Source: Pseudoalteromonas sp. MEBiC 03607
GTDB taxonomy: Bacteria > Pseudomonadota > Gammaproteobacteria > Enterobacterales > Alteromonadaceae
Direction: 5' to 3'
Length of the DNA: 64,000 bases
NCBI RefSeq assembly: GCF_004792295.1
Contig: NZ_SRRY01000002.1
Location: 372,001-436,000 of the forward strand
Below, one piece after another: positions 1-64,000 of this stretch. Numbering within the stretch: the first letter of the stretch is position 1; the number at the start of each line of letters is the position of its first letter. The position numbers and the translations under genes are program-made. The notes beneath the pieces are model-generated. The model was not told the origin of the DNA. It made no database searches and saw only the letters and a list, made by a program, of their open reading frames with translations.

Positions 1-15
1 TCATATGAGCTCCTG
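1..15 (-). other. Left edge: start codon and RBS of a gene running off the window
   Basis: On the minus strand an AGGAG ribosome-binding site (bases 11-15) lies five bases before an ATG at 4-2. This suggests that a leftward gene begins at the edge; only its first codon is visible, so no product can be given. Confidence 0.3.
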
Positions 16-314
16 TTGAAGATACTAAAAAATGGATAGTAATATTTATAAAATCGAGATTAAGGTTGTAATACATATTAAAATCAAACGACTGATTTTT
101 TAATGGGTATTCGCTGAAAATTAGAAAATCTGAAATATCTTAGAATTCGGATATATATACTTTTATTTATAGCAAGTATTAAAATCAATAAAACTTTAAA
201 AATAGGGTGATAAATCAGAAAGGTAAAAGGTTGGAAATTTAAAAATATGAAATTTCTTATAGTATTTATTTTGGGTTTTACGTTTGTTTATACATTGCTA
301 TCATGATTTTTATA

Positions 315-337
315 ACCAATCCTTTAAAAGGATTGGT
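315..337. repeat. Perfect 11-bp inverted repeat with a one-base centre
   Basis: ACCAATCCTTT is followed, after one A, by its exact reverse complement. There is no T-run on either side, so it is not a typical intrinsic terminator. It may be an operator or a remnant of a mobile element end. Confidence 0.5.
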
Positions 338-639
338 GAAAACTTTGAAAGCGTCGCTGACATTAAGCGTTATTTTTGTAGCATTTTTAAAGCTGTATTG
401 CTTTAAAAAACTCAATACAGTGTAATAAACAGCAAAGAAACTTGATTGCACAGCAAAGGCATTCTTATCTGAACTTATGCGAGATAATAGATTGCTTAAA
501 ATTTAGTTTTTAAAGGGTTGATAAAAACATAGCTATTTCATCTATGAACACAGATGAAATGATTAACACATTAAAAATGTAGATGATGTTGATTGCTTGG
601 TTGATAGAATAATTATACGTAAAAATTAAAATATCAATA

Positions 640-667
640 ACAGCCCATAAATTACGGTACGTAACAT
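640..667. other. attL, degenerate dif-like site
   Basis: XerC-like arm ACAGCCCATAA, central ATTACG, and a weak XerD-like arm GTACGTAACAT, which matches 7 of 11 bases of the canonical TTATGTTAAAT. The shared core CATAAATTACG is identical to the right-hand site. The poor XerD arm is what one expects of a phage-derived half in a XerCD-dependent integrant. Confidence 0.7.
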
Positions 668-672
668 AAAAG

Positions 673-695
673 AAAAGGGCGAAAAGCCCTTTTTT
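673..695. terminator. Intrinsic terminator, usable in both directions
   Basis: Stem AAAAGGGC/GCCCTTTT around a five-base loop, with T-rich flanks on both strands. It lies between attL and the last leftward prophage gene and would end the phage transcript before the chromosome. Confidence 0.8.
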
Positions 696-742
696 ATTAG
701 TTACTTAATACTGCTGTCGTTCTTGACAGTTTGGCATCGGGG

Positions 743-1054
743 CTAGTGAAACCTTGTGTCATTTTCACAAGGTCTACCATCATTATCACCATCCATTTTT
801 GTATTAGGACAATTACGAATAAAGTAATTTGCTTCAGCCAGTGAATTCATCTGACTACAGTACTGCCTTCCATCACACTTGAAGTTTTCTTCTTCTAAGG
901 AATACCTAAAAGAATCATTTTCTAGAGTATGAGATTGTATTGGTTCTATAATTTCATACTGGATGATATCAACAGGGGTTACATTGCTATAATTGTTTGA
1001 GTAGTACTTCCAAGCTCCCATTGAGAACAATAAAATTATGATAAGTTTTTTCAT
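743..1054 (-). CDS. Excalibur-domain secreted or membrane-anchored protein
   Basis: About 103 residues starting at the ATG at 1054, so that the protein opens with MKKLIIILLF, a signal peptide or single membrane anchor. The longer frame to 1090 adds 12 residues without a reason. The C-terminal half has four cysteines and ends in DGDNDGRPCE, the DxDxDGxxCE calcium-binding signature of the excalibur domain. It is the last gene of the leftward prophage string, just before the terminator and attL, a position where filamentous phages carry cargo genes. Function unknown; an extracytoplasmic calcium-binding role is inferred from the motif alone. Confidence 0.7.
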   Translation of the reverse strand: MKKLIIILLFSMGAWKYYSNNYSNVTPVDIIQYEIIEPIQSHTLENDSFRYSLEEENFKCDGRQYCSQMNSLAEANYFIRNCPNTKMDGDNDGRPCENDTRFH

Positions 1055-1065
1055 ATTAAGTCCTT

Positions 1066-1491
1066 TTAATTTGATTTTTTGTCTAGCCAATCACCACGTA
1101 AGTTAACCTCAGTAGTTCCTGTACTTGGCCTTTTAGCAGCTCGTGCACAAGCACCATCCATCATTGATTTATTACGATCTGATTGCAACTTCTGGTATTC
1201 ACTTCTCCAGAAATCACAAATCTCGTTATTGGTTCTTTGAGCATTATTAATTGCTTGTTGCTTTGCTGCCTGCTCAGCTTGTCTTTTTCTGAGTTGGCGT
1301 TGAGATTCTTCTAGCTTTAGCTTTGCACGAACGGCAGCAGCTTTAGCATCACGTTCTGCTTGATTGGCAATTGCTTTTGCTTCTTTAGCTAGAACATGTG
1401 CTCGGTATAAATAGTAACTTTCCATCGTAGCGAAGATGGAAATACCTGTAAAAGTAAGGCAGAAGTAAAGTTTGATGTAATTGATATGCAT
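1066..1491 (-). CDS. Hypothetical membrane-anchored coiled-coil protein
   Basis: 141 residues. An N-terminal hydrophobic segment (about residues 6-28) is followed by an Ala/Lys/Glu/Gln-rich stretch (about 33-85) that should form a long coiled coil, then a short polar tail with two cysteines. I do not recognise a family. It lies 11 bases upstream of the excalibur gene in the same direction and is probably co-transcribed with it. It belongs to the accessory end of the provirus rather than to the conserved assembly block. A role at the host inner membrane is inference. Confidence 0.6.
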   Translation of the reverse strand: MHINYIKLYFCLTFTGISIFATMESYYLYRAHVLAKEAKAIANQAERDAKAAAVRAKLKLEESQRQLRKRQAEQAAKQQAINNAQRTNNEICDFWRSEYQKLQSDRNKSMMDGACARAAKRPSTGTTEVNLRGDWLDKKSN

Positions 1492-1627
1492 AACTAATCC
1501 TTTAGTAAAAATATATGATTCAGCGGAAACTTAAATTTTAAAACCATCTATAAGTTGTTGTTAATATAAAAAAGGGCGTGAACCCCTATTTATTTAACTG
1601 TAATATTATCTTTATAAGTTAAAAGTT

Positions 1628-2494
1628 TTACGAATCTATAATGTTATAAGTATTAAAAGAAATTTGGTCTTTCCCTATCGTCAATTGGTTAAGGTATGAC
1701 TCAGAAAGTCTATTCTCAAGGTATTCATGGTAACCATACTCAAAGGTAAATCTAAAAGTATCAAATCGGTGAATAAATTCACCCTTTATCGGAACTGTGC
1801 ATTGGCTGAGAGTATCAAGAATACTAGAATTAATTATTTTTTTAGGTTCTTTCTGATTGCATGTTTTTAATACTTCTAAGATATCTGAAGAAGATTCATT
1901 AGATAAAAATTCATCGACATTTTCTTTCATCTCGGTTTCCCATTGAGTTTTTATGAAGTTTTCAATCGCAGGGTTTATTTTGAATAAATATTTTGAATCT
2001 TTAATGTGGACTTTTTGCAGTATAAAGTTATTTGCTTTTAAAGGCTGGATGTCTTCATCATTAGAAATTAAAGTTCTTTCACTAATTGTTAAGTGCCTCA
2101 AGGTTTGTTTTTGCCAGTATGATAAGTGTGAAAATGAATCTTTAATTTTTTCCAAGATAATTTCATTAGTTTTATTGAGGTTATCAAGGGCTATATTTAA
2201 CTGATTTTGTTCATCTTCTTTTGCTTTTTTTTGAGCAATATTAGCCTTATATCTTTTATGAAGCTTATCATAAATGGTGGAAAGTATATGTCCTATAAGA
2301 GCACCAGTACCAACTCCGATAAAAGAAAGAGCAATTGTAAGCCTATCTTTAGATAACTTTAAATCAACTAAAGCCGGTTCTACCCAGACCAATGTTATAA
2401 GAATAAATAGCCCAATAGATATGTATTTGATACAAGCTTGGGGTGAAGTTAAAGCCGATGTAATCTTAATCAGTGTAGCGGCAGTATCGCTCAT
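1628..2494 (-). CDS. SieB-like superinfection-exclusion membrane protein (tentative)
   Basis: 288 residues from the ATG at 2494, which is preceded by GGAG at a good distance; an in-frame ATG 12 bases upstream is less likely. Two membrane helices near the N-terminus (about residues 22-42 and 52-75) are followed by a Lys-rich cytoplasmic stretch. Then comes a domain with the pattern LSYWQKQTLRHL...TLISNDEDIQPLKANNFIL...FKINPAIENFI. That two-helix layout plus the following motif resembles phage SieB proteins, which abort infection by competing phages. This is a pattern judgement, not a search result. It is cargo of the filamentous provirus. Confidence 0.5.
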   Translation of the reverse strand: MSDTAATLIKITSALTSPQACIKYISIGLFILITLVWVEPALVDLKLSKDRLTIALSFIGVGTGALIGHILSTIYDKLHKRYKANIAQKKAKEDEQNQLNIALDNLNKTNEIILEKIKDSFSHLSYWQKQTLRHLTISERTLISNDEDIQPLKANNFILQKVHIKDSKYLFKINPAIENFIKTQWETEMKENVDEFLSNESSSDILEVLKTCNQKEPKKIINSSILDTLSQCTVPIKGEFIHRFDTFRFTFEYGYHEYLENRLSESYLNQLTIGKDQISFNTYNIIDS

Positions 2495-2514
2495 ATAAAT
2501 CTCCATTTAATTTA

Positions 2515-2531
2515 AGGGCTACAATAGCCCT
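2515..2531 (-). terminator. Short hairpin between prophage genes
   Basis: Stem AGGGCT/AGCCCT with a five-base loop and an AT-rich tail on the minus strand. It lies between the HTH gene and the SieB-like gene and may partly separate cargo transcription from the phage operon. Confidence 0.4.
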
Positions 2532-2563
2532 ATTAGGATACACTAAAACATATATAAGAATAT

Positions 2564-2974
2564 TTAGCTACCTGTTTTAATTGCAATTTCTCCCACAATC
2601 CCAAGCAAAGTCTCCTGAAGATCAAATAAATATTTATCTTGAACTTTTGTTTCAGATTTAAGCTTTTTGTACATACTTTCATGCTCTTTCGCTGACCATT
2701 TATATCGATGAACAAACTGTACGTCTGATGGCTTTACTTTACCCCAAGGTGTTGTCATAACGTTGTTGTGATATGAAATACTACATTCAGCCCAAGGGCC
2801 AGTATCTGGTAAGTATCCTCGATACATTATCCAAATCAATTTTTCGACTGGTTTACTTGCTTTGTTAGCTTTTACATATCTCCTTACTTGACGTTCACTT
2901 ACTCCGAGTTCTTTAGCTCCTTTTGCGTAGTCATAACCGAATAGCGTAACGAACTGCAATTTAAAGTTGCCCAT
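2564..2974 (-). CDS. Phage helix-turn-helix protein (DUF3653-like)
   Basis: 136 residues with a strong AAGGAG ribosome-binding site before the ATG at 2974. The N-terminal region contains a helix-turn-helix-like segment, GAKELGVSERQVRRYVKANKA (about residues 20-40). The rest is rich in Trp and Tyr (WIMYRGYLPDTGPW...). Small HTH proteins of this kind occur in Vibrio filamentous phages; I believe the family is DUF3653 but cannot confirm it. It follows zot and a long hairpin and could control the cargo genes or late transcription. Confidence 0.6.
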   Translation of the reverse strand: MGNFKLQFVTLFGYDYAKGAKELGVSERQVRRYVKANKASKPVEKLIWIMYRGYLPDTGPWAECSISYHNNVMTTPWGKVKPSDVQFVHRYKWSAKEHESMYKKLKSETKVQDKYLFDLQETLLGIVGEIAIKTGS

Positions 2975-3257
2975 TGTGATTTACTCCTTTATTAAAAATC
3001 ACAATGCACACTCGGTATCGGTGTAAGTGGTTTCGCTCCCCCCCTATTAGTTTTTGAGGGGAGGGTGTTTGCCTTGGCTGCTGTAATGTCGTTAACTCAG
3101 CTTGGTTTATCAGAAGGCAATCAACTTTTTTTGAATACAAACTGATACTTACAGTGCGTTTAGCATCACTATTGAATTGATATCCGACCATAATAAACCG
3201 TCTATAAATTGGAAACAGATTCTCGATGAACTGCTGATTTTCTGGAATGTTTGACAT
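2961..3257 (-). CDS. Possible small prophage ORF, doubtful
   Basis: An open frame of 98 codons whose start lies in a small hairpin and whose end overlaps the start of the next gene by 14 bases. The N-terminal half reads like a real protein (ENLFPIYRRFIMVGYQFNSDAKRTV). The C-terminal part covers the next gene's leader and looks non-coding. No family recognised. The stretch may instead be the non-coding regulatory interval of the phage. Confidence 0.3.
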   Translation of the reverse strand: MSNIPENQQFIENLFPIYRRFIMVGYQFNSDAKRTVSISLYSKKVDCLLINQAELTTLQQPRQTPSPQKLIGGERNHLHRYRVCIVIFNKGVNHNGQL

Positions 3258-3328
3258 GGCTACGCCATGCCGCCAAGCCCAAAGTCAGCCGCGGCAAGCG
3301 CTGGCGTGACTTTGGGCTAATTGGCGGC
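3255..3328. other. Large structured region after zot: two adjacent hairpins, candidate packaging signal
   Basis: A small hairpin (CATGGC/GCCATG, 3255-3269) abuts a long one. In the long hairpin GCCGCCAA and GCCCAAAGTCA (3269-3287) pair with TGACTTTGGGC and TTGGCGGC (3307-3328), with an inner GCC/GGC step and a GC-rich loop. The zot stop codon lies within the right arm. There is no T-run. Filamentous phages carry such imperfect hairpins as packaging signals or replication origins in their intergenic region. A transcription terminator is the alternative. Confidence 0.65.
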
Positions 3329-4528
3329 TAGTAAGTCTTTGTTTTGTGAATTTTCTTGCTTAGCCGCTGAATAGGACTCGACCCGATAAGGCAAACAATG
3401 AAGAGTGTATTCAGAGTCCATATACTTAACTTTTGCAGTACAGGCTGATACAACATTTACAACCGCATCTATTGAGCTTGGGTAAAATGGTGTGCCATTT
3501 TTTTCAAAGCAATATGTTGAGTTTTGCTTGGTTGATATGACTGAGCAGGTGATATACACACCATCAAGAATATCGGGTAATTGTTGAGGTGAATTTGCTT
3601 GCTGCTTTGGTGTATCGCTACTGGCCTTTGCTGTTGATGTTGACTCAGTTGAATTTGCACCAGAGGGATAAAATAAATAAGTGAGATAACCAACAAGGGC
3701 AAAAAGGGCGAGTTTATGCCATGTTTTTAGTATGGGGTCTTTGTCTTTTGGGGCTTTCTTCTGTTCAATAACTTCGTTTACGCGGTCTTTGACTAAATAC
3801 CACTTCTTAAGTTGTTCAGTTGGCACCATTGAATACATGGCGCGCATATCAACTAAACGACCGTCTTTAGCTGTCATTACATCAGGTAAAAATTTCTGTG
3901 CGGTGTTATACCAGGCATGTGTCCAATCTTTAATATAGAATTGATAACCGTGAGCTTTACGTGTTTTTGATTTACCATCATAGAAACGGGCAACAGAAAA
4001 TTTCGGTATATGGAGCGCTGAAAATACACGTTGAACAACCGCATTGATAAAGCCAAAACCAAAGTAGTTAACACCAGATTTAACAGACACTAGTTGGTCA
4101 ATCGTCGTATCTCGTAATTGTTTATCAACACCTTCAAAGTCTTGACCTATGAGCACTAAATCCCAACCGTATTTACCCATTTGAACAAACCAAGATACGA
4201 TAGCTAAACGGTCTTTATCTTTGAAAGAACGTGAGTTCAAGTGTGTTAATAATTCATCGATAACAACTAAACCATTTTTCGATTCATCATAGTTTGAATC
4301 GCTTTGCTCAAGTTCTTCGTAACCAACACCGAGTGCATGCAAATCTTCACTGCGTGGGTGGTCGGGTAATCTGATTACATGGGGGTTTTGAACGGGCATT
4401 TTATCGAGAAATAAATCAAGATTTGTTGCGACTTTTCGACCACGTTTAAGGTAATCGTTAATTAAGTCGACAGCGTATTTTGTTTTGCCAGAGCGTTTTA
4501 CGCCCTCTATAAATTTACCAGATGCCAT
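3317..4528 (-). CDS. Zot-family assembly ATPase (pI-like)
   Basis: 403 residues, typical length. Walker A GVKRSGKT at residues 9-16 and Walker B GLVVIDE ending at about 92 give the P-loop ATPase domain. A single membrane helix lies at about 268-287 (LALFALVGYLTYLFYP), followed by a periplasmic tail with cysteines. By family knowledge this inner-membrane motor drives extrusion of the filamentous virion. It lies two bases after the pVI-like gene in the assembly block, and no frameshift is seen. The zonula-occludens activity after which the family is named is not implied for this protein. Confidence 0.9.
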   Translation of the reverse strand: MASGKFIEGVKRSGKTKYAVDLINDYLKRGRKVATNLDLFLDKMPVQNPHVIRLPDHPRSEDLHALGVGYEELEQSDSNYDESKNGLVVIDELLTHLNSRSFKDKDRLAIVSWFVQMGKYGWDLVLIGQDFEGVDKQLRDTTIDQLVSVKSGVNYFGFGFINAVVQRVFSALHIPKFSVARFYDGKSKTRKAHGYQFYIKDWTHAWYNTAQKFLPDVMTAKDGRLVDMRAMYSMVPTEQLKKWYLVKDRVNEVIEQKKAPKDKDPILKTWHKLALFALVGYLTYLFYPSGANSTESTSTAKASSDTPKQQANSPQQLPDILDGVYITCSVISTKQNSTYCFEKNGTPFYPSSIDAVVNVVSACTAKVKYMDSEYTLHCLPYRVESYSAAKQENSQNKDLLAAN

Positions 4529-4530
4529 AA

Positions 4531-4872
4531 TTAAGCCTTAAGTCGAGAACGTAAAACACCAATCGTAAAATAAAACACCATTTGTGCAGCTTTAGCTGAT
4601 ACAACAACAGTTGCGCAGGTAATGGCATTGTTAGGAACAAGGGATAAACCTGCTAATGAAAATGAGTTGTTAGGTAAGGAGCGAAGTAAACCCGAAAACT
4701 CATTGTTTAATGTCGATACAAATGCAACAAGGGCAGCGGTATAGACAGTTATAAAAATTGTACCGATAACGACTTTACGGCCATATTTGGCTAAGAGTGT
4801 GGTTATAATTGAAGAAATACCCGCGGCTAAGCCTGCGAGTATGGCGGGAATTGCTGCTAAAATTGCGGGCAT
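4531..4872 (-). CDS. pVI-like minor coat protein of the inovirus
   Basis: 113 residues, almost wholly hydrophobic, with about three membrane helices (residues 4-27, 33-54 and 83-106) and a basic end. Its place between the adhesin and zot genes is exactly that of gene VI in filamentous phages, where the product caps the virion end together with the adhesin. Families such as DUF2523 and DUF5455 occupy this slot; I cannot say which. The call rests on position and membrane profile. Confidence 0.75.
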   Translation of the reverse strand: MPAILAAIPAILAGLAAGISSIITTLLAKYGRKVVIGTIFITVYTAALVAFVSTLNNEFSGLLRSLPNNSFSLAGLSLVPNNAITCATVVVSAKAAQMVFYFTIGVLRSRLKA

Positions 4873-4883
4873 AAATCACCTAT

Positions 4884-6305
4884 TTAAATGCTAGAAAATG
4901 CACGGAAAGATTGAGACGAAATGTTCAATAGCGCGATGGCTGTGAACGTCCAAATAAGCCACTCAACAAGTGGTTTAAAATAAGTTTCGTATGGCTCACA
5001 GTGTTGAGAGACTGTAATAGTTTTAGGCTTTCCAGCTACCGAAACATCAAGTGTGAAAGGTTGGCAGCTCCCCGTAAATCCAGCAAAATTTTGGCTCACA
5101 AATGATTTAAATTTGCCCGTTAAGGTGGTTACTTCTGGGGCTATTTTTACATCTTCTTCCATCCAATCTTGAAATTCTTGGTCTAAATCGGATAGTTCAG
5201 ATTCGATATCTTGTTCACATAAATCACCAATACAGTCAGGTTGTTCGCCACCGTCATCTTGAAGAACATCTAAAATTTCAGAAGTATTATCTGATATATC
5301 TTGTAGGTGATTATTACTATCACCTTGACCGGATATAAGCTCTTCAACTGCGGATAGTAAATCCGATAGCAAGCCGTTAGCTTCGTCTAGGCCATCAACC
5401 AAATTATTGTTAATTGCATCTAAGTTATCGTTAGATTGATTTAACGCATCAATAATTTCTGTTTGGTCTGTATTGTCTGTCGGGTCTGGCTCATCAGGGT
5501 CTGTTGGGTCATCAGGGTCTGTTGGGTCATTAGGGTCTGTTGGGTCATCAGGGTCTGTTGGGTCATCAGGGTCTGTTGGGTCGTCAGGGTCTGTTGGGTC
5601 AGTCGGGTCTACTTGAGTACAAGCAACAGGTTCTTGGGAACCATAAGACGCAGGCATACGATAGCCGCCGTTTGAATCGGACTCGATAGAACATTGTGAA
5701 CCATCCGGATTATTAAAACAGACTGTTCGTTGTTGGCCTGTACCAAATACAAATGGGTCATTTTCTGTTGGTGCAGGGCAATCAGGGTCAGGCTCTGGTT
5801 CGGGCTCTTCATCATCCAAAGGTTTGGCGCACATAAAAGTTGGGTCTTCTTCTGGTGTGGGATTTTTAGGTACAGCAATTCTATATAAGGGTGCATTGTC
5901 AGGTGGACAGCTATAAAACAACTCTTCACTAATTTTTGAACCAACAAAAGAGCCAGATGCCTTTTTAGTCTCACCTTTTCCGAATGTGCCACAGTCACCA
6001 TAACGACAAAGAGTGTATGAATATTCATAATAGTTGGAGGACGTCCAAATAATAGCGCCCGCATTAGCATAAAAACCTGATGATAAGTGAGTATCGATTG
6101 TTGATTGAATTTTTGGTGTCCAAATTGATTGGCATGCAGCAATATCATCAGATTCTGAAGAAACAACAGGGGCATCAGAAGTTATTCCACATCTAAATTT
6201 ATAAATAGCCTCTAATTTAGGGTTTTTTAAATCTGTTAAATCTGGCTGCTCTGAATAGACAAAAAAAGCGCTTGTAAGCGCCAATATAAATATTAGTATT
6301 CGCAT
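4884..6305 (-). CDS. pIII-like receptor-binding adhesin
   Basis: 473 residues: signal peptide (1-18), a cysteine-containing N-terminal domain, a low-complexity Asp-Pro-Thr linker (about 228-285), an acidic helical region, a cysteine-bearing C-terminal domain and a C-terminal membrane helix (about 441-462). This is the layout of inovirus pIII: receptor-binding N-domains, flexible linker, C-domain anchored in the virion cap. The linker is encoded by an 18-bp tandem repeat. The N-terminal domain has no similarity I recognise, as expected for a fast-evolving host-specificity domain. It is followed by the pVI-like gene. Confidence 0.85.
   Translation of the reverse strand: MRILIFILALTSAFFVYSEQPDLTDLKNPKLEAIYKFRCGITSDAPVVSSESDDIAACQSIWTPKIQSTIDTHLSSGFYANAGAIIWTSSNYYEYSYTLCRYGDCGTFGKGETKKASGSFVGSKISEELFYSCPPDNAPLYRIAVPKNPTPEEDPTFMCAKPLDDEEPEPEPDPDCPAPTENDPFVFGTGQQRTVCFNNPDGSQCSIESDSNGGYRMPASYGSQEPVACTQVDPTDPTDPDDPTDPDDPTDPDDPTDPNDPTDPDDPTDPDEPDPTDNTDQTEIIDALNQSNDNLDAINNNLVDGLDEANGLLSDLLSAVEELISGQGDSNNHLQDISDNTSEILDVLQDDGGEQPDCIGDLCEQDIESELSDLDQEFQDWMEEDVKIAPEVTTLTGKFKSFVSQNFAGFTGSCQPFTLDVSVAGKPKTITVSQHCEPYETYFKPLVEWLIWTFTAIALLNISSQSFRAFSSI
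5498..5612. repeat. 18-bp tandem repeat in the adhesin linker
   Basis: CTGTTGGGTC recurs six times at exact 18-base spacing (5501, 5519, 5537, 5555, 5573, 5591) with few substitutions. It encodes a DPTDPD-type hexapeptide on the minus strand. Because 18 is a multiple of three, copy-number change would lengthen or shorten the linker without breaking the frame. Confidence 0.9.
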
Positions 6306-6328
6306 AGTCGCGCCTATAAATTGGGAAA

Positions 6329-6347
6329 GGTGGAGACAAGCCCCACC
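6329..6347 (-). terminator. Hairpin between major coat and adhesin genes
   Basis: GGTGG/CCACC stem followed by TTT on the minus strand. In Ff phages a terminator follows gene VIII so that coat protein is made in excess over pIII; this hairpin sits in the same place. The T-run is short, so read-through is likely. Confidence 0.45.
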
Positions 6348-6360
6348 AATTTAGGAGAGG

Positions 6361-6597
6361 TTAGCCCCCGTTAGCGCCTTTAGAAATAAAGCGACCAAGT
6401 AGAGAGAAACCGATAGATGATGCAAGAACAACAGCAAGCACTGCAAAACCAGCCTGAACTGCAGTACTCACATCACCAAGTACCTCAGTTTGAATTGCTG
6501 TTACGGTTGCTTCATCTAATGCAGCATGAGCGCTAGAGCTTAAAGTAGCTCCAACAGTTACGAAAGTTGCTATCACAGCAGCTTGTAGTTTTTTCAT
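6361..6597 (-). CDS. Major coat protein (pVIII-like)
   Basis: 78 residues. A signal peptide ending AHA (cleavage after residue 25) leaves a mature protein of about 53 residues: an acidic N-terminus (ALDEATVTAIQTEVLGD), a hydrophobic middle (AGFAVLAVVLASSIGFSLLG) and a basic C-terminus (RFISKGANGG). This is the classical pVIII layout, in which the basic end faces the phage DNA. Good ribosome-binding site (AGGAG) upstream. It lies between the small minor-coat genes and the adhesin. Confidence 0.92.
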   Translation of the reverse strand: MKKLQAAVIATFVTVGATLSSSAHAALDEATVTAIQTEVLGDVSTAVQAGFAVLAVVLASSIGFSLLGRFISKGANGG

Positions 6598-6616
6598 AGG
6601 AGTATTCCTTTTACAT

Positions 6617-6772
6617 TTAATGTGAACGTGACGCTTTTTTAAATATTTCCGCCACGAAATGAAAAACTTTGCCAGTACAGTAACCTGTTAACCAACAAAG
6701 AATTGCTGACCCAATTATCTTGGCGAGTAATGGGTCAATACTATTAACGGTTTCCACTGATGAACCCCGCAT
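6617..6772 (-). CDS. Small inovirus membrane protein, possible minor coat
   Basis: About 51 residues from the ATG at 6772, or 46 from a GTG at 6757. One membrane helix (LLAKIIGSAILCWLTGYCTGKV) with a basic C-terminal tail, between the 25-codon gene and the major coat gene. Size and place suit a pIX/pVII-type minor coat protein or a coat-like assembly factor. Its start overlaps the end of the upstream micro-gene, suggesting translational coupling. The longer frame from 6802 overlaps more and is unlikely. Confidence 0.6.
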   Translation of the reverse strand: MRGSSVETVNSIDPLLAKIIGSAILCWLTGYCTGKVFHFVAEIFKKASRSH

Positions 6773-6821
6773 AAAATGAACCAAGCATAATGGCTGTAAC
6801 AATGAGTGTCTGATAATCCAT
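6744..6821 (-). CDS. 25-residue membrane micro-protein, pVII-like
   Basis: ATG at 6821 preceded by AAAGGA at a good spacing. It encodes MDYQTLIVTAIMLGSFYAGF and five more residues: one hydrophobic helix with a polar end, stop TAA at 6744. Ff phage pVII and pIX are single-helix proteins of 32-33 residues, so the size is close. The strong ribosome-binding site and the place between the ssDNA-binding protein and coat genes argue that it is translated. Confidence 0.6.
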   Translation of the reverse strand: MDYQTLIVTAIMLGSFYAGFISGNR

Positions 6822-6865
6822 AATGAGATCCTTTATTAATGGGTAAATCTGCGGCATACCGAAAA

Positions 6866-7183
6866 TTACTTAGGCTTACTTTCAGTTGGTAGACTGTGTA
6901 AGCGGAAACCTTTCCAATCCATCTGGCGAGCTACGTTCGCACCTTCGTAATACTCGATATTGAGTAAAACAGGTTTTAAACCCCAGCCGTTCGGGTCTGA
7001 TTGCATTTGCTCTAACAACTTGTAAGTGCCGTCTGTGTATTGGTCAGCTGAGACTTTTACAGACAGAATTTGTGCAGGGTTCTTCGTGTGAAGTTTAAAC
7101 TCTGCGGTAGTTGGGAGTGGGGCACCTTTATCGTCAGTACGGTTTACTGGTGCTAAATCCGTAATTGCGCCTTCAATATTCAT
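6866..7183 (-). CDS. ssDNA-binding protein (pV-like, DUF1293-type)
   Basis: 105 residues, soluble, mixed beta pattern, encoded just after the replication gene. In filamentous phages the gene here encodes the protein that coats single-stranded progeny DNA before assembly. The sequence (MNIEGAITDLAPVNRTDD... AQILSVKVSADQY... WKGFRLHSLPT) fits the Vibrio-phage group annotated DUF1293, from memory. The role is inferred mostly from size and place. It is separated from the replication gene by 43 bases. Confidence 0.75.
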   Translation of the reverse strand: MNIEGAITDLAPVNRTDDKGAPLPTTAEFKLHTKNPAQILSVKVSADQYTDGTYKLLEQMQSDPNGWGLKPVLLNIEYYEGANVARQMDWKGFRLHSLPTESKPK

Positions 7184-7226
7184 AATAAATTTCCTTAATA
7201 AGTGGTCTTAAAATTAAAAGTTACAG

Positions 7227-9218
7227 TTAATGACACAAGTCCAAGTTCGCGATTTCATCGCTCATAATGTTGCCTGCCAGTGCTTCGTAATCCATGAACA
7301 AACACATGTTTTGATAGTCTTCTAAAACACATGCTTCTAGGAATTGCATTTCTTCTTTGGTTGGCTCGAATAAACGACCATCGTCATGCCAGCCTTGAAT
7401 CTGCTCTGATACGCCTATCATGATTTTGCGCTGAGCTTTGATGTCTGTTTCAGTCAAAATCTGTGACGTACCGCGACGAGTGATAACAACAACGGCATCC
7501 CATGCCACGCCTAAAATACGGTTGGCTGGTTGGTCGCCGTATTTGGTGGCAAAGTAGGGCGATTGGGTTTCGCTTCGGCTAATCTCACCTGTGATTTGGT
7601 CAACAATGTCAGGTATCTGGTAATGGAGTCTTAACGTTTGGTCTTTACGTTTAACTTGTACGCCGCCCATTGCTAAACAAAATGCTTTCCAGTCAGAGGA
7701 GTCAGCAGCTTGACGAACCTTTTCTAAGGCATATTTTGAAACTGTATCTAGTGTGGTTTTCATTGCGTTAGCAACCTCGCATTTGCCTTGTTCGCCTTGG
7801 CCTAGTCGTCTAAGTTCACGCCATAAACTGACAGATGGACCACCGATTTGTTGAAAGCGTCTAATGTTAAAAGTGCTTGCCCATGTTGATGCACGTTCGG
7901 CGGCATCAGCGGGGAGTACGTTCATTTCACCAGCTTGAGAGCAAGTGACTTTATCAATGCAATCACCAGTAACAGCTTTGGTAATGTATTTAGCAATGTA
8001 ACCAGCAGCAGAGCCTTTATTTTTGTTTATGGCTATTGCTTTAAAGCGGGTTGTTTTTGATTTGAATTCGTCCGGTGTATCTTGGGTGCAAAGCTTTCTA
8101 AGTATGTTACGTACTTGAGTTGCATCACCTTTTTCCATGAATAAAAGCATGTGCCAGTGTGGGCAACCGTCATGATGTGGCTCTACAACTCTAAAACCGT
8201 ATGGTCTTAAATCTTGCTTAGCGAATAGGGCGCGGGCACGTTTCCAAATATCGTTAAAATATTCTTGTGCTTCTTGGGGTGTAGAGCCGTTATATTTTTT
8301 GTTCGGTATACCTGTATGGTGTACTGAATGAAAACGACTCGGCGCTGATAAAGTATAAAACTCACCACGATGGCCATGCATGTCGGCCAGTTCTTCAAAA
8401 CCACGAATACGAACCATGAGTTCGGCTGCTTGTTGTTTGCCCGATGTATGCGAACGTTCAATGATAGATTGGAGTGTTTCAAATTCTTCAAATGGATTTG
8501 ATTCATTCGGAACAACAAATAAATCAGACATGATTTGTTCTGATTTTCGTTTTCTATCACGACGGTTTTGAATGGTTGGTTGTGAGACATACGCACTCGC
8601 TTTTTTGTGAACGAGTCTTAAATCACGCGCTAATTGTTCGATGGTTACAGCTTGGATTTTTCGTAATTTTCTACGCCACCAAATAGGGTCTGCAAAACGG
8701 TTAAGTGCGCCAACTAATGATGTTGCTGATAAGGTTGAACAGTAAGGTGAAACGAGAACCGGTGCATCGATATTAAATGAATTTGCCAATTCTTTTAATT
8801 GTACAAATACATGCAAGTTATGACCATTTTTAGCGATTTTAAGCTCGCAATAGCGAGCTTTTTGCTCTGCAATATCGCAAAGTTCATCATCAGAAACGGA
8901 TAAATTAATGTGTCCAAACTTCACATTTCCAAGTTTTAACGCTTCATCAGCACGCTTTAAACGGGCGTTTGCATCGGCTAAATTGCCGAATTTTTCAGCT
9001 AAAAAATAGCCCGTACTAAGCATGTGAGCAAGGTTAGAATGACGTTCAAAGATACGATTTCGCCAAGTTTGATAGTCGAAAAAACGTTCTTTCATTGGTT
9101 TCGATAAGTTCTCGAAAACGTCTTTTGCCGTGTTTGCAGGGTGCAAATTTGCCGTTAAATTCATTGCAGCATTTAACGGGAATACTTGAGCGTATTGGGT
9201 AGATGATAGCGCAGCCAT
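7227..9218 (-). CDS. HUH rolling-circle replication endonuclease
   Basis: 663 residues, in the size range of gpA/GPA-type initiators. The HUH metal-binding motif is seen as PHWH (His 354 and His 356) and the catalytic tyrosine region as GYIAKYITK (Tyr 407 and Tyr 411, YxxxY). By family knowledge the protein nicks the plus-strand origin, stays bound to the 5' end and starts rolling-circle synthesis. The long N-terminal part and the C-terminus are not recognised. The protein is full length and both motifs are intact, so the provirus could be replication-competent. Confidence 0.88.
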   Translation of the reverse strand: MAALSSTQYAQVFPLNAAMNLTANLHPANTAKDVFENLSKPMKERFFDYQTWRNRIFERHSNLAHMLSTGYFLAEKFGNLADANARLKRADEALKLGNVKFGHINLSVSDDELCDIAEQKARYCELKIAKNGHNLHVFVQLKELANSFNIDAPVLVSPYCSTLSATSLVGALNRFADPIWWRRKLRKIQAVTIEQLARDLRLVHKKASAYVSQPTIQNRRDRKRKSEQIMSDLFVVPNESNPFEEFETLQSIIERSHTSGKQQAAELMVRIRGFEELADMHGHRGEFYTLSAPSRFHSVHHTGIPNKKYNGSTPQEAQEYFNDIWKRARALFAKQDLRPYGFRVVEPHHDGCPHWHMLLFMEKGDATQVRNILRKLCTQDTPDEFKSKTTRFKAIAINKNKGSAAGYIAKYITKAVTGDCIDKVTCSQAGEMNVLPADAAERASTWASTFNIRRFQQIGGPSVSLWRELRRLGQGEQGKCEVANAMKTTLDTVSKYALEKVRQAADSSDWKAFCLAMGGVQVKRKDQTLRLHYQIPDIVDQITGEISRSETQSPYFATKYGDQPANRILGVAWDAVVVITRRGTSQILTETDIKAQRKIMIGVSEQIQGWHDDGRLFEPTKEEMQFLEACVLEDYQNMCLFMDYEALAGNIMSDEIANLDLCH

Positions 9219-9421
9219 TATTTTTCACCTCGATTTTCAGAGGTAGAAGTGTATTTCACATATAATCGTAGTGACTGAAAAGCAAGTTCTAACAAAAGAC
9301 AGATAATTATTGCAATACCAGTAAACAAATTAAGGGATGCAGATTCAAGAGTATCAATCTTTGAAGTGACTAAATATATTGAAAACATTCCAAGGAATGG
9401 GACTAGTCTATAAAAAAACAT
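9218..9421 (-). CDS. Small two-helix prophage membrane protein
   Basis: 67 residues with two hydrophobic helices (about 3-21 and 31-53) and a charged C-terminus. The stop overlaps the start of the replication gene by one base, which indicates translational coupling. No family recognised. Small membrane proteins in this place in filamentous phages are poorly characterised; superinfection immunity or membrane adaptation is possible but unproven. Confidence 0.6.
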   Translation of the reverse strand: MFFYRLVPFLGMFSIYLVTSKIDTLESASLNLFTGIAIIICLLLELAFQSLRLYVKYTSTSENRGEK

Positions 9422-9424
9422 GGT

Positions 9425-9613
9425 CTAATCCTTACTATCCATATATGAATCTTTAAGTGTTTCGTTAATAGCCAAAAGCGCAGCAATGATTACAAACAAA
9501 TACAGGCCGAAAAAAATAGTTAGAGTAACTGGGTCAGGAATATCGATTGAGAATGTATCGAGTAAATATTGAGATAAAGTTTGGTTTAGCTCATGTAATT
9601 TAGTGAAACTCAT
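9425..9613 (-). CDS. Small single-helix prophage membrane protein
   Basis: 62 residues: a polar N-terminal third, one strong membrane helix (about 29-50, TLTIFFGLYLFVIIAALLAI) and a charged tail. It is the first gene of the leftward phage operon, directly after the operator region, and lies three bases before the next gene. No family recognised. It is expected to be under direct control of the divergent repressor. Confidence 0.6.
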   Translation of the reverse strand: MSFTKLHELNQTLSQYLLDTFSIDIPDPVTLTIFFGLYLFVIIAALLAINETLKDSYMDSKD

Positions 9614-9640
9614 ATCCGTATTCCTTGTTAAAATTATCGT

Positions 9641-9694
9641 TTGTCAAAATTGACAATTTGTCGAAGTGTAATTGTCATCTTTGACAATTGTCAA
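9641..9694. promoter_or_regulatory. Repressor operator array of the prophage
   Basis: Three overlapping or adjacent palindromes built on TTGTCAA/TTGACAA: 9641-9656 (seven-base arms), 9672-9687 (TTGTCA and TGACAA) and 9681-9694 (TTGACAATTGTCAA, perfect). They lie in the divergent interval between the repressor gene and the phage operon. TTGACA within the repeat could also serve as a -35 box, so repressor binding would block both promoters. Confidence 0.75.
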
Positions 9695-9746
9695 CTTTTT
9701 ATTTATCAACATTTAAAGTTATAATTAAAAAAGTGAGGAGAACGCT

Positions 9747-10097
9747 ATGAACTTTAGTTACGAACTAATTGAAAAATATAAAATTTTTAAAGGTTATACT
9801 CAGGACAAACAAGTTGTTTCAGACTTTGCTGAATTTAACTCTGGAAACCTGACTCAGATTAAACAGGGCAAACGTCATTTAACAGCTAACCAATGTATTA
9901 ATCTTGCTAATATTGTTGGTATGGATCAAAAAGAAGCTTTACTAAAACTTGCTATCGAAAAATCAAAATCGAAGGAAGAAGGTAAGATCTGGTCTGATAT
10001 TGTAAAAAAGATTAGCGCTGCGTGTATTGCGGGAATCCTTGCAGCTGCGAGTCTTACTGGTCAAGTAGCGACCCCGCCTTTGCGGTATCGTAGATAG
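9747..10097 (+). CDS. Prophage repressor-like HTH protein (DUF3693-type)
   Basis: 116 residues with AGGAG before the ATG. Residues about 1-75 form a helix-turn-helix domain (YTQDKQVVSDFAEFNSGNLTQIKQGKRHLTANQCINLANIVGMD) of the Cro/CI-like kind found in Vibrio filamentous phages (DUF3693, from memory). A hydrophobic stretch follows at about 92-108. It is the only rightward gene of the provirus, divergent from the phage operon across an array of palindromes, which is the arrangement of RstR in CTXphi. Its stop codon overlaps the first bases of the right dif site. Confidence 0.75.
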   Translation: MNFSYELIEKYKIFKGYTQDKQVVSDFAEFNSGNLTQIKQGKRHLTANQCINLANIVGMDQKEALLKLAIEKSKSKEEGKIWSDIVKKISAACIAGILAAASLTGQVATPPLRYRR

Positions 10098-10121
10098 CTC
10101 ATAAATTACGTTATGTTAAAT
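10094..10121. other. attR / dif site
   Basis: 28-bp site: ATAGCTCATAA (XerC arm), ATTACG (centre), TTATGTTAAAT (XerD arm). The XerD arm is identical to that of E. coli dif, and the XerC arm keeps the CATAA end. It is the stronger of the two flanking sites and probably acts as the working dif for resolving replicon dimers. Confidence 0.85.
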
Positions 10122-10135
10122 AGGCTAGAATAATA

Positions 10136-10172
10136 AAAAGTGGACGTTAAGTTACTAACTAGCCCACTTTTA
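10136..10172 (-). terminator. Probable terminator after the SYLF gene
   Basis: AAAAGTGG/CCACTTTT stem with a loop of about 20 bases, followed by a T-rich tail on the minus strand. It lies between the lipoprotein stop and dif. The large loop makes it a weak call. Confidence 0.45.
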
Positions 10173-10189
10173 GAAGGGTCTTTACTTAG

Positions 10190-10753
10190 TTAATTCAGTT
10201 CAGAATCTACCCAAAATTTTGTGCCTTTTAGTACAGCTTGCAAAGCAAGGCCATTTTCGGTTAATGAATAGACAGTAACTTGATCAGCAATAGCTTCCGC
10301 AACTAATGCTCCACCTTTATCTTCATATTTTGCGGCTGCATCAGCGTTACCACCAAAGGTCCAGCCATGTTCAATGAAGCGATTTAATGCAGACTGGTTA
10401 TGAAAGACCATTACTACATTAAAGTCTTTTACTCCTAAACCAAGCCCTAAACCAGCTTCGCCCATATTCATGTAAGTTGATTGGCCTGTTAGGTTATTTT
10501 TTACAACACCATAGCCGCCACCGAAACTTGCTAAAACAACATTTACATTTGCGTTATCAAAAACAGCATAACCTGCAGAATTTGCAATTTGTTGTTTAAC
10601 ATCAGGTTTTTCCGCATATAATTTGTTAAGTGTATTAGTTCTCATGCTTTGAACTAATGCACGTTTTTCTTGTGGTGATGCACTACCTGTTGTGGCACAA
10701 CCCGTTAAAAGCGTTGTTAAAATAACAGAGGTAATGATTAATAACTTTTTCAT
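10190..10753 (-). CDS. SYLF/Ysc84-domain lipoprotein
   Basis: 187 residues from the ATG at 10753; a longer frame to 10828 lacks a signal peptide at its start. A lipobox (LLTGC, Cys 19) marks it as a lipoprotein. The rest is the SYLF domain, which binds lipids in better-studied members: AVFDNANVNVVLASFGGGYGVVKN, GEAGLGLGLGVKDFNVVMVF and the closing Val/Leu-rich strands. It probably sits in the cell envelope. It is divergent from the recombinase gene. First clear chromosomal gene to the right of dif. Confidence 0.85.
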   Translation of the reverse strand: MKKLLIITSVILTTLLTGCATTGSASPQEKRALVQSMRTNTLNKLYAEKPDVKQQIANSAGYAVFDNANVNVVLASFGGGYGVVKNNLTGQSTYMNMGEAGLGLGLGVKDFNVVMVFHNQSALNRFIEHGWTFGGNADAAAKYEDKGGALVAEAIADQVTVYSLTENGLALQAVLKGTKFWVDSELN

Positions 10754-10815
10754 ACTTAATTCCTTGAATACTCGTATGGCAAAATGATACCTATATAATA
10801 GACTAATTTTCAGAT

Positions 10816-12105
10816 ATGTTAAGTCCAATACTAGACAGTATCGGACTTTATGGTAATCTTATAACTAGTTATTTTACAAGATATTTATATATTATGCTCG
10901 TTGCTCTCGTTGATACACTCAAACAACTTCGCTACCAAATTGCCCATCTTGAAGATGATACTCTCGCAACAGAATATCCTGAACTTGATACATTTATACA
11001 TCAGGTTGGATTGACTGTTGCTGAATCAAAAAATGACTTAAGTTTCGTTTATCAATTCTTATACGTTTATGGCAGGAAATCTGAAGCAACGTTTAATCGC
11101 TTTCGAAATGAGCTTGAACGTTTTTGTTTATGGTCATGGTTAGTTGCTGAAAAATCAGTATTTGATCTGAAACGAGATGATATCGAAGCTTATGTAGATT
11201 TTATGGTTGATCCCGACTCTGCTTGGTTATCAGATTCGGTGCAATGGCGTTATAAAGATGAGCAAGGTATCAGGCGATTAAATTCAAATTGGCGCCCTTT
11301 TATAAATAAAGAAAATATTGCAAGCCAACAAACACTTGCTGCAATGTTTACTGCACTTAATGTATTTTATAAGTTTGCGATTTTAGAAGAAAAAACCTTT
11401 GCTAATTTTGTACCGGTAGTAAAAAAGAACAGCCCTTACCTAGTTGTGCAATCACAGATTAAAATTCCAGATACGCTCAGTGATATTCAATGGGAATATG
11501 TATTTGGTGTTACCCGGGATTTATGTGAACAACAACCTGATTTAGAAAGAAATTTATTCACGCTCGCTTGCTTAAAAGGATTGTATTTACGAATTTCTGA
11601 GTTATCAGAAAGACCACAGTGGTCGCCGGTTATGTCGCATTTTTGGCAAGACAATGATGGCTTTTGGTTTTTAAGAATTATGGGTAAAGGTAATAAATTA
11701 CGTGATGTAACTTTAAGTGAAGATTTTATCACTTATTTAAAACGTTATAGGCTTTACCGTGGTTTACCTGCCCTGCCCCGAGTTGATGAATCGGAGCCAT
11801 TAGTTCATAAAATTCGTGGTAAAGGTGGTATGACTGTTAGGCAAATTCGACGTTTAGTTCAACAAAGTTTTGATTTAGCAAAACAATCTTTATTAGACGA
11901 TGGCTTTAAAGATGATGCTGAGCAACTTGAAGCGGCGACGGCACATTGGTTACGACATACCGGTGCAACACACGATGCACAAACAAGGCCGCTTAAACAT
12001 TTATCTGAAGATTTAGGCCATGCCAAAATTGCCACAACAGACCAAATTTATATTCAAACAAATATAAAAGAACGCGCAAAGTCTGGAATAAAAAGGAAAG
12101 TTTAA
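10816..12105 (+). CDS. Tyrosine recombinase / phage-integrase family protein
   Basis: 429 residues from 10816; an ATG at 10894 (about 403 residues, MLVALVDTLKQ) is an equally good start. An N-terminal SAM-like core-binding domain precedes the catalytic domain, with Arg in GLYLRISEL, Lys in GKGNKLRD, HWLRH (His-x-x-Arg), HAKIATTDQIY with the last conserved His, and the Tyr nucleophile. All catalytic residues appear present. The gene lies outside the prophage, 0.7 kb from dif, and its stop codon overlaps the antiporter start by one base. Target site unknown; a resident role at this replicon is possible. Confidence 0.85.
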   Translation: MLSPILDSIGLYGNLITSYFTRYLYIMLVALVDTLKQLRYQIAHLEDDTLATEYPELDTFIHQVGLTVAESKNDLSFVYQFLYVYGRKSEATFNRFRNELERFCLWSWLVAEKSVFDLKRDDIEAYVDFMVDPDSAWLSDSVQWRYKDEQGIRRLNSNWRPFINKENIASQQTLAAMFTALNVFYKFAILEEKTFANFVPVVKKNSPYLVVQSQIKIPDTLSDIQWEYVFGVTRDLCEQQPDLERNLFTLACLKGLYLRISELSERPQWSPVMSHFWQDNDGFWFLRIMGKGNKLRDVTLSEDFITYLKRYRLYRGLPALPRVDESEPLVHKIRGKGGMTVRQIRRLVQQSFDLAKQSLLDDGFKDDAEQLEAATAHWLRHTGATHDAQTRPLKHLSEDLGHAKIATTDQIYIQTNIKERAKSGIKRKV

Positions 12106-13292
12106 TGGAATATACAATACTAGCGATTGTTGGTTTAGCCCTGTTATTTTATTCTCTGACAATTCGTCAGCTAGAGCGAACTGAAATTACTGGTCCAATG
12201 TTTTTTGTTTTTGTTGGTATCGCAATGACTTATTTTTTGCCGAGCGAATTTAAGTTAGGAGAAGCAGGACTCAGTGACATCTTGCCTTTGGTTGAATTAA
12301 CCCTAAGTATTTTTTTATTTACAGATGCTGCAAAATCAAAACTGCCTGTATTGAAACATAGTTTTCAATACCCTAGCCTATTACTGTTTGTTGCTTTACC
12401 AATGACACTAATGTTGGGTGTTGCTGGCGGATTATTTTTCTTTTCTGAGTTGTCACTTTATCAATCTGCCTTGATCGCTATTATTTTAACGCCCACTGAT
12501 GCGGCGCTTAGTAAAGGCATTTTAGAATGTACTTCTGTACCTGAAAAAGTTCGAGAAGGAATAAATACAGAAAGCGGTTTAAACGATGGGCTTTGTGTTC
12601 CAATATTTTTAGTTCTTCTTTTGTTAGCTCAAAATCCAGAAAGTGCGGTAACAACGCTTGATACTCTATTTGTTTTTACAAGAGAGTTAGGCGTGGCGCT
12701 TGTTATTGCCGGCGTGTCAATGGCCATATTTATTCCATTATTAAAAATAGCATTAGCACGTCATTATTTTGCAAATAATAGCAGCCCATTTTTATTAATT
12801 GGTTTGGTCATGGCCATTTTTTCTTTGACACAAAACCTGCATGGCAGTGGATTTATAGCCGTATTTGTAGCGGGGCTTTTATTTGATTACTTAGCACCTA
12901 AAAAAATTCGTTCAACATTAGTTAAAGATTCTGAACATATTGCTGAATTTGTAGCATTACTTATATGGTGTTTATTCGGTTTTGTTTGTGGTCATTTAAT
13001 TGTGAATGATATTACTTGGCCAAGTGTATTTTATGCTTTATTAAGTGTGACAGTTTTTAGAATTGTGCCGGTATTAGTTTCGCTGATGTTTACTAATTTA
13101 AATTTAAAAGACAAGTTCACGTTTGCTTGGTTTGGTCCGCGAGGATTAGCATCTATCGTATTCACTTTAATGGTGATGGACACTGCAATTGCGAACAAAG
13201 AGCAAATTGCTACAGTAACTTTAACAACAATTTTATTTAGCGTGTTCATTCATGGTATGAGCACCAAGCCCATCGCAAAAAGTTACCAATAA
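12105..13292 (+). CDS. Cation:proton antiporter (CPA1/NhaP-type)
   Basis: 395 residues with about 11-12 membrane helices and no cytoplasmic tail. The motif LTPTDAALSKGIL (around residue 130) contains the ion-binding Thr-Asp region of sodium/proton exchangers, followed by ESGLNDGL, the other conserved acidic helix of the CPA1 family. By family it exchanges Na+ or K+ for H+ at the inner membrane, as expected in a marine bacterium. Its ATG overlaps the stop of the recombinase gene (TAATG), so the two are translationally coupled. Confidence 0.85.
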   Translation: MEYTILAIVGLALLFYSLTIRQLERTEITGPMFFVFVGIAMTYFLPSEFKLGEAGLSDILPLVELTLSIFLFTDAAKSKLPVLKHSFQYPSLLLFVALPMTLMLGVAGGLFFFSELSLYQSALIAIILTPTDAALSKGILECTSVPEKVREGINTESGLNDGLCVPIFLVLLLLAQNPESAVTTLDTLFVFTRELGVALVIAGVSMAIFIPLLKIALARHYFANNSSPFLLIGLVMAIFSLTQNLHGSGFIAVFVAGLLFDYLAPKKIRSTLVKDSEHIAEFVALLIWCLFGFVCGHLIVNDITWPSVFYALLSVTVFRIVPVLVSLMFTNLNLKDKFTFAWFGPRGLASIVFTLMVMDTAIANKEQIATVTLTTILFSVFIHGMSTKPIAKSYQ

Positions 13293-13315
13293 TAAAGGCG
13301 CATTAAGCGCCTTTA
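13293..13315. terminator. Bidirectional terminator
   Basis: TAAAGGCGC/GCGCCTTTA stem around a five-base loop, followed by a T-run, between the convergent antiporter and ydiJ genes. Confidence 0.85.
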
Positions 13316-13345
13316 ATTTTTTTACTTTAAATTAAAATCTATTTT

Positions 13346-16300
13346 TTAAAGTAGCTCTGCAATTAATTGCAATGGATGCTTTGGTTTGAATTTTTCATAC
13401 CGCTTAACTTGGCTACGGCATGAGAAACCTGTTGCTAAAATAGTTTCAGGCTCATTATTAGAAATAATTGGTTGCCAACTCATTTCATAAAGTGCGCGTG
13501 AATTTTCTTGGTTTTGTTTTTCGTGGCCATACGTTCCTGCCATACCACAACAACCCGTACTCGTTGTGTCTAGATGTAAATTTAAATCAGCAAAAATTGT
13601 TTGCCAAACTTTAGACGCATTTGGCATTGCTGTTGTTTCAGTACAATGACTTAATAATTTAAAAGTAGAATTCGACTTAGTGGTAAGTGAAAGCTGATTG
13701 AAGTTTTGTGTTTGAAGCCATTCATGTGCAAGCTCAACTTTAAAATCACCACGGTCTTCTTTTAAAATTGATACATACTCATCTCGGTAACACATAACTA
13801 AAGACGCATCGAGTCCGACAAGTGGCGCATTAATTTCACTGAGTGAATTTAAAAACTCTGCTGCATTTTTTGCTGTCGTTTTAAATTCATTTAGAAAACC
13901 TTTAACATGCTGTGCTTTACCATTTGGCTTAAAGGGTAATAGCATCGGTTTTTTGCCTAACGCTTTAATTACTTTAATAAAGCTTTCGACTAATTCTGCT
14001 TCGTAAAAACTAGTAAATGGATCTTGTACTATCAGTACATATTCGGCTTGTTGTTCTTTTGAGAGCGAATTTAGTAATTCAAAATTGAATTGCTGATCTT
14101 TTGAAATACGTTTTGAAAGTTGCGGTACGCTTAAACTTGGCGTATCAACATAACCGATGGTATTTTTAATTAGTCCAGATACAAGTTTGCTATTTACTAT
14201 CGGATTAATAACTTTTGCAAACTTTGCCATAACCGGTGCTGTTTGTTCGATACCCGCAACAAGGTAATCTTTTGCAGGACGTGCATAATAACTATGGTAG
14301 AAATTTAAAAAGCGTGAACGGAATGTAGGAACATCAACTTTGATAGGACATGCAGTAGTACATGCTTTACAAGCTAAGCATTCGTCCATTGATTCTTTTA
14401 CTTCGTGAGAGAAATCATAAACGCCTTTTTTCTTATCGCGACTATGTTGATAGCGCTCCCACCAAGTGATTACTTCACCATTCATCAATTCTTTTTCAAC
14501 ATTGAGTAAATCAATATTTTCAGACTCTTGCAGTCGTAACCATTCGCGCATTAAACTTGCGCGACCTTTTGGCGAATAACGGCGGTCACCTGTTACTTTA
14601 TAAGATGGACACATTGGTGATTTTTCATCGTAATTAAAACACAGGCCATTACCGTTACAGGTCATAGCGTTATTAAATTCTGTTTTAACATCGATAGAAA
14701 TTTCTTTGTCGAACCAGGCACGCTTTTGATCGTCAACAGAAACTAGTGAGTCTTTACTTTCAATTGGCGTACATATTTTTCCTGGGTTTACTCTGTTATT
14801 TGGATCAAATGCCGCTTTGATTTTTCTTAGTTGTGTAAATAAATGATCGCCGAAAAATTCAGGGCCATACTCACTACGATATCCTTTACCGTGCTCGCCC
14901 CACATTAAGCCGCCATATTTGGCAGTCAGTTTAACGACTTCATCTGAAATATGGCGAAGCAATTTTTCTTGTTCAGGATCACACATATCAAGTGCCGGTC
15001 GTACGTGTAGTACGCCAGCATCAACATGACCAAACATACCATATTGCAAATTATGGCTATCAAGTAGTTCGCGAAACTCTACAATAAAATCGGCTAAGTT
15101 TTCAGGTGGTACAGCGGTATCTTCGGCAAAAGCTAACGGTTTTTGACTGCCTTTTACATTGCCTAAAAGTCCAACTGATTTCTTACGCATTGCATAAATT
15201 TTTAAAATATCAGCTTTATCATTGGTTAACTGATAACCGATGACCCCATTAGTTTGCTCTTCGACACATTTATCAAGTAACTTACATAGGGACTCAACTT
15301 TATCTTTAATATCTTCTGGTGAAACCGCATTGAACTCAACCATGTTGAGGCCTTGCATATCTTTGTTTTCAACATCGGTTATTAAGTCCGATACTGAATG
15401 CCAAATAATATCTTCTCGAGCAAGATTCAGTACTTTGCTATCGACTGTTTCTACAGAAGTCGCATTTGCTGCGACTAAGAATGGCGAATGACGAAGAGCA
15501 GAATCAAAGCTATCGTATTTAATGTTGATTAATGTCTTAAATTCAGCAATTGGTGTAATGTTTAATTTTGCTTCGGTAACTATACCTAACGAACCTTCAG
15601 AACCAGTAATTAATCGGCTCATATCAAAGGTCTGTAAATCATCAGAAAAAATATGTTCTAAATCATAACCGGTCAGAAAACGGTTTAAACGTGGGAATTT
15701 TTCTAAAATAGCGTCTCGATTATCAAGGCCAATATCGATAACTGTTTTATATAATTTACCTACCGTGGTGTTTTGTTCAGCAATTACTTTAGCTTTTTCT
15801 ATAGGCATGGGGGTTGTTGACATTTCAGTGCCATCAACAAGATAAGTTGTAAGACCTAAAACATGATCACTGGTCTTGCCATAAACCAAAGAGCCTTGAC
15901 CTGATGCATCTGTATTTATCATTCCGCCAATTGTTGCGCGGTTACTAGTAGATAAATCGGGCGCAAAGAAAAAACCATAAGGCCGTAAAAAGTCGTTTAG
16001 TTGATCTTTTATTACACCTGTTTGTACTCTAACCCAGTTTTCTTCGACATTGATTTCTAATATTTCACGCATGTATCGTGATAAATCAACAACAATGCCA
16101 GGAGTTAGTGATTGACCATTGGTACCTGTACCACCGCCACGCGGGCCAAAAGTCAGTGATAAAAAAGGATCACGAGAGGCAATTTGCATAGCCAGTTGTA
16201 TATCTTTCGCTGACTTTGGAAAGATAACACCCTGCGGTACTTGTTGATACACGCTGTTATCGGTCGATAAGCTCAAACGCGTTGAAAAACTTGCATCAGT

Positions 16301-16390
16301 ATCGCCGTTAAAACCTTGCTTTTTAATCGTTTCTAAATAATTAGCGACTAATTCAGATGCGACTTGTTGTTGACTTATTGTTGCTATCAT
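13346..16390 (-). CDS. ydiJ: YdiJ-type FAD/Fe-S dehydrogenase
   Basis: 1014 residues, the length of E. coli YdiJ (1018). Order: FAD-binding PCMH domain with GPRGGGTGTNGQSL (about residues 82-95), FAD-linked oxidase C-terminal domain, then a ferredoxin-like region with CLACKACTTACPIKVDVP (about 671-688), and a C-terminal cysteine-rich domain ending in STGCCGMAGTYGHE. YdiJ of E. coli has been described as a D-2-hydroxyglutarate dehydrogenase; the substrate here is inferred from similarity. It would pass electrons to the respiratory chain at the inner membrane. Single-gene unit. Confidence 0.88.
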   Translation of the reverse strand: MIATISQQQVASELVANYLETIKKQGFNGDTDASFSTRLSLSTDNSVYQQVPQGVIFPKSAKDIQLAMQIASRDPFLSLTFGPRGGGTGTNGQSLTPGIVVDLSRYMREILEINVEENWVRVQTGVIKDQLNDFLRPYGFFFAPDLSTSNRATIGGMINTDASGQGSLVYGKTSDHVLGLTTYLVDGTEMSTTPMPIEKAKVIAEQNTTVGKLYKTVIDIGLDNRDAILEKFPRLNRFLTGYDLEHIFSDDLQTFDMSRLITGSEGSLGIVTEAKLNITPIAEFKTLINIKYDSFDSALRHSPFLVAANATSVETVDSKVLNLAREDIIWHSVSDLITDVENKDMQGLNMVEFNAVSPEDIKDKVESLCKLLDKCVEEQTNGVIGYQLTNDKADILKIYAMRKKSVGLLGNVKGSQKPLAFAEDTAVPPENLADFIVEFRELLDSHNLQYGMFGHVDAGVLHVRPALDMCDPEQEKLLRHISDEVVKLTAKYGGLMWGEHGKGYRSEYGPEFFGDHLFTQLRKIKAAFDPNNRVNPGKICTPIESKDSLVSVDDQKRAWFDKEISIDVKTEFNNAMTCNGNGLCFNYDEKSPMCPSYKVTGDRRYSPKGRASLMREWLRLQESENIDLLNVEKELMNGEVITWWERYQHSRDKKKGVYDFSHEVKESMDECLACKACTTACPIKVDVPTFRSRFLNFYHSYYARPAKDYLVAGIEQTAPVMAKFAKVINPIVNSKLVSGLIKNTIGYVDTPSLSVPQLSKRISKDQQFNFELLNSLSKEQQAEYVLIVQDPFTSFYEAELVESFIKVIKALGKKPMLLPFKPNGKAQHVKGFLNEFKTTAKNAAEFLNSLSEINAPLVGLDASLVMCYRDEYVSILKEDRGDFKVELAHEWLQTQNFNQLSLTTKSNSTFKLLSHCTETTAMPNASKVWQTIFADLNLHLDTTSTGCCGMAGTYGHEKQNQENSRALYEMSWQPIISNNEPETILATGFSCRSQVKRYEKFKPKHPLQLIAELL

Positions 16391-16530
16391 GACGGTGACA
16401 AATTAAGACATTTTGCAAATTATATCATGCTAGTAGCTAAGTTAAATTGAAGATTTTACAGTTTGTAACACTCTTTTTATCGATTTTGAAAGCATTACTT
16501 TTATACTGTTTATAAAAGCATCAAAGAGAT

Positions 16531-16746
16531 ATGGATATGAAGAAAATTGCATTAATCAGTTTGGGTTTACTAAGTTTACTACTGGGCTTAGTTTTTATTG
16601 TTGTACCTGGACCTTCGCTTATTTTTTTTATTGCCGGGCTTTTTTGTTTATCATTTTATTACCCTAAAGCGCGTGATTATTTAACCTTGTGTCAAAAGGC
16701 ACTCACTAGGTCATGTGCTTATATTGATAAAAAACTTGCTCGCTGA
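16531..16746 (+). CDS. Small PGPGW-family transmembrane protein
   Basis: 71 residues (or 69 from a second ATG at 16537). Two adjacent helices, ALISLGLLSLLLGLVFIVV and LIFFIAGLFCLSFYY, are joined by PGPS, as in the PGPGW family of small inner-membrane proteins. A basic cytoplasmic tail follows. Function unknown. It is divergent from ydiJ and convergent with ppsA. Confidence 0.75.
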   Translation: MDMKKIALISLGLLSLLLGLVFIVVPGPSLIFFIAGLFCLSFYYPKARDYLTLCQKALTRSCAYIDKKLAR

Positions 16747-16776
16747 TTTAAAGGGCGTGTTGTCCTTCAAAGTAAC

Positions 16777-16805
16777 AAAAATGCCAGCTAATTGCTGGCA
16801 TTTTT
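16777..16805. terminator. Bidirectional terminator
   Basis: AAAAATGCCAGC/GCTGGCATTTTT stem, five-base loop, extra T-run. It separates the convergent PGPGW-family gene and ppsA. Confidence 0.9.
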
Positions 16806-16840
16806 TATATTAGGTTCTTTATTTTAGCTAAATAAAGTAC

Positions 16841-19216
16841 TTAGTCGGCTAATTTTTTAGCAAGATATAACCAAGTTTCTAATACTGTATCTGGGTTTAG
16901 AGAAACAGAATCAATGCCCTGCTCAACTAACCAAGCTGCAAAGTCTTCATGATCTGAAGGACCCTGACCACAAATACCTACGTATTTGCCTTTTGCTTTA
17001 GCTGTTTGAATAGCCATTGATAATAGTTTCTTGATTGCAGGGTTACGCTCATCAAATAGATGTGCAATTAAACCTGAATCACGGTCAAGACCTAATGTTA
17101 ACTGAGTTAAGTCGTTTGAACCGATAGAGAAACCATCGAAATACTCTAAGAACTCATCTGCTAGTAAAGCGTTTGATGGTAATTCACACATCATGATTAC
17201 TTTAAGGCCATTTTCGCCACGTTTAAGACCGTGCTCTTCAAGTAATTCAATAACGCGTTTACCTTCTTCAAGTGTACGTACAAATGGGATCATGATTTCG
17301 ATGTTAGTCATACCCATTTCGTTGCGAACACGTTTAATTGCTTCACACTCTAACGCGAAACAGTCACGGAAATCTTCAGAGATATAACGCGCTGCACCAC
17401 GGAAACCAATCATTGGGTTTTCTTCTTCCGGCTCATATTGCTGGCCGCCAACAAGGTTTGCATATTCGTTAGACTTAAAGTCAGACATACGAACGATTAC
17501 ACGCTCAGGTGCAAATGCACAACCTAGTGTTGCAATACCTTCAACAAGCTTAGAAATATAGAATTCAACTGGCGATTCATAACCTGCCATCATTTCTGAA
17601 ATTTCAGCTTTAAGCTCATCAGATTGCGCATCAAAGTTAAGAAGTGCTTTAGGGTGAACACCGATCATACGGTTGATTACGAATTCAACACGAGCAAGAC
17701 CAACACCAGCATGTGGTAAACGCGCGAAGTCGAATGCACGATCTGGGTTACCCACGTTCATCATAATTTTCATTGGTAATTCGGGCATTTCATCAACACG
17801 TGAAGTAAGTACTTCGTAATCTAAAATACCTTCGTAGATATAACCTGTGTCACCTTCGGCACACGATACTGTTACATCCTGACCTGCTTGAATTAAATCA
17901 GTTGCATTACCACAACCAACAACTGCAGGAATACCAAGTTCACGAGCAATGATTGCAGCGTGACAAGTACGACCACCACGGTTTGTTACAATCGCAGCGG
18001 CACGTTTCATGATCGGCTCCCAATCTGGGTCAGTCATGTCAGTAACTAGGATGTCGCCTTGTTGTACTTTGTCCATTTCGTCAATTGAATTAAGTACACG
18101 AACAGTACCTGAACCAATTTTGTGACCAATAGCACGGCCTTCAACTACAACAGCACTTGTGCCGTTTAGTTGGAAACGTTCCATTACGTTTGCGTCTTCA
18201 TTTGAGCGAACAGTTTCTGGACGTGCTTGAACAATATAAAGCTTGCCGTCGTTACCATCTTTTGCCCACTCGATGTCCATTGGACGACCGTAGTGTTTTT
18301 CAATGATCACAGCTTGCTTTGCAAGTTCTTGAACTTCAGCATCTGTGATTGAGAATTTGTTTGATAGTGCAGAATCTACATCAACAATTTCAACTTGCTT
18401 GCCGTGTGATTCATCTGCAGAGTAAATCATTTGGATTGCTTTAGAACCAATGTTACGGCGAACTACAGCAGGTTTACCGTTAGCAAGTGTTGGTTTGTGA
18501 ACATAGAATTCATCTGGGTTTACAGCACCCTGTACAACCATTTCCCCAAGACCATAGCTTGACGTTACAAATACTACATCTTCAAAGCCAGATTCAGTAT
18601 CAATACTGAACATAACACCTGAAGCTGCTTTATCTGAACGAACCATGCGTTGGATACCAGCTGATAATGCAACACCACGGTGATCATAACCTTGGTGAAC
18701 ACGGTAAGAAATAGCGCGGTCATTAAATAGTGAGGCAAACACGTGTTTGATTGCAGTCATAACTGAATCAATACCACGTACGTTTAAAAACGTTTCTTGT
18801 TGTCCTGCAAATGAAGCGTCTGGCATGTCTTCTGCTGTTGCAGATGAGCGAACTGCAAATGATACATCTTGAGATGCGTCGCCATGTAATTGGCTGTATG
18901 CGTCGCGAATGGCTTGGTCTAGGTTAGGTTGGAATGGTGTGTCGATAATCCATTGGCGGATTTCGGCACCGACTTTAGCGAGTGTATTTACATCATCCAC
19001 ATCCAATGTGTCTAAAATATCGTGGATTTTTGAGTTTAAACCAGATTGCTCTAGAAACTCATTGAATGCATCAGCGGTTGTAGCGAAACCACCTGGCACT
19101 TGAACACCAGCGTTAGCTAGGTTTGAGATCATTTCACCCAGTGAAGCGTTTTTACCGCCAACACGTGGAACATCTTGCATACCAAGCTCTTGATACCAGA
19201 GAACGTATTCTTGCAC
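16841..19216 (-). CDS. ppsA: Phosphoenolpyruvate synthase
   Basis: 791 residues, full length. N-terminal ATP-binding PPDK domain ([14 protein letters not shown]), swivelling domain with the phosphohistidine in [18 protein letters not shown] (His near 421), and a PEP-binding TIM barrel with the conserved [14 protein letters not shown] near the C-terminus. It converts pyruvate and ATP to PEP, AMP and phosphate, the entry to gluconeogenesis from three-carbon substrates. The divergent neighbour encodes its regulatory kinase/phosphorylase, a pairing widespread in bacteria. Confidence 0.96.
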
Positions 19217-19368
19217 GGATCTTTCTCCATAAACAAATTGTAGTACTAACTGTGAGAGTTAAGAAAGAAAACCTTCTAAAAAGGTCGTAGTCATTCTACA
19301 CTGGCAACAGACCTCACGTAAACCGTGAAGCCCCTATTTTGCAGATAAAGGTAATAAAAAGGTTAAAT

Positions 19369-20178
19369 ATGAGAACTGCATTTTATATCTCTGATGGAAC
19401 AGCTATCACCTCCGAAGTCTTTGGTCATGCGACCTTATCTATGTTTCCTGTGGAGTTTAATCACAAAACGATTCCTTTTGTTGAAACAGAAAAAAAAGCA
19501 AACGAAGTTAGGAACTTAATTAACTCAACAGCTCAACGAGATGGTGAGCAACCTTTGGTATTTTTCACTTTTGTGAACCATGAATTAAGTGAAATTATAA
19601 AATCGTCATGTGCGGTATGTTATGACTTTTTATCTCAATACAGTGATAAAATCGCTCAAGAGCTCAATGTTGCCCCTGTACCAAAAGTACATAGAACACA
19701 TTCAATGCATGAGAAAAGCTATGACTTTAGAATTGATGCGGTGAACTATGCACTGACCAATGATGATGGCGCTAATATAAAAAATTATTCTGAGGCAGAC
19801 ATTATTCTTGTCGGCGTTAGCCGAAGTGGTAAAACACCTACTAGTTTATATCTAGCATTGCAGTACGGCATAAAAGCAGCCAACTATCCACTTACAGAAG
19901 ATGATTTAGAGCGTGGCACCCTTCCTGAATGTTTAAAGGCCTACAAACATAAGCTATTTGGTTTAACAATTGATCCTGTTCGCCTTGCTGATATTCGCCA
20001 ACGTCGTATGGCGAACTCTAAATATGCGTCTTTAAAACAGTGTCGTATTGAAGTTCGTGAAGTAGAAATGCTTTATAAAAAACAAAAGATTCAATATTTA
20101 AATTCAACACATCATTCTGTTGAAGAAATATCTGCAAAGATTATATCTGATACAGGTCTTGAAAGACGTAAGTACTAA
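19369..20178 (+). CDS. ppsR: PEP synthase regulatory kinase/phosphorylase (DUF299)
   Basis: 269 residues starting at the ATG at 19369 (MRTAFYISDGTAITSEVFGHA); the TTG at 19339 is an unlikely start. The opening SDGTAITSE motif and the P-loop-like GVSRSGKTPTSLYLA (about residues 149-163) are hallmarks of the family. By family knowledge it inactivates PEP synthase by ADP-dependent phosphorylation and reactivates it by phosphate-dependent removal. It is divergent from ppsA, so both genes may share control signals in the 152-bp interval. Confidence 0.93.
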   Translation: MRTAFYISDGTAITSEVFGHATLSMFPVEFNHKTIPFVETEKKANEVRNLINSTAQRDGEQPLVFFTFVNHELSEIIKSSCAVCYDFLSQYSDKIAQELNVAPVPKVHRTHSMHEKSYDFRIDAVNYALTNDDGANIKNYSEADIILVGVSRSGKTPTSLYLALQYGIKAANYPLTEDDLERGTLPECLKAYKHKLFGLTIDPVRLADIRQRRMANSKYASLKQCRIEVREVEMLYKKQKIQYLNSTHHSVEEISAKIISDTGLERRKY

Positions 20179-20199
20179 CTTTCTTTAGTATCGGACATT

Positions 20200-20228
20200 A
20201 AAAAAGGCTGCAAATAGCAGCCTTTTTT
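20200..20228. terminator. Bidirectional terminator
   Basis: AAAAAAGGCTGC/GCAGCCTTTTTT stem with a five-base loop, between the convergent ppsR and DAHP synthase genes. Confidence 0.9.
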
Positions 20229-20242
20229 GTATAACTTATAAG

Positions 20243-21592
20243 TTACTTACGTGCGTCTTTTAATAAATCTGCGACTAAGAAACCAAGTTCTAATACTTGG
20301 TCAGCATTTAAACGCGGGTCGCACTGTGTGCGATAACGTTGTGCTAAGTCTTCATCAGATAAACCATACGCACCACCGGTACATTCAGTTACGTGTTGGC
20401 CAGTCATTTCAAGGTGAACACCGCCTGGGTATGAACCCTCAGCTTTATGAACTGCGAAGAACTGGCTAATTTCACGAAGAATGTTATTAAAGCTTCGTGT
20501 TTTGTAGCCTGAGCTCGCTTTTTCTGTATTACCGTGCATTGGATCAGAGCTCCAAATTACTTTACGGCCTTCTTGTTGTACTTTGCGTACCAGTGCCGGC
20601 AGTTTCTCTGGAAGTACATCAGCACCCATTCTGGTAATTAATGTTAAGCGCCCAGGAATGTTATCTGGGTTAACAGCATCAATTAATTTAATAAGCTCGT
20701 CTGGGTCCATACCAGGGCCAACTTTCACACCGATTGGGTTTTTAATACCTTTAAAGAACTCGATATGTGCGTGATCTAACTGACGTGTACGCTCACCAAT
20801 CCAAACAAAGTGTGCAGAACAATCGTACCAGTCACCTGATAGATGGTCACGACGTGTTAATGCTTCTTCGTAGCCTAATAATAATGCTTCGTGTGATGTA
20901 AATAAGTCTGTTTCTTTTAAGCTTGGTGCAACTGTTGAGTCGATACCGCACACTTCCATAAATTCAAGGGCATCTTGAATTCTGTCTGCTAACTGTTGGT
21001 ATTTCTCTTTAAGTGGATTTGCTGCAACAAAACCCATGTTCCAACGGTTTACTTGATGTAAATCAGCTAATCCACCTTGGGCAAATGCACGTAATAAATT
21101 CAACGTTGCTGCACTGTGATGGTACGCCGTCATTAAGCGCTGTGGATCTGGGATACGCGCTTGCTCTGTAAATTCAAAGTTATTGATGATATCACCACGG
21201 TATGAAGGCAATGAAACACCGTCAATCGTTTCGTAATCTGATGAGCGTGGCTTAGCATACTGACCTGCCATACGTGCAATTTTAACAACAGGGCATTTAC
21301 CACCATAAGTTAAAACGACGGCCATTTGTAAAAGTGTTTTAAAGGTGTCGCGGATATTCGCAGCGTTAAAGTCACTGAATGACTCTGCACAATCACCACC
21401 TTGTAATAAGAAGGCTCTGCCCTCACATACAGCTTCTAGTTGTTTATATAAGCTACGCGTCTCTTCAGCAAAAACTAAAGGTGGTGCACTTTTTAATTGC
21501 CCCTCAACTGATTTTAGGGCTTCTTGATCTGGGTACTCTGGCTGCTGAAGTATCGGCAGTTTTCTCCAGCTGTCTGGGTTCCACGATTGCAT
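20243..21592 (-). CDS. Class II DAHP synthase
   Basis: 449 residues, the usual size for the plant-like class II enzyme. Family signatures are visible: [12 protein letters not shown] (near residue 80), [32 protein letters not shown], and [15 protein letters not shown] near the end. It condenses PEP with erythrose 4-phosphate, the first step of the shikimate pathway, in the cytoplasm. It lies next to PEP synthase, which supplies a substrate, though the two are not in one operon. No leader peptide or attenuator was recognised upstream. Confidence 0.93.
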
Positions 21593-21790
21593 GTTCTTTC
21601 CTCATTCCTAACATAGACCGTTAACGAAAACTAACTTATTGCAGGTACTAAGTTCAAGGACAATATTCAGCTAATTGTAATTATTTAGTTATTTGATAAA
21701 TACTTTAGCTATGAATAATTAAAAAATAACGATTTAAACATTATAGAACAGTAAGTTACCTGTTCTATATAGCGAGCTGCTATTACAGAA

Positions 21791-21809
21791 ATATAAGAAC
21801 ACATCTTAC
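21791..21809 (-). repeat. Ter-like site 1
   Basis: ATATAAGAACACATCTTAC; on the minus strand the site contains AGTAAGATGT followed by GTTC. E. coli Ter sites contain AGTATGTTGT, so 8 of 10 core bases agree. Same orientation as site 2. Confidence 0.7.
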
Positions 21810-21904
21810 TATAAGATAGCACTAGTGTAACCTCAGCTTTACGCTAGTTAAAAACACTTTTTATCACTAAGTTGAAATAATAAAAATACATGCTAAGCAC
21901 CAAT

Positions 21905-21923
21905 ATATAAGAACACATCATAC
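21905..21923 (-). repeat. Ter-like site 2
   Basis: ATATAAGAACACATCATAC differs from site 1 at one base. On the minus strand it reads AGTATGATGT, 9 of 10 bases identical to the E. coli Ter core AGTATGTTGT. Confidence 0.72.
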
Positions 21924-22011
21924 TTAATTAAAGTTCAATGTAAGGTCAACATATAAGTGAAATAAATATTTAAAACAACAGGTGATAAGGTTAAACTTAG
22001 GGAATCTATAT

Positions 22012-22030
22012 GTAAGATGTGTTCCTATGA
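22012..22030 (+). repeat. Ter-like site 3, overlapping the tus start
   Basis: GTAAGATGTGTTCCTATGA, opposite in orientation to sites 1 and 2 and covering the tus start codon. In E. coli TerB overlaps the tus promoter and Tus represses its own synthesis; the same autoregulation is inferred here. Confidence 0.7.
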
Positions 22031-22902
22031 GTACTAAACTTGAAATTCGCAGTCAGTTTGATTTAGTTAATGAGTTAACCCACCTATTTTGTGATGAATT
22101 AAAACAGCTTGATTTTCATAAAGCGTCATATTATCAATTACCTGATATTGATATAAACGATGAGAAAAAAGTCCCTTCGGCAATACCTGTCATAAAAGTT
22201 GAAGGTGCTGATGCACAAAAACAAATCATTAATTCGTTTGGTGATTTTTATAAAAAGACGGGCTTAAGTAGTCGAGTACTTAAAAGGCATCCTGGCTTAT
22301 TAGTGCTTAAAGATGTTGATAAACAAAATATTACCGCCAGAATCAATCAAATAAACAAAGCCAAAGCTGATTTTAAAAATTGTGTGTTGGCTATCGATAA
22401 TAACGATGCACGCTTTGAAGCTGTTCATAATGCTGTGCCAAACTTAATTACTTTAGCTGCCTATCGTAAAATTCACTATGAAACAGAGTCACCCTACTCT
22501 GTTCGTTTTACTTGGATGCACAAACATGCAACTAAAACACTAACGAAAAAAATGGCACTCGCTATGTTAGAAAAGTCTGCAAGTTATTCAAATCCAAGAA
22601 TGATCGATCAACATTCTTGGCAAGCACTTGTTGCACAAGAACAAAGTCGTGTTGCAAGTTTAGGTGATAAAGAGAAATTACGAATTCGTAGACCAACAAG
22701 GGTAAGCCCACAAGTTAATGTGAGATACACTGCTCAGAACAGATATCATGTTAGCGCTGCTTTACCATTTATATTGATAAACCCTGAACCAGTTGTAAAA
22801 CTTGGTACGTTATCTGATTATCAAAAACCACAAAGCCATCCTCGTAAAAGAGAATATGATTTCTTAGTTGATAGACTTTACTTAGAACAAGTAACAGATT
22901 GA
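22027..22902 (+). CDS. tus: Replication terminus site-binding protein Tus
   Basis: 291 residues from the ATG at 22027 (MSTKLEIRSQFDLVNELT), which aligns with the start of E. coli Tus (309 residues); a GTG frame from 21982 would run through a Ter site. Matching blocks are visible: AVHNAVPNLITLAAYRKI against WVHRHLPGLITLNAYRTL of E. coli, RFTWMHKHATKTL against RFGWANKHIIKNL, and KLRIRRPTRVSPQVNVRY against KLKIKRPVKVQPIARVWY. Tus binds Ter DNA and stops replication forks from one side only. It lies 1.3 kb from rep and about 2 kb from the origin, which is unusual. Confidence 0.92.
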   Translation: MSTKLEIRSQFDLVNELTHLFCDELKQLDFHKASYYQLPDIDINDEKKVPSAIPVIKVEGADAQKQIINSFGDFYKKTGLSSRVLKRHPGLLVLKDVDKQNITARINQINKAKADFKNCVLAIDNNDARFEAVHNAVPNLITLAAYRKIHYETESPYSVRFTWMHKHATKTLTKKMALAMLEKSASYSNPRMIDQHSWQALVAQEQSRVASLGDKEKLRIRRPTRVSPQVNVRYTAQNRYHVSAALPFILINPEPVVKLGTLSDYQKPQSHPRKREYDFLVDRLYLEQVTD

Positions 22903-22910
22903 TTATGTTA

Positions 22911-22934
22911 AAAAGGCCACTTACGTGGCCTTTT
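22911..22934. terminator. Bidirectional terminator between tus and rep
   Basis: AAAAGGCCAC/GTGGCCTTTT stem with a four-base loop, between the convergent tus and rep genes. Confidence 0.9.
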
Positions 22935-22960
22935 GTTTGTAGTTAGTAGTATTAAAAAAA

Positions 22961-24175
22961 TTAGTCTTCTACTATTTCTTCAATTTTATCTTCATCAATT
23001 AAAACTGCATTCTCAACAATGCGTTTGCCACCTTGTATTTCGATTCGTTTATTATGCTTATTTAGTGTAAGAATCTCGTCACAAAATTGGTCAGACGGAT
23101 GCATCTCGTAAGTGTAATCAATAATATTACCTGTTTTATCATCTTTAACGTTGGTAATGTTATATTCTGAAATTGCACCTTTTTCGATCAAATCTTTCAT
23201 TGTTGTCGTCATATCACGACGCAATGCTTTCAATTTGTTTTCTGTTATTTCATCTGTCGAATAGATTGAGCCGTACTTTTCCATAATTGATAAAAGTCGA
23301 AAATGGTAGGTTTTACCCGGTGCAGCATAACGCCATAAATGATACAAACGCAGCATCATCCAACGTGATAAACCACGCTTTAATTCTTGTGCACTATTAA
23401 AGTAATAACCTTTATATTCAAGATTATCGATCATGTTATGTACGAACGCATTTAAACATGCAACACATTTTACGTTACCACCTTGACCTTTCTTGCCACT
23501 AAAGTGCAGTGACGATAAAAAGTTCATATTCGATTCGTAAAATGAATCATCAATATCAGAATTGCGGGTGTCGGTTGCTGAGTATCTAAATGAAAGTTTA
23601 GAACCTTGTAATGCTTCTAAAGATTCTTTAATTTGAGGATATGGCATCGACTGGCCAACAGCTTTCAGCTCTTGCGCCAATTCATTCATTGAAAAAACAA
23701 CCGCGTATTGAATACCCGATTTAAAATTAATTTTTACAATTTTACCTTTAGAAGCTAAACGGATCAGAGCTCGCTCGACTTTTTCTTCTCGGTCAGATGG
23801 CCAAACAAGATATTCTACATCTTCACCATCTTTACGAGTGCTTACTACCGCAGGTGTAATTTTTATTTCGCCATCATAAAGAATGCCGTCTACTTTTTCA
23901 GAGATTCTGCGTGTGACGATTGTTTTCTTTGGTGCTTCTTCAACCGGAAGCTTTTTATGACCGGAACGGACAAAACGTCCCCATAAATCATAATGATTAA
24001 ATGTATTTGAGTAAGCTCTCAAACCATGAGCAGCATTTTCAATTGAAACGCGCACATCTTTGTTGTCTGTAAATAGTGCTAGACTTTCATTATCTATTGC
24101 ACTTTCCACCCCGTGGATCTGCCCGCGTAATGTATCGGGTAAGTTATCTACCGAGATGTTGACCTTTCGGCTCAT
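22961..24175 (-). CDS. Plasmid-type replication initiator (Rep) of the chromid
   Basis: 404 residues from the ATG at 24175 (MSRKVNISVDNLPDTL); an alternative start at 24217 adds 14 residues. The middle has winged-helix-like segments (REEKVERALIRLASKGKIVKI, MPYPQIKESLEALQGSKLSF, LSRWMMLRLYHLWRYA) typical of iteron-binding initiators; I do not see RctB of Vibrio in it. It is transcribed away from an iteron-filled region of about 0.7 kb that contains DnaA boxes, with parAB on the other side. It should bind the 17-bp iterons and open the origin. Iterons next to its start suggest autorepression. Confidence 0.85.
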   Translation of the reverse strand: MSRKVNISVDNLPDTLRGQIHGVESAIDNESLALFTDNKDVRVSIENAAHGLRAYSNTFNHYDLWGRFVRSGHKKLPVEEAPKKTIVTRRISEKVDGILYDGEIKITPAVVSTRKDGEDVEYLVWPSDREEKVERALIRLASKGKIVKINFKSGIQYAVVFSMNELAQELKAVGQSMPYPQIKESLEALQGSKLSFRYSATDTRNSDIDDSFYESNMNFLSSLHFSGKKGQGGNVKCVACLNAFVHNMIDNLEYKGYYFNSAQELKRGLSRWMMLRLYHLWRYAAPGKTYHFRLLSIMEKYGSIYSTDEITENKLKALRRDMTTTMKDLIEKGAISEYNITNVKDDKTGNIIDYTYEMHPSDQFCDEILTLNKHNKRIEIQGGKRIVENAVLIDEDKIEEIVED

Positions 24176-24449
24176 TGTTCTTATTTCCAATTTTTCTTCG
24201 ACAGTTAATAACAACACATAAAACTTAAAAAGTTAAATGTTTAAGTTAGTAAAAACTTGATCCGATCTCAATTAATTTCTTAGGATCAGATTTATACTAA
24301 CTCTCTCGTAATTGCTAATTTTCAGATCAGATTTTTACTAAGTTATAGTTCATAGGTGGCGATTTTACTAACTCAGTTCAATTTATGTCCGGTGAATCTA
24401 CTTTTTAAGGCTTATTTACACGACATAAATCTCTATTTTTTAAATCGCA

Positions 24450-24458
24450 TGTGGATAA
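24450..24458 (-). promoter_or_regulatory. DnaA box
   Basis: TGTGGATAA, the exact reverse complement of the consensus TTATCCACA, inside the iteron cluster. Confidence 0.8.
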
Positions 24459-24620
24459 ACCAAGTTTAAGTTAGCATAGATCTGATCTGTACCAACTATA
24501 GATCAGATCCGTACTAACTAAATGCTTAATTTTACCTGGGTACCAGTGTATAACTTTCTAATTTAGTTAGTAAAATTTTGATCTACACAGACATAATTGT
24601 GAGTAATTTGGTGATTAAGC

Positions 24621-24629
24621 TGTGCATAA
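24621..24629 (-). promoter_or_regulatory. Second DnaA box
   Basis: TGTGCATAA, reverse complement TTATGCACA, fits TTATNCACA. It lies between two iterons. Confidence 0.6.
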
Positions 24630-24813
24630 CTAAAAAGCCCATTTTTTACTTAGTAATAAGCTGATCTGTGAGTAATAAGAGATCTGATCTTAACCAAGTA
24701 AAACTATGATCTGCTATTTTATAAAATATTCAATCAAATCAGCTAGATATTACACTATTTTAGCATCTTAACCTTATATACCTATATATTTAACCGATAT
24801 TAAACTTACTTAT

Positions 24814-24934
24814 TTATACTTAGCATAAGTAAAGTTACAATTTTTTATTAAATGTCTTATTAATAAAAGGCATGTCGTCTTAAATACTTGTTTACAGCAA
24901 TTTGAATGGACATTATACTTAAAGCATAACTTTG
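24814..24934 (+). promoter_or_regulatory. Probable parA operator repeats
   Basis: TATACTTA followed by GCATAA occurs at about 24816-24828 and again at about 24914-24928, and the first copy forms the palindrome TACTTAgcaTAAGTA (24817-24831). Type Ia ParA proteins repress their own promoter by binding such inverted repeats through an N-terminal HTH, which this ParA seems to have. Confidence 0.45.
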
Positions 24935-24945
24935 AGGAAGAAAGT

Positions 24946-26184
24946 ATGTCTATCAATAATAATGCGCTAGCCACTTATAGGTTACTAAAAGCGACAGCAG
25001 AAGTTGCTGAAAAATCGCTAGAAGGACGTATTCAACATTACCGTGCCCATCTTAAGTCTGAAGAAAAAGAACTTCGCACTTACACTCAAAAAGCCGCTGC
25101 TGATCTACTAGGTTGTAATAATCGCACCCTTAAAAGACGCCATGACAATGGTGACTTTGATGAATTAAATATCAAACGTGGCGCAAATGGTCACTATGCT
25201 TATACGTTAGTCAATATTTTTGCTATGGCAGATATCATGGATATCAAGCCAGATCACCGAACTCTAGATGATAAATTACAAGTTATTGTTATTAATTCAC
25301 TAAAAGGTGGATGTGGTAAAACAACTAGTATGGTTAATATAGCCGCAGCTCTGGCTACCACCAATATTAAACGTTATCGCATTGGTATCATTGACCTTGA
25401 CCCACAAGGTTCATCTTCAAGCTTTTTCCCACCAAGTGAACCTGATCCAATCACTGTAGGTGACTTAATGCGTGATTGTATTGAACTTGAAGATAATGAA
25501 ACCTGGGATGAATTAGTTACAAGCGCATTTCTACCTACTCATATTCCTAATATCCGTATCTTACCTTCAGGTATGGATGACTTTTATTTTGAGCATGAAA
25601 CAGCCACTTTACTAAAAGACAGCTCAAGCTACGATAAAACACGTCATTACCACAAGTTATTAGAGAAAGTTATTGAGCCAGTAAAAGATCAATTTGATAT
25701 CATTCTAATTGACACCGCTCCTTCTCTTAACTTTATGTTTTATAATGCATTAATGGCTTCTACATCAATGCTTATTCCTGTTCATCCAGAAGCAGTAGAC
25801 TTTGATGCCAACAATAAATATTTAAAACGATTAGGTGAGATATACCATACAGTTGCAGCCCTTGGTCACGAGGGATGGGATTTTATGCAGTTCTTAGTTA
25901 CTAACTATGTGAAAGGCAATCACTCACAGCGTGATATCGTAAAAGATGTACGTAGTGCCTTCGGTCGTCAAGTAATGAGTTACCCTATAAATCATAGTTC
26001 TGCTATAACAGCCAGCTCATCATCATTTAATACCATTTTTGATCAAAAGACTTCTGACAGCTTAGCAAGTCGCGAGTCACTATTACGTGCTCAAGAAAAT
26101 ATCAAAGATGTGGTTGATGAACTTGAAATGTTGATCAGATCTAACTGGCAATCAACTCAATCAACACTAAATACAGCTAAGTAA
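24946..26184 (+). CDS. parA: ParA partition ATPase (type Ia, P1-like)
   Basis: 412 residues with GAGGAAG before the ATG. An N-terminal HTH-like region (KAAADLLGCNNRTLKRRHDNGDF, about residues 48-70) precedes the deviant Walker A motif LKGGCGKTTSM (about 118-128), then DLDPQGSSSSF and DTAPSLNF. The size and N-terminal extension are those of P1/F-type ParA, which both moves plasmid DNA and represses its own operon. parB follows after 14 bases. It should segregate this replicon rather than the main chromosome. Confidence 0.93.
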   Translation: MSINNNALATYRLLKATAEVAEKSLEGRIQHYRAHLKSEEKELRTYTQKAAADLLGCNNRTLKRRHDNGDFDELNIKRGANGHYAYTLVNIFAMADIMDIKPDHRTLDDKLQVIVINSLKGGCGKTTSMVNIAAALATTNIKRYRIGIIDLDPQGSSSSFFPPSEPDPITVGDLMRDCIELEDNETWDELVTSAFLPTHIPNIRILPSGMDDFYFEHETATLLKDSSSYDKTRHYHKLLEKVIEPVKDQFDIILIDTAPSLNFMFYNALMASTSMLIPVHPEAVDFDANNKYLKRLGEIYHTVAALGHEGWDFMQFLVTNYVKGNHSQRDIVKDVRSAFGRQVMSYPINHSSAITASSSSFNTIFDQKTSDSLASRESLLRAQENIKDVVDELEMLIRSNWQSTQSTLNTAK

Positions 26185-26198
26185 GGTTAATAATAAAG

Positions 26199-27161
26199 AT
26201 GGCTAAAAAACGTAAAAATGATACCAGCTTAGATCCTTTTTCAACCTCTATTGAAAGTAGCAGTTTAGATGCATTGCTTGAAAAAGCATCTGCCGGTGAT
26301 GTTATCAGTATGCCTGCTCCTAGTGATCCTACCCGTCAAATTACGTTGGTATGTAAAGTGATCCCTAGCTCTGAAATTGAAGCTAAAACAAAGGTATATG
26401 GTAAAAACCGCCGAGTACAATCACTTCTAAACGAAAAGTCAGTTGCCGATATTCTACCTGCAATTGCTGAAGACGGTCGTAACCAGCACCCTGCCCTATG
26501 TTGGGATAAAGGTGACGAAATGCTTGTATTAGCAGGCTCACGTCGTCGTAAAGCCTGTATTTTAAGTAATTCTGATTACTTAGTATTAAGCTCTGCAGAC
26601 TTTACAGATCAAGATGCAAAAATTCTTGCCGTTTCTTCAGATCAATACATTGCCCCGAGTTTATGGGAGCTTGGTCAAGCATATCAACAGACCCGTGATG
26701 AGCTTATTGCTGAAGGTAAAAAAGGCTCTTATCGTGAAATTGCTGCTATTGAAGGCGTATCTCACACTGCAATTGCTGATGCAATCAAAGCTTATGAGAA
26801 TCTTCCAGCAACGGTTTTAAGCCTTTACCCTACTGCAAATCACGTAGGTCGTGAGGTCGCTAAAAAGCTCATAGCAGCTAAAGAGCGAGACGAGCAAGCG
26901 TTTACTCAGCTTGTTGACGAAATCAGTTCTGATGCTGAGCTTGTGGCTATTAGCAGTGATGACAAACGCGCTTTAGCTATCACTAAACGTTTAACGGCAG
27001 AGCCAGTATCGGCCAGTCGCCGTGAAGCAATACTTGATAGTGAATTTGTTGTTGTACAGCGCAACATTAAAAGTGGTGATCTATCTGTGAAAATAGATAA
27101 TAAAGTTATGACTGACAAACGCTTAGAGCAATTAACAAAGCTATTAAATAGCTTTAATTAG
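26199..27161 (+). CDS. parB: ParB partition protein
   Basis: 320 residues. The N-terminal ParB/Srx-like nuclease fold (QHPALCWDKGDEMLVLAGSRRRKACIL, about 103-129) contains the GSRRRKA box related to the CTP-binding motif. The HTH is SYREIAAIEGVSHTAIADAIKAY (about 178-200), and a C-terminal dimerisation domain follows. It binds centromere sites (parS) and activates ParA. Its stop codon is immediately followed by the second iteron cluster. The parS sites themselves were not identified. Confidence 0.92.
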   Translation: MAKKRKNDTSLDPFSTSIESSSLDALLEKASAGDVISMPAPSDPTRQITLVCKVIPSSEIEAKTKVYGKNRRVQSLLNEKSVADILPAIAEDGRNQHPALCWDKGDEMLVLAGSRRRKACILSNSDYLVLSSADFTDQDAKILAVSSDQYIAPSLWELGQAYQQTRDELIAEGKKGSYREIAAIEGVSHTAIADAIKAYENLPATVLSLYPTANHVGREVAKKLIAAKERDEQAFTQLVDEISSDAELVAISSDDKRALAITKRLTAEPVSASRREAILDSEFVVVQRNIKSGDLSVKIDNKVMTDKRLEQLTKLLNSFN

Positions 27162-27356
27162 TTAGTAAAATAACGATCTATCACGCTTTTTATGTTAGTA
27201 AAAGCGTGATCTGTTCTCCTGTTTAGTTAGTAAAATAATGATCTCATTTGGCAATAATCATAAGATCCTACCCTCTCAGATCACTATTTTACTAACTTAT
27301 AACCCCTTTACAGCTCTTTTTTGGTTTTCCTTACGTATCTTAGTAAAAAAGTGATC
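27162..27356. repeat. Iteron cluster B, downstream of parB
   Basis: Five near-perfect copies of the 17-bp iteron: plus strand 27162-27178, 27195-27211, 27227-27243 and 27340-27356; minus strand 27279-27295. The first begins one base after the parB stop. Iterons outside the core origin limit copy number in plasmids such as P1 (incA) by titrating or pairing Rep; the same role is inferred. Confidence 0.85.
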
Positions 27357-27576
27357 TGTAAAGCCCCTTCGTTGTTTATAAGTTGTTCATAACTTGTGCG
27401 ATTGCTGTTTGTTAAATCAGCTTTTTATGTTTTAAGTCGATTTGCTGTTTTATAAAACACTTTTTTACCAACTTATCAGCTCCAACCAGTCCAAAATGGC
27501 TTATTAGTGCTTTAGCTCATCGCCGATAGATCATATACTGGCAGAATTATTTTTTGTTTTTACTGCCAAAAACTTT
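27357..27576. other. Non-coding interval with a short palindrome
   Basis: Contains TGTTTTATAAAACA (27446-27459), a perfect 14-bp palindrome. A similar ATTTTATAAAAT lies at 24716-24727 before parA. Either could be a parS site, but AT-rich palindromes are common by chance. Confidence 0.35.
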
Positions 27577-30500
27577 ATGTCTGCTAACTTATCCAAAAAT
27601 GACTTATTAGCTATCTTTGAGGAAATCAAACAAGAGCAAGAAACCCAGTTTCCTCTTTCTGAACGATTCATCAAACAGCTATTTAAGCCGCATGTGTTAA
27701 GTAAAGCTAAAGAGTATCATCAGAACGGTCAAATCAACTGGTTAGAACACAATAGTGATTTTAGTGTTATAGATGCATCTATGTTTGGTAATGAAGGGAA
27801 TACATTTACCCAGCATATTGAGATCAGTAAATTACCAACTGGTTTTTCGGTTGATTCACACTGTACATGTGGTTCAAAAACAAAATGCCGCCACATCGCT
27901 GCAGTTTTACTTAAGTTAAAAATTGAACATTCAGGCAATTATGGCGAAGATTATATTATTAATGATTGGTTTAGTGAGCTTAAAACATTAAAGCAAGCAT
28001 CGAATGATACAGCCAAACAAGTTCTACTTTTTGTTTTAGATGTTGAAAAATCGGTTGTAACATTAACGCCTAAAATAGCTAATTTCGATCCCGATCATAA
28101 CTATACCCTTGGCCGCAACCTTACTGAACAACAATTAAATAGCTTTGTTACACCAACAGATTTACTAGAGTCTGACTTTCGACTTTATAGTTGGATCCGC
28201 TCGCAAAATGCCCTTGGTAAGTTAGAGCTTAAAGGTCAATGGGGGTTTGCGGCCCTGCAACAACTTATTGCCACACAGCGTTTATTTTTAGGTCGTTCTC
28301 GCCAAGCTATTAAAGCAGATACCATGCAAGCTCTAGAGTTTGATTGGAAACAAAATAAAGATCTAACCTCATTGAGTATGACACTCGCAGGTCAAGATAA
28401 TTGGTTATTATTAAAAACAACACCGCCTACTTACCTTGACCCTGATAAGCTAAAAGTCGGTCGCATCAGAACACCTTTAACTGCTGATGAAATTGCCTTA
28501 CTAGCAAATATGCCTGCAATACATAGTGAAAACTTTGATCGAGTCTATCAGCAGCTCAGTGATAATTTTGGTGAAGGGGTAATCCCTCATGCGTACAAAG
28601 AGAATAAAATTTGTAATGCGCGTAGTGTTTTTCCTGTCATTAGCTTAAATAATGATGAAGGAACTATTCGGTTATCACTTAAGTTTAATTACCAACGTTC
28701 TTTGTATGATTTAAGCCAAGCTCCTGCAGAGATTATTAATCAATCATTCGAGAATACCGTTGTAAATGAATTAATCAACCTTGGTTTTGAGCTTTGTAAA
28801 GGGGCTTTACAAACTGATTTTATATTTAATAAACAATCAGTTATACATGAGCACTGGTTAAAGTTTGAAATTATTCCAAACTTGTCAAAACGCTGTTGGA
28901 AAATTAACGACGATCTAAATGTAGGTAAAGCTTTAAAGCAACTTTCACTTCAAGTACAGCGCGGCAAAGGTCACCAAATAGTTAGTAAAATAGTGATCTC
29001 TGGTGTTAAGACGCAGCAGCTTTTCACTACTGATGATAAAAACTTTCAATCGCTTAACAGGCAAAGTGAGCAGTTCTTCTATTTTAATGTAGGCAAGCGT
29101 TTCGCTGTTATTAATAAAGCTGCCATAGCGCAACTAAATGAATACCGTGAACGTTTTGAACACATAAAAACACGTGATGAAATTTTAATGCCGCTGTCAT
29201 TTTTACCACAATTAATAGAGCAGACAGCCATTAAAGTGAATATTGTTGATGATACGCTTGATGCCTATTTAGCGGAATTAAGTCATTCGCAACAGTTAAT
29301 TAAAAAGTCCGATATTCAAGGATTAAACAAGGGAGTGCAGTTAAGAGAATATCAGCAACACGGTGTTGATTGGCTCAACTTTTTAAAACGACACCAACTA
29401 GGTGGGATTTTAGCTGATGACATGGGGCTAGGGAAAACCCTTCAAGTTATTGCCTTTTTGGCAAACGCAAAGCAATTACCTCAGGCAGGGCCAACTTTAA
29501 TTATTTGCCCTACCAGTTTGGTTGGAAACTGGCAAAGTGAAATTAATAAGTTTGCCAGCCACCTTAAAATTACTACCGTGTTTGGTGCTGCTCGCAGCGA
29601 GCAATTGCAGCAGTTATCACAGGCTGATTGTATTTTAACGACCTACCCTTTACTTAAACGTGATATCGCTTTTTATTCACCGCTGTATTTTGAAAATATT
29701 ATTCTTGATGAAGCGCAATACATTAAAAATGATGCTGCGCAGGTTTCGCGCTTAGTTAAACGACTTAATGCTGACTTTAAGTTATGTTTAAGTGGCACAC
29801 CTATCGAAAACAACCTCTTTGAGCTTAAGTCGTTACTTGATTTTGCTATGCCTTCTTTACTTGGCTCACAAGCTCATTACAAAGATTATTTCCAGACGCC
29901 GATTGAGCGTGATAACGATGTACAGCGTGCTGATGAATTGAAGTCTTTGATCATGCCATTCATCTTACGCCGCACTAAAGCACAGGTTACTCAAGAGCTA
30001 CCAGAAAAAACTGAGCTAATTAAAGAGTTTGAGTTTGAGGCAAAACAAAAAGAACTCTATACAGGAATTACAGAATCTCTTGAGCAAAAGCTTGTCGATT
30101 TATTTGCTCAGCAAGGTGTGCAAAAGAGTAAACTTGCGTTTTTAGATGCGTTATTAAAGTTACGCCAGATTTGTTGTCATCCAAAACTGATTGATCCAAG
30201 CTCTCAAGCTGGCAGCGCCAAGCTTGATTGGTTGTCTAAGCATTTACCAATTATGCTCAGTGAAGGTCGTAAGGTGATTATATTTAGTCAATTTACCATG
30301 GCGCTTGATGTCATTGCTGAACGATTAAATGAATTGGGTATCAGTTTTAGTATGCTCACAGGTCAAACGCGCCATCGCGATAAAGTAATTGCTGAGTTTA
30401 CTCAGGGAGATACCTCTGTATTCTTAATTAGTTTAAAGGCCGGAGGAACCGGTTTGAACTTAACTCAGGCCGATACAGTGATTCACTTTGATCCTTGGTG

Positions 30501-30720
30501 GAACCCTGCCGTAGAAAAACAAGCAACAGATAGAGCCTATCGAATTGGCCAAACTAACCCTGTGTTTGTTTATAAATTAATTATGGCCAACTCAATTGAA
30601 CAAAAAGTATTTAAAATGCAGCAGCATAAGCAAGCACTTGTTGATGCATTATTCACTGAAAAATCAATGAGTTTCACTCAGTTTGATGAAGATCAAATGC
30701 TTGCTCTGATAAAAAATTAA
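27577..30720 (+). CDS. SNF2-family DEAD/DEAH helicase with SWIM zinc finger
   Basis: 1047 residues. A SWIM zinc finger is near the N-terminus (Cys 96, Cys 98, Cys 104, His 106). The helicase core starts at about residue 590: Walker A DDMGLGKTLQV (about 612-622), DEAQ box LDEAQYIKN (about 710), SGTPIENN, and in the C-terminal lobe SLKAGGTGLNLTQADTVIHFDPWWNP and RAYRIGQ. Such proteins remodel protein-DNA complexes or RNA polymerase. It is the first gene right of the origin region and contains a perfect iteron at 28982-28998. The cellular role is not known from sequence. Confidence 0.9.
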   Translation: MSANLSKNDLLAIFEEIKQEQETQFPLSERFIKQLFKPHVLSKAKEYHQNGQINWLEHNSDFSVIDASMFGNEGNTFTQHIEISKLPTGFSVDSHCTCGSKTKCRHIAAVLLKLKIEHSGNYGEDYIINDWFSELKTLKQASNDTAKQVLLFVLDVEKSVVTLTPKIANFDPDHNYTLGRNLTEQQLNSFVTPTDLLESDFRLYSWIRSQNALGKLELKGQWGFAALQQLIATQRLFLGRSRQAIKADTMQALEFDWKQNKDLTSLSMTLAGQDNWLLLKTTPPTYLDPDKLKVGRIRTPLTADEIALLANMPAIHSENFDRVYQQLSDNFGEGVIPHAYKENKICNARSVFPVISLNNDEGTIRLSLKFNYQRSLYDLSQAPAEIINQSFENTVVNELINLGFELCKGALQTDFIFNKQSVIHEHWLKFEIIPNLSKRCWKINDDLNVGKALKQLSLQVQRGKGHQIVSKIVISGVKTQQLFTTDDKNFQSLNRQSEQFFYFNVGKRFAVINKAAIAQLNEYRERFEHIKTRDEILMPLSFLPQLIEQTAIKVNIVDDTLDAYLAELSHSQQLIKKSDIQGLNKGVQLREYQQHGVDWLNFLKRHQLGGILADDMGLGKTLQVIAFLANAKQLPQAGPTLIICPTSLVGNWQSEINKFASHLKITTVFGAARSEQLQQLSQADCILTTYPLLKRDIAFYSPLYFENIILDEAQYIKNDAAQVSRLVKRLNADFKLCLSGTPIENNLFELKSLLDFAMPSLLGSQAHYKDYFQTPIERDNDVQRADELKSLIMPFILRRTKAQVTQELPEKTELIKEFEFEAKQKELYTGITESLEQKLVDLFAQQGVQKSKLAFLDALLKLRQICCHPKLIDPSSQAGSAKLDWLSKHLPIMLSEGRKVIIFSQFTMALDVIAERLNELGISFSMLTGQTRHRDKVIAEFTQGDTSVFLISLKAGGTGLNLTQADTVIHFDPWWNPAVEKQATDRAYRIGQTNPVFVYKLIMANSIEQKVFKMQQHKQALVDALFTEKSMSFTQFDEDQMLALIKN
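28982..28998 (+). repeat. Iteron inside the SNF2 helicase gene
   Basis: TTAGTAAAATAGTGATC, a perfect match to the origin iteron consensus, in frame as V-S-K-I-V-I. It lies 1.6 kb from cluster B. Confidence 0.8.
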
Positions 30721-30847
30721 ATTTTTTGAAAGTTTTTTTGAACTAATCAAATTTTAGGGCGTCTATTATTATGCTTGTTGTTAAATTGCAGTTTACATAA
30801 GCATTATGTTGATTTCCCATTTGGTTACTAAATTTTAGTAATGTTAG

Positions 30848-30877
30848 AGCCAGCTCACCTTGAGCTGGCTTTTTTTA
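30848..30877 (+). terminator. Strong intrinsic terminator
   Basis: AGCCAGCTCA/TGAGCTGGCT stem, three-base loop, seven Ts. It lies 127 bases after the helicase stop; the interval could hold a long 3' UTR or a small RNA, but no promoter is clear. Confidence 0.85.
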
Positions 30878-30948
30878 TGCTTGCTCCCCTACTCTGCCGA
30901 GTACTAATTCGTTATGATGATGTGTCTTCAAGTTATTGAGTTTTCGTT

Positions 30949-32415
30949 ATGATTACAGAGCTAATTGCACAGATTAATTGGCAAAGTGTGGTACTTGGTG
31001 GTGCTGTAGGTGCAGTTGCAAGTGGTGTTATTTTTGCCTTGCAAAAAAGTCGCTTAAAAAATCAGTTAACCGAGCTGCAAAATAGCTATCAAATTCAGCA
31101 AAGCAATCTAGAGCAAAAGCAGCTGCAACTGCAAGAAAGCCAACTTTCGCTTTCACAGTTACAGCAAGATTACGCTGAACAGCGTGATGAATCGCAACAT
31201 TTTAAAACCCGTTTTGTAGAACAAGAAAAACAAGCGCAACAATACAACCAATTTTGGCGTAGAGTTGAAGCCGAACTCACTGAGACTAAAGCGGCTCTTA
31301 ATCAGCGAGATGTTGAATTAAGTACCTTACGCAGCACGATAGAGCAAAAAGAGCTGCACTTTAAAGAGCAGCTTAGTCATATCAAAGAGAGCAAAGAGCA
31401 ACTCAAAAAAGAGTTTGAAAACCTCGCTAACCAAATCCTTGAAGAGAAGTCTCAGCGTTTTAAAACTCTAAACCAAGAAAGCATCGAACAACTATTAAAA
31501 CCGGTTCAAGGTGAGCTAAAAGGCTTTCGCGATAAGATGGAATTGATCCACGTTGAAGATCTTAAACAACGTGCTGCGCTAAAAACAGAGTTATTGCATT
31601 TACAGGCTAAAAGCCAAGCTATTACTGAGCAAGCAGATAGGCTGAGTACAGCACTACAAGGACAAAAGAAAACCCAAGGTAATTGGGGAGAGTTAATGCT
31701 TGAAAATGTACTCGACAGCGCCGGACTGCGTGCTGGGGTAGACTATCAACGTGAAGTGTCGTTTAACACTGAAGATGGTCGTCTACGCCCAGATGTTGTG
31801 GTGTATTTACCCCAGCAACGCCATTTAGTTATTGATGCTAAAACCTCTTTAAACGCGTATACACGCTATGTAAACGCCGATACCGAGCTTGAAGCACAGC
31901 AAGCGATTAAAGAGCATGTAGCGGCGGTGCAATCACGTATTAACGAGTTAGCAAGCAAAGCCTACGATAGGCTACCCGGTATTAACTCACCTGAAGTGGT
32001 GATCATGTTTGTACCGATAGAGTCGGCTTTTGTTGAAGCACTTAAATACCAAAGTGATATATATCAGCAGGCTATCGAAAAAAATATCTTAGTTGCAACA
32101 CCAACAACGTTATTAACCAGTTTGAACATCGTAAAACAACTGTGGCGTTTTGAAGAGCAAACTAAATACTCAAAAGAGCTAGCCGCCCGAGCAGAGCGTT
32201 TTTACAACAAGCTCAATGGTTTTCTAACCAGTATGGAAGGGGTTGGTAAGCAATTAGACCGCGCCAAAGAAAGCTACGATAAAGCGTTTTCTCAGCTGTA
32301 CCGTGGTAAAGGAAACTTAATTAAGCAAGCCTCTGAGTTCAAAGAATTAGGGGTTTCTGTTCAAAAAGAATTACCCGCGGAAAGTGTTGAAAAAGCCCAA
32401 TTAGAGTTAGATTAA
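30949..32415 (+). CDS. rmuC: DNA recombination protein RmuC
   Basis: 488 residues. N-terminal membrane helix (VVLGGAVGAVASGVIFAL), then a coiled coil from about residue 35 to 160, rich in Gln/Glu/Leu. The RmuC nuclease-like domain follows (KTQGNWGELMLENVLDSAGLRAGVDYQREV, RLRPDVVVYLPQQRHLVIDAKTSLNAY, VVIMFVPIESAF). RmuC limits inversions at short repeats in E. coli; the mechanism is not settled. A strong terminator follows, so it is a single-gene unit. Confidence 0.93.
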   Translation: MITELIAQINWQSVVLGGAVGAVASGVIFALQKSRLKNQLTELQNSYQIQQSNLEQKQLQLQESQLSLSQLQQDYAEQRDESQHFKTRFVEQEKQAQQYNQFWRRVEAELTETKAALNQRDVELSTLRSTIEQKELHFKEQLSHIKESKEQLKKEFENLANQILEEKSQRFKTLNQESIEQLLKPVQGELKGFRDKMELIHVEDLKQRAALKTELLHLQAKSQAITEQADRLSTALQGQKKTQGNWGELMLENVLDSAGLRAGVDYQREVSFNTEDGRLRPDVVVYLPQQRHLVIDAKTSLNAYTRYVNADTELEAQQAIKEHVAAVQSRINELASKAYDRLPGINSPEVVIMFVPIESAFVEALKYQSDIYQQAIEKNILVATPTTLLTSLNIVKQLWRFEEQTKYSKELAARAERFYNKLNGFLTSMEGVGKQLDRAKESYDKAFSQLYRGKGNLIKQASEFKELGVSVQKELPAESVEKAQLELD

Positions 32416-32418
32416 ATA

Positions 32419-32460
32419 GGATACAAAAAAGCCAACATGATGTTGGCTTTTTTGTATCCC
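32419..32460. terminator. Long bidirectional terminator
   Basis: GGATACAAAAAAGCCAACA pairs with TGTTGGCTTTTTTGTATCC around a three-base loop, a 19-bp perfect stem, between convergent rmuC and the next gene. Confidence 0.92.
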
Positions 32461-32486
32461 AATTCGCTTAATTAAGCGGATTGGTA

Positions 32487-33191
32487 TTAGTTAATTAGTT
32501 CTGCTGAAACAATATCGTTGAGCATTAAAAAGTGGTTAAGAACAGACTCCTCAAGTTCGAATACTTGCGCTACTTTTTCGCCACTTGCTGACATCCCCGT
32601 TTGCGCACCTGCAAACTCTATATGTAACCCTAAACGTTTTAGAGTTTGGGCATCGTAACTATACATAGCTGAATCACGTTTCTCGGTAATACCTGGCATC
32701 ATCCCTATGATAGTAACGGCTTGTTCAACATTGATGATATCGAAAAATTGTCGCTCTGCGGTTTGCCATTTTGCAATATAGCTAGCAACTTCAGGAGGCT
32801 GTTCCATAGGCACGTATAGTGGCTGTAATGAGCCGCCATGCCAGCCTATAACGGCTTGCTCTTCAACAAGCACATGTGGACTAGCGGTAAGTACATAATT
32901 AGCGCAAGACGATGCACAAAGCTCGCGTACCACAACATTGAGTTGATACTCATGCACTAAGCCACCTAAATGTAGGCCGGCCATAACGTCGCCGCCTTCA
33001 CTATTGATCACTAAGGTATCTATTTGGTTACGGCTACTAACTAATAGTTTTTCAAACTCTTCGACACTTTTTTTGGAAGTTTCGCCTTTGTAGTAAATTG
33101 TGCCCGGCGATATCTCACTGATTTCATTCACTGCATGCTCTGTTGTTTTACAGCCAACAAGCAATACTGTCAGTAATAATAATAAACGCAT
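32487..33191 (-). CDS. Lipoprotein with ClpP/crotonase-like fold
   Basis: 234 residues from the ATG at 33191 with AAGG upstream. A lipobox (LLVGC) places it in the envelope. The body resembles periplasmic ClpP-like proteins: LVINSEGGDVMAGLHLGGLV, then CASSCANYVLTA, in which the second Ser is in the place of the catalytic Ser, and VIGWHGG with the likely His. Such proteins (COG3904-like) are common and uncharacterised. A proteolytic role is inferred only from these residues. Divergent from the DJ-1/PfpI gene. Confidence 0.7.
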   Translation of the reverse strand: MRLLLLLTVLLVGCKTTEHAVNEISEISPGTIYYKGETSKKSVEEFEKLLVSSRNQIDTLVINSEGGDVMAGLHLGGLVHEYQLNVVVRELCASSCANYVLTASPHVLVEEQAVIGWHGGSLQPLYVPMEQPPEVASYIAKWQTAERQFFDIINVEQAVTIIGMMPGITEKRDSAMYSYDAQTLKRLGLHIEFAGAQTGMSASGEKVAQVFELEESVLNHFLMLNDIVSAELIN

Positions 33192-33317
33192 TAACAATGC
33201 CTTAAAGTTTTGTTTCTATACCGCGCTCAGTTTAATAATATGTTATTAACGGACTGCGAAAATCGCATAGTACGATTTTTTGCTTGAGAAATAAATCCAG
33301 TTATTAGGAACAATTGT

Positions 33318-33893
33318 ATGAATATTGGAATTTACATTTATGATGATGCTGAAGTACTCGATTTCTCAGGCCCATTTGAGGTGTTTAGTACTGCCAGGCG
33401 TCTAGCGGATAATGACTGGCAAGTGAGTTTAATTGCTGAAAATGATAGGCCTGTACTTGCCCGCGGTGGTTATAGTGTAAACCCCCATTACAGCTTTGCT
33501 GACTGCCCTTTGCTTGATCTACTTGTTGTGGTTGGAGGTGATCATACACGAGAGCTAGAAAAAGCAGAGGTTCTTGCTTGGTTAAAAAACACAGCCACTA
33601 ACACCAAGCGTGTTGCGAGTGTTTGTACAGGGGCGTTTTTGCTTGCTAAAACGGGGCTTTTAAGTGGTAAAAATGTCACGACACATTGGCAAGATCAACC
33701 TGAGCTGGCTGCTATGTTTTCTGATCTAAACGTGATTGCAGATACTCGTTGGGTCACTGATGGTAAGTTTACCAGCTCAGGTGGTATTTCTGCTGGCATT
33801 GATATGAGCTTGGCTTTAGTCGCTGAGTTTATTAGCTACGAACACGCCTTGTTGACTGCTAAACAGATGGAGTATCAATGGCAGAATTTATAA
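33318..33893 (+). CDS. DJ-1/PfpI family protein
   Basis: 191 residues covering one class I glutamine-amidotransferase-like domain. The nucleophile elbow SVCTGAFLLAKTGLLSGK (Cys near residue 100) and THWQ are typical of the GlxA/isonitrile-hydratase-like branch, here without the AraC DNA-binding domain. The substrate cannot be told from sequence. It overlaps the convergent LysR gene by six bases. Confidence 0.85.
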   Translation: MNIGIYIYDDAEVLDFSGPFEVFSTARRLADNDWQVSLIAENDRPVLARGGYSVNPHYSFADCPLLDLLVVVGGDHTRELEKAEVLAWLKNTATNTKRVASVCTGAFLLAKTGLLSGKNVTTHWQDQPELAAMFSDLNVIADTRWVTDGKFTSSGGISAGIDMSLALVAEFISYEHALLTAKQMEYQWQNL

Positions 33894-34769
33894 TTTTTCA
33901 GCAATGTAGTCGGTTATAAACTGTTTTAAACAGGCAGCCTTTTTACTCAGTAAACGTGCGCTTGGCCAAATCGCATAAATATCGCGGTTTTCGCCTCGCC
34001 AGTGTGGCAATACTTGAACTAGTTGCTGAGATTTTAATTCATCTATTACCTCAAACCGAGGTAACAAAGCGATACCTTGCTCATCACAAACTAAGTATTT
34101 TACAAATCCAGTGTCGTTAAAAGTGCTCGCAAATCGGCACATATGGTTATAAGTTGCATTCGTTTGTGTATTGGTCAACTGCCATTTACTTCTTAGTGTG
34201 GTGCCAATTAACCTATGCTGTTTTAAATCAGCTGGCTCTTCTAAGGCAGGTGCCGAATCAAGGTATGCTTTAGTGCTTACAAATAAAGTATCAACACTGC
34301 CTAACTTTTTTTGATGAAGCATAGAATCGGCCTGTGGCCCTACTCTTATCGCTATATCAGCTTGGCTTTTACTCAGATCCTCAAGTTGATTATTAAGTAG
34401 CAGCTCAAGTTGAATATCGGGGTACTGTTTAGTAAATGCGAGCCACATTGGTTTTAAGAAACCATGACTAATATTCAGAGGTGCTAAAACTTTAAGCTTT
34501 CCTGACAATTGTGCTTTTTGCTCATTAAGCTGGCGATGGGTTTGTTCAAATTGCTCAATTAATTCAACATAACTTTGAAAATACACCTCCCCTGCTTGCG
34601 TTAACGTGCATTGCCTTGCTGAGCGGTTTAATAGCTGCTCCCCTAGGCGTTGCTCAAGTCGTTGTAAGCGTCTTGATACTGTCGCGGTAGGTAGCGACAA
34701 ACTTTCAGCTGCGCTACTCAGGCCACCTTGTTTAACAATCTGTATGAATAGAGCGATATCGTCAATCAT
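33888..34769 (-). CDS. LysR-family transcriptional regulator
   Basis: 293 residues. N-terminal winged HTH (IALFIQIVKQGGLSSAAESLSLPTATVSRRLQRLEQRLGEQLLNRSARQ), then the substrate-binding domain. The SVDTLFVSTKAYLDSAP stretch is typical of the CrgA/AaeR-like branch. It is convergent with the DJ-1 gene and divergent from tpm, either of which could be its target. Ligand unknown. Confidence 0.9.
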   Translation of the reverse strand: MIDDIALFIQIVKQGGLSSAAESLSLPTATVSRRLQRLEQRLGEQLLNRSARQCTLTQAGEVYFQSYVELIEQFEQTHRQLNEQKAQLSGKLKVLAPLNISHGFLKPMWLAFTKQYPDIQLELLLNNQLEDLSKSQADIAIRVGPQADSMLHQKKLGSVDTLFVSTKAYLDSAPALEEPADLKQHRLIGTTLRSKWQLTNTQTNATYNHMCRFASTFNDTGFVKYLVCDEQGIALLPRFEVIDELKSQQLVQVLPHWRGENRDIYAIWPSARLLSKKAACLKQFITDYIAEKL

Positions 34770-34866
34770 GTTCTCATTTATGCAATCATAGTTTGTTTAT
34801 CTTGCTATTTTTATCACTTTTGTAATTAGTTATCATGTTTTTATTGAAACATTTTAGGAGCAACTA

Positions 34867-35499
34867 ATGGACGCAACGCATTGGCATCAACGTTGGGAAA
34901 ATAACGAAATAGGTTTTCACGAGGGAGACGTTAATCGTTATCTAGATCAGTATTTTACTAACTTAAATTTACAGCAAGGCGATACTGTTTTTGTGCCACT
35001 GTGCGGAAAAACTCACGACATTCATTATTTGCTAGCGCAAGGTATGCGTGTTGTAGGGGCTGAGCTTAGTGAAATTGCCATTAAGCAGTTATTTGATGAG
35101 TTAAAGCTTGAACCCGAAATTAGCCAACATGGCGAACTATTACGTTACCAAGGTGCAAATCTAACCGTTTGGGTAGGTGATATTTTTGCGCTTACCGCGA
35201 ATGAACTTGGCACTATCAACGCGGTTTATGACCGTGCCGCTTTAGTTGCGCTGCCAAAGCCGATGCGTATTCGATATACCCAACATTTACTAGAGTTGAC
35301 CAATAGGGCAAAGCAGTTAGTGGTGGTATTTGAGTATCAGCAAAGTGAGTTTTCGGGCCCGCCGTTTAGTGTGGTAGCCGATGAGCTACATCAGCACTAC
35401 GATGCTTTTTATCAACTAACATTACTGTGTAAAGAGCCTCTCGAAGGTGGCTTAAGAGGGCAAGTCCCTGCCATGAACGTAGCTTGGAGTCTAAGTTAG
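34867..35499 (+). CDS. tpm: Thiopurine S-methyltransferase
   Basis: 210 residues, usual length. Family signatures: WHQRWENNEIGFHEGDVN at the start, VPLCGKTHDIHYLLAQGMRVVGAELSEIAI (SAM binding) and DRAALVALPKPMRIRYT. It methylates thiopurines and, in marine bacteria, probably selenium or tellurium compounds (family knowledge). The reading frame contains an iteron-like motif at 34945-34961 (L-D-Q-Y-F-T). Confidence 0.92.
   Translation: MDATHWHQRWENNEIGFHEGDVNRYLDQYFTNLNLQQGDTVFVPLCGKTHDIHYLLAQGMRVVGAELSEIAIKQLFDELKLEPEISQHGELLRYQGANLTVWVGDIFALTANELGTINAVYDRAALVALPKPMRIRYTQHLLELTNRAKQLVVVFEYQQSEFSGPPFSVVADELHQHYDAFYQLTLLCKEPLEGGLRGQVPAMNVAWSLS
34945..34961 (-). repeat. Iteron inside tpm
   Basis: GATCAGTATTTTACTAA, the reverse of the consensus with GATC at the right spacing. 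7.6 kb from cluster B. Confidence 0.7.
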
Positions 35500-35611
35500 T
35501 GCTTACAAACTAATGATGTGTAAATTCACACCCTAATTGTGCGTTTTTGTGGCTGGTTATTGTATCTCTGTGCGTGCACTATAGTGATAAGCGTATTTAA
35601 GGAGCACATTT

Positions 35612-36412
35612 ATGCAAAAGCCACGCGTTTTCTTTGTTTCTCATGGCGGCGGTCCTATGCCTTTACTTGGCGATCCAAGTCATGCTGATATGGTTACTTG
35701 TTTGCAGTCTATTGCTGCAAAAATTCAAAAGCCGTCAGCTATTTTGATGTTGAGTGCGCATTGGGAAGCAAACCCTATTAGCATCACTTCGAGCGCTGCT
35801 CCAGAGCTAATTTATGATTACTATGGTTTTCCTGAGCCTGCTTACAGTATTGAGTACCCAAGCCCTGGCGAACCAGCCCTTGCCGAAAAAGTACATCAAG
35901 CATTGGCAAAGGCTAATATTGATAGCACTTTAAACCCATCTCGTGGCTTTGATCACGGTATGTATGTGCCTTTGAAGATTATGTATCCAGAAGCAGATAT
36001 ACCTTGTGTGCAATTGTCGTTACATCCAAGCCTTGAGCCAAGCTTACACCTAGCGATAGGTGAGGCTTTACAACAGCTTGATTACGATAATTTATTGATC
36101 ATTGGTTCTGGCTTTACTTTTCATAATATGCGCGCATTTTTTACGCCTGAAACAGCTGAAATTAAAGCGCAAAATATCGCTTTTGAGCAATGGTTAGTCG
36201 ATGTATGTGGCAATACTGAGCTGAGTGAGCAGCAGCGACAAGCTAAGTTATTAGAGTGGCAAATGGCCCCTGCGGCGCGTTTTAGTCACCCTCGTGAAGA
36301 GCACTTATTGCCGTTACATGTTTGCTATGGTGCGGCGATGCGCCCTTGTAGTGATATCTACGAACTACGTATTGCCAACAAGCAAGCCAGTATGTTCTTG
36401 TGGGACGATTGA
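35612..36412 (+). CDS. DODA-type extradiol ring-cleavage dioxygenase
   Basis: 266 residues of the LigB/DODA family (class III extradiol enzymes, compare E. coli YgiD). Candidate metal ligands: His in FVSHGGGPMP, His in LSAHWEANP, His in FDHGMYVPL and FTFHNMRAF. YgiD-like proteins cleave DOPA-type catechols; the substrate here is not known. Good ribosome-binding site (AAGGAG). Single gene between tpm and the peptidase. Confidence 0.88.
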   Translation: MQKPRVFFVSHGGGPMPLLGDPSHADMVTCLQSIAAKIQKPSAILMLSAHWEANPISITSSAAPELIYDYYGFPEPAYSIEYPSPGEPALAEKVHQALAKANIDSTLNPSRGFDHGMYVPLKIMYPEADIPCVQLSLHPSLEPSLHLAIGEALQQLDYDNLLIIGSGFTFHNMRAFFTPETAEIKAQNIAFEQWLVDVCGNTELSEQQRQAKLLEWQMAPAARFSHPREEHLLPLHVCYGAAMRPCSDIYELRIANKQASMFLWDD

Positions 36413-36506
36413 GTTTAAGTTCAACCCCCCTGATAACACGATAAAAGCTCAGATTTTATAAGTTTATTTTGGTACGCTAGGTAAATTAAAACCTAGGAAC
36501 AACAAA

Positions 36507-38837
36507 ATGAACTTAATAAAAACATCAACCCTTGCGTTTGCTGTGGTTGCGGGTTTAGGTTTGCAAGCATGCTCAAGTACTGAGCAAGCGAGCACGCCAT
36601 CAGCAACAGTGAACGCAACGGCTAATCCGCTCTCGCTTGAACAAATTTATAAAGAAAAAGACTTTAAAGCTGAGCGTAGCACCTATTTTACGTGGCTCGA
36701 TGATGGTACTGGTTATACGGTACTTGAAGAGCGCGAAAGCGATAAAAACAACCAAGACGACAAAGCTAAAGACGATGAGCACGGCGTAAAAGGCAATGAT
36801 ATTGTGTTTTATAACGCCGATGGCACGGGTCGTAAGGTACTTGTTAGCTACGAAAAATTAATTCCCAAAGGTGATAAAGAGCCACTCACCGTTGAAAGCT
36901 ACCAATGGTCTAAAGATGGTAAATGGCTGATGGTTTTTACCAATGGCGAGCAAGTGTGGCGCTCACGTAGCCGTGGTGATTTTTGGCTTTTAAACCTCGA
37001 AACTGATTCGCTATATCAGTTAGGTGGCGAAAACATCGAAGCGAAAAAGCTGATGTTTGCTAAGTTCTCACCAGATAGCTCAAAAGTAGCTTACGTGCGT
37101 GATAACAATATCTACATGGAAAAAGTGGGTAGCAAGGCTGTGACTGCTTTAACCACTGATGGTAACGACACCATTGTTAATGGTAATTTTGACTGGGTAT
37201 ACGAAGAAGAATTTACCATTCGTGATGGTTTCCGCTGGAGTCCAGACAACAAATCAATTGCCTATTGGCAGCTTGATACCAGTGGCGTTAAATACTTCAC
37301 CATGATCAATAACACCGATGATCTCTACCCTACCCTTAAAGAATTTCCGTATCCAAAAGCCGGCGAGATGAACTCTGCGGTTAAAGTGGGTGTGGTCAGT
37401 CTTAGCGACAAGAAAACTCGCTGGGCTGAACTAGGTGGCGATAATCGCGATCGTTATATTCCACGTATTAGCTGGGCAGGCACTGGTGAATCTTTGATGA
37501 TCCAAGATCTTAACCGTCCGCAAAGCCACAACAAGGTTTGGTTATTCGACTGGCAAAAACAGCAGCTGACTAAAATTCTTGAAGATAAAGACGATGCTTT
37601 TATTGAGTGGTTTTATAAAGCAAACTGGTCAAAAGACGGTAAGTTCTTTATTTGGCACAGTGAGCGTGATGGTTGGCGTCATCTATACCGTGTATCTCGC
37701 GATGGTAAAACGGTTGTTGATTTAACACCGGGCGAGTACGACATCATTGATATGCTAGCGCTCAACGAAGATAAAAACGTTATGTACTTTACTGCATCAC
37801 CGGATGATCCTGGCCAGCGTTATTTATTCCGTACCTCGCTTGATGGCAGCTCTAAACCGGTGCGCGTAACGCCTGAGTCATTTGATGGTTCAAACAGCTA
37901 TTACATGTCTAAAGACACCTCTTGGGCGATGCATACCTTCTCTAAATTTGGCACGCCACCAATGAAAGAGATCATCAAAGTAAGCGATCACAGTAATGTG
38001 AAAACCTTAGTTGAGAACAAAGCATTAAAAGAGAAATTAGCGACTGAACAATTACCGACTCACGAGTTCTTTAAAGTTAATGCCCGTGATGGTGTTGAGC
38101 TTGATGGCTACATCATGTTCCCAGCGAATATGGATAAAAGCAAAAAATACCCAATCGTCTTTTATGTTTACGGTGAGCCATGGGGCTCAACAGTTCAAGA
38201 CCGCTGGGAAGGCGACAGTTACTTATACAAGTCGTATTTAACTCAGCAAGGCTTTATTGTTGCCTCAGTTGATAACCGCGGCACGCGCGCACCAAAAGGC
38301 AGAGATTGGCGTAAGTCTATCTACAAAAAAATAGGCTCTATTACCGTGCGTGACCAAGTTGACGCCCTTGATGCAATGGCAAAACGTTGGGATGTCATTG
38401 ATACCGACCGTGTTGGTGTATGGGGTCACTCAGGTGGCGGTAGTTCAACGCTTAATTTGTTATTCCGCCATGGTGATAAATATAAAGTGGGTATTGCCTC
38501 TGCCCCAGTGCCAGATATTCGCTTGTACGATACTATCTACCAAGAGCGCTATGCGGGTAACCCAAATACCGATCCAGAAAGTTACGACAACACGTCTCCG
38601 ATCACCTTTGCAAAAGACCTGCAAGGTAAGTTGCTACTGATCCATGGTACAGGAGATGATAACGTTCACTACCAAGGTTCAGAGCGTTTAATTAACGAAT
38701 TAGTTAAGCACAATAAACAGTTCGAGTTTTTCTCTTACCCGAACCGTTCTCACAGTCTACGTGAAGGTGATGGCACTACCCTGCACTATCACACTATGAT
38801 GGCTAACTTCTTCGAAAAGCATCTACTCAATAAGTAA
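36507..38837 (+). CDS. Dipeptidyl peptidase IV family lipoprotein (S9B)
   Basis: 776 residues. The signal peptide ends in a lipobox (GLQAC, Cys 22), so it is anchored in the envelope. An N-terminal beta-propeller (DPP IV N-domain, DWVYEEEFTIRDGFRWSPDNKSIAYWQLD) is followed by an alpha/beta-hydrolase. The catalytic triad is visible: GVWGHSGGGSS (Ser near residue 644, with GHSGG instead of the more usual GWSYGG), GTGDDNVHYQ (Asp) and NRSHSLREG (His). It removes Xaa-Pro dipeptides, fitting a protein-feeding marine bacterium. Confidence 0.9.
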   Translation: MNLIKTSTLAFAVVAGLGLQACSSTEQASTPSATVNATANPLSLEQIYKEKDFKAERSTYFTWLDDGTGYTVLEERESDKNNQDDKAKDDEHGVKGNDIVFYNADGTGRKVLVSYEKLIPKGDKEPLTVESYQWSKDGKWLMVFTNGEQVWRSRSRGDFWLLNLETDSLYQLGGENIEAKKLMFAKFSPDSSKVAYVRDNNIYMEKVGSKAVTALTTDGNDTIVNGNFDWVYEEEFTIRDGFRWSPDNKSIAYWQLDTSGVKYFTMINNTDDLYPTLKEFPYPKAGEMNSAVKVGVVSLSDKKTRWAELGGDNRDRYIPRISWAGTGESLMIQDLNRPQSHNKVWLFDWQKQQLTKILEDKDDAFIEWFYKANWSKDGKFFIWHSERDGWRHLYRVSRDGKTVVDLTPGEYDIIDMLALNEDKNVMYFTASPDDPGQRYLFRTSLDGSSKPVRVTPESFDGSNSYYMSKDTSWAMHTFSKFGTPPMKEIIKVSDHSNVKTLVENKALKEKLATEQLPTHEFFKVNARDGVELDGYIMFPANMDKSKKYPIVFYVYGEPWGSTVQDRWEGDSYLYKSYLTQQGFIVASVDNRGTRAPKGRDWRKSIYKKIGSITVRDQVDALDAMAKRWDVIDTDRVGVWGHSGGGSSTLNLLFRHGDKYKVGIASAPVPDIRLYDTIYQERYAGNPNTDPESYDNTSPITFAKDLQGKLLLIHGTGDDNVHYQGSERLINELVKHNKQFEFFSYPNRSHSLREGDGTTLHYHTMMANFFEKHLLNK

Positions 38838-38851
38838 ATATGCTTTAGTTA

Positions 38852-38886
38852 AAAACCGCAGCTTAGACGTTAAGCTGCGGTTTTTT
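38852..38886 (+). terminator. Terminator after the DPP IV gene
   Basis: AAAAACCGCAGCTTA/TAAGCTGCGGTTTTT stem, five-base loop, T-run. Confidence 0.9.
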
Positions 38887-39015
38887 TATGCAAACTGTAA
38901 ACCCCCGTTACACAAAGAAAGCGATTAGATGAAAGCTATCAAATGTTTGAAGCAAATTATCAGTGCTGGCAATGGCGGCTGCGAGCTATTGGATTATCGA
39001 GCGAAGTGTGTAATG

Positions 39016-39039
39016 AAAAGGGCCTTGTTTGGCCCTTTT
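39016..39039 (-). terminator. Terminator after the hydrolase gene
   Basis: AAAAGGGCC/GGCCCTTTT stem with a six-base loop; flanking runs allow use on either strand. It lies just beyond the stop of the leftward hydrolase gene. Confidence 0.85.
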
Positions 39040-39055
39040 TAGTTTCAAAACAAAG

Positions 39056-40066
39056 TTACAAATAGCTGTTAAACCAATCAACTAGCTCTGTTTCTAGTTG
39101 TTCTTTATGGTCCATTAAAAAGTGGTTGTCACCGTCATACACCACGAGTTTATGGGGTATATGATGCGCTTCTAGCGCTTTGGCAAATTGAATTGAGTTA
39201 TCGACCGATACTCGTTTATCGTCACTGCCATGAATAAGTAATATGGGCACTTTAGGCGATAGCTTATCAACCCAGTTCATAACAGAGCGTGCTTCAAGCT
39301 CTGCTTGTTTGTTCTCTTTATAATTGGGGATACGACGCACATATACGTTTTTTTCCATGTTAGGTCTAAACGTAAGCTCTTTGACTAAATCGGTCGGCCC
39401 CGCAATGGTTGCAATGGCTTTAACCTTGTTTGTGTGTTGCATCGCAAGGTGGGTTTGCATGCCGCCTCTACTTACTCCTAACATGCCAATGCGGTTTTCA
39501 TCTGCACTTGCTATGTGCGGAATAAAATCAATAAGCGCAAGTACGTCATTAACATCTTTGCCACCAAACTCATCTAAATCATCATTTTTAGTTAATGTAC
39601 CGCGGTATTGGCTGCCGATAACCACAAAGCCTTGCTCTGCTAAAGGAAATAAATTGCGCATCATTGCAGCAAAATAAACATTGCCAAAATTACCGTTACC
39701 GCCGCGGTTATAAATTAATACTGGGAGCTTATTCTTGGTGACTTTAGGTTTGATGATATATCCAAGCACCTCAACATTATCGACCTGATATTTAAAAATA
39801 TGGCAGGTTAAATTCGTTTTAAAGTTATCGAACATACTTTGTGGAAAGATTTCTTCAAAGGCTTTTATGCGCTTTAAGTATGCTTCTTCGTTTTTAGCTT
39901 TGCGTTTATTCTTTTGCGCTATAAATTGGTGCCACGATTCATAGTCAGCGAAGGTGCCTGTAAAGCAGTCTGTTTCTTTTGTGACGCGTTCATCATCGAT
40001 AATTTTTGCTGCGCTAGTAGAAAAAACAGCGAGAGATAAGCAGGTAGATAAGAGTAATTTATACAC
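39056..40066 (-). CDS. Secreted prolyl-oligopeptidase-like hydrolase
   Basis: 336 residues with a signal peptide (1-19). Alpha/beta-hydrolase fold with GVSRGGMQT (nucleophile Ser near residue 197), LLIHGSDDKRVSV (Asp) and GDNHFLMD (His). It lacks a beta-propeller, so it is a small S9-like esterase or peptidase acting in the periplasm or outside. Substrate not known. Faces the DPP IV gene across two terminators. Confidence 0.85.
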   Translation of the reverse strand: MYKLLLSTCLSLAVFSTSAAKIIDDERVTKETDCFTGTFADYESWHQFIAQKNKRKAKNEEAYLKRIKAFEEIFPQSMFDNFKTNLTCHIFKYQVDNVEVLGYIIKPKVTKNKLPVLIYNRGGNGNFGNVYFAAMMRNLFPLAEQGFVVIGSQYRGTLTKNDDLDEFGGKDVNDVLALIDFIPHIASADENRIGMLGVSRGGMQTHLAMQHTNKVKAIATIAGPTDLVKELTFRPNMEKNVYVRRIPNYKENKQAELEARSVMNWVDKLSPKVPILLIHGSDDKRVSVDNSIQFAKALEAHHIPHKLVVYDGDNHFLMDHKEQLETELVDWFNSYL

Positions 40067-40136
40067 AACAACATCCTTATTGGTGACTAAAAGTTACAAA
40101 ACCACAGTAACTTAAATGATGGTTATTTGTACATCA

Positions 40137-40985
40137 TTAATTCAGTAAGCGCTCAAGCCATTCAATCACAACGTTATGCGTTGCTGTTTCGAAGCGAGAT
40201 TTTTCGGGAATGTAGTAACACAGTTTTGATTCAACATCTTGGCTATTAAACGATGTTAGTAACCCTGCATTTAGGTAAGGTTGCACTAAGGTTTTTGAGC
40301 AAAAAACCACGCCTTTATTGGCGAGCACCTGATTTATACCAAACAGTTCTTGATCGAATGTTTTTACCTTGAAACATGAATCACTTAGGTTATTTACTTT
40401 GAGCCACTGCATTAATGGTGGGGCTGGTAGGGCATTATTTTTCCATTGGCTGGTGTATAAAGTAACCTGCTTATCAAGCCAAGGGGCGCTTTGTTGCGCG
40501 TTTGCCGCAAACATATCAAAGCGCTCATATTTGATGATATCTGCTTTGTTTACTTCCTCACTATTTCCTAGCCTAACAGGCAAGGTATGCAGTTGCTTAT
40601 CTAAAGTTTCACTGGTTGATATATCAAGCTGTAAATGCGGTTTTTCGTTATTTAGCTCTTCTAAAGCGGGTATTAATCTTAGGGCTGCTAGAGATGATGT
40701 TGTGGTGATGCGTACTTGGTTATGTGCTTGGCTCAATTGTTCAATTGCCGCAAAAATAAGCTTAAAGCCGCTAGTTGTGTTTTGGCTTAGGTACTCGCCT
40801 GATGCAGTTAAGGTAATCTTTCTCACTTCGCGATGAAATAAATCAGTATTCAAGCGACTTTCTAGATTAGCAATGTGGTGCGATACCGCTGTAGGCGTAA
40901 TCGCAAGTTCAGCGGCGGCTGCTTTAAAGCTACCTAATCGTGCAGCTGACTCAAAGGCTTTTAAAGCTTGTAATGATATATGCAT
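40137..40985 (-). CDS. LysR-family regulator, probable azoR regulator
   Basis: 282 residues. N-terminal HTH LGSFKAAAAELAITPTAVSHHIANLESRLNTDLFHREVRKITLT is typical of the GcvA-like branch. The effector domain is somewhat short. It is divergent from azoR with a 119-bp gap to the likely azoR start, so control of azoR is a reasonable inference. Confidence 0.88.
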   Translation of the reverse strand: MHISLQALKAFESAARLGSFKAAAAELAITPTAVSHHIANLESRLNTDLFHREVRKITLTASGEYLSQNTTSGFKLIFAAIEQLSQAHNQVRITTTSSLAALRLIPALEELNNEKPHLQLDISTSETLDKQLHTLPVRLGNSEEVNKADIIKYERFDMFAANAQQSAPWLDKQVTLYTSQWKNNALPAPPLMQWLKVNNLSDSCFKVKTFDQELFGINQVLANKGVVFCSKTLVQPYLNAGLLTSFNSQDVESKLCYYIPEKSRFETATHNVVIEWLERLLN

Positions 40986-41104
40986 AGTTGAACCCGTCTA
41001 AATTTATAGATGAGTATAACTTACTTATAGTGAATTATAACTCGTTTGTTAAATGGCCCTCATTTAATGATGATACCAACACATTAACTAATGAGGTATT
41101 TACT

Positions 41105-41767
41105 ATGACTACTCTGCTACACATTGATGCTAGTGTGCGTTCAGCTAAAAATGCAAACCCTAACCACGACTCAATCTCTAAAAATATTGCTAAGCAATTT
41201 GTAAATCATTTACAGCAAAACAATGCTATAGCTGAGTATATTTACCGTGATGTTGGGATTAATCCACCTTCATTTATTAACCAATCTTGGATTGCTGCTG
41301 TGTTTACGCCAGTCAACAAGTTAACGCTAGAGCAAAAAGAAGTACTGGCCGAATCTGATGAATTGATAAACGAATTAGTTAAGGCTGACACCATAGTGAT
41401 ATCAACGCCTATGTATAACTATGGCATGCCTGCGCAATTAAAAGCATGGTTTGATCAAATCGTTAGGATCAATAAAACGTTTGATTTTGACTTGCAGCGG
41501 GGGGATTTCCCTTTGCAACCCTTGTTAACTGGTAAACGTTTGCTGGTTATAAGCTCAACGGGTGAGTTTGGCTTTGAGGCCGGTGGAATACGCGAGAGTA
41601 TGAGCCATTTAGTACCGCACATTAAAACCTTGAGTAAGTATTTAGGTGTTCAGCATATTGATGAAATAGCCTGTGAGTATCAAGAATTTAACGACCAAAG
41701 ACACCAACGCTCTTTGACTAATGCTTATGCTAAAGCAGAACAATTAGCGCTGAGATACGCCAATTAA
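41105..41767 (+). CDS. azoR: FMN-dependent NADH-azoreductase
   Basis: 220 residues from the ATG at 41105 (MTTLLHIDASVR); the frame is open further upstream but without homologous sequence. Flavodoxin-like fold: LHIDASVRSAKNANPN (FMN phosphate loop), STPMYNYGMPAQLKAWFDQIVR and the STGEFGFEAGG loop. It reduces quinones and azo compounds. The divergent LysR gene is the likely regulator. Confidence 0.9.
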   Translation: MTTLLHIDASVRSAKNANPNHDSISKNIAKQFVNHLQQNNAIAEYIYRDVGINPPSFINQSWIAAVFTPVNKLTLEQKEVLAESDELINELVKADTIVISTPMYNYGMPAQLKAWFDQIVRINKTFDFDLQRGDFPLQPLLTGKRLLVISSTGEFGFEAGGIRESMSHLVPHIKTLSKYLGVQHIDEIACEYQEFNDQRHQRSLTNAYAKAEQLALRYAN

Positions 41768-41776
41768 GCAAACAAC

Positions 41777-41797
41777 AAAGCCGCAATAAGCGGCTTT
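41777..41797. terminator. Bidirectional terminator
   Basis: AAAGCCGC/GCGGCTTT stem, five-base loop, T-rich tail, between convergent azoR and the GyrI-like gene. Confidence 0.85.
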
Positions 41798-41837
41798 ATT
41801 TTGTAATGGGGCTTTACACTAAAAATAGGGTTTAGTG

Positions 41838-42296
41838 TTATTCAACCGAAATGAATACTTCAACTTCTTCACTGCTTTTATAAAACTCAAAGTCAGTTTT
41901 ATATGCTCGAATATGCGGGCACTGTTCATTACTAAAGTACTGCCAAACTTGACCCCAGACATCGATAACGGTTTGTGGCATTGCACCTTTGCCGCTAAAG
42001 CGAAGGTAGTTACCTGTGGCGAGTGTAGTTTGTTCTATCTCTGGCAAAGTGACTTGCAGGTCAGTACAGGCAAATACATCAAACTCCCCTGTGACATCTG
42101 ATTCATAATGAGTGTACACGCCATAAACTTGGCTAGATGGCGCTAATTTGGGCGCTATGTCTGTGTAAAACTGCTGCCATAAGCCTGCAATTTTGGCACC
42201 TTCGCCACTCAATTCGTTTATATTGCTAGTGCGAACTTTGAGGCCAAATAAGGTCGTTGGGTTGTCGATATTGATGTGTGTTACTTGCTGATCCAT
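41838..42296 (-). CDS. GyrI-like / AraC effector-binding domain protein
   Basis: 152 residues forming one stand-alone small-molecule-binding domain (SHS2/BacT type): LFGLKVRTSN at the start, KIAGLWQQFYTDIAPKL, YGVYTHYESDVTGEFDVFACTDL and a closing FEFYK...VEVFISV. Related domains bind drugs or shield gyrase. It has no DNA-binding part. Ligand unknown. Confidence 0.8.
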   Translation of the reverse strand: MDQQVTHINIDNPTTLFGLKVRTSNINELSGEGAKIAGLWQQFYTDIAPKLAPSSQVYGVYTHYESDVTGEFDVFACTDLQVTLPEIEQTTLATGNYLRFSGKGAMPQTVIDVWGQVWQYFSNEQCPHIRAYKTDFEFYKSSEEVEVFISVE

Positions 42297-42486
42297 TGCA
42301 TTTATCCTTGCTTATTTGTTCCCGTTAAAATACCAGAGCATATGTGCTTTAACCTAGCCTTTTTTACTATTTATTTCATTAGCTATCATTTTGTAAACGG
42401 CCTTTACAGCTTAAAAAACAGTCATGGCATCCTTAACTGCATCAGGTTAAGATGGGTAAAATAACAACAAAATCAGCGGGTGTTTA

Positions 42487-43113
42487 ATGAATAAAATCAA
42501 TGCGCTTATCTACTTTCTAGCCTTTAGTAGCGGCTTTTGTATTATGGGAATTGAGCTTTTAGGCGGGCGAATATTAGCGCCTTACTTTGGTAGTAGTGTG
42601 CATATATGGGGCAGTATTATCACTGTTTTTATGCTGAGCTTATCAATCGGTTATTTGCTTGGCGGCAAGCTCTCTACTCGCAACCCTTCGTTAACTAAAT
42701 ACGGTCTTATTTTCTTTGTTGCGAGCATTATGGTGGTGCCGATTGTACTATTTGCCGAGCCAATTATGACCTTTATTTTCACTCATGTTGAAGACAGCCG
42801 TTATGGCTCGTTACTGGCATCAACGGCGTTGTTTTTTATCCCTACAACAATACTGGGCATGATCTCTCCTTATTCAGTGCGATTATTGGTTACCGATCAT
42901 GAAAAAAGTGGTCAGGTTGCCGGTGGTTTGTATTTTGTGAGCACCCTAGGAAGCGCTCTTGGCACGATTATTACCTCTTTTTATATGGTGTTAGCTTTTG
43001 ATGTTAACGACATTATTAAAACCTTTGCAGCGGTATTAGGCGCGCTTGGTTTGCTTGCAATTGCTGTTAGTCAAATAAAAACAAAGGAGCGTACTGTATG
43101 TTTAGAGTCTTAA
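42487..43113 (+). CDS. Membrane half of a split spermidine-synthase-like protein
   Basis: 208 residues, about six membrane helices, opening ALIYFLAFSSGFCIMGIELLGGRILAPYFGSS, the start of membrane proteins fused to a polyamine-synthase domain. In many bacteria both parts form one polypeptide; here the second part is a separate gene that overlaps this one by 16 bases. It probably acts as a complex with it. Transported or modified compound not known. Confidence 0.75.
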   Translation: MNKINALIYFLAFSSGFCIMGIELLGGRILAPYFGSSVHIWGSIITVFMLSLSIGYLLGGKLSTRNPSLTKYGLIFFVASIMVVPIVLFAEPIMTFIFTHVEDSRYGSLLASTALFFIPTTILGMISPYSVRLLVTDHEKSGQVAGGLYFVSTLGSALGTIITSFYMVLAFDVNDIIKTFAAVLGALGLLAIAVSQIKTKERTVCLES

Positions 43114-43988
43114 TGATTTGTTTTCTCATAGTGCTGCCCTTTAGCGGGTTGGCTGAAGTAATCCATAAAGAGCGCTCGCTTTATCGCAATATCTTAGTTG
43201 AGAAGTCTGGCGACTTACTGTGTTTAAAATTCAACGAAAAAACTCGTAAAAGTACGCAAAGTTGTATGTATGAAAGTAAGCCTAAAAAGCTGGTGTTTAA
43301 TTACACCAAAATGACCTTTGCAAGCCTACTATTTATTGATAACCCGCAAAATGTATTGATCATTGGTTTGGGAGGTGGCTCACTCTCTAATACTATACAT
43401 GAGCTTTATCCTGAAGCGAGTATCGAAAATGTCGAAATTGACCCTGCAGTAATAAAAGTCGCCCGTGATTATTTTAGTTTTGTAGAAACCGATAATGTGA
43501 CATCTAAAGTGCAAGATGGGCGTATTTTTATCAAACGCGCTGCACTTAAAAAGCAAAAGTACGATTGGATAATTCTTGATGCCTTTAATGGCGATTATAT
43601 CCCTGAGCACCTTCTCACTAAGGAATTTTTTGCAGAAGTAAAAAGTATACTGGCTGATGGCGGCATTGTTGCAGCAAATACTTTTTCATCGAGTAAATTG
43701 TACCAGCATGAGTCGGCAACTTACTTTGATGTGTTTGGTGACTTTGTTAATGTTGTGACCGACGAAAACTCTAATCGCATTATTTTGGCAGGCTTCGAGA
43801 CTATGCCTAGTCAGCAACAATTAGCAGAACGCGCCAATAAACTCGCAAATAAGTTAACCCCTTACGATGTTGATTTGCAGTTACTGCGTGAACATTTGTT
43901 TTATACTAAGGGTAATCAAGATTGGCCCGCGGATACCAAGGTACTCACTGACCAATATTCACCTGCGAACTTGTTAAATTATCAATGA
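43098..43988 (+). CDS. Spermidine-synthase-like aminopropyltransferase domain protein
   Basis: 296 residues. The N-terminus (MFRVLMICFLIVLPFSGLAE) is a signal peptide or one more membrane helix. The Rossmann-like domain shows VLIIGLGGGSLSNTIHELYPEASIENVEIDPAVIKVA and DGRIFIKRA...YDWIILDAFNGDYIPEHLLT, where the acidic residues hold the substrate in SpeE. If exported, it would lack cytoplasmic decarboxy-SAM, so topology matters for its role. It overlaps the membrane half upstream and the thioredoxin-like gene downstream by four bases. Confidence 0.78.
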   Translation: MFRVLMICFLIVLPFSGLAEVIHKERSLYRNILVEKSGDLLCLKFNEKTRKSTQSCMYESKPKKLVFNYTKMTFASLLFIDNPQNVLIIGLGGGSLSNTIHELYPEASIENVEIDPAVIKVARDYFSFVETDNVTSKVQDGRIFIKRAALKKQKYDWIILDAFNGDYIPEHLLTKEFFAEVKSILADGGIVAANTFSSSKLYQHESATYFDVFGDFVNVVTDENSNRIILAGFETMPSQQQLAERANKLANKLTPYDVDLQLLREHLFYTKGNQDWPADTKVLTDQYSPANLLNYQ

Positions 43989-44461
43989 TCAAACACATCT
44001 TAATTGCACTTCTTTTATTAACGAGCTCTGCTGCTATGGCAGAGCAATCTTCTACAGCTCCTTTAACTGCAAGTCAGCAGCAATTGTCTAAACTACTGAG
44101 CCAATATAAAGGGAAAGTTGTGTTACTCGATTTTTGGGCATCTTGGTGTAGTCCATGTCGACGGTCGTTTCCTTGGTTTATAGCGATGCAGAACAAGTAT
44201 CAACAGCAAGGACTTGAAGTGATAGCTGTAAATATTGATGTTGAGCGCAGTGATGCCGATGCGTTTTTAGCTGAGTTTGCAGTGAACTTTACTATTATTT
44301 ACGACCCTGATGCTGTTATTGGCAGGCAATACCAACTTAAAGGAATGCCTAGTAGTTTTTTAATCGATAAAGAGGGCTTAGTACGGTTCCAACATACAGG
44401 ATTTGTTGCTGATAAATTAGACCTCTATGAAAGTCATATCAAAGAGTTAATTGCAAAATAG
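43985..44461 (+). CDS. TlpA-like periplasmic thioredoxin
   Basis: 158 residues: signal peptide (1-20, ending AMA), then a thioredoxin fold with active site WASWCSPC (Cys near residues 54 and 57) and the cis-Pro motif KGMPSSFLID. TlpA/ResA-like proteins reduce disulfides outside the cytoplasm. The four-base overlap with the upstream gene suggests one transcript of three genes; a link between the thioredoxin and the polyamine-synthase-like proteins is not known to me. Confidence 0.88.
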   Translation: MIKHILIALLLLTSSAAMAEQSSTAPLTASQQQLSKLLSQYKGKVVLLDFWASWCSPCRRSFPWFIAMQNKYQQQGLEVIAVNIDVERSDADAFLAEFAVNFTIIYDPDAVIGRQYQLKGMPSSFLIDKEGLVRFQHTGFVADKLDLYESHIKELIAK

Positions 44462-44536
44462 TATTGTTCTTCGCATAACTCTTGCGGTTGTTCGCTTTTA
44501 TCGAACATAGCTATCTGTTTTATTAATTGCATCAAC

Positions 44537-44586
44537 ATTTACTTAGCATGCTAACTACATTAAAATAGTTAGCATGCTAAGTAAAT
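44537..44586. promoter_or_regulatory. MarR-type operator, perfect 21-bp inverted repeat
   Basis: Arms 44537-44557 and 44566-44586 are exact reverse complements with an 8-base spacer. Each arm itself contains the palindrome TTAGCATGCTAA, so two symmetric dimer sites lie 29 bases apart. The right arm ends directly at the GGAG ribosome-binding site of the MarR gene, so binding would block transcription of the efflux operon. Confidence 0.85.
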
Positions 44587-44596
44587 GGAGCGCATT

Positions 44597-45073
44597 ATGT
44601 CTTCCACTCCCCCTTTTCACGAAACTCTTGATTTAACACTGTGCGGCAGTATGGGCCGTGTGCATCGTTTATGTCGCGATGCTGTAACCTTGGCGGTCGA
44701 GCCTTTGGGTCTTACTCAATCTCGTTGGACCGCGATGATGCATCTGTTTCATCTAAACCAAGGTTGCACCCAACAAGAGTTGGCAAATAGCTTGGGCATT
44801 GAAATGCCATCGTTAACTCGCACTATTAAGCAGCTTGAGCAACAAGAGATTATTGCTCGCAAAGCTGATGCAGACGATAAACGCAGTAAACGTCTGTACT
44901 TCACACAGCAAGGTCTACAATTGTTAGACACATTACAGGTGATTATCGCTGATGTGAAAGAGCACCTTTATGCTGACTTAACCACAGAGCAACTCGATAC
45001 GATGGCGCATGGTTTAATTCAGATGGAGCAAAATGCTCGTCAGTGTATCCGTCATTATTCAGGAGATAAGTAA
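44597..45073 (+). CDS. MarR/SlyA-family transcriptional regulator
   Basis: 158 residues from the ATG at 44597, 6 bases after GGAG. An upstream ATG at 44585 lies in the operator and is unlikely. Winged HTH QGCTQQELANSLGIEMPSLTRTIKQLEQQEIIARKADADDKRSKRLYFT is standard for the family. It heads an operon with a membrane-fusion protein (4-base gap) and a DUF2955 pump, and the preceding inverted repeat is the probable autoregulatory site. Ligands would be aromatic or amphipathic compounds. Confidence 0.92.
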   Translation: MSSTPPFHETLDLTLCGSMGRVHRLCRDAVTLAVEPLGLTQSRWTAMMHLFHLNQGCTQQELANSLGIEMPSLTRTIKQLEQQEIIARKADADDKRSKRLYFTQQGLQLLDTLQVIIADVKEHLYADLTTEQLDTMAHGLIQMEQNARQCIRHYSGDK

Positions 45074-45077
45074 CCTT

Positions 45078-46139
45078 ATGACACCGGACCAAAAATTTGC
45101 CCGTTACGTAAAAATCTCTTTAGCGGGTTTTATTGTTTTATTTTTATATTTTGTGATTGCTGATCTGTACATGCCTGTCACACCGCAGGCCCGTGTTTAT
45201 CACCCTGTTGTGCAAGTGACCCCGCAGGTAAGTGGTCGTGTGACTGATGTGTTAGTGACTAATAATCAAGCCGTCGAAAAACAGCAAGCCTTGTTTAAGA
45301 TTAACGACGAGCCTTTTAAGCTTGCCGTTCAGCAGGCAGAACTCGCTTATGATGATGCGAAACTACAAAACCAACGTTTAGATAGCAGTGTTAAGGCAAT
45401 AGAAGCTCAGCTTGCGGCAGCACAGGCAAAACTGCATGAACAAACGCTTTTATTTGAGCGCGGTGAGTCGTTATTGAAAAAGCGCTCTATTTCGGAGCAA
45501 GAGTACGAAACAATCAATGCGAACTACCAATCAAGCAAGGCAAATGTGGCTGCGATTGAAGCCCAGCTTAGCGAGGCCAAATTAGCACGCGGTAAAATAG
45601 GTGATGACAATTTAGCGCTTCGCCATGCCCAAAACCAGCTTGAGCAAGCGAAACTAAACCTGTCGTATACCACAGTGACAGCCGATACCGACGGTAAAAC
45701 AGCCAACCTACAAGTAACACCGGGTACCTATGCAAATAAGGGCCAGCCGCTAATGGCGATTGTTGCTAATAAAGCTGATTTAGTGGCTGATTTTCGTGAA
45801 AAGTCTTTGGTTCATGTAGAAATTGGTAGCACTGCAAAAGTAAGCTTTGATGCGCTACCGGGCAAAGTGTTTACGGGCAAAATTATTAGCTTTGAAGCAG
45901 GTGTCAGTGATGGTCAGCTTAATGCAAACGGTTTGCTCAGTGCTACTGAAAGTAGTAATCGTTGGGTACGTGATGCACAGCGCCAACGTATTCATATTCA
46001 ACTAGATGAGCACCAGATGTTAGCTAAATTTCCAAGTGGTGCGCGTGCAACTGTTCAGCTTTTGCCTGACTCAAGCATAGGCAGCTGGTTTGCGAGCATG
46101 CAAATTCGCTTCATCAGTGTTCTGCACTTTATTTACTAA
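45078..46139 (+). CDS. HlyD-family membrane-fusion protein (EmrA/AaeA-like)
   Basis: 353 residues from the ATG at 45078. One N-terminal membrane helix (about 12-32), then the lipoyl half (VVQVTPQVSGRVTDVLVTNNQAVEKQQALFKIND), a long coiled-coil hairpin and the beta-barrel part (GSTAKVSFDALPGKVFTGKI). It links an inner-membrane pump to the outer membrane. The pump gene follows after 13 bases. Confidence 0.9.
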   Translation: MTPDQKFARYVKISLAGFIVLFLYFVIADLYMPVTPQARVYHPVVQVTPQVSGRVTDVLVTNNQAVEKQQALFKINDEPFKLAVQQAELAYDDAKLQNQRLDSSVKAIEAQLAAAQAKLHEQTLLFERGESLLKKRSISEQEYETINANYQSSKANVAAIEAQLSEAKLARGKIGDDNLALRHAQNQLEQAKLNLSYTTVTADTDGKTANLQVTPGTYANKGQPLMAIVANKADLVADFREKSLVHVEIGSTAKVSFDALPGKVFTGKIISFEAGVSDGQLNANGLLSATESSNRWVRDAQRQRIHIQLDEHQMLAKFPSGARATVQLLPDSSIGSWFASMQIRFISVLHFIY

Positions 46140-46152
46140 GGCAGGGTGAGTT

Positions 46153-47187
46153 ATGTCAGTATTGCAACTCGATGGTAATGGTTTGCGCCAAGCGCTTCGC
46201 ATTGCCACGGGCTCAGCATTAGGGTTTGCACTGGCAAAATTGATGAACTGGCCTAATGGCATCTTTTTTACAGTTTACCCTATGTTATTGCTCGGCTTAG
46301 TACCCGTGCTTAACATGCATATTATTCGTCAGTTTTACGCAGGCGCGGTGTTTAGTGCACTGTTTGTGCTGGTTGTGCAAGGTCTATTTGCACACCTGCC
46401 TGTGGTTATGACGATGATGAGCTTTATCGCATTTGCTTTTTTGTTTTATCAAATGAGCCGTGGCGCTAACTTTTTATTTGGTGCCACAACGGTGGTGAGT
46501 TTGTCTATTCAATTGCATTTTTCGACCTACACCGGTGGTGGGGTAAGTATTTATCCGTTGATCATTAGCAATGCCGTTGCTGTTGTGGTTACTGTGGTGT
46601 TCTCGATGCTAATGCATGGTTTATTTCCTGATGTTGCACCACGCCAAGGTCGGGTTATGCCAGAAAAAGCAAAAGAAAGTGTGCGTCATGAAGTATTACT
46701 TTGTTCAACCGTAGCAACCTTGTCATTTGTTGTATTTCAGGTATTTGACTTACAAGATTCAATCTCAGCTCAAGCAGCGTCGGTACTGATTTTGTTTTCG
46801 TTATGCTGGAAAGCGGCAGGTATGGCTGCATGGCAACGTGCGATAGGTACATTGATTGGATGTAACTTAGCGTTAGTGGCACAGTTATTTTTGTATAACC
46901 ATACCGATATTTTGATATTTCCGGCGTTAATTTTATGGATTTTGACTTTTATTTTTAGTCGTTATCACATTATTGCTGGCGGTATTCCGGGTGTTGGTTT
47001 TGGTATTATCACCACATTTGGCATTTTGTTTGGTCAATCATTAGGGCCGGGCCAAGATCTGGTATACAGCGCGTTATATCGATTTTCGTCGGTGTCAGTG
47101 GCAATTTTAGTAAGTCTTTGTGCGGTCTATGTAATGCATCACTTACTTAATCGTTTTGAAGTAACTCGTCACCATACATTTGACTAG
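46153..47187 (+). CDS. DUF2955/FUSC-like inner-membrane exporter
   Basis: 344 residues with about ten membrane helices. The opening RQALRIATGSALGFALAKLMNWPNGIFFTVYPMLL and the second half ATLSFVVFQVFDLQDSISAQAASVLIL repeat the same half-unit, as in aromatic-acid exporters (AaeB/FUSC superfamily). Together with the upstream fusion protein it should form an efflux pump induced through the MarR regulator. Substrate not known. Confidence 0.85.
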   Translation: MSVLQLDGNGLRQALRIATGSALGFALAKLMNWPNGIFFTVYPMLLLGLVPVLNMHIIRQFYAGAVFSALFVLVVQGLFAHLPVVMTMMSFIAFAFLFYQMSRGANFLFGATTVVSLSIQLHFSTYTGGGVSIYPLIISNAVAVVVTVVFSMLMHGLFPDVAPRQGRVMPEKAKESVRHEVLLCSTVATLSFVVFQVFDLQDSISAQAASVLILFSLCWKAAGMAAWQRAIGTLIGCNLALVAQLFLYNHTDILIFPALILWILTFIFSRYHIIAGGIPGVGFGIITTFGILFGQSLGPGQDLVYSALYRFSSVSVAILVSLCAVYVMHHLLNRFEVTRHHTFD

Positions 47188-47196
47188 TAAATCATT

Positions 47197-47228
47197 AAAA
47201 AAGAGAGCTAATTTGAGCTCTCTTTTTT
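47197..47228. terminator. Bidirectional terminator
   Basis: AAAAAAGAGAGCT/AGCTCTCTTTTTT stem with a six-base loop. It overlaps the last codons of the convergent carbohydrate-binding protein gene. Confidence 0.9.
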
Positions 47229-47525
47229 CTGATTATTTTCAATAATAGTCGGTAACGATTTTAGTAGGTTTTCTTGTTTGTTAACGACGCTCTCTACACA
47301 TGTTTTTGAAGCGACATCAGCGACCCATGCCCCCCATTGTGAACTACCTGGTTCTTCACCTGGCGTTGCCCACCATCTAGCTTTGTAAAGAATTTCATTG
47401 TAGCAAGTTTCACTTCCTTGCGGGTAAGCGCTTCCGGCTTGCCAAGAATCAACAGCGTGGCTGGTGATTGGCAGCGCTGACAGCGTTATCATTAACGACG
47501 CAACAATGTGTGTTTTGAGACCCAT
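47208..47525 (-). CDS. Secreted protein with a CBM5/12 chitin-binding module
   Basis: 105 residues: signal peptide (about 1-24), then a single carbohydrate-binding module, SWQAGSAYPQGSETCYNEILYKARWWATPGEEPGSSQWGAWV, with the conserved Trp and Tyr residues of chitin-binding modules and two cysteines. A short charged tail follows. No catalytic domain, so it may bind chitin or be part of a larger system. Its end lies in a terminator stem. Confidence 0.8.
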   Translation of the reverse strand: MGLKTHIVASLMITLSALPITSHAVDSWQAGSAYPQGSETCYNEILYKARWWATPGEEPGSSQWGAWVADVASKTCVESVVNKQENLLKSLPTIIENNQKKESSN

Positions 47526-47660
47526 CAGCGGCTCCTTGCAAATAAGTGAGATAGTATGAATATTATAGTATTAGTGGAGTTAACCATCAATTAACTTTGT
47601 TAACACGTTACACTTCTTTACAGTTTTGTTTGCTTTTTGAGCGGTCTGTTAACAATAAAG

Positions 47661-48074
47661 TTATATATCGATGTTTTTCCTTAATGCTTTTGTTTGTCCC
47701 CTTTTTGTTTTGCTATCCATGCGTTTCCGCTGAGAACTTTTGGTGGGTTTTGTAGCCCTTCGCTTTTTTTGTACTTGAGTAGCACTGATGATCAATTCTT
47801 TTAATCGATTAAGTGCGTCTTCTTTATTTAATTCTTGAGTTCGATGTGTTTGCGACTTAATGACTATAACGCCTTCTTTGGTGATTCGAGAGTCATTTAA
47901 ATTAAGTAAACGTTGTTTATAAAAGTCAGGTAGCTTAGAGCGTTTTATATCAAACCGTAAATGAATAGCACTGGCAACTTTATTGACATTTTGTCCGCCC
48001 GCACCCTGTGAGCGAATTGCGCTAAAGTCGAGCTCCCATTCATCGATAGTGACAGTATTAGAAATAATTAACAT
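47661..48074 (-). CDS. arfB: Alternative ribosome-rescue factor ArfB
   Basis: 137 residues. The catalytic GGQ motif is in IRSQGAGGQNVNKVASAIHLRF (near residue 28), and the C-terminal tail is highly basic (KKRRATKPTKSSQRKRMDSKTKRGQTKALRK), which enters the empty mRNA channel in ArfB/YaeJ. It releases peptides from ribosomes stalled on non-stop mRNA. The length matches the family. Confidence 0.93.
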   Translation of the reverse strand: MLIISNTVTIDEWELDFSAIRSQGAGGQNVNKVASAIHLRFDIKRSKLPDFYKQRLLNLNDSRITKEGVIVIKSQTHRTQELNKEDALNRLKELIISATQVQKKRRATKPTKSSQRKRMDSKTKRGQTKALRKNIDI

Positions 48075-48185
48075 CAGGTTCAGTTAGCTGTGATAAAAAT
48101 GCAAGTGTAACATTTGTAATTAGCTGAGTATAATTGCCCTTTGATTCATGCTAGTTGCGACAAATATGAACGAAAGGAGATCCAC

Positions 48186-48734
48186 ATGAAAGCCCTACTT
48201 TTTTCAATCAGTTTACTTGCAATGAGTTTTTCAAGTCTCGCTGAAGATATAACTGAGAACCAATTACAGCGTTACATTAAAGCATTACCTGCTGTAGTTA
48301 ACTGGTCACAAAACCAGCCAGAACTGAATACTGTTGACCTAAGTGGTATGCTAGGAAGTGCAGATAGCTCGTCCGTTATGAATGCGTTAGGTCACATTAA
48401 AGAGCATGAGCTTTATACTGAGTTTGAAGCGTTAACCAAGCAATACGGGTTTACGCCAGAACAGTTAGTTACTGTTGGCTCAGAGGTATCAATGGCGTAT
48501 TTAGAAAACCTTAAAGCGGGAATGTCAGAAGAGAACAAGCAACGTGTAAATCAAGCAATGAGTGGTTTACAGAGCTTAACGGCATCATCATCAGATGCGG
48601 GGACTCGCTCAATGGTGGGTGCTTTAGAAGGTGTTAAAGCAAGTACTGCAACAGTGGATGTAAGCGAAAGTAACGTTAACTTAGTTAAGCAATACATGCC
48701 GCAGTTAAAAGAATTGTTTGCAATGTTGCAGTAA
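48186..48734 (+). CDS. Hypothetical secreted protein
   Basis: 182 residues from the ATG at 48186 with a strong AAGGAGAT ribosome-binding site. Signal peptide (1-18, ending SLA), then a helical Gln- and Leu-rich body with no cysteine. I do not recognise a family. A terminator follows, so it is a single-gene unit, probably periplasmic. Confidence 0.75.
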   Translation: MKALLFSISLLAMSFSSLAEDITENQLQRYIKALPAVVNWSQNQPELNTVDLSGMLGSADSSSVMNALGHIKEHELYTEFEALTKQYGFTPEQLVTVGSEVSMAYLENLKAGMSEENKQRVNQAMSGLQSLTASSSDAGTRSMVGALEGVKASTATVDVSESNVNLVKQYMPQLKELFAMLQ

Positions 48735-48752
48735 CAGCACAATGAAATAAAG

Positions 48753-48779
48753 AAAGCGGCTAAGTAGCCGCTTTTTTTT
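48753..48779 (+). terminator. Terminator
   Basis: AAAGCGGCTA/TAGCCGCTTT stem with a two-base loop and a T-run. Also usable for the convergent dioxygenase gene. Confidence 0.88.
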
Positions 48780-48781
48780 GC

Positions 48782-49516
48782 TTACTCAAATACCATCGCG
48801 TTTTTTAATTGCTGCTTTTGTTCTGCAGTTGGTAAAAATCCAGTTTGTACAAACTCATTAAGGCTTGGGTGCCGCTCAAAGTAAAGAATATCAAGGGCAA
48901 AACGATTCATGCCATATAAGCCACGATGGATCATATTTGCCGAAAATATAAGTAAGTCACCTTTTTTGAGTGCTACACGTTTACCGCGAGTCAATGAGTC
49001 ACTATTGCGAGCACCCTGCTGCTCTAATCTAACTGCTAACTCTTCATCTGAATCCCAATTTTTATGACTACCCGGTATTAGCTCTATGCCCAGTTCATCT
49101 TCAAAAGCAACGCGGCAATGCAATACTTCAGGGCCGCAAAGTGCTGCCTTTTGCGCTTCAAGCTCTAAGTGATATTGCATATCGCGATGCCAATAGTTTG
49201 CTTGTTTGGGTTTGTAAGGATTAAAGAATAATTGAGTATTCATAAACTGAGGAACAGCAACAATGCCTTTAACCTGTTCTAATAATGTATCGGCACAGAT
49301 AAATTCAAAAAGAGTACACTTTTCCTCAGTACTTAAACATGCGGCGCCAGTCAATCCTGAGCTATTAATCCCTTTCGATTGATAAAAGCCTTGGTTTTCT
49401 TGCAACCAATGATGATGAAATTTATCGAGAATAGGCCTTACTTTGCTAAGCTCACTCTCTGTGTAAAGGCCCTTTACATGGTAATAGCCGTGTTCAGCAA
49501 AAAAGGTATTTTTCAT
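48782..49516 (-). CDS. Phytanoyl-CoA dioxygenase (PhyH) family protein
   Basis: 244 residues. Fe(II)/2-oxoglutarate fold with HRDMQYH (His-x-Asp pair, near residue 108) and a distal His in MIHRGLYGMNRFALDI. The Arg that would bind 2-oxoglutarate is probably in that last motif. Substrate not known; marine members act on many small metabolites. It is co-directional with and four bases from the UDG-like gene. Confidence 0.85.
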   Translation of the reverse strand: MKNTFFAEHGYYHVKGLYTESELSKVRPILDKFHHHWLQENQGFYQSKGINSSGLTGAACLSTEEKCTLFEFICADTLLEQVKGIVAVPQFMNTQLFFNPYKPKQANYWHRDMQYHLELEAQKAALCGPEVLHCRVAFEDELGIELIPGSHKNWDSDEELAVRLEQQGARNSDSLTRGKRVALKKGDLLIFSANMIHRGLYGMNRFALDILYFERHPSLNEFVQTGFLPTAEQKQQLKNAMVFE

Positions 49517-49519
49517 TTT

Positions 49520-50101
49520 TTACCTTGCTAAAATTGTACGTATTTTACTACTAAGCTCAGGCAATACTTGTTGCTCAAACCACGGATTTTTCTTCAGCCA
49601 GATATTATTGCGAGGGCTTGGGTGAGGCAGTGGCAAGTAACTTGGCCAATATTCACGCCACGATTTTACTAACTCAGTTAAGGGTAGCTGCTTAGTGTGA
49701 GGCAAATGATATGCCTGCGCGTATTTACCTAAGATAATGGTGAGCTCAATATTATTGAGCTGCGCTAAAAGTTTTTCGCGCCATGCTACAGCGCACTCTT
49801 TTCTTGGCGGTAAATCGCCAGACTTGCCTTTGCCTGGGTAGCAAAAGCCCATCGGTAAAATAGCAAAATTGCAGTCATCGTAAAACTCATCGCTCGTTAC
49901 ACCAAGCCAAGAGCGAAGCCTTTGGCCACTTGCATCATCGAATGGTTTGCCACTTTCATGTACTTTAATCCCCGGGGCTTGACCGGCAATTAAAATGCGA
50001 GCTTGTGGGTTAAATTGAATAACAGGGCGTGCCCCAAGTGGTAAATGCGGTTCACAGATCACGCATTTACTAACTTGTTGTAATAACGATTGAGTACTCA
50101 T
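49520..50101 (-). CDS. Uracil-DNA glycosylase superfamily protein
   Basis: 193 residues. RILIAGQAPGIKVHESGKPFDDASGQRLRSWLG (about 34-66) is the active-site region of the UDG fold, with further conserved LPMGFCYPGKG and the C-terminal PLPHPSPRNN. Proteins of this subgroup have often unproved glycosylase activity. Its coding sequence carries an iteron at 50057-50073 (V-S-K-C-V-I) and a half copy at 49661-49679. Confidence 0.85.
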   Translation of the reverse strand: MSTQSLLQQVSKCVICEPHLPLGARPVIQFNPQARILIAGQAPGIKVHESGKPFDDASGQRLRSWLGVTSDEFYDDCNFAILPMGFCYPGKGKSGDLPPRKECAVAWREKLLAQLNNIELTIILGKYAQAYHLPHTKQLPLTELVKSWREYWPSYLPLPHPSPRNNIWLKKNPWFEQQVLPELSSKIRTILAR

Positions 50102-50120
50102 CAGTTAGTAAAAATATGAT

Positions 50121-50483
50121 CTATGCTTGTTTTGACCAAACAGCTAACTCATTACCACTTGGCTCTATGAAGTGAAAACGACAGCCTCCAGGAAAATCAA
50201 ACAAGGGCTTAATAATTGTGCCGCCGTGTTTTTCTACCTGCGCTTGAGTGTCTTTAATATTATTTGAATAAAGCACCAGTAGCGCGCCACCATTACTGGT
50301 TAAGCTAGTTAATGGCGCTTGATAAAAACCGCCATCAAGACCCGCAGATCCAGCGCTAAAAGCCGTATACTCAGGGCCATAATCGGTAAATTGCCATTTA
50401 AAAACCTGATGAAAAAATGCTTTTGTTGCAGCTAAATCTTTGGCGGCAAATTCAACATAATTTAAGCTATGGTGGTTCGACAT
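50121..50483 (-). CDS. VOC-family (glyoxalase/bleomycin-resistance) protein
   Basis: 120 residues in one betaalphabetabetabeta pair: SLNYVEFAAKDLAATKAFFHQVFKWQFTDYGPEYTAF and the closing FPGGCRFHFIEPSGNELAVW. Possible metal ligands include the Glu near the end. Typical single-domain member; substrate unknown. A full iteron lies between this gene and the UDG-like gene. Confidence 0.87.
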   Translation of the reverse strand: MSNHHSLNYVEFAAKDLAATKAFFHQVFKWQFTDYGPEYTAFSAGSAGLDGGFYQAPLTSLTSNGGALLVLYSNNIKDTQAQVEKHGGTIIKPLFDFPGGCRFHFIEPSGNELAVWSKQA

Positions 50484-50492
50484 AATCTGCTC

Positions 50493-51185
50493 CTATTTTA
50501 AACTATTCTCAAGCGCCATAGCGCAATGAACTGCTGTACTATCAAGTAATGGTATTGAGGTATCGGATTGTTGTACTAGTAATCCTATTTCTGTGCAGCC
50601 AAGAATAACCGCTTCTGCACCTTGCTGAGTTAGCTTATCAATAATAGTTAAATACTCAGCTTTGGATTCTGGCTTGATTATGCCTTTACATAGTTCATCA
50701 TAAATGATGCGGTGCACTGTTTCACGCCCCTGAACATCAGGGATTAACACGTCTTTTGCGAATTTATCTGCTAAACGCTGTTTGTAAAAGTCTTGTTCCA
50801 TAGTGAAGTGGGTACCCAACAAAGCCACTTTTTTAAAGTTGTGTTGGATCAGGTTTTCACCAACTGCATCGGCGATGTGTAACAAAGGAATTGCAACGGC
50901 TGCTTGTACTTGCTCTGCTAGTTTATGCATTGTATTGGTACAAATTAATAAATAATCTGCGCCAGCAGCTTCAACTTGTTTGGCTGCTTTAATGAGTATC
51001 TCGGCCATTTGTGGCCAATCTTGTTGCTGTTGTAGCGCTGCTATGCTGGCAAAATCGAGACTGACAAGCACTATCTTGGCACTGTGCAGCCCCCCCAGTT
51101 TATTTTTAATGCCTTGATTTAAAAGCTGGTAGTAACTTTGTGTAGACTCCCAACTCATGCCTCCGATTAAGCCTATCGTTTTCAT
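50493..51185 (-). CDS. Aspartate/glutamate racemase family protein
   Basis: 230 residues. MKTIGLIGGMSWESTQSYYQLLNQGI at the start and the two catalytic cysteines in LLICTNTMHKLA (near residue 84) and VILGCTEIGLLV (near 197) mark the family (compare YgeA). Racemises or isomerises an amino acid without cofactor. It is the first gene of a leftward group with the VOC gene (9-base gap). Confidence 0.9.
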   Translation of the reverse strand: MKTIGLIGGMSWESTQSYYQLLNQGIKNKLGGLHSAKIVLVSLDFASIAALQQQQDWPQMAEILIKAAKQVEAAGADYLLICTNTMHKLAEQVQAAVAIPLLHIADAVGENLIQHNFKKVALLGTHFTMEQDFYKQRLADKFAKDVLIPDVQGRETVHRIIYDELCKGIIKPESKAEYLTIIDKLTQQGAEAVILGCTEIGLLVQQSDTSIPLLDSTAVHCAMALENSLK

Positions 51186-51304
51186 TGCAACTCCCTTTGT
51201 ATTTACTTAACACCATATGATATTGCACAGAACAAAGCTAGCAGATCATTATTTTACTAACATAACGACTTAGTTGGTTCTGTTTCATTATTTAATACGT
51301 TTAT

Positions 51305-51323
51305 GCAAATGATAACTACTATC
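51305..51323. promoter_or_regulatory. Probable Fur box
   Basis: GCAAATGATAACTACTATC agrees with the Fur consensus GATAATGATAATCATTATC at 14 of 19 positions. It lies 63 bases before the iron-cluster gene at 51387. Confidence 0.65.
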
Positions 51324-51386
51324 TTTTCTGTTTGCTGGCGATATAATACGGGTTTTTCTTCTTGTGTTATTTTCTAAGGGATTATC

Positions 51387-51731
51387 ATGCATTCTCAATC
51401 ATTAGATGCAATGGCAGGCAATCGCCCTAAAAATACAGCTAGAAAGCGCTCTGTGAGCCTCTCTTATCGTGTTGCTGTGTTTTTGCGTTTTGTTGCAGCC
51501 ATCATGGGGGGTTACGCTTTTACCAGTGTACTTATTTCATTATTAGCTGTGTTACTACCTCTTAATAAACTCGACAGTGTGCTGTTGACCACGACTCTTT
51601 CGGTATTTTTTTACTGTTGCGTGTTTATTTGGGTGTTTGCCGTTAAGTCTTTGAAGACTGTTTGGATCACTATTTTACTAACTACTAGTGGGCAATTGCT
51701 GGCCCTTTCATTTATTAAGGGATGGCTATGA
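51387..51731 (+). CDS. DUF3649-type inner-membrane protein of an iron cluster
   Basis: 114 residues, with three to four membrane helices and a basic N-terminus (RPKNTARKRSVSLSYRVAVFLRF). First of three overlapping genes (DUF3649, PepSY, DUF3325), a set commonly found with siderophore receptors. A Fur-like box precedes it. Contains an iteron encoding W-I-T-I-L-L. It overlaps the next gene by 10 bases. Confidence 0.75.
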   Translation: MHSQSLDAMAGNRPKNTARKRSVSLSYRVAVFLRFVAAIMGGYAFTSVLISLLAVLLPLNKLDSVLLTTTLSVFFYCCVFIWVFAVKSLKTVWITILLTTSGQLLALSFIKGWL

Positions 51732-53329
51732 AAGAGAGTTTTTTCCGCTCCATGACATGGCTTCATACCTGGGTGGGCTTATTGGTATGCTGGTTATTAT
51801 TCTTGATATTTTTTGCAGGCACTATCAGCTTTTTCAAAGATGAAATCACTATTTGGGCTGAGCCCGAAACGCATCATGTAAAGCAGCAAGTGCAACGTGT
51901 TCAGTCTCAAGCTGAGCAAATTAATTATGTGTTTGCGCAATTACAGCAACAGGCACCTAATTCATTATCTTGGCGGATAAACTTACCTGAGCCGCGTAAC
52001 CCTGTTTTAAGCTATGGGTTTGCTGAGCCTAAACAGCCTGGTCAGCGCCGTGCACCTTTCAACTATACGCATCTAGATCCAAATACCTTAGAACAAATCC
52101 CCGAACCTCGGGAAACCAAGGGAGGTAACTTTTTCTATCGCTTGCACTTTGATTTACATTACATAGATGTATTTACTGCACGGATAATTGTTTGTTTAGC
52201 CTCATTATTTATGTTGGTAGCGCTTATAACAGGCATAGTGATCCACAAACGTATTTTTAAAGATATGTTTAGCTTTAGAGCAAACAAAGGCAGCCGAAGT
52301 TGGCTCGATGCACACAATGTTTCGTCAGTACTGGCACTGCCATTTCATATTATGATCACTTATACGGGGATTATCACTCTCATATTTATGTTGTTCCCCT
52401 ACCCTGCTGAAACTGTATATGAAGATGGCTTGAAGCAAATGTTTGAAGAAGCGTTACCCATCAACAAACGTGCAAAGCCTAGTGAAGAGCAGCGCCCCTT
52501 GATTGCAATTAACGACGTGTTAGATCAGATTTATACTAAGTCACCAAATGCCGACATTAGCTATGTGTTTGTAAGAAATGCCAATACAGCGACCTCGCAA
52601 ATAGTGGTTTATTTAGCAACCGGTAAAGATGTTGTAGATAACGGACCGCGCTACTTATTCAATGGTGTAACAGGTGAACTAGAAGCAAGTTCTGGTGAGG
52701 ATTGGAGCGCTTCAGCGCAGTTTTATGACTCAATGACCGCATTGCATAGTGCTCGCTTAGCGGAGCCTTTACTGCGTTGGTTGTATTTTTTCTGTGGCGT
52801 AGCTGGTTGTGCCATGATTGCTACAGGCTGCATTATGTGGGCTAAGCGCTTACGTGAGAGACTCAAAGCAGACCAAAAACCAAGCTTTGGACTTAAGCTG
52901 GTTGAGACACTAAATTTGGCCACACTGATGGGCTTACCTTTTGCTACAGCAGCTTTCTTTATTGCTAACCGTTTATTGCCTTTAGAGTTAGCTGAGCGTG
53001 CCGATAAAGAAATACTCGTGTTTTTCTTAGCTTGGCTGGCGATGCTAATTATCGCTGTGAGCGGCCGAGAAAAACATCATTGGCGCTATAGTGCATGGCT
53101 TAATGCCATAGCTTGCTTTTTAGTGCCGGTGGTAAATGCACTGACGACTGATGGTAATTGGATCACGTATTTACTAACTAAACAGTGGGCTTTATTCGGT
53201 ATCGATAGTGCGTTTATTTGTGCTGGGCTGCTGTTTTTACTACAAAGCAAAAAAATACCTAGCCATAAAACCGTGATAAATAAGGCTAAATCAAATAAAA
53301 ACAGGCTGTTAAAGGAGCAACAAGGATGA
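51722..53329 (+). CDS. PepSY-associated membrane protein (PiuB-like)
   Basis: 535 residues (start 51722, or the ATG at 51728). About four large membrane spans, with the PepSY-like domains in between: N-terminal SMTWLHTWVGLLVCWLLFLIFFAGTISFF, HFDLHYIDVFTARIIVCLASLFMLVALITGIVIHKRIF, and WLDAHNVSSVLALPFHIMITYTGIIT with conserved His. Such proteins reduce iron or siderophores at the inner membrane. Two iterons lie within its frame (52523 and 53161). Confidence 0.88.
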   Translation: MAMKESFFRSMTWLHTWVGLLVCWLLFLIFFAGTISFFKDEITIWAEPETHHVKQQVQRVQSQAEQINYVFAQLQQQAPNSLSWRINLPEPRNPVLSYGFAEPKQPGQRRAPFNYTHLDPNTLEQIPEPRETKGGNFFYRLHFDLHYIDVFTARIIVCLASLFMLVALITGIVIHKRIFKDMFSFRANKGSRSWLDAHNVSSVLALPFHIMITYTGIITLIFMLFPYPAETVYEDGLKQMFEEALPINKRAKPSEEQRPLIAINDVLDQIYTKSPNADISYVFVRNANTATSQIVVYLATGKDVVDNGPRYLFNGVTGELEASSGEDWSASAQFYDSMTALHSARLAEPLLRWLYFFCGVAGCAMIATGCIMWAKRLRERLKADQKPSFGLKLVETLNLATLMGLPFATAAFFIANRLLPLELAERADKEILVFFLAWLAMLIIAVSGREKHHWRYSAWLNAIACFLVPVVNALTTDGNWITYLLTKQWALFGIDSAFICAGLLFLLQSKKIPSHKTVINKAKSNKNRLLKEQQG

Positions 53330-53661
53330 TGGAGTTACTGCAATTTAGTCTCTGCTTTTTGGGGTTTAATTGTTTTGCACTTGCAAAGTTCAATCATTTT
53401 CGTGATGTGTTTAAAAAGAAATTAACCGAAAAACAGCGGCATAGCTTTTTGATGAGTGGCTGGATCACTATTTTACTAAGTTTGCTGCTTAGTGTGCTTA
53501 ATGATGGTGGTTATGGTGCTCTGCTGTTTTGTGGTTATATGGCATTAAGTGTAGTTATGCTCATGATTTTATACAGTTTTACCGTTTCTTGGGTGAAGTA
53601 TGTCAGTGTATTAACTATGTCTGTTTTGCTGTTAAGTGGCTTTTCAGTGATGATTTTATAG
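53326..53661 (+). CDS. DUF3325-type membrane protein
   Basis: 111 residues with three to four membrane helices; the typical third partner of the DUF3649-PepSY set. The start overlaps the PepSY stop (ATGA), indicating translational coupling. Its SGWITILLSLLLS stretch is encoded by an iteron. Exact function unknown; probably part of a ferric-siderophore reduction or uptake complex. Confidence 0.78.
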   Translation: MMELLQFSLCFLGFNCFALAKFNHFRDVFKKKLTEKQRHSFLMSGWITILLSLLLSVLNDGGYGALLFCGYMALSVVMLMILYSFTVSWVKYVSVLTMSVLLLSGFSVMIL

Positions 53662-53733
53662 TCTAGTTAGTAAAATGCTGATCTGATATCAACCGGCAAT
53701 AATATTTAATTAATCGAAATGATATAAAAAAAA

Positions 53734-53754
53734 TGGGTAGGCATTGCCTACCCA
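53734..53754. terminator. Hairpin after the iron cluster
   Basis: TGGGTAGGCA/TGCCTACCCA perfect stem around one T, preceded by an A-run, which makes a good terminator for the minus strand and a weaker one for the plus strand. It lies between the iron cluster and the leftward blc gene. Confidence 0.6.
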
Positions 53755-53874
53755 AGCAGGGGATTAAATTGGGGGATCACATGTTGCTTCAATTTAACGA
53801 TGCATAGTTTGCATAATGTCCATTACAGTTGTGTTGCACATTCGTGATATTTCCAAGACAGTTGTAAAGCCCCT

Positions 53875-54408
53875 TTACAGGTTTTTATGGTCAACATAGA
53901 TAAGTTCATCTGTTTTGAAGCCATACTGTTTAGCTGTATTTATAAAATCCTGCATTTGCTGTTCTGTTACAGTAGGTGTACGCGACAAAAACCATAAATA
54001 GTCTTTGTTGTAGCCTGTGATATAAGCGTATTGATAATCCTGTTTGTCTAATTCAAACACCACGTAAGAGCTGTAAAATGGCCCAAAGAATGATACTTCT
54101 AGGTGGCCTATGTCTTGCTGCTCTGCAAACTTCGCCTTTCCTTCTGCTTGCTGCCATGCTTTATCTTCAACGCTGTAGCCTTTATTGATGACTTTTACAG
54201 TGCCATCAGGATTAATCGAGTATTGAGCAGTAATACCTTCTAAGCCTCTTTCAAATGAGTGATCCAGACGTGCAATTTCGTACCAAGTTCCTGTGTATTT
54301 TTCTAGTTCAAAATTATCGACGGGTTTGATGTCATCCGGCACGCCAGTACAGGCCGAAATAATCGCAGTAATAAATATAACCCCTAAAAGTTTTAATGAT
54401 TTTTGCAC
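53875..54408 (-). CDS. blc: Bacterial lipocalin (outer-membrane lipoprotein Blc)
   Basis: 177 residues from a GTG at 54408, preceded by AAGGAG; the frame is open upstream but overlaps the divergent gene. Lipobox IISAC marks a lipoprotein. The lipocalin signature GTWYEIARLDHSFERGLEGITAQYSINPDGTVKVINKGY and the closing FLSRTPTV are clear. Blc binds lysophospholipids or fatty acids in the outer membrane. Confidence 0.92.
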   Translation of the reverse strand: MQKSLKLLGVIFITAIISACTGVPDDIKPVDNFELEKYTGTWYEIARLDHSFERGLEGITAQYSINPDGTVKVINKGYSVEDKAWQQAEGKAKFAEQQDIGHLEVSFFGPFYSSYVVFELDKQDYQYAYITGYNKDYLWFLSRTPTVTEQQMQDFINTAKQYGFKTDELIYVDHKNL

Positions 54409-54510
54409 GCTTATACTCCTTTTAAATAAACAAATTAATACGTTAATAGCGGTAATTAAGTTCAAGTGAGGTAAACTATGCCAGTCTAGAATAGTTATAT
54501 TGAGAATACC

Positions 54511-54960
54511 ATGAAGATTTGGGTTGATGCAGATGCCTGTCCCGTTGTTATCAAAGAGATACTTTTTCGTGCTGCTGAGCGTACGCAAACGTTTACCACA
54601 TTGGTTGCGAATCACGCGATGCGAGTACCTCCTTCTAAGTTTATTAGCCGTTTACAAGTTTCTTCGGGTTTTGATATTGCTGACAACGAAATCGTTAAAC
54701 GTATCGAGCCGAATGATTTGGTAATTACTGGTGATATTCCTCTAGCTGCTGAAGTTATTGAAAAAGGCGCACAAGCGCTCAATCCTCGTGGTGAATTATA
54801 TACAACCGAAAATATTCGCTCCCGTTTGAATGTTCGTGACTTTATGGAAACAATGCGTTCGAGTGGTGTTGAAATGGCCGGTGGCCCGCCGCCATTAAGC
54901 CAAGCTGACCGTCAAAACTTTGCAAATAACCTAGATCGGATCCTAGCTAAAAAGCCATGA
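54511..54960 (+). CDS. yaiI: YaiI/YqxD family protein (DUF188)
   Basis: 149 residues, full length. [25 protein letters not shown] and the later [30 protein letters not shown] are family signatures; the acidic residues suggest a PIN-like metal site, though activity is unproved. Ends overlapping the next gene by four bases (ATGA), so the two are co-transcribed. Confidence 0.92.
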
Positions 54961-55499
54961 ATGTAGTTAATAGTGCATCACTACAGGGGTTTGGTGATGA
55001 GGCGTTTAAAGTCGCTGTTTATATAGAAAAGCGCCCGCCGATGCCTGCTTGGCAACAGCTTGACCATTTGCATGCAATGCAACCCGGCCAGATAAACGAA
55101 ATAAACCAAGCTTGTGGTAATGGTTGGCGTAAAGTTTTTAATGTATACAGCAAAGTGCTGTTTGCCCTACCAAGCGAGTTTTATGATTTCGCTAAAAGGG
55201 CGCCTGATTGGCAAACTTTTCGTGATGAACAACTGCTGCAAGCACATAGCCAAACCACGTTACTGTTCAGCCCGCCGATATTAAACAAATCAAAGCAATT
55301 ACACATCATTGCTGGTCGAACTTATGCTAAGCAGCTTATTAATAACGGACTTTTGCATTGCCAATTAACTTGGCTTGATGATGAGTTTGCAATTAGCAAG
55401 TCTAGTAAAGTGATTGTTTGCCCTTATTTTGACTATCGCCAATTGAGCAACATTAAAATTGCGCGCTTAAGTCAATTGGTCGCTGATGTTGTCTCTTAG
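54957..55499 (+). CDS. Hypothetical cytoplasmic protein (possibly DUF6942)
   Basis: 180 residues, no signal peptide or membrane span. Contains [22 protein letters not shown] and [10 protein letters not shown]...[24 protein letters not shown]. It resembles a conserved family of gammaproteobacterial hypothetical proteins (DUF6942, from memory). Translationally coupled to yaiI. Function unknown. Confidence 0.7.
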
Positions 55500-55568
55500 C
55501 TGCTACTTTATTGCGTTATTGGGTTAGCAAACTAAGCTTAAAAAACCAAAACTTTAATAGTGCACTTA

Positions 55569-55937
55569 ATGAAAATATTGGTTGTAGATGATATGCCCCT
55601 TATGCGTCACGTGTTGATAAACATGTTACGTAGGCTTGATTATAATGACATAACTGAGGCAACGGATGGTGCACAAGCATTTGACTTACTAGAGAAGCAA
55701 ACCTTTGATCTAGTAATCACTGATTTGCATATGCCTAAAATGGATGGCAGATGTTTGCTGAACCATATCAGAGAAACGCCCACGCTTGCTAACTTGCCAG
55801 TACTAATGGTGACATGCGAAGACAGTAAGCAAACCGTCAATGAGATGATTACCGCAAGAGTTAACGGCTTTATTATTAAACCTTTTTGTTTAAATACATT
55901 GCAAAAGCAGCTGAGCCGAATTGTTAAACCTGATTAA
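55569..55937 (+). CDS. Single-domain response regulator (CheY-like)
   Basis: 122 residues from the ATG at 55569 (MKILVVDDMPLM); a GTG at 55560 is the alternative. Receiver landmarks: DD near residues 8-9, phospho-acceptor Asp in LVITDLHMPKMDG (near 54), Thr in LMVTCED and Lys in FIIKPF. No output domain, so it acts by protein contact. No histidine kinase is adjacent; a substrate-binding-like gene follows and overlaps in the DNA frame only slightly. Confidence 0.88.
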   Translation: MKILVVDDMPLMRHVLINMLRRLDYNDITEATDGAQAFDLLEKQTFDLVITDLHMPKMDGRCLLNHIRETPTLANLPVLMVTCEDSKQTVNEMITARVNGFIIKPFCLNTLQKQLSRIVKPD

Positions 55938-55950
55938 TGAGTTAAGAGCG

Positions 55951-56763
55951 ATGTATAAGCATTTAACACTATTTAGTTTGTTCACAGTCAGCACTGCATT
56001 GGCTAGCACGGAACAACTGACTTTATATACCGAAGTGTTTCCTCCTTATAACTTTATGCAGCACAACCAACTCACTGGTATTAACACCAAAATCATGGAA
56101 TCTTTGTGCGAAAAAGCCAAGCTAAATTGTACGTTCAATGTATTGCCTTGGAAGCGAGGCATGTCACTGACAATGAGCCAACCGCATACAGGAATATATT
56201 CAACATCGCGTACCGCAAAACGAGAGAAACAATTTTATTGGGTTGGGCCATTGGTGTCAGGGCACTCATGTTTATATCGTTTAAATGAGCGTAACGACAT
56301 TAAAGTAAGTAGTACAAAGTCGTTGCAAAACTATACTATTGGCGTATCGCGTGGTGATGTTTATCAAACAGTTCTTGCTGATTTTAATCTTACTGAGGGC
56401 CAGCATTTTTTAACCTATTCAAAAAAGTTTGAAGAGCTAAAGATGTTTAAGCAAGGTAAGCATGACTTGCTGATTGGCTCGTCACTCACCCTAACATCGC
56501 AACTGATGAATGTAGGTATGAGTCCTCAGCAAGTGACCCCGGTATTTGAGCTAAAGCACCCTGCTTTAGTGGGTAATTATTTAGCGCTTAACAAAAACAC
56601 ATCGCCCGAGGTAGTTACCGCGCTGCAAAAGGCGCTTGATAGCATGAAGCAAGAAAACCAAATTGCGGCGATTATTGATCAGTTTGTCGCTGGGAACATA
56701 AACTCAACTGGTGAAACTTCACCAGTTGCAGAGCAATGTCTGAATGGTTCTGCTATTTACTAA
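55951..56763 (+). CDS. Periplasmic solute-binding protein (SBP_bac_3-like)
   Basis: 270 residues from the ATG at 55951; upstream TTG codons are less likely. Signal peptide (1-19, ending ALAS). SBP family 3 pattern: LTLYTEVFPPYNFMQHNQLTGINTKIMESLCEKAKLNCTFNVLPWKRGMSLT and YTIGVSRGDVY. No ABC permease lies nearby, so it may be an orphan binding or sensing protein. It lies 13 bases after the response regulator gene and could be linked with it functionally. Confidence 0.82.
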   Translation: MYKHLTLFSLFTVSTALASTEQLTLYTEVFPPYNFMQHNQLTGINTKIMESLCEKAKLNCTFNVLPWKRGMSLTMSQPHTGIYSTSRTAKREKQFYWVGPLVSGHSCLYRLNERNDIKVSSTKSLQNYTIGVSRGDVYQTVLADFNLTEGQHFLTYSKKFEELKMFKQGKHDLLIGSSLTLTSQLMNVGMSPQQVTPVFELKHPALVGNYLALNKNTSPEVVTALQKALDSMKQENQIAAIIDQFVAGNINSTGETSPVAEQCLNGSAIY

Positions 56764-56898
56764 TTTGGCTTTGTTTAAGGTAAATTGGCTGCGGTTTTGG
56801 TATTTTTTGAAGTCAATCGTGTTTTCTCGCGCTCGATCGCAAAGCCATTGCCTGATCTTTAATTGCTTTTTATAGTGGTAAAAAAAAGGGCAAAAACT

Positions 56899-58596
56899 AT
56901 GAAACCAACTCCACTTATTAAAAGTTTAGTACTAGCAGTATGCTTAGGTACAACAGGCGCTTCTCAAGCTTACGATCGCATCACCGGCCATAACTTTGCC
57001 AGTCGTTCTGAGGTCATCGCGCAATCAGGTATGGTTGCAACCTCACAGCCGTTAGCTACGCAAGTGGGCTTACAGGTATTAAAAGACGGTGGTAACGCTA
57101 TTGATGCAGCCATTGCGGCAAATGCAGTGCTTGGCCTTGTTGAACCGACTGGCTGTGGAATTGGTGGCGATTTATTTGCCATTGTTTGGGATAACAAAAC
57201 TAAGCAATTATATGGTTTAAATGCTTCTGGCCGTTCACCACAAAGTTTGTCTTTTGATACTTTAAAAGCACAGGGTGACTACATTCCAGCTTATGGACCC
57301 TTGCCTGTGTCGGTACCCGGTGCTGTAGATGGCTGGTTTGAGTTACATAAAAAGTTTGGCAAAACGCCAATGAAAAAGCTACTCCAACCTGCTATCGATT
57401 ATGCTGAAAATGGCTTCCCTGTGTCTGAGTTGATTGCCTATTACATGCAAAAAAGTGTGGCTGCACGAGGTAAATACCCAGGTTTTAAAGATGTTTATAT
57501 GCCTGATGGGGCAATGCCAGAAAAGGGTGACATTTTTAAAAACCCGGCCCTTGCAAACACCTATCGTAAAATTGCCAAAGGCGGCCGCGATGCCTTTTAC
57601 AAAGGCGAGATTGCTAAAGAAATTGGTCGTTACATGAAAGAAAACGGCGGCTACTTATCGTATGAAGATTTAGCTGCGCACTATAGTGAATGGGTTAAGC
57701 CAGTAAGTGCTGACTATAGAGGATATACGCTTTGGGAATTGCCACCAAATGGCCAAGGTATTGCTGCACAGCAAATTCTCAATATTCTTGAGGGCTACGA
57801 TATCAAAGGCATGGGCTTTGATAGTCCTGAATACGTTCACACCTTTGTTGAGGCGAAAAAGCTCGCGTTTGCAGATCGTGCAAAGTACTACGCCGATCCA
57901 GCGTTTAACACCATTCCCGTGCAAACACTTATTTCGCAGCAATATGCTGACCAAAGACGCAAACTGATAGACCCTAATAAAGCCGCAAAACGCGACCATG
58001 CAGGCCCAGTAGAAGGCGATACCATTTATATGACGACTGCCGATAAAGACGGCAACATGGTTTCGCTTATTCAAAGCAATTACCGTGGTATGGGCTCAGG
58101 TATGACACCTGCAAAATTAGGCTTTGTATTGCAAAACCGTGGCGAAATGTTCGCGCTTAAAAAAGGCCACATGAACCAATATGAGCCAGGCAAACGACCA
58201 TTTCATACAATCATTCCTGCGTTTGTCACCAAAGATGGTAAGCCATATATGAGTTATGGCGTTATGGGAGGTGCGACACAGCCACAAATGCATGCTCAAA
58301 TACTTATCAACATGATTGATTTTGGCATGAACCTGCAAGAAGCCGGTGATGCACCGCGTATTCTGCACACAGGTTCATCGCAACCAACCGGTGAGATCAT
58401 GGAAGACGGCGGTTTTGTTAGCTTAGAGTCAGGTTTTTCGATGGAAACCCGCCGTGAGTTAATAAAGAAAGGCCACACCTTACAAGACGCAGTTGGCCCA
58501 TACGGTGGTTATCAAGCAATATTGAAAGACCCGAAAACCGGCGTTTATTACGGCGCATCTGAAACCCGCAAAGACGGCCAGGCTGCGGGGTATTAG
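56899..58596 (+). CDS. ggt: Gamma-glutamyltransferase
   Basis: 565 residues from the ATG at 56899 (MKPTPLIKSLVLAVCLGTTGASQAY), with a signal peptide. Large-subunit motifs: GMVATSQPLATQVGLQVLKDGGNAIDAAIAANAVLGLVEP and GCGIGGDLFAIVW. The self-cleavage site is at EGDTIYMTTADKDGNMVS, whose Thr (near residue 374) becomes the nucleophile, followed by the small subunit. It transfers or hydrolyses the gamma-glutamyl group of glutathione in the periplasm. Confidence 0.93.
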   Translation: MKPTPLIKSLVLAVCLGTTGASQAYDRITGHNFASRSEVIAQSGMVATSQPLATQVGLQVLKDGGNAIDAAIAANAVLGLVEPTGCGIGGDLFAIVWDNKTKQLYGLNASGRSPQSLSFDTLKAQGDYIPAYGPLPVSVPGAVDGWFELHKKFGKTPMKKLLQPAIDYAENGFPVSELIAYYMQKSVAARGKYPGFKDVYMPDGAMPEKGDIFKNPALANTYRKIAKGGRDAFYKGEIAKEIGRYMKENGGYLSYEDLAAHYSEWVKPVSADYRGYTLWELPPNGQGIAAQQILNILEGYDIKGMGFDSPEYVHTFVEAKKLAFADRAKYYADPAFNTIPVQTLISQQYADQRRKLIDPNKAAKRDHAGPVEGDTIYMTTADKDGNMVSLIQSNYRGMGSGMTPAKLGFVLQNRGEMFALKKGHMNQYEPGKRPFHTIIPAFVTKDGKPYMSYGVMGGATQPQMHAQILINMIDFGMNLQEAGDAPRILHTGSSQPTGEIMEDGGFVSLESGFSMETRRELIKKGHTLQDAVGPYGGYQAILKDPKTGVYYGASETRKDGQAAGY

Positions 58597-58602
58597 ACTA
58601 TT

Positions 58603-58711
58603 GTAGGTTGGGTAGAGCGGAGCGAAACCCAACAAACTTAGCTAAAGCTAGCGAGCTTTGATGCAGCAGCGTTTTACATCGCGTAGGCGTGAAATTTATT
58701 TCGCGCGATGG
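58603..58711. repeat. Left nested repeat of the single-gene island
   Basis: Two units: A (58603-58635), GTAGGTTGGGTAGAGC... and B (58680-58711), ending TTTATTTCGCGCGATGG. Both return in inverted order on the right side. A-type units are a dispersed intergenic repeat in several gammaproteobacteria (general knowledge). Confidence 0.8.
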
Positions 58712-58721
58712 TTCATTGCCC

Positions 58722-58749
58722 GCTAACTCCCAACCACATACCCTGCAAA
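58722..58749 (-). repeat. Duplicated 3' end of the methyltransferase gene
   Basis: 28 bases, 26 of which match 60690-60717, the stop codon and last codons of the downstream methyltransferase gene. On the minus strand it would encode ...GYVVGS-stop against ...GYVIGS-stop. Direct repeats on both sides of an insert at a gene's 3' end are the usual trace of an integration event. Confidence 0.8.
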
Positions 58750-58936
58750 TATGATGAAAATGAGCATTGAGCCATTTTTCTTTATGAATATCTTTAACAT
58801 CAAAAAAAATTTACAGTTAGCAATGCATTCCGTTATTTGTTAATAATATATTTATTAAATATATGAGCGTGATATCGGAAGAAGGATGTGCGATGCGCGC
58901 ATTATGAAATTGTTTGGCTTGTAGGATGTGGGCTCT

Positions 58937-60322
58937 ATGCATAATGATATTAAAATGTTTGAATCTTTATATCAGAATAGTTTGATTGATATGGATGGAG
59001 TGAATGAAGAAATCATTAATAAAACACCCTTTTCTAAATTATTGGATATCTACGATGAGGTGTCTTCTTCGGTTTCTTATTTGCCTCAGGAGCAAAATCT
59101 GATAGGGAAAGTTTTTACCGCTTCAAACAACTTCGCAGGGAGCAGTTATGAGTGCCCCGCGATGAAATGTAGAATGAATCGAGTTGAAGAGCTATCAAAG
59201 TTTTCTACATTATTTGGAGAAAACGTACTTTTTCATAATTTTCTGGCAGATTCGTCCCCAACCTTTGGTCATGCACCTAGTAAAGACTCCAAAAAATTTA
59301 GAAATAGAGTAATAGCAGATATAAATGTTTTAATGGGGTTAAAGGGAGTTATATCTAAGGGAATAGCCGTTCCTTATACCATGCCACATGGTTTTTGTCT
59401 TAATTGCTTTACAAGAAAATTTTTAGGTAATTCATCTTCTCAATTAGTAGAGCGTGAGTTGAAAAATCTTGAAAATCATATATATAAATCTATGGATATG
59501 GAAATTATTAAAACTGAGAGTGGATTCAAATTACGGTGCTCATCCGACAATGATATACTCCCGCATACATATATTCATCAGTTATCATCAAAAGAGCAAG
59601 GTATGCTTCCCGATGATATTTTACAGAATATGCATGTCGAAGATAAACACACACTATCTCATGCACAAAAGAAAATGTTTTCAGAGGTAAAGAGGTTGTC
59701 TCGTCAGCTTATGGCGGAAGCTGTGCATCAAAAATCTATGTCTAAATTAACAGGAGGCTCAATTTTAACTCATAGCCTCGCAGAGGTTAATACACTTAAA
59801 AGGCTCGAATCTGACTCTCAAATAAGCCATGTAAATGACATTTTGTCAGAACATTGGAAAATTATTATCCCATATGCAGAACAATTATCAGTTGATAATC
59901 TTTTACTGCTCAGAGAACGTGAGCCAGAGTCCTTTATTCAATTTAGAGGGGCGATAGAAAAGTCAGTTTCTGAAGCTATTTCCCTGAATAAAGGCTTCAG
60001 TGTTAGAGATGCACGTGAATTATTCAGCGACACTATTGCACCTAACATAGCTAAGATTGAGCAAAGTACTAAGATTGCCACATTTGACTTAATTAAAAAA
60101 CCATTGATTGCATCTGTGGGAATTGGCGCGGTTCTTGGTGTTGGCGCTTATACAGGGTTGTTAACAGGTGATTTGTCAGTTGCAGCTAAAGCATTAGGTC
60201 TCGGTAAAATAGTTTACGATGGTGTAACATCATCAGTTGAGGGGATTGATGCATTAAAAGAGAGAAAACAAGCAGATTATTATTTTCTTTGGAGAATGCA
60301 ACGTCTTGCTAAGAAAGCCTAA
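58937..60322 (+). CDS. Unknown 461-residue protein of a single-gene island
   Basis: 461 residues from the ATG at 58937 (464 from a GTG at 58928). No family recognised. Visible: two cysteine pairs, CPAMKC (near 74-79) and CLNC (near 153-156), which could bind zinc; a helical middle; a hydrophobic Gly-rich segment near 392-425 (ASVGIGAVLGVGAYTGLLTG), possibly membrane-associated; and a C-terminal YYFLWRMQRLAKKA. Its sequence is AT-richer than that of its neighbours (many ATA and AGA codons), suggesting transfer. The stop codon lies in an attC-like site. Single-gene cargo of this kind is often anti-phage, but that is speculation. Confidence 0.75.
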   Translation: MHNDIKMFESLYQNSLIDMDGVNEEIINKTPFSKLLDIYDEVSSSVSYLPQEQNLIGKVFTASNNFAGSSYECPAMKCRMNRVEELSKFSTLFGENVLFHNFLADSSPTFGHAPSKDSKKFRNRVIADINVLMGLKGVISKGIAVPYTMPHGFCLNCFTRKFLGNSSSQLVERELKNLENHIYKSMDMEIIKTESGFKLRCSSDNDILPHTYIHQLSSKEQGMLPDDILQNMHVEDKHTLSHAQKKMFSEVKRLSRQLMAEAVHQKSMSKLTGGSILTHSLAEVNTLKRLESDSQISHVNDILSEHWKIIIPYAEQLSVDNLLLLREREPESFIQFRGAIEKSVSEAISLNKGFSVRDARELFSDTIAPNIAKIEQSTKIATFDLIKKPLIASVGIGAVLGVGAYTGLLTGDLSVAAKALGLGKIVYDGVTSSVEGIDALKERKQADYYFLWRMQRLAKKA

Positions 60323-60413
60323 CAAAGTATCGTTGAATGGACGTCTTAAGCTTTGCTGATGCTCGTTCCTCGCTTATTTAGCCAAGCTTAATCTGCCCGC
60401 TATGCGGCGTTAT
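60317..60413. other. attC-like site (possible integron cassette end)
   Basis: Starts with GCCTAAC, in which the TAA is the gene's stop codon, and ends with GCGTTAT. In between, TTAAGCTTTGCT (60346-60357) pairs with AGCCAAGCTTAA (60380-60391), 11 of 12 bases. A first box (TAAC with GTTA), an unpaired spacer and a partly paired second box fit integron attC layout, but the R' box does not match GTTRRRY fully. Confidence 0.4.
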
Positions 60414-60690
60414 CTCGATATAAACTTTACACCTAATACAACCGCCGACTTAAAACGCACTTGTTTAGAATTGAGTTGCTTGAATCAAGCAACAAAGCTG
60501 ATATTTAAGGCTAGATTAAACTCAACTATTAAGTGAAGTTATCAAGTTCAAAGAGTAAAGTTAGAGCCATCGCGCGAAATAAATTTCACGTCTACGTGTT
60601 CTAACTTTACTCTTTCCCCTTGAAACTCAACAACTTGTTGGGTTTCGCTGCGCTCTACCCAACCTACGAGTTGACTGCTCTAGAACGTAG
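60323..60690. other. Intergenic region right of the island gene
   Basis: 368 bases: the rest of the attC-like structure, about 150 AT-rich bases without visible features, then the right nested repeat up to the methyltransferase stop. Confidence 0.6.
60567..60667. repeat. Right nested repeat of the single-gene island
   Basis: B' (60567-60598) matches the reverse complement of left unit B at 30 of 32 bases, and A' (60635-60667) matches that of left unit A at 32 of 33. Together they mirror the left side around the island gene. Confidence 0.85.
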
Positions 60691-61353
60691 CTAACTCCCA
60701 ATCACATACCCAGCAAAACCAAGCACTTTAAAATACTGTTTTGGGGTGCTGAAGCGGGTTTCATTCATTAACTCTGAAAAACGAATGCGGTCTAATGGGT
60801 AAAACTCGTGCTCTAGGTTGTGGCGCATGCGTTCTACGCCGACTTCTGTTAAACCTAACTGTGTACACAGCTGTAGTTGAGATTCGCGCTCAAAAGTGGT
60901 TTCTGGGCGCATTAAATCGGCAATGTATAAGTTGCTCGATTTCTTAAGCTTGCTGTGAATCGCTTTTAATAGCGCTTTTTTATCGCCGTTATCTTCAACA
61001 AAATGCATGACCAGTAAACACAGTGCTGCGTCACATTGAGTGTCGATGTCGTTGATATCACCGCAGTGTACTGATACGCGGTCGCTGATGTTGTGCTGGC
61101 CAAACTGTTGCTCGGCAATATCGAGCATGTCTTGTGAAATATCTTGAGCAATAAATTGCCAGCTTGGTTTTAGCGCCGCTAATTCGATGATTTCTTTACC
61201 TGTTCCGGCACCAACCACTAAAATGCGCGCATCATCGCTCAGCGTGGTTGCCAGTTGGGCGGCGGTTGCTTGATGTAATAACTCATAACCTGGAACTAGG
61301 CGCAAAATGCGTTCGTCGTAGTGACTTGCTTCTTCGTGATTAAAAGTTGGCAT
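60691..61353 (-). CDS. SAM-dependent methyltransferase
   Basis: 220 residues, class I fold: RILVVGAGTGKEIIELA (motif I, about residues 43-59), QDISQDMLDIAEQQF, and CLLVMHFVEDNGDKKALLKAIHSKLKKSSNLYIADLM. Closest in pattern to small-molecule methyltransferases of the ubiquinone-like kind. Substrate not known. Its 3' end is the site next to which the single-gene island is inserted, and the gene itself is intact. It lies 9 bases from sbcC. Confidence 0.87.
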   Translation of the reverse strand: MPTFNHEEASHYDERILRLVPGYELLHQATAAQLATTLSDDARILVVGAGTGKEIIELAALKPSWQFIAQDISQDMLDIAEQQFGQHNISDRVSVHCGDINDIDTQCDAALCLLVMHFVEDNGDKKALLKAIHSKLKKSSNLYIADLMRPETTFERESQLQLCTQLGLTEVGVERMRHNLEHEFYPLDRIRFSELMNETRFSTPKQYFKVLGFAGYVIGS

Positions 61354-61362
61354 GCTAATCCT

Positions 61363-64000
61363 TTAAATAACAGAGATGGTCGAATAACCACCTGGTTTTT
61401 TCGCCACATGCACTTGCGTGGCAACGCGTTCGGTCATTTCAGATACGTGAGAAATAACCCCGACTTTGCGGCCTTGTGCTTGCAGAGAATCAAGAGCATC
61501 CATCGCGATGCTTAACGTTTCACTGTCCAACGTACCAAACCCTTCATCGATAAACAAAGAGTTTATTTGTACTTTATTCGACGACAACGAGGCAAGCCCT
61601 AGCGCCAGTGCTAACGACACTAAAAATGACTCGCCGCCCGATAATGTATTAACAGAGCGCTGCTCATCGGCCATGTCTTTATCGATAATAGCGATATCGA
61701 GCGTTTGCCCTATGGCTGTTAATTTGTAGCGTTTATTTAGAGTCTGTAAATGACTATTCGCGTAGTGCAGCAGTATTTTTAAGGTTTGCGTTTGCGCTAA
61801 ATTACGCATGGTTTTGCCGCTGGCATCCCCGAGCACCTTATTGAGTAAATGCCAGTGCTCATAGCTTTTTTGCTGTTCAACTAATAGCTTTTGTTTATCT
61901 TCAAGTGCTTGGCTATTTTGTTGATGGGTTTTAAGCTCCGTTGCAACTTGCAATAATGCGTTATTCGCTTGTACTTGTTGCTCTGTGACTTGATTAAGCT
62001 GTAATTGCAGCTCATCTTCACGGAGAGCTGGCTTATCATTTTGATGCTGAGCCAATGCCTGTTGTCGTTGTTTTAATAGCGCCTCTGCATCTTTTAAACT
62101 ACTCTCGCTAGTGTGATAATCAGCCAAAGTTTGTTTGATTTCAGTAGGGCTTATCGTTAATAGCTGACTAACGGCCTGCTCATCTAAGCTTGGGTGCTGC
62201 GCTTTAAAATCGTTAAACCACAGACTAAAGCGCTCATTAAGTGCCGATTGCTCAGCGGTGAGCTCTTTCTCACGCTCATCAAGGTTAGCTATTTGAATGG
62301 CTTGTTCGTCACGCGCCTTCACCGCATTATTATGGGTTGTCTGGGCAAGTTGTAGTGCTTGCTGCGCTGAATCTATCGCTTTTTCAAGCTCAGCAATAAA
62401 CTCATCTACCGAAATCGCTGCGTTACTCAATAAGCCCTCGCGCTTTGATTGTATCTGCGTTAATTCGTTTTGAGTTTGGCTTAGTTGCTCGTTGCACTGA
62501 GTTAAAGAGGTATCTGCTTCGTTGAGCTGCGGCGTTAAATGCGCAAGATGCTGCTCAATGGCTTTTAAGTTCGTTTTAAGTTCATCTGCCGTTTGCAGCG
62601 AAGCTTGATAAGCCTCAACGTGCTCAGCAATGTTCTCTAAAGAAGTGTTTTGTGTATTGAGTGCCTGCCACCAAGGTGCACTGGTGAACTGTTGATTCAG
62701 TGTCGTATAAAGCTGCTGATGCTCATCATTGAGCTCATTTAAACGTGTTTGCAGATTATTTAGTTGTTGCTGCAACTCGTTTAACTGCTGCTCTTTGCTA
62801 TAAAGCGCTTGTCCTTGCTGATTATACTCAGTTTGCTTAGCCGCAAGCGTGTTTTGCAACTGCTGTTGCTGCTCAAGGGTTTTGTAATATTGCTGTTTTT
62901 GCAAGCTGAGCTGTTGTTGACACTCGTTTAACTGAACTTCGGTCAAATCATTTAGCTCAGTACGATTAGCCGCCATGGTTTCTTTGAGGTTCTGTTGTTG
63001 AGCGCTCAGTTCTGAGATCTGCCCAGTTAACGAACTTATCTGTTGGCTACATGCCGCCAGTTCATTACTTTTAGTTTGCTGTAATGCTTGCTGAGCTTTT
63101 AAGTACTGTTTGGCGTTAGTTAACTGGTTGGTAAAGTCGTTAATAAGTTGACTAAATTGCTCGTTTACCATTTCTTCATGCATAAACGGGTGCTCTTTTG
63201 AGCCACATACTGCACACGGCTGCCCTGCTTTTAAAGTGGCGCGTAACTGGCTGACCCCTTCACTGGCTCTAAGCTGCACTTGCTGTAAGTTTTGCTCACA
63301 AAGCGAAACCTGCTGCTGTGCTTGCTCTGCACCTTGCTGCGCATCTTTTAATGCCGTTTGCAGTTGCTGCTCAGTCTGGCTTAATGTGTTTAATTGTGTT
63401 TGCCAATTTTTTAACTGCTGCTGATTAGTTTGCCATACTTGGCGCTTTTCAATCAGGTGCTTAATCGCATCAAGCCTAGCGTCGATATCGGCCATTGATT
63501 GAGTATTTAAACTCGATTTAAAGGCGGCATCTTGCTCGTTTAAGCGCTTAATTTCTTGCTCAAGGGCTTGGTATTTAGTTTTACACTGCTGCGCGGCTGC
63601 TTGCTGCTCATCAATCTTAGGTTGAAATGCTTTTACGTTTTGCTGTGATTGGTTAATTGTGTGCAGTTGCTGGCTAAAGCGGCTTAACTCACTTTTATAG
63701 AATGACCAGTCTTTTGCTAATGGTTGCCATTGTGCATGTGTTTCTAAATAGCTATTTATTTGTGCTTGTTGCTCTAGCTGTTTTTGCTGCTCTGCTTTAT
63801 GGCTATTTAGTGTATTAGTCAGCTCTTGATGATGGTGCTTTGCTTTCTCTGCTTGTAATTTTTGCGCCGCTGTTTGCTGGTTTAATACAGCAAGTTGCTT
63901 ATCTAGCTCACGGGCCTGACTGATAATAGGTTGCGCGTCTTTTTGTGCTTGCTTAGCTTGGTTTAGTTGTGCGGTTTGCTTTTCAAGGGTTTGCTCAGCG
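61363..64000 (-). CDS. sbcC: SbcC exonuclease subunit, partial (N-terminus beyond the window)
   Basis: At least 879 codons; the frame stays open past the ATG at 63495 to the right edge, so the N-terminal ATPase half is missing from view. Seen: long Gln-rich coiled coils, the zinc hook CAVCGSKEHPF (CxxC) near 63210, a second coiled coil, and the C-terminal ATPase half with NTLSGGESFLVSLALALGLA (ABC signature) and SLFIDEGFGTLDSETL (Walker B and D-loop). With SbcD it cuts hairpins and DNA ends. Probably sbcDC operon upstream to the right. Confidence 0.92.
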   Translation of the reverse strand, partial: AEQTLEKQTAQLNQAKQAQKDAQPIISQARELDKQLAVLNQQTAAQKLQAEKAKHHHQELTNTLNSHKAEQQKQLEQQAQINSYLETHAQWQPLAKDWSFYKSELSRFSQQLHTINQSQQNVKAFQPKIDEQQAAAQQCKTKYQALEQEIKRLNEQDAAFKSSLNTQSMADIDARLDAIKHLIEKRQVWQTNQQQLKNWQTQLNTLSQTEQQLQTALKDAQQGAEQAQQQVSLCEQNLQQVQLRASEGVSQLRATLKAGQPCAVCGSKEHPFMHEEMVNEQFSQLINDFTNQLTNAKQYLKAQQALQQTKSNELAACSQQISSLTGQISELSAQQQNLKETMAANRTELNDLTEVQLNECQQQLSLQKQQYYKTLEQQQQLQNTLAAKQTEYNQQGQALYSKEQQLNELQQQLNNLQTRLNELNDEHQQLYTTLNQQFTSAPWWQALNTQNTSLENIAEHVEAYQASLQTADELKTNLKAIEQHLAHLTPQLNEADTSLTQCNEQLSQTQNELTQIQSKREGLLSNAAISVDEFIAELEKAIDSAQQALQLAQTTHNNAVKARDEQAIQIANLDEREKELTAEQSALNERFSLWFNDFKAQHPSLDEQAVSQLLTISPTEIKQTLADYHTSESSLKDAEALLKQRQQALAQHQNDKPALREDELQLQLNQVTEQQVQANNALLQVATELKTHQQNSQALEDKQKLLVEQQKSYEHWHLLNKVLGDASGKTMRNLAQTQTLKILLHYANSHLQTLNKRYKLTAIGQTLDIAIIDKDMADEQRSVNTLSGGESFLVSLALALGLASLSSNKVQINSLFIDEGFGTLDSETLSIAMDALDSLQAQGRKVGVISHVSEMTERVATQVHVAKKPGGYSTISVI

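Follow-up and report, generated by a model that had tools for sequence, protein, structure and literature searches.

A conserved cluster of origin-type motifs away from the chr2 origin of Pseudoalteromonas as a likely RepA-binding array

Introduction

A few model organisms have given a detailed molecular picture of the way in which large secondary replicons are kept in time with the main chromosome. In Escherichia coli, datA and DARS2, both groups of initiator sites at a distance from the origin, adjust initiator activity, and in P1 and other plasmids controlled by iteron handcuffing, extra iterons outside the core origin, such as incA, exert negative control. datA and DARS2 act on the nucleotide state of DnaA, and we know of no nucleotide cycle for RepA, the chr2 initiator of Pseudoalteromonas. 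P1 incA lies next to its origin, whereas the arrays described here lie 10-147 kb from repA (the PepSY_TM and aceA arrays of chr2) or on another chromosome (the fba array of chr1). The nearest precedent is an RctB-titrating locus about 40 kb from the origin of Vibrio cholerae chrII (PMC3937223; papers are cited here from excerpts of their text). The Pseudoalteromonas locus resembles it in having initiator-type sites clustered tens of kilobases from the chr2 origin, probable early duplication and GATC in the iterons (PMC3937223), but it spans 3.6 kb, consists of one site type, lies partly in coding sequence and is conserved genus-wide with one gene neighbourhood. The first-pass annotation of this DNA had known of no description of such a locus, which was not quite right, since the V. 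cholerae chrII precedent, which it did not name, exists (PMC6090056). The initiators differ as well: RepA has 418 aa and RctB 658 aa, and, judged by its predicted structure, RepA appears to have no stretch beyond the core as long as RctB domain IV.

In Pseudoalteromonas, termination synchrony of the two chromosomes has been measured, a chr1 signal for chr2 has been suggested from it, and a crtS-like site was sought by similarity and not found on the main chromosome, according to the available part of PMC7858055. A 2026 survey states that finding such timers in further systems would extend knowledge (PMC13342612). Our literature search, which left subscription journals mostly outside, found no description of the sites reported here in Pseudoalteromonas, and none is given in the excerpts of PMC7858055, PMC11711613, PMC6090056, PMC13342612, PMC8496264, PMC12053903 and PMC3937223.

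Results

A motif shared by the chr2 origin and a remote cluster

The 17-bp motif TTAGTAAAAnnnTGATC matches the window, the whole 64-kb stretch of DNA that was analysed, 20 times with at most one mismatch, against 0.07 matches expected, and none of 100 shuffles of the window reached 20. Eight of these copies lie within 3.6 kb at 50057-53683, confirming the cluster (Table 1). The first-pass annotation had described them as eight full copies; all eight are present, and "full" is slightly generous, with five exact and three carrying one mismatch. Its placement of five copies within genes is borne out by gene calls, the other three being intergenic. Copy 52523 is identical to an origin copy, at 24284, as had been stated, and the partial copy at 49656-49672 does share 19 bases with the copy at 24355-24371 when the first flank bases are counted. 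Three motif copies read W-I-T-(I/Y)-L-L when translated in frame. The motif has no dyad symmetry apart from its GATC, which terminates most sites.

Table 1. Positions of motif copies and neighbouring genes in the window.
Feature	Position	Strand	Remark
tus (replication terminus site-binding protein)	21982..22902	+	
repA, chr2 initiator	22961..24217	-	fold predicted to be that of an initiator; among solved structures RctB domains 2-3 match best
ori2 group, motif copies in the repA-parA interval	24246..24711	.	five with at most one mismatch, one with 2, plus weaker ones
parA2	24946..26184	+	
parB2	26199..27161	+	NCBIfam ParB/RepB/Spo0J plasmid partition model NF010252, match below its cut-off
Five motif copies	27162..27356	.	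just downstream of parB
Single exact motif copy	28982..28998	+	inside SNF2-family helicase gene 27577-30720
Single exact motif copy	34945..34961	-	inside thiopurine-methyltransferase family gene 34867-35499
Motif copy, 1 mismatch	50057..50073	-	inside uracil-DNA-glycosylase family gene 49520-50101
Motif copy, exact	50105..50121	+	between two genes; touches last base of one ORF
Motif copy, exact	51244..51260	-	intergenic
Motif copy, exact	51665..51681	-	in 114-aa ORF 51387-51731; in-frame reading W-I-T-I-L-L-T
PepSY_TM gene, centre of conserved array	51722..53329	+	24/24 genomes with homologue at E <= 1e-100
Motif copy, 1 mismatch	52523..52539	-	inside PepSY_TM gene
Motif copy, 1 mismatch	53161..53177	-	inside PepSY_TM gene
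Motif copy, exact	53463..53479	-	in DUF3325 gene 53326-53661; in-frame reading W-I-T-I-L-L-S
Motif copy, exact	53667..53683	+	directly after DUF3325 gene

Of 16 exact occurrences in the whole genome of this strain, 14 are on chr2, every one of them in the window; the remaining 2 are on chr1 and separated by 168 bp. When up to two mismatches are allowed, the whole of chr2 (829.5 kb) holds 47 matches and the reversed motif gives 19; 28 of the 47 fall in 396-449.5 kb. A weight matrix built from 13 origin copies was used to score chr2 of the same genome against a reversed control. It yielded 38 sites against 5 above 14 bits and 124 against 84 above 8 bits, separating strong sites from the background and weak ones not. 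Equal density across the genome, which the first-pass annotation had named as grounds for dismissing the cluster, is not what these counts show: the motif is clustered, and an above-chance group of initiator-type sites lies outside the origin, as expected of a remote titration locus.

At the origin itself, the motif forms short directional repeats beside the initiator gene, in the manner of Rep_3/RctB-like iterons. RepA is present in 31 of 32 genomes, and the 30 repA loci examined among these carry 4-10 motif copies each. Skew reflects the direction of replication. In the genome of this strain, the one for which it was computed, skew is positive in all but one of the 20-kb bins of chr2; by this measure one fork leaving ori2 would reach the cluster after 22-29 kb, and the cluster is probably copied early. 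Since tus adjoins repA and the terminus sits near ori2, a Tus/ter reading of the motif was considered and rejected: the replicating origin has the greatest density of copies, in both orientations, and the array beside fba on chr1 lies at 0.21-0.45 of the arm.

Conserved arrays on both chromosomes

The PepSY_TM gene at the centre of the cluster is surrounded by 5-12 motif copies in all 24 near-complete Pseudoalteromonas genomes that have the gene, with 201 sites in all, where the reversed control gave 1; in 6 of 30 genomes no homologue was found at E <= 1e-100. The array is therefore kept across sister species, as the first-pass annotation had proposed to check. Copy 52523 is the most synonymously constrained stretch of the PepSY_TM gene, ranking first of 515 six-codon windows. 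Its GATC and ACTAR ends are kept in 22 of 24 genomes, and its nucleotides are conserved although the amino acids change, demonstrating that selection acts on the DNA of this coding site. Copy 53161 in the same gene shows no genus-wide constraint, and not every copy is therefore under selection.

A second conserved array on chr2 sits beside aceA, between convergent genes, in 28 of 30 genomes; among the two exceptions, G040 has no site and G107 has one. Only 112 of the 165 aceA sites carry GATC.

On chr1, each of the 32 genomes examined at fba has a mirror-image array of the motif no more than about 2.5 kb from that gene. These genomes are the members of the 108 genus genomes with one to four contigs; the other 76 were covered by pattern searches only. 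The array is intergenic, contains several GATC and comprises 1-5 sites on one strand followed by 1-4 sites of the opposite strand, with a usual spacing of about 31 bp. In G043 and G102 an inserted gene separates it from fba, at a distance of about 2.0-2.3 kb. It stands in front of a porin homologue in 17 of the 32 genomes (this strain and 16 others), and 15 keep it with no porin homologue in reach. The array co-occurs with the genus. It was absent from the fba loci of 75 records of other genera, which are the non-Pseudoalteromonas members of the best 80 of 589 confirmed relatives, and the 31-bp tandem pattern, which misses arrays of other spacing, was found in none of 279 genomes of other genera. 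As with crtS, there is one conserved chr1 locus, the uniqueness of the cluster on chr1 being taken from the genome of this strain.

The centre of the fba array has a perfect IHF-consensus match in 10 of 32 genomes, against 0.34 expected from a mononucleotide shuffle, and in 9 of 32 it has no match within one mismatch. As the sequences are related and the control was a mononucleotide shuffle, a central IHF site is suggestive only. IHF takes part in both datA and DARS2 (PMC4245941, PMC13036160), whereas in the fba array its site is a prediction from the consensus.

The array lies 0.43-0.93 Mb from dnaA, the fba 3' end serving as proxy for its position (less than 2.5 kb apart). In a test of this position, chr2 near 1.6 Mb was taken as bidirectional after PMC7858055 (2 genomes) and the 28 others as unidirectional, the replication mode being an assumption; G003, where no chr2 was found, and G105, whose chr1 is in pieces, were excluded. 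The implied chr2 delay was positive in 29 of 30 genomes (mean 244 kb, sd 127) and negative in G060. Among the 28 genomes taken as unidirectional, the fba-dnaA distance did not correlate with the distance predicted from synchrony (r 0.19, P 0.32). The position is compatible, in a general sense only, with the published termination synchrony.

The fba array is a candidate crtS-like timer for Pseudoalteromonas. Like V. cholerae crtS, it is a conserved intergenic chr1 element with several GATC in a genus with synchronous termination, and its mean implied delay compares with about 200 kb reported for crtS (PMC6090056). However, the fba array is a mirror array of origin-type sites, whereas iterons are not the building blocks of crtS (PMC11711613) and a single iteron-like hexamer occurs in the crtS region (PMC3937223); the gene context also differs, and a trigger role of the fba array is putative. 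We do not class it as crtS because PMC7858055, in the part available, reports no crtS-similar site on the main chromosome. The first-pass annotation had likened the chr2 cluster itself to Vibrio crtS; crtS, however, is a chr1 element, and the crtS-like candidate is this separate chr1 array outside the window.

RepA as the likely binder

Fold comparison matched the predicted structure of RepA to Vibrio RctB, Pi and RepE, suggesting a tandem winged-helix initiator. The match lists were dominated by co-crystals of one protein, RepE54, and a PDB sequence search with a RepA profile gave nothing credible, the matches coming from fold comparison only. Plasmid pKCTC22325 encodes a RepA paralogue 52% identical to RepA and carries motif copies beside this repA. 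It has no ParB2 relative at 60% or above, its ParB-like protein being 21% identical, and some 12 kb of the circular record separate the copies from the ParB-like pair. The plasmid, which also carries two other initiator genes, is apparently the same as contig C3 of G013 and counts as one independent case; since repA and parB2 always occur together on chr2, it is the one instance of the motif with repA and not parB. Four plasmid RepA paralogues were examined. For three of them (47-49% identical), no motif with up to two mismatches was found near repA, and two of these three loci show other obvious repeats. Because the predicted fold matches RctB, Pi and RepE and the motif lies beside a plasmid repA that has no close ParB2, the reported cluster is most likely a RepA-binding array. 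The earlier proposal of a remote Rep-binding locus placed within coding sequence is therefore well supported in location, conservation and likely binder, with three of the eight copies falling between genes.

Discussion

Other readings of the motif were weighed against the RepA iteron. Right after parB is a common place for partition sites, and ParB sites often spread over tens of kilobases near the origin. The five motif copies right after parB2 thus raise the possibility that the motif is the parS centromere of ParB2, with dispersed clusters that anchor or spread ParB and a chr1 site that links the chromosomes in space. We regard this as improbable: known partition sites of the family of ParB2 are palindromic and the motif is not, and the plasmid with the same motif shares RepA, not ParB2, and has its copies beside repA. 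In addition, repA together with ori2 supports replication (PMC7858055). A separate palindrome, a parS candidate, flanks parAB in this strain; the 29 other repA loci, whose sequences stop before the far side of parB, do not show it in perfect form. If an ordinary transcription factor used the motif as its operator and the copies at the origin were incidental, this would suit the metabolic neighbours fba and aceA, the porin homologue behind the fba array in about half of the genomes and the origin copies in front of repA. It is a very unlikely reading, given that several copies are internal to genes, the aceA array has convergent genes on its two sides, the fba array persists where no porin homologue is in reach, and the motif accompanies a plasmid repA paralogue and is absent at fba in the 75 records of other genera. 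A chance or codon-usage origin, to which the shared in-frame W-I-T-(I/Y)-L-L reading might point, was rejected and has a negligible probability in view of the expectation for the window, the reversed control over 24 genomes and the nucleotide conservation despite amino-acid change.

A stronger alternative, rather unlikely in our estimate and still to be taken seriously, accepts RepA binding and holds that every off-origin array, that of chr1 too, does no more than titrate RepA, setting its free level as a copy-number buffer, and that none times chr2 replication. The off-origin chrII sites of V. cholerae are inhibitory (PMC3937223), crtS is a different kind of site (PMC11711613), and the chr1 array position does not track replicon sizes, all of which would fit titration. 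However, one orientation pattern beside one neighbour gene in every genome examined at fba exceeds what simple titration needs, and a chr1 signal was proposed by the authors of PMC7858055 from termination synchrony.

On balance, we think it probable that the motif is the RepA iteron and that the cluster belongs to a set of three conserved RepA-site arrays away from the origin (PepSY_TM, aceA and fba), for which we propose the following working. The two chr2 arrays would be copied soon after ori2 fires, raising the number of RepA sites at once; the doubled arrays would take up RepA, or pair with ori2 via RepA, and hold off a second start, a step likewise proposed for the datA-like V. cholerae chrII locus. 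The fba array, which the fork would reach after a fifth to less than half of the chr1 arm, would signal ori2 to start, and both chromosomes would finish together. Since GATC ends most sites, the methylation change on fork passage is a natural putative switch. Conserved arrays on both chromosomes could thus be a means of timing their copying. More tentatively, and with slightly less than an even chance, the whole may be a chr1-to-chr2 timer made of the chromid initiator's own iterons that evolved independently of Vibrio. In such a circuit the fba mirror array, often with a central IHF-consensus bend, would hold RepA or handcuff ori2; the hold would be released when the chr1 fork passes and leaves the GATC-ended fba sites hemimethylated; and the PepSY_TM and aceA arrays, copied right after ori2 firing, would absorb RepA and block re-initiation, the reported cluster forming this second half.

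Several observations were counted against this explanation. Five copies occupy the stretch immediately after parB, a possible place for a partition site; three of the four plasmid RepA paralogues lack the motif, and pKCTC22325 has its two other initiator genes. The chr2 arrays have exceptions (the six genomes without a PepSY_TM homologue, G040 and G107 at aceA, and the incomplete GATC of the aceA sites). At fba, the distance correlation is lacking, the delay of G060 is negative, and the array before the porin gene may have an operator role in those 17 genomes. In V. cholerae, very little changed when three prominent RctB sites that lie outside ori2 were mutated (PMC11711613), and a deletion of chrII-10, one of the chrII sites, had no phenotype in growth (PMC3937223).

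Exact conserved DNA elements are now open to deletion, moving and duplication in a non-Vibrio genus, one that has both uni- and bidirectional chromids. Copy 52523, in addition, is an example of an initiator-type site that a coding sequence has retained although its amino acids vary.

A conserved cluster of probable iterons surrounds a PepSY_TM gene

At no more than one mismatch, the putative 17-bp origin iteron TTAGTAAAAnnnTGATC (the motif) has 20 matches in the window against 0.07 expected, and eight of them form the remote cluster that the first-pass annotation had reported. Its statements that five of these copies lie inside genes, that copy 52523 is identical to origin copy 24284, and that a partial cluster copy has 19 bases in common with an origin copy also proved correct. 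In our reading of the translation, three sites (51665, 53161, and 53463) translate in frame to W-I-T-(I/Y)-L-L, a form that is a way for the motif to hide in coding sequence. The whole of chromosome 2 (chr2) contains 47 matches at no more than two mismatches, 28 of them at 396-449.5 kb.

Location of the window, the motif copies in it (≤1 mismatch) and the two further arrays
Feature	Position	Content or context
Window	chr2 372001-436000	repA, parA, parB, tus, SNF2-type helicase gene, rmuC
Motif copies, n=5		between repA and parA
Motif copies, n=5		after parB
Motif copy, n=1	28982	
Motif copy, n=1	34945	
Motif copies, n=8	50057-53683	
fba array	C1:3483784-3484030 (L009:9784-10030)	mirror array, six motif copies, three minus then three plus
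aceA array	C2:448183-449104 (L010:12183-13104)	between isocitrate lyase gene aceA and S9 peptidase gene

Conservation in related Pseudoalteromonas, a check proposed in the annotation, was evident: a homologue of the PepSY_TM gene at the cluster centre (E ≤ 1e-100) was found in 24 of 30 near-complete genomes, and all 24 carry 5-12 motif copies (≤2 mismatches) less than 1.5 kb from it, in total 201 copies versus 1 for the reversed motif. The distance between this gene and repA ranges from 14 to 127 kb and the gene orientation varies, the array being kept regardless. Synonymous codon identity is highest, among the 515 six-codon windows of the gene, in the one that begins at site 52523 (0.926 versus 0.40 overall; 237 pairs of <70% identity), and the GATC and the ACTAR end of the site are kept in 22 of the 24 genomes while the intervening amino acids vary; no such synonymous constraint was seen across the 24 genomes at site 53161, inside the same gene. 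The conservation in 24 of 24 genomes, the 201-to-1 control, and the constraint at 52523 rule out a chance origin, and the cluster is DNA under selection. We conclude that it is a conserved locus that probably binds RepA.

Further arrays lie beside aceA and, on chromosome 1, beside fba

The genome consists of two contigs, chromosome 1 (chr1; 3,732,376 bp) and chr2 (829,523 bp), and the two exact motif matches outside the window are both on chr1. These two are members of the six-site chr1 fba array, located downstream of fba, which encodes class II fructose-bisphosphate aldolase, and upstream of a porin gene. Same-strand neighbours in the array are spaced 31 bp apart, and its outermost sites carry two to three mismatches. 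All 32 genomes of 1-4 contigs (of 108 in the genus) have the array no more than about 2.5 kb from fba, and along the coding direction of fba the minus sites come before the plus sites (184 sites versus 10 for the reversed motif, the control covering a larger stretch). The array is followed by a porin homologue in 17 of these genomes, and none was detected within the stretch examined in the remaining 15 of the 32, so the constant neighbour is fba, not the porin gene. An extra gene separates fba from the array, which is about 2 kb further on, in G043 (L101) and G102 (L094). Among the best 80 of 589 confirmed fba relatives, the array was present in five of five further Pseudoalteromonas records, and none of 75 other-genus loci (5 incomplete) had two sites. 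The single-contig assembly G003 (3.63 Mb) has an intact fba array and no RepA was found in it; chr2 is either missing from the assembly or lost.

The second chr2 array, beside aceA, has one copy inside the S9 peptidase gene. At least three copies occur at this locus in 28 of 30 genomes (165 sites versus 8 in the control), the exceptions being G040 (no site) and G107 (one site). GATC is retained in 183/189 sites at fba, 196/201 at PepSY_TM, 175/185 at repA, and 112/165 at aceA.

The annotation knew of no description of such a locus. This does not hold for a remote site cluster as such, which has a known V. cholerae counterpart, but it does for a set of three conserved arrays away from the origin that share a single site type, one of them on the other chromosome, which we did not find described in the literature searched on these sites in the genus. 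This setting makes chromosome coordination in Pseudoalteromonas directly testable.

Possible roles in replication timing

Because the chr2 skew is positive in all 20-kb bins but one, one fork was taken as running rightward from the chr2 origin; it would travel 22-29 kb to the PepSY_TM cluster and about 50 kb to the aceA array. Both arrays would resemble the RctB-titrating chrII locus of V. cholerae, which has the form of extra initiator sites copied early (PMC3937223). The fba array is a candidate timer of chr2 replication. In 30 genomes, fba is 434-925 kb away from dnaA and, assuming that both chromosomes finish jointly, the implied delay between copying of the array and the chr2 start averages 244 kb (sd 127; positive in 29/30), near the 200 kb given for crtS, the V. 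cholerae chr1 trigger site, in PMC6090056. This timing test has little power because the location of fba is conserved in any case and is not correlated with replicon sizes (r 0.19, P 0.32). The IHF consensus occurs at the array centre perfectly in 10/32 genomes (0.34 expected) and within one mismatch in 23/32 (5.8 expected); IHF could fold the two halves of the array together.

RepA and the origin region

The 31-bp tandem pattern of the fba array was found in 14 of 16 Pseudoalteromonas genomes versus none of 279 from 51 other genera; RepA of at least 85% identity is present in all 16, and distant homologues (26-30% identity) in 9 of the 279. A looser genus-wide search detected a tandem motif pair, on either chromosome, in 95/108 genomes, and at least one exact motif occurs in 108/108. 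The chr2 RepA (window 22961-24217) has detectable homology to IncC-plasmid RepA and Pseudomonas megaplasmid initiators, in contrast to the absence of significant matches outside the genus stated in PMC7858055, which also describes the repA-parA-parB cluster with tus, the SNF2-type helicase gene, and rmuC for Pseudoalteromonas chr2. A RepA paralogue with the chr2 motif beside its gene is carried by a 144-kb plasmid, recorded as NZ_CP027525.1 (L200, L207-L209) and apparently also as G013:C3 (L193), together with two more replication initiation genes and a terminus-binding protein gene of its own. G060 has a second, 29% identical RepA homologue on chr2 (G060:C2:15739-16737, L195), which has no motif copies near it and may represent an integrated plasmid. 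Perfect 14-bp palindromes, TRTTTTATAAAAYA, flank parAB (window 24715-24728 and 27446-27459) and are the only two matches on chr2; the sequence was not seen as a perfect palindrome in the other Pseudoalteromonas repA loci compared, and they are a possible partition site.
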